From Candidatus Termititenax sp. (GTDB lineage: Bacteria > Margulisbacteria > Riflemargulisbacteria > GWF2-35-9 > DYQY01), in the NCBI GenBank assembly GCA_020719045.1, contig DYQY01000006.1:1-30797 (forward strand): a DNA stretch of 30,797 nucleotides, written 5' to 3'. The notes beneath the pieces are model-generated. The model made no database searches and had not been told where the DNA came from. It saw nothing but the letters and a program-made list of their open reading frames with translations. Made by a program: the position numbers and the translations under genes. Below, piece by piece: positions 1-30,797 of the stretch; position 1 is the stretch's first letter, and each line of letters begins with the position of its first letter.

Positions 1-666
1 AAAAAACAACATAAAGAACAATTAAAGAGCAAAAAAAGACTTGAACCTAACTTAGTAAGATTAGCACCTTCATTAAAAATAAAACCAACAATCTTAATTG
101 TATGTGAAGGCAAAAACACAGAACCTTCTTACTTTCAACAATTCAAACTAACATCAGCAACAATTAAACCAATAGGGGAAGGATACAACACAATCTCTTT
201 AGTAAAAAGAACTAAAGAACTAGCCACTGCTAATAAATATGATCAAGTATGGTGCGTTTTCGACAAAGATGATTTCAATAACCAAGACTTCAACGCCGCA
301 ATTACATTAGCTAATAAATATAAATTTAAAATTGCATATTCAAACCAATCTTTTGAATATTGGATAATACTTCACCTTGATGATCATCAAGGTTGCCATA
401 TGAATAGAGATGATTATAATGAAAAAATCAACACACTACTTAAACAATTCGGATTAAGCTACGACGGACAAAGAACAAAAATCATTACAAAAGAAATATT
501 TGAGCTACTAGAGGGAACTGATAACAGAACAGGAAAAGAAAGAAAAAGGTTAGCTATAGAAAGAGCAAAAAGAAATTACAACCAATGGGACCACAAGAAT
601 CCTGCAAAAGAAGAATCTTCAACAACTATATTTAAACTTGTTACTGAATTATTAAAATATATATAA
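1..666 (+). CDS. RloB-like defence protein, 5' end cut by window
   Basis: The reading frame is open from base 1 to the stop at 664-666, so about 221 codons are visible and only a few N-terminal residues are probably missing. Near residue 36 is CEGKNTEPSYF, matching the conserved EG-x2-TE-x2-YF motif of the RloB family. Further on are an acidic stretch VFDKDDF and SFEYWIILH, both typical of RloB. RloB proteins are known from restriction-modification islands, and as the second component of the AbiL phage-exclusion system beside an AAA ATPase. No such partner is visible because the window starts here. The ATG at 400 is internal, because the diagnostic motifs lie upstream of it. The biochemical role of RloB is not firmly settled, so I call only the family. 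Confidence 0.8.
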   Translation, partial: KKQHKEQLKSKKRLEPNLVRLAPSLKIKPTILIVCEGKNTEPSYFQQFKLTSATIKPIGEGYNTISLVKRTKELATANKYDQVWCVFDKDDFNNQDFNAAITLANKYKFKIAYSNQSFEYWIILHLDDHQGCHMNRDDYNEKINTLLKQFGLSYDGQRTKIITKEIFELLEGTDNRTGKERKRLAIERAKRNYNQWDHKNPAKEESSTTIFKLVTELLKYI

Positions 667-716
667 TTTCCCAAATATTAGAGAATGATTTTTGTGTAGG
701 GAGAGGTTAAAGAATC

Positions 717-757
717 AAAAAGTTTACTTTTTAAATAGCCTCGTAAGTCACACTTAC
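717..757 (+). terminator. Two small hairpins after the RloB-like gene
   Basis: AAAAAG (717-722) pairs with CTTTTT (727-732) around a four-base loop, so the T-run forms the 3' arm. A second perfect stem follows: GTAAGT (743-748) and ACTTAC (752-757) around CAC. The first could end transcription from the RloB-like gene. The stems are short and AT-rich, so this is tentative. Confidence 0.35.
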
Positions 758-769
758 AAAAAAATACAA

Positions 770-815
770 TCCTTCCCTTTTCAAGGGAAGGTGTCAGCGT
801 AGCTGACGGAAGGGT
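770..815. repeat. Nested palindromic intergenic repeat
   Basis: A perfect 9-base-pair hairpin (CCTTCCCTT at 771-779, AAGGGAAGG at 783-791) is followed at once by a second stem, GTCAGC (793-798) and GTCAGC's complement GCTGAC (802-807), and then by GGAAGGG (808-814). The last part mirrors CCTTCC at the start, giving terminal inverted repeats around two inner hairpins. Elements of this design (CCTTCCC, GTCAGC-GTAGCTGAC, GGAAGGG) are, as I remember, scattered in intergenic DNA of many bacteria as REP- or MITE-like repeats. No second copy is visible in this window. Confidence 0.65.
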
Positions 816-831
816 CATTACCAGCTATAAT
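803..831 (+). promoter_or_regulatory. Sigma-70-type promoter for the PHP-UvrD gene
   Basis: A perfect -10 box TATAAT lies at 826-831. CTGACG at 803-808 matches TTGACA at four of six positions, with an ideal 17-base spacer. The start codon is at 838, six bases after the -10 box, so the transcript would begin at or next to the ATG. No Shine-Dalgarno sequence precedes the ATG, which fits a leaderless mRNA. The -35 box lies inside the palindromic repeat. Confidence 0.55.
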
Positions 832-837
832 CATCCT

Positions 838-3800
838 ATGCCTAAATTCATTGCTGACCTTCATATCCATTCAAAATACTCCAGAGCGACCAGCCCGTTA
901 CTAACCCCTGAACACTTAGAATACTGGGCAAAGGTCAAAGGCATACAAGTTATGGGTACTGGCGATTGCATCCACCCAGGATGGCTGAAAGAACTTGAAA
1001 CCAAACTAGAACCTAGCGAGAATGGTTTATATGTACTAAAGAAAGAATTCCAATTACCAGAAACAAAAGACCTATCAAATACTCTACAAACAAAACCTGT
1101 TTACTTCATGCCTACAACGGAGATTAGTAATATCTATAAAAAAGGCAGTAAAACCAGAAAAGTTCACAATATATGTATTCTGCCAAACTTTGACATAGTA
1201 CGTGAATTTCAAGCCAAAATAGCGCGTATCGGCAATATAGTTTCCGACGGAAGACCAATACTTGGATTTGATTCCAAGTTACTTCTTGAGATGTTATTAG
1301 AGAGCGGTGAACAAACATATCTGATACCTGCTCACCTCTGGACACCTTGGTTTTCTGTGCTTGGCTCTATGTCTGGGTTTAATAGCATTGAAGAATGTTA
1401 CGAGGATTTATCCTCTGAAATATTTGCAGTTGAAACTGGGCTATCTAGCGACCCACCAATGAATAGAATATGTTCATTTCTAGACAAGTATCGACTTGTT
1501 TCTAACTCTGATGCTCACTCTCCTGACAAACTTGGTAGAGAAGCAAACATTTTTGATACTGAAATAGGCTATGAAAACATATACAATGCCTTAAAAAACG
1601 ATGATGGGTTTATGGGAACAATCGAATTCTTTCCAGAGGAAGGCAAATACCACAACGATGGACATCGAGACTGTAACATCAACTGGACACCTTTAGAAAC
1701 AGTTAAAAACAATGCTCTTTGCTCTGTCTGTGGCAAACCTGTCACCAAAGGTGTTATGTATCGAGTAGCTGAACTTGCTGACAGAACAGACCCAGCAGAA
1801 GCAAAATCAAAACAAGTATTCTGGTCAATAACTCCACTGGCTGGATTACTAGCAGAACTGGACAATAAAAAGAACTCACGCTCAAAAGGAGTAACTGACA
1901 AATATTTTAATATGATTAACTCATTAGGTGCAGAGTTTGATATTTTGATTAACACTGACCTTAAGGAAATAGAAAAAATAGCAGGAACCATGACAGCAGA
2001 AGCAATACACAGGCTTAGAGAAGGACAAATAAGTACAGAAGGTGGATTTGATGGTGAGTTTGGTAAAATAAACATCTTTGAAGATGGAGAAATCCAAAAC
2101 TATAAAACAAACAGTCTTTTCTCGGAAGAAAAACAAAGCCAAAATAAAACCAAATACAACAGCCTAACCTTTGACATTCAGCAGTTTAAAGAACTAAAAA
2201 AGAATATAACAATAAGCATTGAACACACAAACAAAACAGCTAACTGGATAAATACAGAACAGGACGAAGCAATAATCCACAAAGAAGGACCGTGTATGGT
2301 TCTAGCTGGACCAGGCTCAGGCAAAACAAGAGTACTAACAAAAAGGATTATTAATCTAATTAATAACGGCATTAATCCTTCAAACATTCTAGCAGTTACT
2401 TTCTCTAATAAAGCTACTAATGAAATGAACGAAAGACTGGAAAAAGAACATATTAAAGAATGTACAGTAACTACTTTCCATAAACTTGGACTAACTATCT
2501 TAAGAGAAGAACTTAGCCTAAATAATAACGAGAAATTCTTTGGCATTATTGATAATGACAAACAACTCTCCATCGCCAAAAAACTATTTGAAGATGACTA
2601 CAAAAATATTCTTAACAACATAAACACTATTAAACAGTCGAGAATTTCCACAAATAAAAACAACTCATCTGTAGACATCTACAACAAAGCTCTTAGAAAA
2701 ATAAACGCTTTAGACCTAAATGATTTAATCTATTTAACAGTTGAAACATTTCTCAATAAACCAGAAACACTGATAAAGTATCGGCAAAAATACCAGTGGA
2801 TACTCGTTGATGAATTTCAAGACATAAACGATATTCAATATCAACTTCTAGAACTTTTATCTGACAAAAAAAACCTCTTTGTTATCGGAGACCCAGACCA
2901 AGCAATTTATGGCTTCCGAGGAGCTAAAACAGAACTAATCAACAGTTTCATTGCCGACTTTAAGGAAGCTAAACTTATTAAGCTAAATAAGAGTTACAGA
3001 TGCCCAGATACTGTTCTTAAAAGCGCATCATTAGCAATAAAGAAACCTGATAATTTGTTAAGCGAGAAAGAAGGCACACTTATTGAACTTAAGGAGTTCC
3101 CCACTGATGGCGCAGAAGCTCAGTGGATTGCCTCAGAAATAGAGAGACTAATTAGTGGCGTAAGTAACTTCTCAAGAAATAGCGGTATAAGCAACAATCT
3201 ATTTGAAGATGGCACCAGCTTTAAAGATATTGCTATTCTGTGCAGAACCAAGCATCTCTTTCCAGCGATTAATAAAGCATTAAGCGACCATCGCATCCCC
3301 GTACAAAGCCTTAACACCGAAAGCTTTTTACAAGACCAACCATACAACTCTATAATTACTGAACTAAAAAACATCTATTTCGGCATGGAAACTCATTCTT
3401 CAAAGCTAAGCAAAGAGGTACTTAGCATGTTCGAAAATGGCATGGCTCTAGCCTTTATACTTCGAAGAGTATGTATTGAGCATGACATAACTGCTGAGCA
3501 ACAAAAAGCATTAGAAAGAATCACGAAACCATATAAAAACAATTACGCAACGTTCTTGGATGATGTGTCACTCAAAACTGGCACAGACGAATATGATAGC
3601 AAAACAGAAAATGTCTCACTAATGACAATCCAAGCATCAAAGGGGCTTGAGTTCAAGTATGTATTCATTCCTGGATGTGAAAGCAAAATAATACCGTTCC
3701 AGTTATTTGATAAAAAAAATAAAGACGAACTTAAAGAGGAAGAAAGAATACTCTATGTAGGTATGACAAGAGCTAAAGACAAGCTTTTTATGACTTATTC

Positions 3801-3939
3801 TCTCAAAAGGAAAATACTTAACAAGCTAACAAAAGGAAAACTAAGCCCGCTAGTAAAAAGGATATCTGAAGAGTTACTAAAAATAGAAAAAATTGAAATA
3901 AAAAACAAAAAGCCAGTTGACCAGCTTAGTCTTTTTTAG
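838..3939 (+). CDS. Fused PHP phosphoesterase / UvrD-type helicase
   Basis: This 1033-residue protein joins two enzymes. Residues 1 to about 430 are a PHP-family metal phosphoesterase with a zinc ribbon (COG1379-like). It shows DLHIHS at 7-12, the later metal-ligand segments PTTEIS, PAHLWTPWF and SNSDAHS, and then CSVCGKPVTKGV. From about residue 465 it is a superfamily 1 UvrD/PcrA-like helicase: Walker A AGPGSGKT (490-497), Walker B LVDEFQD (D658, E659), GDPDQAIYGFRGA, QASKGLEF and YVGMTRAKD. The last five residues, QLSLF, match the bacterial sliding-clamp binding pentapeptide. A role in DNA repair or replication-fork processing is inferred. The 3' end overlaps the convergent rnfB by 14 bases. 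The start fits the adjacent promoter and the PHP N-terminus. Confidence 0.9.
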   Translation: MPKFIADLHIHSKYSRATSPLLTPEHLEYWAKVKGIQVMGTGDCIHPGWLKELETKLEPSENGLYVLKKEFQLPETKDLSNTLQTKPVYFMPTTEISNIYKKGSKTRKVHNICILPNFDIVREFQAKIARIGNIVSDGRPILGFDSKLLLEMLLESGEQTYLIPAHLWTPWFSVLGSMSGFNSIEECYEDLSSEIFAVETGLSSDPPMNRICSFLDKYRLVSNSDAHSPDKLGREANIFDTEIGYENIYNALKNDDGFMGTIEFFPEEGKYHNDGHRDCNINWTPLETVKNNALCSVCGKPVTKGVMYRVAELADRTDPAEAKSKQVFWSITPLAGLLAELDNKKNSRSKGVTDKYFNMINSLGAEFDILINTDLKEIEKIAGTMTAEAIHRLREGQISTEGGFDGEFGKINIFEDGEIQNYKTNSLFSEEKQSQNKTKYNSLTFDIQQFKELKKNITISIEHTNKTANWINTEQDEAIIHKEGPCMVLAGPGSGKTRVLTKRIINLINNGINPSNILAVTFSNKATNEMNERLEKEHIKECTVTTFHKLGLTILREELSLNNNEKFFGIIDNDKQLSIAKKLFEDDYKNILNNINTIKQSRISTNKNNSSVDIYNKALRKINALDLNDLIYLTVETFLNKPETLIKYRQKYQWILVDEFQDINDIQYQLLELLSDKKNLFVIGDPDQAIYGFRGAKTELINSFIADFKEAKLIKLNKSYRCPDTVLKSASLAIKKPDNLLSEKEGTLIELKEFPTDGAEAQWIASEIERLISGVSNFSRNSGISNNLFEDGTSFKDIAILCRTKHLFPAINKALSDHRIPVQSLNTESFLQDQPYNSIITELKNIYFGMETHSSKLSKEVLSMFENGMALAFILRRVCIEHDITAEQQKALERITKPYKNNYATFLDDVSLKTGTDEYDSKTENVSLMTIQASKGLEFKYVFIPGCESKIIPFQLFDKKNKDELKEEERILYVGMTRAKDKLFMTYSLKRKILNKLTKGKLSPLVKRISEELLKIEKIEIKNKKPVDQLSLF

Positions 3940-4804
3940 GCTTACATACTCCACAGCTAGCACAACCAGTCTCTTCTTTTTTAACTACTGGCTTCTTTTT
4001 AACTGGACCTTCAATAAACTCGATAACCTTCTGAGGGCAAGCTTTTGCACAAAGACCACAAGCAATACACTTATCTTGGTCAATATATGCAATATTATCA
4101 ACAACATGAATAGCATCAAATTTGCATGCTTTCTCACATAACTTACAAGCAATACAGCCAACTTTACAAGCTTTTCTTGTGTCAGCACCTTTGTCTTTGG
4201 AGCTACAAGTAACCATGTATGTTTTCTTAAGTGGCATAATTTCTATTAAAGCCTTTGGACAAGCAGGCACACATAGGCCACAAGCAGTACACTTCGCTCT
4301 ATCGATAATCGGTTCATGGTTGTCTCCGAAACTTAATGCTCCAAATTTACATGCCTTTATACAGTCACCAAGTTTTAAGCAACCATACTCACATGACTTC
4401 CAACCACCAGAAGTAAGCGCAGCCATTTCACAAGAATCTATACCAATATACTCAAACTTCTTAGTAACATCATCGTCCTTCATTCCCTGACACTTAATAT
4501 AAGCAATATCCCTTAACCCATCGGTAGTAACTTCCTTACCAAGAGCTGCTGCAAGCTGCTGAATCTGTACATCTGAAGCAACAGTACATTTCTTTGGTTC
4601 TGCAGTTCCACTAAATATTGCCTCTGCTAATCCAACACATCCAGGATAGCCACAAGCTCCACAATTAGCGCCTGGCAATAATTCTTCTATCTTAGTTAAT
4701 AACTCTGGTTTATGTACATGAAAAACATCAGATGCAATGGACAGAAACACTCCAAGCAATAGACCGATTACCGCTAATATAATTATTATTTCAAATCCGG
4801 ACAT
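3926..4804 (-). CDS. rnfB: Rnf electron transport complex subunit B
   Basis: A 292-residue polyferredoxin. One N-terminal membrane helix (about 4-26) precedes the RnfB iron-sulphur motif GANCGACGYPGC with a further Cys. Then come CKLGDC-type and C-x2-C-x2-C-x3-CP ferredoxin motifs for several 4Fe-4S clusters. RnfB passes electrons from ferredoxin towards RnfC in the membrane complex that couples ferredoxin:NAD+ electron transfer to ion pumping. The C-terminus has an extra CASCGVC before a Lys-rich tail, which I do not recall as usual. The ATG directly follows the rnfA stop codon, with GGAG upstream, so the two are translated from one message. It is the last gene of the leftward operon. Confidence 0.93.
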   Translation of the reverse strand: MSGFEIIIILAVIGLLLGVFLSIASDVFHVHKPELLTKIEELLPGANCGACGYPGCVGLAEAIFSGTAEPKKCTVASDVQIQQLAAALGKEVTTDGLRDIAYIKCQGMKDDDVTKKFEYIGIDSCEMAALTSGGWKSCEYGCLKLGDCIKACKFGALSFGDNHEPIIDRAKCTACGLCVPACPKALIEIMPLKKTYMVTCSSKDKGADTRKACKVGCIACKLCEKACKFDAIHVVDNIAYIDQDKCIACGLCAKACPQKVIEFIEGPVKKKPVVKKEETGCASCGVCKPKKD

Positions 4805-5377
4805 CTAAAAAGCTCCAAACGCGATAAACGCAAGTGACATTATTCCACCTGTAATAAAAGCAATTGGTACGCCTTGGAAATGTTTAGGAACCTTTGACTC
4901 TTCCAGTCTTTCTCTAAGACCAGCCATTAAAATCAAAGCCAAAAGAAAACCAAGCCCGCCACCCAAACTATTTATCGTACTCTCGAGAAGCGTATATTTC
5001 TCTGTTATGTTTAAAACCGTAACACCCAAAACAGCACAGTTAGTTGTAATCAAAGGAAGATAGATACCTAACATGCTTTTAAGCAGTGGAGATGTCTTGT
5101 TAATTACAGCCTCCAAAAACTGAACAAGCGCTGCAATCACCAAAATAAAAAATATCGTCTGAAGATACTCTGCGTTAAGTGGTTTTAAAATATATATCTG
5201 CATAAACCAAGTAACTATACTTGCTACAACCATTACGAAAGTAACAGCTAGCCCCATCCCCATAGAAGACTCTTGTTTATTAGAAACTCCAACAAATGGA
5301 CAAATACCTAAAAATCTTGAAAGTACAAAATTGTTAATAAAGGCAGCACTAAACAAAATAAAAAATAATTTTTCCAA
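4805..5377 (-). CDS. rnfA: Rnf electron transport complex subunit A
   Basis: A 190-residue, very hydrophobic membrane protein of about six helices. It has the RnfA/RsxA signatures NNFVLSRFLGICPFVGVS near the N-terminus and LPLITTNCAVLGV in the middle, and the usual family length. RnfA is a core ion-translocating subunit. The start is a TTG directly abutting the rel stop codon; GGGAG about eight bases upstream supports it, and the encoded MEKLFFILFSAAF fits RnfA N-termini. rnfC, rnfD, rnfG and rnfE, usually encoded just upstream of rnfA, are not in the window. Confidence 0.93.
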   Translation of the reverse strand: MEKLFFILFSAAFINNFVLSRFLGICPFVGVSNKQESSMGMGLAVTFVMVVASIVTWFMQIYILKPLNAEYLQTIFFILVIAALVQFLEAVINKTSPLLKSMLGIYLPLITTNCAVLGVTVLNITEKYTLLESTINSLGGGLGFLLALILMAGLRERLEESKVPKHFQGVPIAFITGGIMSLAFIAFGAF

Positions 5378-7372
5378 CTAAAAGTCTCCCTTTCGCTTGA
5401 CCTGATATACATCTTTAATGGATCTTAATTTACCCAATATACTATCCAACATCTCAATCTTAGTCAAACTTAAAATTAAACTTACGACTGCCACACCCTG
5501 TGGTGTAGTCCTTAAATTGAAGTTCACTATATTGATTTTCATCTCTGCAATTTTCGCAACAATATCATTAAGAAGCCCTATTCTATCTGATGCCTCGATC
5601 TCTAAAGCAATATCATAAGTACCAGAGTATCCTTTGTCCCATTCAACTTTGATTAGTCGCTCCATATCCGAGCTACGAACATTATTACAATCCCTCTTAT
5701 GAACAGCAACCCCCCTACCCCTAGTAACATATCCAACTATGTCATCACCAGGCATCGGGTTACAGCAACGACTCAAATAAGCCATAACATCTCCTGCTCC
5801 TTCGACTACAACACCAACGCTACTCTTTTTCTGACGTTGCTTAATCTTAGGTTCCAGTATCTCTTTCTCTTCTTCTTTTTTCTTTTCCTCTTGTTTCTTG
5901 ATTGTTTCTTTCTTTTCTTCATAGACGTCAGTATTCTTTCTAAACCAATACTTAATCTTGGCTCTTGCTGAAGAGGTTCTAACGCTAGCTAACCAAGCAA
6001 TCTTCGGCTGCTCAATATTCTGAGTTATAATTTCTACGATATCTCCATTGTTAAGTGGCTTATCTAGGCTGACTATATGGTCATTAACCTTCGCACCAAT
6101 ACATCGATGCCCAATAGAGGTATGAACCCTATAGGCAAAGTCTAATGGGGTTGCTTTCTTCGGTAGCTGATAAACATCCCCTTTTGGAGTAAACACAAAT
6201 ATCTCTTCCACGAAAAGGTCAAACTTAAGGTCGTCATAGAAATCTTTGGCATCGCTATCTTTCTGCCACTCGATAAACTCTCGGAGCCAAGAAAGCTTCT
6301 TCTCGAACTCTTCTTCCTTCTTGCTTCTTTCCTTGTAACGCCAATGAGCAGCTACACCGAACTCTGATACTTTATGCATATCATCAGTACGTATCTGAAC
6401 CTCAACTGGTTTACCACTTTTGGAAATAAGTACTGTATGGATTGACTGATATAGATTCTGTTTAGGCATAGCGACATAGTCCTTAAACCTTCCGGGAATA
6501 GGCTTAAAGTGGGTATGCAAAACACCCAAAACCGTATAACACTGCTGGACTGAACCAACCACAACTCTTATCGCATATAAATCATATAGGTTCTTAATGC
6601 TTGTGTGTTGACGCTTCATCTTATTATAGATAGACCAGAAATGCTTAGGCCTTCCGGAAATATTTGCTTTCATGCCGTTTTCTTCAAGCAATAGCTTTAC
6701 CTGTAACACAAACTCTTCAATGAACTGCTCTCGCTCTTCTCTTTTTTCAGCTATCTCTTTCTTGAGCTTCTTATAGTCACTCTCATACAAGATACGAAAC
6801 CCAAGGTCTTCCATCTCCCATTTAATATTAGACATACCCAACCGATGAGCTAATGGCGCATAAATATCCATTGTCTCTCTGGCTATCTTCTTCTGGCTCT
6901 CTTCTGAAAGAAAACTAAGCGTTCGCATATTATGAAGTCTATCGGCAAGCTTAATGATGATAACCCGAATATCCTTGGCCATTGCCATAAACATTTTTCT
7001 GAAATTCTGAATCTTCTGTTCTTCGTCGCTATCAAATTTAATTCTTCCAAGCTTTGTGACGCCATCCACAATAATGGCAATACTTTCTCCAAACTTTTCT
7101 CGAATCTCATCTATCTCAACAGGAGTATCTTCTACAACATCATGCAAAACAGCAGCTATAAGAGTAGCCTCGTCAGCTTCATACTCTACTAATATCTTAA
7201 AAATACTAAATGGATGCCAGATATAATCTTCGCCAGAGATTCTTTTTTGGCCCTTATGTGCTTCCATGGCAAAGTCAAAAACATCAAAAAATAATTTTGT
7301 GTTGAAATGACGGTTGTAGCGTTTAACTTTCTTGACAGTCTCTCTAAGTTGAGAACGAAGCTCTTGTTCCAT
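5378..7372 (-). CDS. rel: Bifunctional (p)ppGpp synthetase/hydrolase
   Basis: A 664-residue RelA/SpoT homologue. The N-terminal HD hydrolase domain has H53 and HDVVED (77-82), plus KLADRLHNMRT, so it looks active. The synthetase domain has YDLYAIRV, and GRFKDYVAMPK with the RxKD motif at R295-D298. That motif marks bifunctional Rel enzymes, not synthetase-only RelA (ExxP). A TGS domain (VFTPKGDVYQLPKKATPLDFAY) follows, then a charged linker rich in Lys and Glu, a Cys-containing segment (SRCCNPMPGD) and a C-terminal ACT domain. It is slightly shorter than the usual 720-740 residues. It makes and degrades the starvation alarmone and senses the ribosome. It lies 19 bases after the enzyme I-like gene and abuts rnfA. 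Confidence 0.95.
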   Translation of the reverse strand: MEQELRSQLRETVKKVKRYNRHFNTKLFFDVFDFAMEAHKGQKRISGEDYIWHPFSIFKILVEYEADEATLIAAVLHDVVEDTPVEIDEIREKFGESIAIIVDGVTKLGRIKFDSDEEQKIQNFRKMFMAMAKDIRVIIIKLADRLHNMRTLSFLSEESQKKIARETMDIYAPLAHRLGMSNIKWEMEDLGFRILYESDYKKLKKEIAEKREEREQFIEEFVLQVKLLLEENGMKANISGRPKHFWSIYNKMKRQHTSIKNLYDLYAIRVVVGSVQQCYTVLGVLHTHFKPIPGRFKDYVAMPKQNLYQSIHTVLISKSGKPVEVQIRTDDMHKVSEFGVAAHWRYKERSKKEEEFEKKLSWLREFIEWQKDSDAKDFYDDLKFDLFVEEIFVFTPKGDVYQLPKKATPLDFAYRVHTSIGHRCIGAKVNDHIVSLDKPLNNGDIVEIITQNIEQPKIAWLASVRTSSARAKIKYWFRKNTDVYEEKKETIKKQEEKKKEEEKEILEPKIKQRQKKSSVGVVVEGAGDVMAYLSRCCNPMPGDDIVGYVTRGRGVAVHKRDCNNVRSSDMERLIKVEWDKGYSGTYDIALEIEASDRIGLLNDIVAKIAEMKINIVNFNLRTTPQGVAVVSLILSLTKIEMLDSILGKLRSIKDVYQVKRKGDF

Positions 7373-7379
7373 AAAGGGT

Positions 7380-7385
7380 ATTATA
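7380..7385 (-). promoter_or_regulatory. -10 box just upstream of rel
   Basis: On the minus strand the 19-base gap between the enzyme I-like gene and rel contains a perfect TATAAT, ending seven bases before the rel ATG. No Shine-Dalgarno sequence fits in the gap. The position suggests an internal promoter giving a leaderless rel transcript, inside what otherwise looks like one operon. No good -35 box is present at 16-18 bases. Confidence 0.4.
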
Positions 7386-7391
7386 CAATAC

Positions 7392-10343
7392 TTATCTTAC
7401 ATAATCTGCCATAATTTCAGTCATTGCTATTTCAACTAATTGCATAGTTCCTTCATAATCATTCTTTATTAAATTATCAGACTTAACTTTTTTCATAAAA
7501 ATAGAAATGTATAGTGACATATCAGTGCTAAATAAATCAACGTTTCTGTCTACATCTCCTAACACAGGCTCAATAGTTTGAAAAATAAAATCTTTTAACT
7601 GATTAATTTCCTGATTGTTTCTCATAATATCTTTAATAGACTCCACATCCGAATAGTTAAGTTTAGACAAATTCCCTATCATTTTTACTAATGAGGAATC
7701 AGGAACCACAACGTAATCGATGTTAAATCCAAACAACAAATAAGCGAATAAATAACCATATTTACTATGAAGGTCACCACAGTAACCTATTTCTTTTCCT
7801 GACTGTTTAACAGTATTAATTATATTATTTAATGTAATAAGTTCTAACACATTATAGCTATATCCTCCTTGATTAGAGAGCATTGACATACCAAACCTAG
7901 ATTCTCCAAACATTAAATGTTTTAAATCATTTCCCCCAATACTAAAAAAATCAGCGACAGCAACGATTCCTTTTAGATTAACTACACTTTCTGGGGTTTC
8001 AATCATTGCCCCAACTTTCATTTTATTAAAATTGTCTTGTAGTTTATCAAACCCACCAACACCTTCCATTTCACGAAGTGACTCCTCCACCAAATTCTTC
8101 ACATAACTAATGTCTTCTGATTTACCAATCATTGGCACTAATACCTTATTAACACCTTTACTAATACAAACCTTTAACATGGCCTTATAAAAACCTTCAT
8201 TTTGCTTGATAACGTCCATGCCTCTTTGATGACCACCAGATACCTTCAGAAATGGCAAAAGCTTATCTGGGGCAGTATCCAACAAACGGATTACTGCATT
8301 TGGATCTTTTCTTAGTATAGTTGAAATAATCGTTGAAACATCTCTAATGAAAACTTTCATAAATTCTGGAGAATCATAGTTTCCATTAAACTCACTTTCC
8401 CAACTTGAAAGATAGTCATTAATAATCATTGACTCCAACCTAGTAAGACCAATCGATCTAGCTGACTCTTCATCCTTAATTTGAACGGAAGATATTATGG
8501 AGTCAGCTAAAGATATTTGTCTTCCATCTTTAAATGTCGCATTCGCTGCTGAACGCTTAACTACTTGCTCATACTCTGCGTGTTCTGTCTGCTGCAACAT
8601 ACACCAACTCTTTATTTGATTAACATTAGCAATTGTTATAACCTGTGATGGTCGTGTATCTAAATATAATGAAAGAGTATTTAATGATGTGTCATTATTC
8701 TTATCTCTTTTAGAAGAAACCCACTGTTGCAACAACGACTTATTTCCAATTAAGCTTGCACCATTAGAAATAAATTCCATAAACTCAGGAACAGTAAGGG
8801 TACTAATGTCCACAAACGACTGTTTACCAGTATCCAAAACGACATATGGACAATCCTTTAACGCATACACTAAAGCATCTTGTTCTTCTTTTTTGTCTAG
8901 CTTCATATTAGCCAAAGAAATCCTAACTGCTCTTGTATCTGTATACATTGAAGAAACATATTGCTTTCTACTACTTGTTACTACTGGAATTCCTATACTC
9001 TTTAAATATATCCTTAAGTGACCAATACCATTAGTGTCTTCCTCAAAATGTATAGCCTTAATTTTATCTTCTTTGACCCCAGTAGCTATGATCTGCTTCA
9101 TTAACCCTTCTGGAATATTATCGGCATGTATAGTAACTCTCTCCCCTGCATTAACTAGCTCATTATATTTTTCAAAATAATCACGATAAATATCTAATCC
9201 TGACTTGCTAAAAATATCTAACACAATATCTTTAAATTGTGCCATTCCTTTACCAAGAACGACTCTGTTTCTTTCAATAAAATCACTAGAGTCAAGAGCA
9301 ACAGCTAAATCTTTTATTATTGTTCTGACATCAACTTCTTTATTGTTAGCATAACTTGCAAATAACTGTTGTAATGACATTTTCTCAAGCTCAGGATACT
9401 TCTCAAAAAGACCTGCCTTTTTAAGAAACAAGTTCTTTTCATTTAAAAATAAGGCCTCTATAAATTTAAAATTGGTCTCTGCATCACTATCAGGAACGCA
9501 GTGTTTTAATTCCTCCTGAACATTTTCAATATACTTACTTAAAGCATTTATAACACGCCGATTTTCTATTTTGTTTTCAGGTATTACAACATCTTCAAGC
9601 TTTACTTTTTGATAGTACAAAATATTACCAGAATAAACTACTCCTGGAGAAGACTCCTGCAAACCCTCTAAAGCCTTTGAGCCAATACCAATCTCACTAT
9701 CAGACAAAATTGCTCCAACCATACCAACAGCTTCTTTCGCATATAATCCCTCAGCAACGACTGATATTTTCTGTCCATTAGCAATAGCAGCTGTTGTTAG
9801 TTGTGTGAATGACGTTGCCACTATCTCTTTTTTTCCGTCAACAATCAGCCTAATATTGGCACCTGGATAATTTTTTGTTGCAACTAAATTTATTTGTGAT
9901 GCAGGTCTAAAATGAATTCCATTTGCAAGGTTAACAGTAAACTCTTCTTTTACCACTCTACCAATGTCACTGGATTTGGACGGCAATGTTTCGGCAACAA
10001 CTTGCACAATATCTTGCTCTATCTCACCGAATCCGCTAGCAAATAAATCAGCAACCTCCTGCGCAGCTTTTGAAGAATTTGGGCCTTTAACCTCTAGTTT
10101 AAATGAAGTATCAACCATCATTCCCATCATTAGCACATCCATAACAGAAAAAGTTCCAGAAAATACATATTCATTACCATCGACATTAAAACAAAATGAA
10201 CACCCATTATACTTCTGCATAGCGTTAACAATCATTCCTGATGGCAACACATGCACACCTGAATCATTCAAAACCTTACAACTCACTGTTGCTACCTTAT
10301 TCTCATTTTTATCGGCAACAGCAACTATTTTATTCAACATCAT
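7392..10343 (-). CDS. Tandem HPr domains fused to PTS enzyme I-like protein
   Basis: A 983-residue fusion. Residues 15-105 form an HPr-like domain in which GVHVLPS keeps the phosphorylatable His (H31) but has Leu33 in place of the conserved Arg. Residues 130-215 form a second HPr domain with an intact GIHFRPAS (H144, R146). From about 230 the protein is enzyme I-like (SPGVVYSGN). Its phosphohistidine segment is NGIGHLRIYLKSIGIPVV; H442 aligns with the enzyme I active His, but Gly replaces the preceding Ser. The PEP-binding barrel has GAMIETPESV, DFFSIGGNDL and YCGDL with the catalytic Cys (C855). No EII component is nearby, so a regulatory relay seems likelier than sugar uptake. It is the first gene of the leftward operon. 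AAGGAG lies ten bases before the ATG. Confidence 0.8.
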   Translation of the reverse strand: MMLNKIVAVADKNENKVATVSCKVLNDSGVHVLPSGMIVNAMQKYNGCSFCFNVDGNEYVFSGTFSVMDVLMMGMMVDTSFKLEVKGPNSSKAAQEVADLFASGFGEIEQDIVQVVAETLPSKSSDIGRVVKEEFTVNLANGIHFRPASQINLVATKNYPGANIRLIVDGKKEIVATSFTQLTTAAIANGQKISVVAEGLYAKEAVGMVGAILSDSEIGIGSKALEGLQESSPGVVYSGNILYYQKVKLEDVVIPENKIENRRVINALSKYIENVQEELKHCVPDSDAETNFKFIEALFLNEKNLFLKKAGLFEKYPELEKMSLQQLFASYANNKEVDVRTIIKDLAVALDSSDFIERNRVVLGKGMAQFKDIVLDIFSKSGLDIYRDYFEKYNELVNAGERVTIHADNIPEGLMKQIIATGVKEDKIKAIHFEEDTNGIGHLRIYLKSIGIPVVTSSRKQYVSSMYTDTRAVRISLANMKLDKKEEQDALVYALKDCPYVVLDTGKQSFVDISTLTVPEFMEFISNGASLIGNKSLLQQWVSSKRDKNNDTSLNTLSLYLDTRPSQVITIANVNQIKSWCMLQQTEHAEYEQVVKRSAANATFKDGRQISLADSIISSVQIKDEESARSIGLTRLESMIINDYLSSWESEFNGNYDSPEFMKVFIRDVSTIISTILRKDPNAVIRLLDTAPDKLLPFLKVSGGHQRGMDVIKQNEGFYKAMLKVCISKGVNKVLVPMIGKSEDISYVKNLVEESLREMEGVGGFDKLQDNFNKMKVGAMIETPESVVNLKGIVAVADFFSIGGNDLKHLMFGESRFGMSMLSNQGGYSYNVLELITLNNIINTVKQSGKEIGYCGDLHSKYGYLFAYLLFGFNIDYVVVPDSSLVKMIGNLSKLNYSDVESIKDIMRNNQEINQLKDFIFQTIEPVLGDVDRNVDLFSTDMSLYISIFMKKVKSDNLIKNDYEGTMQLVEIAMTEIMADYVR

Positions 10344-10438
10344 ATATATTTTTCTCCTTATAACTTCTATTCATTAAAAATATATCGGAACACTGATAAA
10401 AAAATCCCACTCTTTTATGTATTTATTCTTTTGCCCAA

Positions 10439-10459
10439 ATGGTTCATAATTTAAACCAT
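10439..10459 (+). promoter_or_regulatory. -10 box within an inverted repeat at a start codon
   Basis: ATGGTT (10439-10444) and AACCAT (10454-10459) are perfect inverted repeats nine bases apart. Between them is CATAAT (10445-10450), a five-of-six match to a -10 box, seven bases before the ATG at 10458. The right arm includes the first two bases of the start codon. No Shine-Dalgarno sequence is seen, so the mRNA may be leaderless. The symmetry could be an operator. The rest of the gap (10344-10438) holds only the Shine-Dalgarno of the leftward gene and AT-rich DNA. Confidence 0.4.
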
Positions 10460-10958
10460 GGAAAACACAAATAATCACGAAGATGACTATCTAAATCAAC
10501 CTGAGTCCTTTAAGGATATTGCAAAAATATGCGTCAAAAAAAAGAACAAAGGCCCATTTGACCAAGTGATATCTTCATTGTACAGATATCAAAAACTTAT
10601 TGAATATCTTAAAGAAGAAGAAAATCTACCAAAACAAGACAATAAACTACTGTTGGAAATGCTTACAAAGGGATTACGCTACAAAAACTTTAATGAATTC
10701 AAAGAAGAAAACGTAGGCTCAGTAGCTTTTGGATTCTTACAACACACTCCAGATATTAAAGCTTTTTATAAGAAAATCCATAACCCAAACAAAAACATCA
10801 AAACTACTTTCTTAGAGTTAATTAAAGACAATCTTAAAGAGCATGAAGAAGGTCTAACGTTTTTAAAAAACATCATCGATAAACAAATTGAAGAAAAAGA
10901 ACGTCAAGAAAAACTTATACAGATGCAACGAAGTAACCCAAGCGGAATGTCTATTTAG
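10458..10958 (+). CDS. Hypothetical small helical protein
   Basis: I do not recognise this 166-residue protein. It is highly charged (rich in Lys, Glu, Asn), has no signal peptide or membrane helix, and looks almost wholly helical, with a probable coiled-coil near the end (KEHEEGLTFLKNIIDKQIEE). The N-terminal 20 residues are acidic and probably disordered. It is supported as a gene by its uninterrupted frame, a -10 box just upstream and tight packing between neighbours. It stands alone on the plus strand between two leftward genes, and its stop codon overlaps the stop codon of the convergent MotE-like gene. A soluble regulator or adaptor is possible, but nothing here shows it. Confidence 0.65.
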   Translation: MENTNNHEDDYLNQPESFKDIAKICVKKKNKGPFDQVISSLYRYQKLIEYLKEEENLPKQDNKLLLEMLTKGLRYKNFNEFKEENVGSVAFGFLQHTPDIKAFYKKIHNPNKNIKTTFLELIKDNLKEHEEGLTFLKNIIDKQIEEKERQEKLIQMQRSNPSGMSI

Positions 10959-12340
10959 GTTGTAATGTTTTGTGTTACTTGCTTAGTTTCTTCTAATAAT
11001 TGCAAATATAACTTCGCTTCCCCTACTGGATAGGCATCAAATAGTTTTGCTTTCTTCTTAACAGATAATTTCTTAAAAATACTCAATTTTTCCTCAATAG
11101 ACATTTTTCTATAAATTGTTATTAAGTCGTTCTCAGCTATCTTTTCCCAAATCTGCATATATTTCTTAAACATCTTCGATTTTTCTGCCTCTGTGCCAGT
11201 ACCTATCATTTTTCGATAAACGCCTACAGCTGTTTCTGAGGTAATTAGTGGCAAGGTTTTAGCTATCTTCTTCACAGATAAATACTTCAATAAGGAAACT
11301 ATCTCATCTTGCTTCATCTTCTGCAAAATTTCAGCAACTTTTGCTTCAGGCATCTTCTCATATACTTTCACGACAGCCTTTAATTGCTTCTCTTTTTGTT
11401 TTTCCTCATCGGTTATAGTAGGAACAGCCTCTGGAGTAGCACCAGGCGCAGCAACTTGTGCTTGATTATTAGGTTGTGTCTGTGGCTGAGCTGCTGCATT
11501 CGGAACATTTGCTACATTAGCAGTTGGAATAGCTGCTTTGTTATTCTGAGACGCGCTATCTGACTCTTTTACTATAAACTTAGGCACCTGAAACAAAGAA
11601 GCGCCTAAAGCAACCCGCAGGTTATTTACCCATTCATATAGTAGCTCCACCTGCGTACTATTATTAAATATCGCATCTTCTTGGCTAACACGGAAAAGCT
11701 CTTCTCCCATTATCTCTGCTTTATATATGTCTCCATCTATAACTGGAAGTAGCTGATTGAAGTCCGCCTTCTCGTTTAATAATGCGTTTACCTTCTTAAC
11801 AACATAGACTGCTCTAGCATATGGGAAATTGTCTCCCTGCCCGAAATATATCTTAATAACCAAAACATTATCAACCCATATCTCTGCTAACTCTTTATTA
11901 TTAATTCTATTTTTAACTACCCTTAGCTTATAAAGAAATGGAACAAAATTTTCACCATCAACATCTGCTTCCTCTATTAAATCTACTTGGAACTCTCCTG
12001 CTTTCTGGATTTTACTTAAATCATCTTTTTGTTCTTTAGCTAACTTTATTCTTAGTTCTTTTGCCTCAATATTCTTTACTATTGTACTCACTATAGGTAA
12101 TCTCTCAGATACCTTTTTAGGTAAAACTCCAAAGAACGCTAGATTAGCTAATGTTAAATATATAACAACACCAACAACTGCAAAAACAACTGTTGAAAGT
12201 AGCGTATACTTAAGAATAGGAAGAAGAACTAAAAGAAAATTAATTTTCTCCTTAGGCGTAGTATCCTTCGGTTTAACAACTTTCTCTTTTTTCTCTTTTT
12301 TTGCTTTTGGTTCTTTCTTTTCTTTTGGCTCTTTGTCCAT
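10955..12340 (-). CDS. Membrane-anchored protein with MotE/MgtE-N-like C-terminus
   Basis: A 461-residue protein. A Lys-rich cytoplasmic N-terminus (1-33) is followed by a hydrophobic segment at about 34-72 that can form one or two membrane helices. Residues 110-250 form a domain I cannot name, with IWVDNVLVIKIYFG followed by a YARAVYVVKKVNALL helix. A Pro/Gln/Ala-rich linker (about 265-310) leads to two helical repeats, VYEKMPEAKVAEILQKM and IYRKMSIEEKLSIFKKL, like the MgtE N-terminal/FliG-like fold in the flagellar stator chaperone MotE. It is divergent from, and next to, the fliK operon, which supports a flagellar role. It is much larger than ordinary MotE, so the call is by domain only. 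GGAAGG eight bases upstream supports the start. Confidence 0.6.
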   Translation of the reverse strand: MDKEPKEKKEPKAKKEKKEKVVKPKDTTPKEKINFLLVLLPILKYTLLSTVVFAVVGVVIYLTLANLAFFGVLPKKVSERLPIVSTIVKNIEAKELRIKLAKEQKDDLSKIQKAGEFQVDLIEEADVDGENFVPFLYKLRVVKNRINNKELAEIWVDNVLVIKIYFGQGDNFPYARAVYVVKKVNALLNEKADFNQLLPVIDGDIYKAEIMGEELFRVSQEDAIFNNSTQVELLYEWVNNLRVALGASLFQVPKFIVKESDSASQNNKAAIPTANVANVPNAAAQPQTQPNNQAQVAAPGATPEAVPTITDEEKQKEKQLKAVVKVYEKMPEAKVAEILQKMKQDEIVSLLKYLSVKKIAKTLPLITSETAVGVYRKMIGTGTEAEKSKMFKKYMQIWEKIAENDLITIYRKMSIEEKLSIFKKLSVKKKAKLFDAYPVGEAKLYLQLLEETKQVTQNITT

Positions 12341-12529
12341 CTTAAAAACCTTCCCTCATTCCTAATAAATCTCTCATATAGATTAATATCCTTAAATGTA
12401 TCTTTTTGTAATACCCCACTTTACATTAGTCCATATCCTTGTAATATTCTAATTGTACAGAGAATAATCAGTACATCATGGAAGAACCCAATATATAAAG
12501 GATTTTACTATAAAATAGGAGGAAAGTTA

Positions 12530-14137
12530 ATGTTTTCAGCTGATATAACAGGTTCTTTTATAAATGATGTATTTCGCGCCGATAACAGTTCAGCAAATTA
12601 TGCTTCAAGCTCCAAGGCAAACTCAACGGAGAATTCTTCATCTGATATTTCTTTCCAAAAAGACTTACAAAACAGAATAAACGAACAATCAAACGAACAA
12701 AAAAGAGACACTTTTAAAGAAAAAGAAAAGGTTACTCAATCTTTTGATGCACCAGCAAAACCACAGGAAACACAAAAAACACAAGAATCTTCAACAGACA
12801 AACCAGTAGCCGAGTTGCCACCAACTAAAACGGAACATAAAACCGAAACTACCAATAAAACTAAAACAACAAAACTAGAAGACAATGAACATATTGAGCT
12901 AAATAACCTTTTAGAAAAACTAACTGAATTATTAACTAAGCTTGATACAGAAGGAATTGAGCCAACTGATGAAATAAACAGCCTACTAGCTTCTATCGCA
13001 ATATTGCTTGAAAGCCTAAGCAACCCAGAGTTACAAACAACTCCAAACAAGAATCTGTTTATGGGAATTGCCTCAAAAATCAAACAGCTAAACCTAACTA
13101 ATCCAAGAACACAAGAGAATATTCCTATTCATTTTATTAACAAAAAAGACTTAGCTGAATTATTAAATAAAATTTCCGCTAACTTAGCGAACAAAGAAAT
13201 GGCTCAAGACATCAACACTTCAGCGACCAACGATATTACAAAAGAAATAGCAAGTTTACTTGAAAAGCTAAATGGTGTTATTGAAAGCACACAAAAGAAA
13301 TCTTATATGATTGCAGAAACAAACATTCAAGACGACTCAAATGTAAAAGAAACCTTAAAAACAGCTGATAATAAGGTAAGTAAGGACATTAAACCTACTA
13401 ACGAAACACCAAAAATAGAAACAAAGGAGAATGCTAGTAACCCTGAGCTCTCTTCCTCATCAACAGAAGAACAAGCAGTGGAAACAGCTCCAAAGAAACA
13501 AGTCTCTGTTAAGGTTAATAATGAAGAGTCTTTATTTAATCAAAACAACAAATTGGAAGTAAAAGACCCAGTTCCAAAAGTTATTTCTCTTGATAATGAT
13601 TTATCTGAATTTAATACAAAAATGAATATAAGAGAAATAAGAGAGCCTGAAGTTGTTATGCCTATGCAAAAGAACAACCAATCTAATACTGAAAAACAAA
13701 ACCAAATAATGAACCAATTTCGTACATTTCTTACTATTAACAAAATGAAAACAGATACAGAAATCAACATGCGTCTCTACCCAAGAGAACTTGGGGAAGT
13801 AAAAGTTAAGATTACAAAAGAACAAATAGCTGGCAACGAAAATACTCAGATAGTTGCTAAATTTCAAGTATCCAGCGCAGCAGTAAAGGCTATACTCGAA
13901 AGCAACTTTGATTCACTTAAAAATGACTTACAACAAAACTCAAACATTGTTATATCAGCTTTAAGCGTTGAAGTCGCTGACAAAAACAATCAAGAACAAA
14001 ACTTCTCTAACTTCTTTGATAATAACTTCTCATCTAATAAAAGAGCTAAAGCAACAGAATCAATAGAAACATTGACAGAAAAAAAGAATATATTGGAACA
14101 AGTTACGGATAACAATGAAATTAATTCATTAGCATAG
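12530..14137 (+). CDS. fliK: Flagellar hook-length control protein FliK
   Basis: A 535-residue protein. Residues 1 to about 390 are low-complexity, rich in Lys, Glu, Asn, Thr and Ser, as expected of the FliK ruler part. The C-terminal domain (about 400-490) has the FliK signature MRLYPRELGEVKVKI followed by a conserved alternating segment (AKFQVSSAAVKAILESNFDSL). FliK is secreted, measures hook length and makes FlhB switch export from hook to filament subunits. It is the first gene of the flagellar operon here, and AGGAGG lies eight bases upstream. The 189-base divergent gap before it holds this site and the upstream region of the MotE-like gene. A TATAAA at 12509-12514 could be a -10 box, but no -35 partner is clear. 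Confidence 0.9.
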   Translation: MFSADITGSFINDVFRADNSSANYASSSKANSTENSSSDISFQKDLQNRINEQSNEQKRDTFKEKEKVTQSFDAPAKPQETQKTQESSTDKPVAELPPTKTEHKTETTNKTKTTKLEDNEHIELNNLLEKLTELLTKLDTEGIEPTDEINSLLASIAILLESLSNPELQTTPNKNLFMGIASKIKQLNLTNPRTQENIPIHFINKKDLAELLNKISANLANKEMAQDINTSATNDITKEIASLLEKLNGVIESTQKKSYMIAETNIQDDSNVKETLKTADNKVSKDIKPTNETPKIETKENASNPELSSSSTEEQAVETAPKKQVSVKVNNEESLFNQNNKLEVKDPVPKVISLDNDLSEFNTKMNIREIREPEVVMPMQKNNQSNTEKQNQIMNQFRTFLTINKMKTDTEINMRLYPRELGEVKVKITKEQIAGNENTQIVAKFQVSSAAVKAILESNFDSLKNDLQQNSNIVISALSVEVADKNNQEQNFSNFFDNNFSSNKRAKATESIETLTEKKNILEQVTDNNEINSLA

Positions 14138-14146
14138 GAGGAAAAA

Positions 14147-14767
14147 ATGTCATCAATATCAGCGATTGGAGAACTAACTAAAACAACTAATGCAGACAAC
14201 ACTGCAAGTCTAGGAAAGGATGAGTTTCTAAGCTTACTAGTTACACAGCTTAAATACCAAGACCCGTTAGACCCTATGAAAAACGAAGCATTTATTGCAC
14301 AACTTGCACAGTTCAGCACGCTTGAGTCTATGAAGAATATGGAAGACAGCTTCCAAGGCTCAACAGCTTATAGCTTAATCGGGAAACTAATAGTAGCAAG
14401 AGAAGCTGAAACAGGGAAAGAAACAGAAGGAATTGTTAGTGGGATAAAGTCTAAGGCTGGCATTTACTACGCCATTATTCCAAGCCTATCTACCTCTGTT
14501 AAAAAAGAAGACGCACTCCAAGCATTTGCTCAAGCTAATCTAAGATTTGACCAGTTTAAACTAAAACTTTTTACACCAGAATCACTTAGCGCTAAGAACT
14601 ATATTTGGAAAAGCGATATTAAGTCAGCTGATGATTTTATTGAGGCACTTGGCTACTCAAGCGCTAGCGAAGTACCTACTTCATTAAAAGAACTCTGGGA
14701 TGGCAACTATTATAAGGAAGTTAACATTGACGAGATTACACAAGTTTACGAGAATACACAAAAATAA
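14147..14767 (+). CDS. flgD: Flagellar hook assembly scaffold FlgD
   Basis: A 206-residue protein whose N-terminal 80 residues carry the FlgD signature: LGKDEFLSLLVTQLKYQDPL, then AQLAQFSTLESM and a Gly-containing SLIGKLIVAR segment. FlgD caps the growing hook and is needed for FlgE polymerisation. After residue 90 the sequence does not resemble the usual FlgD immunoglobulin-like and Tudor-like domains. It instead has a region with GIVSGIKSKAGIYYAII and an acidic C-terminus, so the cap may be remodelled. AGGAGG precedes the ATG and the gap from fliK is 9 bases. Confidence 0.9.
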   Translation: MSSISAIGELTKTTNADNTASLGKDEFLSLLVTQLKYQDPLDPMKNEAFIAQLAQFSTLESMKNMEDSFQGSTAYSLIGKLIVAREAETGKETEGIVSGIKSKAGIYYAIIPSLSTSVKKEDALQAFAQANLRFDQFKLKLFTPESLSAKNYIWKSDIKSADDFIEALGYSSASEVPTSLKELWDGNYYKEVNIDEITQVYENTQK

Positions 14768-14807
14768 TACGGTATAATATACTAAATAAAGGAGGTGAAA
14801 ATAAATA

Positions 14808-15215
14808 ATGGTTGATATGGGTAGTTTTAATCAAGAAATCCAAAGAATACAAGCCGAGCAGATTGGGCAAGGCATAGGACAAGTTCAAGGAGACAGAAAA
14901 GTTTCTCAACAACTTTTCAAAGATGAGTTCCTTAAAAAACTTGGTCTGGATGGCGAAAGCGACACATTAAAATTCTCAAATCATGCCATAACAAGACTTC
15001 AGAAAAGAAATATCGACATATCTAAAACACAGCTTGAAAGAATAAACCAAGCTTTTGATAAAGTTGCTCAAAAGGGAGCGAAAGAATCTTTGATACTACT
15101 TGATGAATTAGCATTTGTTGTAAGCGTAACGAATAAAACAGTAATGACAGCCATGGATCAACAGTCCATGAAAGATCAAGTGATTACAAATATAGATAGC
15201 GCTGTTATTGGATAA
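14808..15215 (+). CDS. Flagellar operon protein (TIGR02530-like)
   Basis: A 135-residue protein with FSNHAITRLQKRNIDIS and a C-terminal DELAFVVSVTNKTVMTAMD. These match the small conserved protein found between flgD and flgE in many flagellar operons (TIGR02530). Its position here is exactly that. The molecular role is not established; export with the hook proteins has been proposed from context. GGAGGTG lies ten bases before the ATG. A TATAAT at 14773-14778 in the short gap lacks a convincing -35 box, so I do not call a promoter. Confidence 0.85.
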   Translation: MVDMGSFNQEIQRIQAEQIGQGIGQVQGDRKVSQQLFKDEFLKKLGLDGESDTLKFSNHAITRLQKRNIDISKTQLERINQAFDKVAQKGAKESLILLDELAFVVSVTNKTVMTAMDQQSMKDQVITNIDSAVIG

Positions 15216-15242
15216 AAGGATAATTGGAAAAGGTTTAAGGGA

Positions 15243-15270
15243 AAAAGTTAAAGGAAAAAAATGCCGATTG
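15243..15270 (+). promoter_or_regulatory. Possible sigma-28 promoter for flgE
   Basis: AAAAGTTA (15243-15250) matches the sigma-28 -35 box TAAAGTTT at six of eight positions. GCCGATTG (15263-15270) matches the -10 box GCCGATAA at six of eight. The spacer is 12 bases against the usual 11. The expected mRNA start would be about 40 bases before flgE, which has its own Shine-Dalgarno (AGGGGG, 15302-15307). This is one of the few gaps of about 100 bases within the flagellar block. Confidence 0.35.
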
Positions 15271-15314
15271 GCCCTCATGTAGGAGATCGGTAAATCTAAG
15301 CAGGGGGTAAAAAT

Positions 15315-17894
15315 ATGTTAAGATCCATGTTTGCAGGTCTAGCAGGTTTAAGTAATAATCAAACAGGGTTGGATGTTGTCGGTAACAATATCGCGAACGT
15401 TAATACCGTCGGATACAAAAGTTCAAAAATAGAATTCACGGAACTTCTAAACCAAACGATTAGAGGTGCTTCATCACCTCAAGAAGCTGGTGTTGGTGGT
15501 ACCAACCCTATTCAAGTCGGTCTTGGTGTTGGAACCTCTGCAATTTCAGTTTCCCATCAACAAGGAAACCTTCTTTCCACTGGTATCATGAGCGATTTGG
15601 CTCTACAAGGTAACGGTTTCTTTATCTTGGGTGATGGTGGATCACAAACCTTCTTTTCCAGAGCAGGTTCGTTCACCTTCGACGCTGACGGTTCACTTGT
15701 ACATTCAAGCGGCATGAAGGCTTATGGATGGATGGCAAACGCAAACGGTGTAATCGACAGAAATAGTAGTATTACAAACTTATCCATCCCAGTAGGACAA
15801 ACCATCAGTGCTAATGCCACTACAGGAATAACTTACGCTTATAACCTAGATTCTCGTGCTTACACTATTGGCACACCAGTACTTGCAAGTGGAAACTCTG
15901 CAAACATTGCTATAGTAAGTGGTAAATTTACTGGAAACGAGGATGATCCTGCAACGGTAGGGATAGAGCCAACCATTATTGACGTTAAAGGAACTCATAC
16001 AATTAATGTCTATGCTGAAACTCACAATGGAGTAAACACCTCTTTAAATGGAACTCAAACACTAGGTGATGACATTGGAGTACAAAGTGTAGTAAGTTTC
16101 CGAGTAGTTATAGATGGCCAAGAAAACACTATTAATTTATCCAACGGAACAAGTAGTACAGTAAACGAACTTGTTTCAGCCATTAACTCTCAGCTACCAG
16201 GAGTAACAGCAATTCTAAACGGCGGGAAAATAATGCTTACTAGAGATACTGCTGGTTTAAACAACCATATCTATGTTTATGATGACAATCTAGTAAATGA
16301 TACCTCATTCTTTGGCCTAAGTTCAACTGGTGGAAGCGGGGCTACAGTCACGCTAACCGAGGCAGATGACATCTGGGATTATCTAGTAGGTCAAGGTTAT
16401 GTTAACAGCTCTGGACAATCAATTGGAACAGACGCAAATATTGCGCTTTTAGACCTCTCTGTAGTTCCAAACGCATCTGGGATACCTGCAGCAACCTGGG
16501 ACTTTAGTGACCTCGAAGTTGCTGCAAGAACAATTCTTACTGAAGCAAAAAATGGACATATAAACTCCAGTAATGGTATTGCTGCAAAATGTTTTGGTTC
16601 AGGATCTGCTGAGTGGCTACCAGCCTCAAAAGCATTAGGAACAAAAGCAACACAAAAACTTACAACTGCACTTACTGGACTTGATATTACTAATGACCTT
16701 ATAGTAAGCCACAACGGAATAACCTCTACGTTTGAACCAGACGATACTGCAAACCCTGCAGCAAGAACACCGCTTGCAGCAACAGATACGATAGCAGACC
16801 TAATAAGAGAATTTAACCTTTGGTCTGAGTCAATAACAGCTGGAACAACGAATGACAAATTCTACATGGGGCTTAACCAAGAAGGTAAACTATTTGTTAC
16901 CTATGAAACAGCTGACAATGATACGCCTATATCAATTGATGATACTGCTGCAACTAATAACGGCATTGCAGACCTCTTTTTTGCAGGAGCAGGCGGAAAT
17001 GACTGGGGCGCAGAAATAACAGCTAATGCTGCTAATATTAACTTCAATAGACTATCCACTACTGCATACCTTGATCATACTTTTGCACGAGCTGACGGTG
17101 GCGGAACATATGTATTACCTATCGATTTTGACCCAACTGACACAAGAATTACCGGCATTGATGGTGTAACAATCACTGCTGACACCGCTGGTTTTAAAAC
17201 TGGTAGATTCATTATGCAAACAGTAGCTCCAACAGAGCATGTTACATCTACTACGGTCTATGACTCTTTAGGTAAGGAACGTACAATTACACTTACTCTT
17301 AGCAGAACCGATGACAATACTTGGAACTGGGATGCATCTGGGATTGAAGTAACAGGCTCTGGTTCATTAGTTTTTGATAACCTTGGGATTCTTCAACGAG
17401 GTGCAACTAGTGGAACAATAGCTGTTGGTAGTCAAGGTGGATCAAACTCTTTAACTATTGTTCCTGACTTTACATCAATTACTCAATACGCAGACTCATC
17501 AACCATGGTGCATTCTGCACAAGACGGTTATCCTAACGGCTCACTATCTTCCTACAGTATCAGTTCTGACGGAGTAATCATCGGCATCTATTCTAATGGT
17601 CTTAACCAAGACATAGCCCAAATTGGGGTTGCTACCTTCAATAACCCAACAGGTTTATTAAAAGGTTCCGATGGTATGTTTATTACCTCTAACAACTCAG
17701 GTGAGCCACAGATTGGTACAGCAAATACAGGTGGTCGTGGAACAATATCTGCTGGTACACTTGAGATGTCTAACGTAGATATTGCGGAAGAATTTGCTAA
17801 TATGATTATCTATCAAAGAGGGTTCCAAGCTAACTCAAAGATTATTACAACAGCGGACGAAATTTTGCAAACGCTAGTTAACATGAAGAGATAG
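15315..17894 (+). CDS. flgE: Flagellar hook protein FlgE
   Basis: An 859-residue hook protein, about twice the length of enteric FlgE. The N-terminus MLRSMFAGLAGLSNNQ with NNIANVNTVGYK is the rod/hook helical D0 signature. LALQGNGFFIL marks the next conserved segment. The C-terminus EMSNVDIAEEFANMIIYQRGFQANSKII is the matching D0 helix. The middle (about 150-720) is Thr-, Asn- and Asp-rich and forms the extra surface domains. FlgE makes the universal joint between rod and filament. AGGGGG seven bases upstream supports the ATG. No flbD follows it; motA starts 13 bases downstream. Confidence 0.95.
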   Translation: MLRSMFAGLAGLSNNQTGLDVVGNNIANVNTVGYKSSKIEFTELLNQTIRGASSPQEAGVGGTNPIQVGLGVGTSAISVSHQQGNLLSTGIMSDLALQGNGFFILGDGGSQTFFSRAGSFTFDADGSLVHSSGMKAYGWMANANGVIDRNSSITNLSIPVGQTISANATTGITYAYNLDSRAYTIGTPVLASGNSANIAIVSGKFTGNEDDPATVGIEPTIIDVKGTHTINVYAETHNGVNTSLNGTQTLGDDIGVQSVVSFRVVIDGQENTINLSNGTSSTVNELVSAINSQLPGVTAILNGGKIMLTRDTAGLNNHIYVYDDNLVNDTSFFGLSSTGGSGATVTLTEADDIWDYLVGQGYVNSSGQSIGTDANIALLDLSVVPNASGIPAATWDFSDLEVAARTILTEAKNGHINSSNGIAAKCFGSGSAEWLPASKALGTKATQKLTTALTGLDITNDLIVSHNGITSTFEPDDTANPAARTPLAATDTIADLIREFNLWSESITAGTTNDKFYMGLNQEGKLFVTYETADNDTPISIDDTAATNNGIADLFFAGAGGNDWGAEITANAANINFNRLSTTAYLDHTFARADGGGTYVLPIDFDPTDTRITGIDGVTITADTAGFKTGRFIMQTVAPTEHVTSTTVYDSLGKERTITLTLSRTDDNTWNWDASGIEVTGSGSLVFDNLGILQRGATSGTIAVGSQGGSNSLTIVPDFTSITQYADSSTMVHSAQDGYPNGSLSSYSISSDGVIIGIYSNGLNQDIAQIGVATFNNPTGLLKGSDGMFITSNNSGEPQIGTANTGGRGTISAGTLEMSNVDIAEEFANMIIYQRGFQANSKIITTADEILQTLVNMKR

Positions 17895-17907
17895 TTGAAG
17901 GATAGTC

Positions 17908-18669
17908 ATGGATAAAGCTACAGTATTAGGTATCGGTCTAGGGATATTCTTCATTGTCTTCGGAATGGGCGTCGACAAATTAGTGATGTTCGTGAATATC
18001 CCTTCTGCCCTTTTAACCTATGGCGGGGCTATCGGCTCACTATTTATCGGATTTTCCATGGAGCAAATAACCTCTAGCATGAAGGTTGCAAAAAAAGCAT
18101 TCAACACTCCATCTGAAGATTTAATGAGTATTTTAAACCAAATACTTGCTTTATCTGAAAAATCCAGAAGGGAAGGAATCTTAGCATTAGACAAAGAACT
18201 TAAAACTGTCAAAATTCCTTTCCTTGTTAAAGGTCTTCAGTTAGTTGTTGATGGTAGTGACGCTGAAACAGTTCAAGCAATACTTGAGATAGAAAGAGAC
18301 GCCATTGAGGAAAGGCATAAGATAGGTAAAGATATGTTTGATGCACTTGCAGCATACTGTCCAGCCTGGGGAATGATTGGTACTATTATTGGTCTTATCC
18401 AAATGTTATCTGCACTTAGTGACCCTTCCAGCCTTGGTCCTGCCATGGCGATTGCGCTTATTACAACGCTGTATGGTGCAGTTGCTGCTTTCTTCTTAGC
18501 AACTCCTATTGCCAATAAACTAAAAATTCGTTCTTCTGAAGAAATGTTTGCTAAAAATCTTATTATTGCTGGAATCATTGCTATTCAATCTGGTGATAAC
18601 CCAAGAACAATCAAAGAAAAGCTATCAGGTTATCTACCACCAATACTTAGAGAAAAGCTGACAAAATAA
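17908..18669 (+). CDS. motA: Flagellar motor stator protein MotA
   Basis: A 253-residue four-helix membrane protein. It has the cytoplasmic SRREGILALD segment with the charged residues that contact FliG, and the conserved Pro in CPAWGMIGTIIGLIQML (third helix). The YGAVAAFFLATPIANKL helix follows. With MotB it forms the ion channel that drives rotation. The stop codon shares one base with the motB start (TAATG), so translation is coupled. The sequence does not decide between proton and sodium use. Confidence 0.95.
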   Translation: MDKATVLGIGLGIFFIVFGMGVDKLVMFVNIPSALLTYGGAIGSLFIGFSMEQITSSMKVAKKAFNTPSEDLMSILNQILALSEKSRREGILALDKELKTVKIPFLVKGLQLVVDGSDAETVQAILEIERDAIEERHKIGKDMFDALAAYCPAWGMIGTIIGLIQMLSALSDPSSLGPAMAIALITTLYGAVAAFFLATPIANKLKIRSSEEMFAKNLIIAGIIAIQSGDNPRTIKEKLSGYLPPILREKLTK

Positions 18670-19421
18670 TGGGTAAGAAGCCTGAATCACCACCGCCTGG
18701 GTCGCCGGCATGGATGGCAACATTCAGTGACCTGATGACACAGATATTAGTATTCTTCGTTTTCCTTTTCTCAATGTCCTCAATAGATATTGTAAAAATG
18801 AGAACTGCACTTGTTTCATTTAGTGCTGCCTTCGGAGGATACTCAACTTTACAAAACACTGCCTTCCTGCCAAACCAAATGATGGTTCCATATCCTGAAA
18901 CATCGCTAGACAGAAATCCTGGCGCAAGTGGGGAAGAGGCTAGTGATGATAAACTAGCAGAAAAACTTAATGATATTATGTTTATTGTTAAAGCCAATAG
19001 TAATGACGACCCAATTCAAGGCAGATTTAATGATCAAGGAAACTTGGAGCTTACCATTAAAGACAAGCTACTTTTTAAATCAGGAGGAGCTGAGCTAACA
19101 CCAGAGTCTATTCCTATCTTAGAAGAAATCGGAAAAACAATTAGCGACATCGACAACAATATAATAATTGAAGGTCACACCGATGACTTGGCTCCAGGAG
19201 TCAATTCTGGATATCGTTCCAATTGGGAACTATCCTCTGCCAGAGCTCTTAATGTAGGACAAGTGTTTATCAAAAACTCCAAAATACGACCTAACAGAAT
19301 CTCTATTGCAGGATATGGAGAACATAAACCAATTGTTCCAAACAACTCTGAAAAAAACAGAGCAATCAATAGAAGAGTTTCAGTAATTATTGTCAAACGC
19401 AACTTGGATGAGTTATATTAA
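18669..19421 (+). CDS. motB: Flagellar motor stator protein MotB
   Basis: A 250-residue protein with one membrane helix. MATFSDLMTQILVFFVFLFS contains the ion-binding Asp (D21) at the cytoplasmic start of the helix. The C-terminal OmpA-like peptidoglycan-binding domain is clear (IIEGHTDD, then NWELSSARALNV, SIAGYGEHKPI and NRAINRRVSVII). It anchors the stator to the cell wall. It is translationally coupled to motA upstream; fliL starts four bases after its stop codon. Confidence 0.95.
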   Translation: MGKKPESPPPGSPAWMATFSDLMTQILVFFVFLFSMSSIDIVKMRTALVSFSAAFGGYSTLQNTAFLPNQMMVPYPETSLDRNPGASGEEASDDKLAEKLNDIMFIVKANSNDDPIQGRFNDQGNLELTIKDKLLFKSGGAELTPESIPILEEIGKTISDIDNNIIIEGHTDDLAPGVNSGYRSNWELSSARALNVGQVFIKNSKIRPNRISIAGYGEHKPIVPNNSEKNRAINRRVSVIIVKRNLDELY

Positions 19422-19425
19422 CATT

Positions 19426-19920
19426 ATGGCTGACAAGGGAAATACCACTGAAAATAAAAAAGAAACTGAAGAGAATCCACAACCCAAAAAACCTTCAAAA
19501 AAAATTATCATAATCATTGTAGCTGCTGTTGTGGTTCTAGTATTACTAATAGCTACTATTGTCACTGCGGTTATACTATCTAACAAAACAGAAAAAATAG
19601 ATGTACAAAAAGAAGAAATGCTCTATCTCGTCCCTATGAGGGAATTTCTTGTTAACTTGATTGACTACGGAGGTAGAAGATTCCTAAAAACCACTATTAA
19701 TCTGGAAGTTGATAACGAAGCCGTTATCAAAGAGATAACTGACAAAGAAACTATTCTTAGAAACTACATTATTAACATTCTCTCAAGTAAAACATTTAAT
19801 GACATAAAAGATATTGAAGGTAAAACTGAGCTAAGAAAAGCTATTATTTCTAAATGTAATTTAATATTAAAAACTGGTAAAGTATTGAATGTCTATTTTA
19901 ACGAGTTTATTATACAATAA
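19426..19920 (+). CDS. fliL: Flagellar basal body protein FliL
   Basis: A 164-residue protein with a charged cytoplasmic N-terminus, one membrane helix (IIIIIVAAVVVLVLLIATI) and a periplasmic domain with MREFLVNLIDYGGRRFLKTTINLEV, typical of FliL. FliL surrounds and stabilises the MotAB stator. I start it at the ATG at 19426, giving MADKGNTTEN. An upstream TTG at 19390 or ATG at 19408 would overlap motB and add residues not expected in the family. Downstream the usual fliM is missing and fliN follows after 24 bases. Confidence 0.9.
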   Translation: MADKGNTTENKKETEENPQPKKPSKKIIIIIVAAVVVLVLLIATIVTAVILSNKTEKIDVQKEEMLYLVPMREFLVNLIDYGGRRFLKTTINLEVDNEAVIKEITDKETILRNYIINILSSKTFNDIKDIEGKTELRKAIISKCNLILKTGKVLNVYFNEFIIQ

Positions 19921-19944
19921 AGATATATTATAAAAGGATAGAAA

Positions 19945-20331
19945 ATGGCAAAAGATCATAATGAACTAGATACACCAAACGACACATCTCTTCCGCCAGA
20001 TATTGAAGCAGAAGAAGGTAATGTATCTGAACCACAACTTAGAACGCTATCTAGTGATAATAAAAATAATATAACAAATGATATTAGCATTATCACAGAG
20101 ATTCCACTTGAACTTACTGTTGAGCTTGGAAGAACAAAAAAATCAATCAAAGATATTTTAAATTTCGGGATTGGAACCGTCGTTGAACTTGAAAAAATTG
20201 CTGGAGAACACGTAGACCTATTAGCAAACGGAAAGCTATTAGCTAAAGGCGAGGTTGTTGTAGTTGATGATAACTTTGCAATCAAAATAACAGAAATAAT
20301 TAACAACAAACAAAACACGAATAATGACTAA
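19945..20331 (+). CDS. fliN: Flagellar switch protein FliN
   Basis: A 128-residue protein. The first 45 residues are acidic and probably disordered. The rest is a SpoA-type C-ring domain: PLELTVELGRTKKSIKDIL, GTVVELEKIAGEHVDLLANGKLLAKGEVVVVDDNFAIKI. FliN forms the lower rim of the C-ring, where it helps switching and export. AAAGGA precedes the ATG. It overlaps fliO by eight bases. No FliM, its usual partner and neighbour, is encoded in the window. Confidence 0.93.
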   Translation: MAKDHNELDTPNDTSLPPDIEAEEGNVSEPQLRTLSSDNKNNITNDISIITEIPLELTVELGRTKKSIKDILNFGIGTVVELEKIAGEHVDLLANGKLLAKGEVVVVDDNFAIKITEIINNKQNTNND

Positions 20332-20773
20332 CGACATCCTTTCTTGGTACCCAACAGATAGCTCAATAATAACTAGTGACCTAAATCAAGTTGGGTCTGG
20401 CATCGGCTCAATCAATATTTTAAATTTCATTTTGTCGCTAATATTTGTTTTACTAGTCATTTACGGAATATACTTTTTGCTTCAAATGCTTAATAAAAAC
20501 AAAAGTAAGTCTCAAGAACATTTACTCAAAAAAATAATTATTTCACCAACCCTAACTATTGATTTTATTCAAATCAATAAACGCCTATATATTCTAGCTA
20601 ATAACCAAAACTCTATTGAACTACTTGATGTAATTAAGCAAGAAAAAGAAATCCTAGAAATACTCGGGGAAAACTCTGAAAACCTTGATAAACAAACAAT
20701 AAACGAAAGATTTGAAAATGCCCTAAAAACAATCTTAAAGAAAACAGATGAAATAGAGAAAATTAAAAAATGA
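20324..20773 (+). CDS. fliO: Flagellar export protein FliO
   Basis: A 149-residue protein with an N-terminal periplasmic stretch, one membrane helix (NFILSLIFVLLVIYGIYFLLQML) and a small cytoplasmic domain. The latter has the FliO pattern IDFIQINKRLYILANNQNSIELLDVI. FliO helps assemble the FliP ring of the export gate. The family is poorly conserved; the call leans on topology and on the position between fliN and fliP, both of which it overlaps. Confidence 0.8.
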   Translation: MTNDILSWYPTDSSIITSDLNQVGSGIGSINILNFILSLIFVLLVIYGIYFLLQMLNKNKSKSQEHLLKKIIISPTLTIDFIQINKRLYILANNQNSIELLDVIKQEKEILEILGENSENLDKQTINERFENALKTILKKTDEIEKIKK

Positions 20774-21447
20774 TCTCCATACCTCAAGTATCACTAGCAG
20801 TAACCCAGTCTACAAACCCAAGCACATTAAACTCAGCACTACAGATGTTAATAATCCTAACAGTGCTAACTCTGGCACCGTCTATTGTTATATTATTTAC
20901 CTCTTTCACTAGAATAATTATTGTATTAGGATTTGTTAGAAGTGCTCTTGGCACACAACAAACACCACCTACACAAATACTTGTTGGGATAGCTCTTTTT
21001 CTTACTTTCTTAATTATGACCCCTGTGATGGAAAAATCATATGCAGAAGGAATAAAACCATATACCGACGGCAAAATATCTCAAGAAATTGCTATTAAAA
21101 AAAGCATGGATCCAATAAGAGAGTTTATGTTTAAACAAACACGGAAGAAAGACCTACTACTATTCGTTAGATATGCCAAAATTCAACCACAAAGTAAAGA
21201 AGATATCCCTACTCATATACTGGTTGCTTCATTTGTAATATCGGAACTAACAACAGCATTCCAAATGGGGTTTGTCCTATTTATACCATTTCTAATAATA
21301 GATATTGTTATAGCAACAATCCTGATGGCGATGGGTATGATGATGCTGCCGCCTGTCATGATTTCTATGCCCTTTAAAATATTATTGTTTCTATTAGTCG
21401 ATGGCTGGAACTTGATTGTCCGCTCTCTGCTTCTGAGCTTTAATTAA
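20770..21447 (+). CDS. fliP: Flagellar export gate protein FliP
   Basis: A 225-residue membrane protein with the FliP signatures LAPSIVILFTSFTRIIIVLGFVRSALG (first half shown by TSFTRIIIVL), QTPPTQILVGIALFLTFLIM, VASFVISELTTAFQMGF and MGMMMLPPVMISMPFKILLF. FliP forms the pentameric core of the export gate with FliQ and FliR. The ATG overlaps the fliO stop by four bases. The N-terminus is short compared with enteric FliP and has no clear cleavable signal peptide. Confidence 0.95.
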   Translation: MISIPQVSLAVTQSTNPSTLNSALQMLIILTVLTLAPSIVILFTSFTRIIIVLGFVRSALGTQQTPPTQILVGIALFLTFLIMTPVMEKSYAEGIKPYTDGKISQEIAIKKSMDPIREFMFKQTRKKDLLLFVRYAKIQPQSKEDIPTHILVASFVISELTTAFQMGFVLFIPFLIIDIVIATILMAMGMMMLPPVMISMPFKILLFLLVDGWNLIVRSLLLSFN

Positions 21448-21449
21448 TC

Positions 21450-21719
21450 ATGGGTGAATCATTTATCATAAGTTTAGGTAGACAGGCAATATGGATAATC
21501 GTCCTTGTTTCTGGACCTGTCCTTATTGTTACACTTGTACTTGGCATTGTTATATCTATCATTCAAGCAGTAACTCAGATCCAAGACATGACGCTTACCT
21601 TTGTTCCTAAATTCTTTGCTGTACTGCTACTATTAGTCCTCATTGGCGGATCAATGCTAAGTACATTACAAGGATTTACAATTTATGTATTTTCTTCCAT
21701 CGCTATGTTTGCACGATGA
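21450..21719 (+). CDS. fliQ: Flagellar export gate protein FliQ
   Basis: An 89-residue protein of two membrane helices, with LVLGIVISIIQAVTQIQDMTL and FVPKF, the classic FliQ signature. It packs around FliP and FliR in the export gate. It starts two bases after the fliP stop, and fliR begins six bases after its own stop. Confidence 0.95.
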   Translation: MGESFIISLGRQAIWIIVLVSGPVLIVTLVLGIVISIIQAVTQIQDMTLTFVPKFFAVLLLLVLIGGSMLSTLQGFTIYVFSSIAMFAR

Positions 21720-21725
21720 TAAAAT

Positions 21726-22502
21726 ATGGAACAACTATTTGAACAATCCAAACTTATTCTTTTCCTGCTTATATTTGTAAGAGTTTCTGGAATATTTATA
21801 ACTGCACCAATATTTTCAACAAGAGTTATAACTGTTCATCTAAAAGTTCTCCTTTCCTTATACTTAAGCTATGTTGTTTTCCAATTTAGCGGAGTATCTC
21901 ATCATATTTACAGAGATATTCATCCTTTTATATTTTTGATTCTTGTTTTTGCTGAAGCAATTGTTGGAATACTTATCGGATTTATTGCTAACTTAGCTTT
22001 TAACATGATTCAGTTTGGCGGACGACTACTAGACATACTAATGGGTATGCATATTGCCAGCATACTTGACCCACTTTCACGTGAACAACAATCACTGCTT
22101 GGACAATTACAATACATCATTGTTATCCTCCTTTTTTTAAACATTGGTGGTCATCACTTGATACTAAATGCCTTAATGCAGAGTTTCGATATTCTACCTA
22201 TTGGAACAATTACCTTCACAACCACCTTTAGCGAAACATTCATGCGAGCAATAACCCAAACTTTTATTATTGGATTACAGTTTGCGGCGCCCATTATGGC
22301 CATCCTCTTTTTAATCGACTTTAGTCTTGGAGTAATTGCTAAAAGCGTACCACAAATGAACGTTTTCCTTACTGGCATGCCACTTAAGACTATGGCTGGT
22401 TTCTTGCTAATATTCTTACTATTCATCTTTTATGGTAGTTATTTTGCTTCTGTTCCAGAACTTATGTATGGGCACATCATTACCATACTTAGGGTGCTCT
22501 AA
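21726..22502 (+). CDS. fliR: Flagellar export gate protein FliR
   Basis: A 258-residue, multi-helix membrane protein. RVSGIFITAPIFSTRVI near the N-terminus, FAEAIVGILIGFIANLAFNM and GGRLLDILMGMHIASILDP are FliR signatures. One copy of FliR completes the FliP5-FliQ4-FliR1 gate. Its stop codon shares a base with the flhB start (TAATG). Confidence 0.95.
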   Translation: MEQLFEQSKLILFLLIFVRVSGIFITAPIFSTRVITVHLKVLLSLYLSYVVFQFSGVSHHIYRDIHPFIFLILVFAEAIVGILIGFIANLAFNMIQFGGRLLDILMGMHIASILDPLSREQQSLLGQLQYIIVILLFLNIGGHHLILNALMQSFDILPIGTITFTTTFSETFMRAITQTFIIGLQFAAPIMAILFLIDFSLGVIAKSVPQMNVFLTGMPLKTMAGFLLIFLLFIFYGSYFASVPELMYGHIITILRVL

Positions 22503-23566
22503 TGGCTGACCCATCCAAAACAGAAAAAGCCACCCCCCGGAGACGGCAAGAGGCAAGAAGTAAGGGTAATATTGCTAAGAGCCCAGAGGTAAGTACGGCA
22601 GTTACTCTGCTAGTTGCCATAATTATGCTAAAGGTTGGGGGCAAAACGCTCTATAATTACTTTGCAGGTTTTACAAAAAACTATTTCACTCATCTTTATG
22701 AAATAGAAGTAAACGCAGAATCAATATCCTCCATCGGGATGGAAATGCTCTTTCACCTACTTGTAATACTCGTACCTGTAATGATGATTTTCTTTGCAGT
22801 AACAATACTTAGCAACCTTCTTCAAGTAGGATTTATTATTACTTTTGAGCCAATTAAGCCAACACTAAGCAAACTTAGTGTTATTAAAGGAGTCCAGAAC
22901 CTTTTTTCAAAGAACGCTTTAGCTACACTTATAAAATCTATTGCAAAAGTCGCAGTAATTGGCTATCTTGCTTTCTCAACCATAAATGACAGCTTACCGT
23001 TGCTTGTTAACTTTTTCTTTCAAGGGATGGAAACAAACCTTATGGCTATATCTGGGATAGCGCTGAAAATATTAATAAAGCTAACTATAGCATTTATCGT
23101 TATTGCGATACTTGATTATTCGTTTCAAAGGTACAACAGAGAACAACAGTTGAAAATGAGCAAACAAGAAATCAAAGATGAATATAAACGTACAGAGGGT
23201 GACCCAATAGTAAAAAGCGCAATCCGCAGAAAACAAATGGAAATGGCTAGAAGAAGGATGATGTCAGAAGTACCAAAAGCTGATGTTGTTATTACAAACC
23301 CAGTACACTTAGCAGTTGCTATTAGCTATAATGCCAAAGAAATGAAAGCTCCAAAAGTTGTAGCTAAAGGTATGAACAAAATAGCTGAGAGAATCAAGGA
23401 AATTGCTAAAGAAAACAATATCCCTATCGTCGAAAACCCACCTGTAGCAAGAGCGTTATTTAAAGCCTGTGAGGTTGATAAGGATATACCTTCTGAACTG
23501 TACTCAACCGTCGCGGAAGTGCTGACTTATGTATACAAGATGAGTGGAAAAACGTTTGGGATTTAG
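22502..23566 (+). CDS. flhB: Flagellar export switch protein FlhB
   Basis: A 354-residue protein with the N-terminal DPSKTEKATPRRRQEARSKG, four membrane helices and a cytoplasmic domain. The self-cleavage motif reads NPVH (N266-H269), not the usual NPTH; the Asn-Pro bond and His are kept. FlhB sets substrate specificity of the export apparatus in response to FliK, the first gene of this operon. It is the last flagellar gene in the window. flhA, which normally follows, is replaced by a terminator and the CRISPR locus. Confidence 0.95.
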   Translation: MADPSKTEKATPRRRQEARSKGNIAKSPEVSTAVTLLVAIIMLKVGGKTLYNYFAGFTKNYFTHLYEIEVNAESISSIGMEMLFHLLVILVPVMMIFFAVTILSNLLQVGFIITFEPIKPTLSKLSVIKGVQNLFSKNALATLIKSIAKVAVIGYLAFSTINDSLPLLVNFFFQGMETNLMAISGIALKILIKLTIAFIVIAILDYSFQRYNREQQLKMSKQEIKDEYKRTEGDPIVKSAIRRKQMEMARRRMMSEVPKADVVITNPVHLAVAISYNAKEMKAPKVVAKGMNKIAERIKEIAKENNIPIVENPPVARALFKACEVDKDIPSELYSTVAEVLTYVYKMSGKTFGI

Positions 23567-23589
23567 GTTACTTTTTGATTTTTTTATCT

Positions 23590-23614
23590 AAAGAGGACTT
23601 TAAAATCCTTTTTT
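23590..23614 (+). terminator. Rho-independent terminator after flhB
   Basis: AAAGAGGA (23590-23597) pairs with TCCTTTTT (23606-23613) over eight positions, with one G-T wobble. The eight-base loop is closed by A-T. The 3' arm runs into a T tract ending at 23614. It starts 23 bases after the flhB stop and would end the flagellar transcript. Confidence 0.6.
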
Positions 23615-23843
23615 AACAAGGGGTTCCGCACCCCATATTAATCCCCTCGTCCCTGAACAAAACTCTCTCCCTAAAATTTGGGAAAATTTTTATCACCCTG
23701 TGAGGATTGCAATACTATCATCGATATAGTCCACACCAATAAATGATTGCAAAATTTCTATAATTTTAAGTCGTTCAAACAGTTGTTTAGGGACAATGCT
23801 TAGTTGCAATTTAATTGTAATAACAAAATTATATTATTCAGTT

Positions 23844-23862
23844 ATCTACTAATTTAGAACTT
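23844..23862 (-). ncRNA. Possible crRNA-handle-like element antisense to cas12a
   Basis: Read on the minus strand, this 19-base stretch (AAGTTCTAAATTAGTAGAT) matches the CRISPR handle AATTTCTACTGTTGTAGAT at 14 of 19 positions, without gaps. It keeps TCTA and TAGA, so four base pairs of the handle stem can form, but it loses the C-G pair that closes the loop. It points away from cas12a, and 15 bases separate it from the cas12a -35 box. It may be a chance match in AT-rich DNA. Confidence 0.2.
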
Positions 23863-23877
23863 TACCACAATGTAACA

Positions 23878-23906
23878 TTGATACAAAAAGGTATTTCAAG
23901 TATTCT
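23878..23906 (+). promoter_or_regulatory. Promoter of the cas12a operon
   Basis: TTGATA (23878-23883) and TATTCT (23901-23906) are five-of-six and four-of-six matches to sigma-70 boxes, with an ideal 17-base spacer. A start near 23913 would leave about 28 bases of leader, containing AAGGAG (23928-23933) seven bases before the ATG. All genes to cas2 could be read from it. Confidence 0.5.
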
Positions 23907-23940
23907 TAAAATATAACCATCGTTAACAAGGAGTCTAAAT

Positions 23941-26900
23941 ATGCCAATACAAATCTTTTCAGAATTTACAAATCAATATAGTTTGTCAAAAACATTAAGG
24001 TTTGAGTTGAAACCAGTTGGGAAAACACTGGAACATATAGAATCTAAAGGATTACTCTCTGATGATGAAGGAAAAGCAGAAGATTATAAAAAAGCTAAAA
24101 AGCTTATTGATGAATATCATAAAGTATTTATCGAAAATATCCTAAATGAAGTTGTGATTGAAGGTGAACTATTAGCTAAAATTTATGAATGTTATAAATC
24201 TTTAAAAAGAGATAAAAATAATAATGAACTTAAAACTGTGTACTCTGATTATCAAAAAAAATTACGCACATCTATATACAAACTTATTAACGAAAAAGGG
24301 CTATCTATACTTTTCGAGAAAGAGTTTATTGATGGTGGGAAACAAGAAATAACTGATGAAAATGGCAAAAAGAAAAAAATCGAAATGAATAGTCAAGTTA
24401 TTGATTGGCTTGAATCTCTTAAACTTGAAAGGGAAATACCTGACTGGATTACAAAACATAAGTTAACCTCTATCGAAGAAGCTATTTCTGTAATAAAGAA
24501 ATTTAAAGGCTGGACGACATATTTTAAAGGATTCAACGATAATAGAAAAAATATTTATTTATCAGATGACATCCCAACATCAATAATTTTTCGTATTATT
24601 CATGATAATTTGCCTAAATTTATGGATAATCTACAAAAATGGGAAAAAATACAATCATATTTATTACAAGGACTTGACCTCTCCCAAATAGAAGAAGACT
24701 TCAAAAAAGAACTATCCTATAAAATAAACCACTATACAGGTGAAATAACTAGTATACCTTTAAATTTAGAAAATATTTTTTCTCTGGAAAATTTTAATAA
24801 TGTTCTAAATCAAAGCGGTATAGATAAATTTAATACAATTATTGGTGGTAAATTTATTGAGGGAGAACAAGAAAAAAGAAAAGGAATTAATGAATATATC
24901 AATCTTTACTCTCAGCAAAACAAGGAATTCTCAAAAACTATCCGTTCCTTAAAAATGACCACGTTATTTAAACAGATATTAAGCGATAAAGAAAATCACT
25001 CATTTATTATGGATAAATTTGAGAACGATAAACAAGTAATAGATTCTATAAATGATTATTACAAAGACACTTTCATTAAACCAATTGAAATAGGAGAAAA
25101 CAAACTATCAATCAGGGAACATATAAAGCAACTTGTTTTGGATTTCTCTTCCAATAAGCTTAATTTTGAGCATATTTATTTAAAAAACGACCAATCATTG
25201 ACTAATGTTTCTTCTAGTCTTTACGGTAATTGGGAAATAATAAAGAATGGATTGGTTTTACTCTACAAAAAAAGTAATCCTTATAAAAATAATGACGCTC
25301 CAAATGACAAAGAAAAAAAAGAACAAGACAAATGGCTTAAAAGTAATTATTTTTCAGTTTCAGACATTCAAAAAGCAATTAATTTATATTTTACACACAA
25401 TCATAATAATGAAATAAAGACTATAGAAAATCCAATAACCTCCTATCTAAAAAACGTTATAACTCTTATTGATGGAATAAATAAACAACACTCCGAAACA
25501 AAAAGTGTTCTTGATGCAACATATTATGAAACAGGAGATAAAAACAAAGAACTTCTAGGTCAAAGCAGGGAAAAAGATACCGAAAAAATCAAAATATTAC
25601 TTGATTGCATATCCAATTTACTACATGCCATAAAGCCTTTTGAGCTAAACACTGAAAAAGAAGATGATAGCAGTAAAAATGATAACGTGAATGTATTAGA
25701 AAAAGACACTGAGTTCTACCTAGTCTTTGAAGCATGCTATGAAAAGATAAAAAGCATAATCACTCTTTACAATAAAGTACGGAACTATGTCACCCAAAAA
25801 CCATATTCAATAGAAAAATATAAGCTAAATTTTGAAAATGTAACATTAGCTGACGGATGGGATAAAAATAAAGAATCAGCTAATACATGCATACTGTTTT
25901 TAAAGGATGAACATTACTATTTAGGTGTCATGGATAAAAAACATACTACTATTTTTTCAGATGAAATCATTGAAAAAACTAAGGGTGTTGGATATAAAAA
26001 AGTTGTCTATAAACTTCTCCCTGGAGCTAATAAAATGTTACCAAAAGTTTTTTTCTCAGAAAAGAACATTAATTACTACAAGCCAAGTACAAACATTTTA
26101 AGGATTAGAAATCATTCAACTCATACAAAAAATGGTGAACCTCAGAAAGGATTTTTAAAACAAGACTTTTGCTTAAATGATTGTAGAGAAATAATAGATT
26201 TTTTTAAGGAATCAATCAGTAAACACCCAGAATGGTGTAATTTTGGCTTTAATTTCTCATCGACACAGTCATACAATTCTATCGACGGCTTTTACAGAGA
26301 AATTGAGGAACAAGGATATAAGCTTACATTCCAAGATCTCAAAGAATCTTACATTAACTCACTGATTGATGAAGGGAAGTTATATCTTTTTCAAATATAT
26401 AATAAAGATTTTTCGCTATATAGCAAAGGAACACCAAATCTTCATACTTTGTACTGGAAGGCACTATTTGATAAAAAAAATTTAGAAAATATTGTGTACA
26501 AATTGAATGGTCAAGCCGAATTGTTTTATAGAAAAAAATCAATTGAAAAAAACATTACGCACCCTAAAAAAGTCTCAATTATGAATAAAAATACACTTAA
26601 TGCAAAAAAGGAAAGTATTTTTGATTACGACTTAATTAAAAACAAAAGGTTTACAGAAAATAAATTCTTTTTTCATTGTCCAATAACAATTAATTTTGGG
26701 AAATCATCACAGCCATCGTTGTTTAACAACAGAATAAACAACTTCCTTAAAAACAATACCAAAAATATTCATATCTTAGGCATTGACCGTGGAGAAAGAC
26801 ACCTTGCTTATTACACCTTGCTTGACCCACAGGGGAATATCATAAAGCAAGGAAGCTTCAATACTATTACCAATAAAACAAAGGATGGAATAGAGTTTAA

Positions 26901-27960
26901 TCAAGATTATCACCAAAAACTATCAAAAGTCGAAGGTGACAGGGATGCGGCAAGAAAAAACTGGAAAAAGATTGAAAATATCAAAGACTTAAAGGAAGGG
27001 TACTTGTCTCAGATTGTTCACAAAATAGCAGAAATGATTATTGAGTATAATGCCATTGTTGTTTTTGAGGATTTAAACACAGGTTTTAAAAGAGGTCGTT
27101 TTAAGGTTGAAAAACAAGTTTATCAAAAACTAGAAAAGATGCTTATTGATAAACTTAATTATCTGGTTTTTAAAAATAAAAATATAGATGAATCTGGTGG
27201 ACTTTTAAAAGGCTATCAATTAACTGCTCCTTTTGAATCTTTTTATAAGATGGGCAAACAGACAGGCATAATCTATTATGTCCCTGCATATCACACTTCA
27301 AAAATTGACCCAATAACTGGTTTTGTTAATTTACTGTATCCAAAATATGAAAGTGTAGATAAAACAAAAGAATTTATTAATTACTTTTCTTCAATCCAGT
27401 ATAATAAAGCTAAGGACTATTTCGAATTTACGTTTGATTATAATAACTTCCCTAACAAAGTTGAATTAACAAAAACAAAATGGACGTTTTGTACATATGG
27501 AAACAGGCTAGAAAATTTCAGAAATCCTGCTAAAAATAATCAGTGGGATACTAGAGAAATCAACCTTACAGCAAGCCTTAAAGAGTTACTTTCAAAGCAT
27601 AACGTAAGTTATGTAAATGAAAATAATTTATTGTCAGATATTGTTAGACAAGAATCAAAAGAGTTGTTCAAGTCATTTATACATCATCTAAACCTAACCT
27701 TACAGATGAGAAACAGTAAAACAGGTACTGATGAAGATTACTTGATTTCTCCGATTGCCGATAAGAACGGTGTTTTCTTTGATTCTCGTAATGCAGATGA
27801 TAGTCTACCAAAAGACGCAGATGCAAATGGTGCTTATCATATTGGTTTAAAAGGGTTAATGCTTTTAGAAAAGATTACCAAATGGAATGGAGAAAAGAAT
27901 CCAGATTTAATAATAAGAAACAAAGACTGGTATGAATTTGTTCAGAACAGGAACAAGTAA
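23941..27960 (+). CDS. cas12a: CRISPR effector nuclease Cas12a (Cpf1)
   Basis: A 1339-residue type V-A effector, closest by memory to Francisella Cas12a (1300 residues). The N-terminus IFSEFTNQYSLSKTLRFELKP is the family start. RuvC catalytic residues are D949 (GIDRGERH), E1043 (VVFEDLN) and D1294 (DADANGAYH). The second-nuclease-region Arg is R1257 (QMRNSKTG). The pre-crRNA processing residues match Francisella H843, K852 and K869 as H874, K883 and K900. PAM-contact residues K644, N648 and K702 are kept, but D638 stands where Francisella has Asn and Acidaminococcus Ser. All known active residues are present, so it should be a working RNA-guided DNA nuclease that also processes its own crRNA. 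Confidence 0.97.
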   Translation: MPIQIFSEFTNQYSLSKTLRFELKPVGKTLEHIESKGLLSDDEGKAEDYKKAKKLIDEYHKVFIENILNEVVIEGELLAKIYECYKSLKRDKNNNELKTVYSDYQKKLRTSIYKLINEKGLSILFEKEFIDGGKQEITDENGKKKKIEMNSQVIDWLESLKLEREIPDWITKHKLTSIEEAISVIKKFKGWTTYFKGFNDNRKNIYLSDDIPTSIIFRIIHDNLPKFMDNLQKWEKIQSYLLQGLDLSQIEEDFKKELSYKINHYTGEITSIPLNLENIFSLENFNNVLNQSGIDKFNTIIGGKFIEGEQEKRKGINEYINLYSQQNKEFSKTIRSLKMTTLFKQILSDKENHSFIMDKFENDKQVIDSINDYYKDTFIKPIEIGENKLSIREHIKQLVLDFSSNKLNFEHIYLKNDQSLTNVSSSLYGNWEIIKNGLVLLYKKSNPYKNNDAPNDKEKKEQDKWLKSNYFSVSDIQKAINLYFTHNHNNEIKTIENPITSYLKNVITLIDGINKQHSETKSVLDATYYETGDKNKELLGQSREKDTEKIKILLDCISNLLHAIKPFELNTEKEDDSSKNDNVNVLEKDTEFYLVFEACYEKIKSIITLYNKVRNYVTQKPYSIEKYKLNFENVTLADGWDKNKESANTCILFLKDEHYYLGVMDKKHTTIFSDEIIEKTKGVGYKKVVYKLLPGANKMLPKVFFSEKNINYYKPSTNILRIRNHSTHTKNGEPQKGFLKQDFCLNDCREIIDFFKESISKHPEWCNFGFNFSSTQSYNSIDGFYREIEEQGYKLTFQDLKESYINSLIDEGKLYLFQIYNKDFSLYSKGTPNLHTLYWKALFDKKNLENIVYKLNGQAELFYRKKSIEKNITHPKKVSIMNKNTLNAKKESIFDYDLIKNKRFTENKFFFHCPITINFGKSSQPSLFNNRINNFLKNNTKNIHILGIDRGERHLAYYTLLDPQGNIIKQGSFNTITNKTKDGIEFNQDYHQKLSKVEGDRDAARKNWKKIENIKDLKEGYLSQIVHKIAEMIIEYNAIVVFEDLNTGFKRGRFKVEKQVYQKLEKMLIDKLNYLVFKNKNIDESGGLLKGYQLTAPFESFYKMGKQTGIIYYVPAYHTSKIDPITGFVNLLYPKYESVDKTKEFINYFSSIQYNKAKDYFEFTFDYNNFPNKVELTKTKWTFCTYGNRLENFRNPAKNNQWDTREINLTASLKELLSKHNVSYVNENNLLSDIVRQESKELFKSFIHHLNLTLQMRNSKTGTDEDYLISPIADKNGVFFDSRNADDSLPKDADANGAYHIGLKGLMLLEKITKWNGEKNPDLIIRNKDWYEFVQNRNK

Positions 27961-27964
27961 AACT

Positions 27965-28834
27965 ATGGAAACCACACAAATTTCTTTATTTAAAGGACAA
28001 AAAATAAGAAAAATTATATATAACAATGAATGGTGGTTTTCTGTTTTAGATGTCATTTCCGTACTTTCAGAAACTCCATCTCCTAAAACATACTGGGCAA
28101 AAATGAAAGAACGAGACAAAGAAATGTCTCAACCGTTCCCATTTTGGGAACAGTTGAAATTATTAGCCGAAGACGGCAAAATGCGTTTAACTGACTGTGC
28201 CAATACCGAAGGTATTTTTCGCATTATCCAATCCATGCCATCACCTAAGGCAGAACCTTTTAAACGTTGGCTTGCTAAAGTAGGTTATGAGCGGGTGCAA
28301 GAAATCGAGAATCCAGAATTAGCTACAAAAAGAACAAGGCTACTCTATAAGTTAAAAGGCTACAGTGACGACTGGATAGAAAAACGTATGCGTGGAATTG
28401 CTATCAGAGAAGAGCTTACCGATGAATGGCAAAACAGAGGTGCTACAGAAAACAGAGATTACGAAATATTAACTGCTGAAATATCAAAAGCAGCTTTTGG
28501 TGTGACACCAACAGAATATAAAGAACTCAAAGGTTTAACTAGAGAAAACTTAAGAGACCATATGGATGATTTTGAATTAATTTTTACCATGCTTAGCGAA
28601 AGAGCAACGACAGAAATTCACAAAACCGAAAACTCCAAAGGAATGAATAAACTCAAACAAGATGCAAAGGTAGGTGGCAAAATAGCAGGAAATGCACGTA
28701 AAGAATTAGAAAAAAAGTTAAAACGTTCAATAGTTTCAAACGAAAATTATCTGGAAGAGACAGAAGCAAGTAAAAAGAAACAGATTGAGACACAAAAAAC
28801 ACCAGATACTGCATTAAATGCAAACTTATCTTAA
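27965..28834 (+). CDS. BRO-N / DinD-like protein inside the cas operon
   Basis: A 289-residue protein. Residues 1-115 fit a BRO-N domain as in phage antirepressors and DinD (KIIYNNEWWFSVLDVISVLSE with later EGIFRIIQSMPSPKAEPFKRW). The C-terminal half has LRDHMDDFELIFTMLSERATT and VGGKIAGNARKELEKKL, resembling the C-terminus of E. coli DinD, an SOS protein reported to inhibit RecA filaments. I start it at 27965, four bases after the cas12a stop; an upstream ATG at 27932 would overlap cas12a by 29 bases. Its end overlaps cas4 by 17 bases, so it is translated as part of the operon. This gene is absent from the Francisella locus. Whether it acts in CRISPR immunity is unknown. Confidence 0.75.
   Translation: METTQISLFKGQKIRKIIYNNEWWFSVLDVISVLSETPSPKTYWAKMKERDKEMSQPFPFWEQLKLLAEDGKMRLTDCANTEGIFRIIQSMPSPKAEPFKRWLAKVGYERVQEIENPELATKRTRLLYKLKGYSDDWIEKRMRGIAIREELTDEWQNRGATENRDYEILTAEISKAAFGVTPTEYKELKGLTRENLRDHMDDFELIFTMLSERATTEIHKTENSKGMNKLKQDAKVGGKIAGNARKELEKKLKRSIVSNENYLEETEASKKKQIETQKTPDTALNANLS
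28113..28155 (+). other. Two back-to-back hairpins inside the BRO-N gene
   Basis: GAGACA (28113-28118) pairs with TGTCTC (28125-28130). Directly after it, AACcGTTCCCA (28131-28141) pairs with TGGGAACaGTT (28145-28155), ten pairs and one mismatch around a TTT loop. No T-run follows, so this is not a standard terminator. It could be an RNA processing or polarity site between cas12a and the adaptation genes, or a result of the encoded protein. Confidence 0.4.
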
Positions 28835-29366
28835 AATATCAGAGCTAAACGATTTTATATTTTGTCCACGCTCAATATATATGCACAACTTGTATGAATC
28901 ATTTGAAAAAGAAGTTTATCAGGAAAAGCGTCAAATAAGAGGGACTATTGTCCATGAAAACATTGAAAATAAAAAGTATTCCAGCGAGAAAAGATACGTC
29001 CAAGCAATGGAAGTATATAGTGAACGTTATAACCTTGTAGGTAAAATAGACATTTTTGATATTAATAGTGGAACATTGATTGAAAGAAAATATCAAATAA
29101 AACAAATCTTCGACGGATATTGGCTACAACTTTACGCCCAAAAAATGGCGTTAGAAGAAATGGGCTATTCTGTTAAAAAATTAAAACTATATTCATTAAT
29201 TAATAACAAAGCGTATTATCTTAAAGAAGAAGAAGAAATAAGGAATAAGTTTCTAAGTGTCGTCATGGACTTAGAGAATTTTACCGTTGAAGATTTATCT
29301 GTTCAGCAAAATATAACAAAATGTTTGAATTGTATTTATAAAGAATTATGTAGGGGGGACGTATAG
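28818..29366 (+). CDS. cas4: CRISPR adaptation nuclease Cas4
   Basis: A 182-residue RecB-like nuclease. ISELNDFIFCPRS gives the first cluster Cys (C16); CLNCIYKELC near the end gives C169, C172 and C178 for a 4Fe-4S cluster. The nuclease core shows GTIVHE, GKIDIFD and ERKYQ, then QLYAQKMALEE, the usual H, D, E-x-K and Q-x3-Y motif order. Cas4 trims prespacers and selects those next to a PAM before Cas1-Cas2 integration. It begins inside the BRO-N gene and its stop shares one base with the cas1 start. No clear Shine-Dalgarno is seen, so translation is probably coupled. Confidence 0.95.
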   Translation: MQTYLKISELNDFIFCPRSIYMHNLYESFEKEVYQEKRQIRGTIVHENIENKKYSSEKRYVQAMEVYSERYNLVGKIDIFDINSGTLIERKYQIKQIFDGYWLQLYAQKMALEEMGYSVKKLKLYSLINNKAYYLKEEEEIRNKFLSVVMDLENFTVEDLSVQQNITKCLNCIYKELCRGDV

Positions 29367-30334
29367 TGCTAACAATGCCAGATTTTCGCCAAAAGACAGT
29401 TGTTTTCTTTCAAGCCAGTAATGACTTAGAGCATAAATTAAAATTCCAAAATCAAAATGTAGTTTTTGTAAAAGACGGAACAACAGAAACAAAGCTTTCC
29501 TGCCATAGAATATTGGCGATTTTTATTGTTGGAGATTTTTCTCTTACTACTCAACTTATCAAGAATTGCGTAAAATATGGCATCTCGTTAGTATTATTGA
29601 AGCAAAATTTTATGACCTATGCATCTTGTTTTGCAACTACTGAAGGAAATGTACTTTTAAGAAAGAAACAATACTATTGTTCATTTAATTTGGCTCTAGA
29701 GATTTCAAAAAATTTAATTGAGAATAAAATAAGGAACCAACTAAATCTATTAAGATACAAAGGCGTAGACTTCATAAGGGAAGAAGAAAGGAAAGAATAC
29801 AGAAAAGTAAAGATTGATGAACTTAAACAAGCTACTAGTTTTAAAGTTTTACTTGGTATTGAAGGAAGTGTGTCACGAGATTTCTTTGGCTTATATTTTA
29901 AAGAATTGGATTGGAAGAAACGTGCACCACGTACAAAAATAGATGTTTTGAACTTTCTATTAGATTTAGGATATACTATGCTTTTCAATTATGTTGAAAC
30001 GCTATGCAGATTGTTTGGTTTTGATGTCTATAAGGGAGTGTATCATCAGGAGTTTTATCAAAGAAAATCTCTAGTTTGCGATTTAATGGAACCTTTCAGG
30101 TGTATTATTGATAAAACTATTTTAAAAAGTTTCAATCTTAGTCAATTCAATTTGTCAGATTTCAGTATTACTAAATATAAATGTTCATTGCCTTATGAGA
30201 ATACAGCTAAATATAGTCATATTTTTTATAAGGAACTTCTCGAAAATAAAGAGGATATTTATTCATTTATAAAAAGCTATTATTATTTTGTTCTGAATTG
30301 TGCAGGTGATTTCCCTGTTTTTACAATAAGGTAA
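29366..30334 (+). CDS. cas1: CRISPR integrase Cas1
   Basis: A 322-residue integrase subunit. Metal-binding residues are E166 (LGIEGSVSRDFF), H227 (VYHQEFYQRKSLVCD) and E242 (MEPFRCIID), with the usual spacing. LDLGYTMLFNYVETLCRLFGFD is a strong Cas1 segment close to the Francisella type V-A protein. With Cas2 it inserts new spacers at the leader end. I use the GTG at 29366: AGGGGGG (29352-29358) lies seven bases upstream, whereas the ATG at 29375 would be 16 bases away. The start overlaps the cas4 stop by one base. Confidence 0.96.
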   Translation: MLTMPDFRQKTVVFFQASNDLEHKLKFQNQNVVFVKDGTTETKLSCHRILAIFIVGDFSLTTQLIKNCVKYGISLVLLKQNFMTYASCFATTEGNVLLRKKQYYCSFNLALEISKNLIENKIRNQLNLLRYKGVDFIREEERKEYRKVKIDELKQATSFKVLLGIEGSVSRDFFGLYFKELDWKKRAPRTKIDVLNFLLDLGYTMLFNYVETLCRLFGFDVYKGVYHQEFYQRKSLVCDLMEPFRCIIDKTILKSFNLSQFNLSDFSITKYKCSLPYENTAKYSHIFYKELLENKEDIYSFIKSYYYFVLNCAGDFPVFTIR

Positions 30335-30338
30335 TTCA

Positions 30339-30620
30339 ATGTTAATAGTAACATACGATTTTGAAGATGATAAAAAGAGAACTAAATTTTCTAAATTTTT
30401 AGAACAGTACGGTAGGAGAATACAGTATTCTATTTTTGAAATAAAAAATAGCGAAAGAGTGTTGACGAACATTTTAACAGAAATTGAAGGAAAATATAAA
30501 TCAACATTTACTGGAGCAGATAGTATAATAGTCTTTCAAGTATGTGGAAACTGTGAAAATAAAATGTTAAAATATGGTTATTCAGAAAATGATGACAAAG
30601 ACTTCTTAGTTTTTTCATGA
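30339..30620 (+). CDS. cas2: CRISPR integrase subunit Cas2
   Basis: A 93-residue ferredoxin-fold protein, normal for Cas2. VTYDFEDDKKRTKFSKFL holds the N-terminal strand with the conserved Asp (D7) and the first helix; YGRRIQYSIFEI and DSIIVFQVC are the next strands. It forms the dimer that bridges two Cas1 pairs. The gap to cas1 is four bases, and AAGG overlapping the cas1 stop serves as ribosome site. It is the last protein gene of the operon. Confidence 0.95.
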   Translation: MLIVTYDFEDDKKRTKFSKFLEQYGRRIQYSIFEIKNSERVLTNILTEIEGKYKSTFTGADSIIVFQVCGNCENKMLKYGYSENDDKDFLVFS

Positions 30621-30761
30621 GCAAATTGATATACTTAATAAAATGTAAAACCTAGGTGTTAATTTTTTTACTTTCGCTTTAGACCAATTAAATCAAAGGT
30701 TCCTTATTTTTCTGCTTAGACTATTTTTCTCTAAAGCTGAGTAACTGCAAGGAAAAATACT
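30621..30761 (+). promoter_or_regulatory. CRISPR leader
   Basis: These 141 AT-rich bases separate cas2 from the first repeat. TATACT (30630-30635) is a possible -10 box, but no -35 box is convincing. The leader holds three near-copies of the first nine bases of the repeat (GTCTAAAGC): an exact inverted copy at 30676-30684, an inverted copy lacking one A at 30714-30721, and a direct copy at 30729-30737 with one change. The second and third can pair as a hairpin with one bulged base. Confidence 0.7.
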
Positions 30762-30797
30762 GTCTAAAGCACCTATAAAATTTCTACTGTTGTAGAT
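30762..30797 (+). CRISPR. First repeat of a type V-A CRISPR array
   Basis: The last 36 bases of the window form a Cas12a-type direct repeat. It begins GTCTAAAGC and ends with the 19-base handle AATTTCTACTGTTGTAGAT, whose TCTAC/GTAGA stem with a TGTT loop is, as I recall, identical to the Francisella Cas12a handle. It lies on the same strand as the cas genes. The window stops exactly at the repeat end, so spacers and the rest of the array are not visible; one repeat alone is called from its match to the known handle and its place after cas2. Confidence 0.92.

Follow-up and report, generated by a model that had tools for sequence, protein, structure and literature searches.

Using a combination of approaches (family models, locus comparisons, a family tree, structure prediction and tests of synonymous codon choice), we found that the Bro-N gene lying between cas12a and cas4 in a type V-A CRISPR operon of Candidatus Termititenax sp. 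is a full-length member of the PDC-S13 family, whose members share a hypervariable, swapped patch. We propose, with about an even chance of being correct, that this gene is an accessory defence cargo carrying an exchangeable DNA-reading module, and not a cofactor of Cas12a. A single-gene PDC-S13 cassette would have been inserted at the effector/adaptation junction of the operon, where it would be expressed from the cas message at a site that spares Cas function. The helix and wing of its Bro-N domain would form an exchangeable, fast-changing module recognising particular DNA, which the C-terminal helical domain, predicted to have the DdrC fold, would coat or condense. The gene would serve as a second line of defence riding with the CRISPR operon, independently of Cas12a.

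This proposal stems from the following lines of evidence. First, the protein matches PDC-S13 over its full length, its nearest kin are non-CRISPR copies from its own phylum, and the base composition of the gene differs from that of the cas genes. Second, cas12a and cas4 usually abut, the family has a habit of packing into operons, and it recurs in defence loci. Third, the copies residing in type I-B operons are under purifying selection, the structural model is DdrC-like, and the patch is swappable. Against a defence cargo, many family members sit in housekeeping operons or are broken, which equally fits a passenger, and purifying selection was seen in the I-B clade, not in the Candidatus Termititenax gene, the synonymous sites of which are mostly saturated in the comparisons.

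The gene and its type V-A operon

The window (the whole stretch of DNA that was analysed, 30,797 nucleotides) harbours a complete type V-A locus, as judged from family models and repeats: Cas12a, the PREFRAN-type Cas4 and Cas1, Cas2 and an array. Its relevant features are as follows:

23941..27960, + strand: cas12a effector, 1339 aa, with RuvC, NUC, REC and PI domains (TIGR04330, 1418 bits)
27965..28834, + strand: Bro-N/PDC-S13 gene, 289 aa (PF02498; PDLC04920, 1e-112; phrog_15286, 3e-86)
28001..28279, + strand: Bro-N domain, residues 13-105 (Pfam match; AlphaFold2 model with APSES/Bro-N fold matches)
28061..28204, + strand: hypervariable exchangeable patch, residues 33-80, with the predicted recognition helix and wing (close-pair comparison, sliding window)
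28130..28156, no strand: palindrome within the patch, CAACCGTTCCCATTTTGGGAACAGTTG, 11/12 pairs, 3-nt loop (pairing, RNA fold, family-wide covariation)
28313..28720, + strand: predicted all-helical C-terminal domain, residues 117-252, DdrC-like (AlphaFold2 pLDDT mostly >90; VIA-align)
28754..28834, + strand: predicted disordered tail, residues 264-289 and stop (pLDDT <50; longer than in homologues)
28818..29366, + strand: cas4, PREFRAN type (TIGR04328, 2.7e-57)
29366..30334, + strand: cas1, PREFRAN type (TIGR04329, 1.4e-98)
30339..30620, + strand: cas2 (PF09827, 7e-17)
30761..30797, + strand: first CRISPR repeat; the array continues beyond the window

A preliminary description of this DNA had correctly placed an extra open reading frame inside a Francisella-type operon, 4 nt after cas12a and overlapping cas4 by 17 nt. 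The operon goes on with cas1 and cas2, after which comes the first repeat. As the same description suggested, the gene lies inside the operon and probably shares its message. No RNA structure was found at the overlap with cas4. The gene is the sole full-length PDC-S13 copy in its genome. The CRISPR array is very short and decayed: it spans positions 30761-31078 (L178:1862-2179) and comprises three intact repeats, with a first spacing of 155 nt and a degenerate last repeat.

Family identity and predicted fold

The protein matches the Pfam Bro-N domain (PF02498; E 5e-12, 46.7 bits for a gathering cut-off of 25.6) and, over its full length, both the PADLOC PDC-S13 model (374 bits; the alignment joins residues 1-277 of 289 to model positions 1-281 of 286) and PHROG 15286, the function of which is unassigned. 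There was no match at E<=1 to RhuM (PF13310) in Pfam or to DinD (NF008573, cut-off 242 bits) in NCBIfam, and a sequence search of the PDB returned no meaningful match. In the literature searched, there was no paper on PDC-S13 by name, and no relevant paper joining Bro-N or DinD to Cas12a. We know of no experiment showing phage defence by any PDC-S13 protein, and the family has no more than candidate status in PADLOC.

The C-terminal half had been likened to DinD in the preliminary description. A distant resemblance does exist, but it falls short of a DinD match in NCBIfam, with a BLASTP E value of 0.25 and an hhalign probability of 19% against E. coli DinD (P 0.0012, residues 151-253). The same NF008573 model gave 21 bits to a PDC-S13 homologue from a Bacteroidales genome (L377), as compared to 437.7 for a true DinD (L188). 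We rejected the DinD identity because this family model is not matched and the full-length relatives are those of PDC-S13 and PHROG 15286. The related suggestion of a DinD-like action on RecA finds no support in family membership, and by predicted structure DdrC is the better match. In one Type I restriction operon (hsdM-DinD-PDC-S13-hsdS; L188:1583-4482), a true DinD gene does lie next to a PDC-S13 gene and overlaps it.

The AlphaFold2 model (41 sequences in the alignment, pLDDT 86, pTM 0.73) matched DdrC of Deinococcus radiodurans (PDB 8u0g, 7udi and 7qvb) over both domains, with a Foldseek E value of 1e-6 and a VIA-align Z of 14.6 over 218 residues. The overall rmsd of this superposition is about 10 Å, probably owing to a difference in domain orientation, and the identity is 12%. 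To our knowledge, DdrC is not a defence protein. The N-domain of the model also matches the DNA-binding domains of Mbp1 and PCG2. DdrC binds single- and double-stranded DNA, shields DNA from nucleases, and condenses and circularises it (PMC5436757). The window product is thus predicted to be a DNA-binding protein, a role that the preliminary description had envisaged for the Bro-N gene and with which the modelled fold is consistent.

Insertion into the type V-A operon

The best 80 related Cas12a loci, found with an alignment of the Cas12a C-terminal region (a single-protein query gave no match), served for comparison, and gene calls in the compared genomes were simple open reading frames. None of these 80 other loci has a PDC-S13 gene between cas12a and cas4, which abut, overlap or lie at most 150 nt apart in 41 of the 66 loci showing cas4. 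Similarly, 50 Cas12a genomes contain about 31 full-length PDC-S13 copies, none of them in this position. The family tree places the window gene within a group of non-CRISPR copies from the same phylum, the closest of which is 72% identical. From this kinship and the 0/80 count, we conclude that it is a local insertion and not an ancestral gene.

The overlap with cas4 looks like a result of that insertion, considering three features: the tail following N261 comprises 28 residues, for a family median of 15.5; the codons of its last residues run into the beginning of cas4; and the GC content of the gene is 35%, as compared to 26-29% for the cas genes. No conserved cassette ends or terminal repeats were seen around PDC-S13 genes. 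In one of the 80 loci (Bacteroidales UBA1215; L071:1932-2441), a truncated PDC-S13 relic lies directly upstream of cas12a, and its palindrome is the same as that of the L377 copy.

Packing of the family into unrelated operons

The preliminary description took the tight packing of the gene as an argument against a random recent insertion. This argument does not hold, as the family packs with gaps or overlaps of 0-20 nt into unrelated operons. A co-directional neighbour stands within -40 to +10 nt in 26 of 75 full-length PDC-S13 loci (window included). Tight insertions were found between carA and carB, between two MacB-like genes, at a GH130 (glycoside-phosphorylase) gene, with a 20-nt overlap of uvrA and 4 nt before the enolase gene, while looser placements occur beside photolyase and FtsJ/S4-methyltransferase genes. 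The tight neighbours also include restriction genes, namely hsdM and hsdS (Type I), a type IIG enzyme and Type III genes. Since the family packs equally tightly into housekeeping operons, packing alone is uninformative about a coupling to Cas12a, which corrects the common inference that tight operon packing means functional coupling.

These placements favour an alternative that we regard as a serious possibility, though on the unlikely side, namely that of a chance passenger: a mobile gene that hops into operon junctions to be expressed and plays no part in defence, so that the cas operon would be one landing site among others. Several copies and fragments occur per genome, many copies being broken and many fragments carrying stops; close relatives at different sites have little or no common flanking DNA outside the open reading frame; and the slot is empty of PDC-S13 in the best 80 other Cas12a loci. 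The preliminary description had itself stated that a gene confined to one locus, with homologues scattered elsewhere, would be a passenger. Within type V-A this is what we found, but the family recurs at I-B and II-C junctions. Besides this recurrence at the boundary in three CRISPR types, the passenger explanation is opposed by the strong purifying selection acting in the I-B clade, and by the presence at the Cas12a slot of RhuM, the design of which is common with PDC-S13.

The effector/adaptation junction in several CRISPR types

In Campylobacterales, 6 of the 12 full-length PDC-S13 copies belong to type I-B operons, in the orders cas3-BRO-cas4-cas1-cas2 (four loci), cas3-cas4-BRO-cas1 (one) and cas3-BRO without cas1 (one). 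These six copies form one clade (support 100/100), and the plasmid pACLO provides a seventh I-B locus. All seven copies are under purifying selection, with dN values of 0.06-0.14 and dS values mostly around 1 or above (0.24 for the closest pair). In type II-C, the order cas9-BRO-cas1-cas2-array occurs in at least one Bacteroidales genome (L377), the genes being spaced by 1 and 4 nt, and the protein is 59% identical to that of the window. The statistical weight of this recurrence is modest, because I-B stands for at least one event and II-C for one, and the V-A case cannot be counted as it is the one through which the gene was discovered.

RhuM uses the same site: in 9 of the best 80 Cas12a loci it lies directly after cas12a, or else near or behind a second effector located downstream of cas12a (intact in L031, L033, L043, L053, L059, L075 and L079; broken in L086 and L092), and two I-B operons have it at the cas4/cas1 junction. 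RhuM open reading frames between cas1 and cas9 have been reported in Bacteroides fragilis (PMC5704556). Other occupants of the junction are the second Cas12a-like effector (PADLOC Cas12a models) and MazF/PemK, PIN, HEPN-like, Fic, AAA_14-DUF4143 and PDDEXK_3 proteins. We take the second effectors to be Cas12a2. In five Campylobacterales I-B loci (L277, L282, L283, L284 and L026), MazF/PemK, PIN, HEPN-like, Fic or AAA_14-DUF4143 genes sit at cas3/cas4 or cas4/cas1, and L287 encodes between cas4 and cas1 a 331-aa protein without Pfam or NCBIfam match (L287:2509-3501, - strand). From the sequences compared, the effector/adaptation boundary appears to tolerate, and perhaps to favour, the insertion of defence-like cargo, which would make it a recurrent landing site in types I-B, II-C and V-A.

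The location could also mean that PDC-S13 is a genuine CRISPR accessory, i.e. a DdrC-like protein holding or shielding the DNA ends or nicks that the effector leaves, thereby feeding Cas4-Cas1-Cas2 or limiting self-damage. In V-A and I-B the gene lies beside cas4 or directly upstream of it, and in II-C between cas9 and cas1; these positions and the predicted fold suit such a function. We nevertheless consider it improbable, as most V-A and I-B loci have no PDC-S13 gene, most family members are far from cas genes, and the presence of MazF/PemK, PIN, Fic and AAA_14 in the same slots indicates that they are not specific for a DNA-end factor.

These very neighbours could instead suggest a toxin-like or addiction gene making the loss of the operon costly, which may be what the toxin-antitoxin modules found there do. 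In favour of it are the MazF/PemK, PIN, HEPN-like and Fic genes at the same I-B junctions, and the proposal that the RhuM genes embedded in restriction loci encode a toxin (PMC3710099), yet we hold it to be very unlikely in view of the lack of an adjoining antitoxin partner gene in the window, the lack of a recognised catalytic motif, and the predicted DNA-binding fold. Lastly, a captured phage antirepressor regulating cas transcription is scarcely credible: it has for it the Bro-N domain, relatives in IMG/VR contigs and Ant PHROG matches over the N-domain, but these matches are weak, the best E value being 2.6e-5, and do not go beyond the N-domain, ending around residue 113, and no phage genes were noticed around the locus.

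A variable patch encoded across a palindrome

Turning back to the proposed defence cargo, its putative DNA-reading module coincides with the most variable part of the protein. When close relatives are compared, differences are three times as frequent in residues 33-80 as in the rest (0.351 versus 0.122), the patch being the more divergent part in 24 of 28 disjoint close pairs, and the top sliding window covers residues 30-77. For instance, L146 and L151 share 91% identity outside the patch and 23% inside, and L179 and L187, both from I-B operons, 96% and 58%. Conversely, patch types are common to distant backbones (108 pairs with a patch identity >0.65 and a backbone identity <0.55), and the backbone tree requires 53 changes of type (66 when shuffled; minimum 11). 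In the AlphaFold2 model, the patch takes in a helix (residues 40-50) and the strands of the wing (61-67 and 73-80). In APSES domains, the recognition helix and the wing are the DNA-contacting elements. Residues ~33-80 are hypervariable and swapped, and they probably read DNA.

The DNA encoding the patch also contains a palindrome of about 25 bp, the loop of which measures 3-5 nt, at a fixed place (28 codons before the conserved IQS motif, ~residues 55-65). At least 9 of 12 pairs form in 94 of the 105 PDC-S13 genes of the fetched loci, and in 72 of the 105 the perfect arms are longer than in any of 40 synonymous recodings; in a control region elsewhere in the gene, they never exceed 7 bp. Among 42 distinct sequences, 95% of the cells pair (score 0.779, versus 0.172 when shuffled; 0/500), and sliding the alignment by one base abolishes this covariation. 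The 95% value is partly due to the construction of that set, picked for pairing, a bias of which the synonymous test is free. Furthermore, the same peptide ELST..CRQ is encoded with different codons forming different palindromes, GAACTGTCGACA..TGTCGACAGTT versus GAGTTGTCGACA..TGTCGACAACT. By these sequence comparisons, the palindrome is kept by synonymous codon choice in most genes of the family. That of the window has 7 perfect pairs, a number also reached by the best of its 40 recodings, so that it shows no clear excess by itself, and its RNA fold has a z of -4.4.

The mismatches of the palindrome comprise 14 G.T and 14 A.C, i.e. G.U is not favoured, which fits a double-stranded dyad (such as a dimer site) better than an RNA hairpin. 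We rejected on this ground the hairpin as the chief cause of the palindrome, though the mRNA could still form one. No second copy of the palindrome was found near the gene, in the fetched loci or in the window. A weak 7-bp inverted repeat occurs at about residues 62-66 in E. coli dinD (L375:1761-2585) and in the dinD of L188; its position matches that of the PDC-S13 palindrome, but the repeat may be due to chance.

RhuM displays a parallel arrangement. Its palindrome has arms of at least 10 bp in 59 of 94 genes, nearly always at a distance of 36 or 39 residues ahead of the FRxW motif. In 55 of the 94, the arms exceed those of all 15 synonymous versions. The hypervariable wing of RhuM occurs as two alternative cassettes, VQxEGxR or TAxDGK, with palindrome arms of 10-13 bp at a fixed place (examples in L031:14943-15989, L033:7776-8837, L053:16668-17639 and L075:14849-15820). 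Two widespread families of unassigned function, PDC-S13 and RhuM, hence turn out to have in common a hypervariable patch encoded by a covarying palindrome. A tentative idea, which we think rather unlikely, is that a PDC-S13 or RhuM dimer reads the very palindrome that encodes its own helix and wing, reader and target changing together as one cassette. If so, the gene could tell DNA of its own type from other DNA, for autoregulation, competition between copies or a switch in defence specificity, and such a self-tagged switch would ride in CRISPR and restriction operons. As a first candidate binding target is written in each gene, the function of both families is directly testable.

Comparison with known systems

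Similarly to Francisella-type V-A loci, the window has the cas12a, cas4, cas1, cas2 order and the same repeat type, from which it differs by the extra gene between cas12a and cas4. PDC-S13 is in PADLOC a single-gene phage-defence candidate, apparently defined by sequence only, whereas the window copy is embedded in a type V-A operon. E. coli DinD and the window protein have the motif KGL..LRDHM..EL in common in their C-terminal halves, while the N-terminal half of DinD has no detectable sequence similarity to the window protein. DdrC resembles it in the predicted fold of both domains and probably in having a DNA-binding N-domain, and differs in genomic setting. As for RhuM (PF13310, PADLOC PDC-S05), homology with the Bro-N protein over its length is not significant by hhalign (5.7%), and the C-terminal halves differ. 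Like PDC-S13, however, RhuM occupies the Cas12a slot, a nearby I-B slot and, according to the literature, II-C loci, and it combines a Bro-N-type N-domain, as judged from its fold, with a hypervariable wing and an internal palindrome at the place matching that of PDC-S13.
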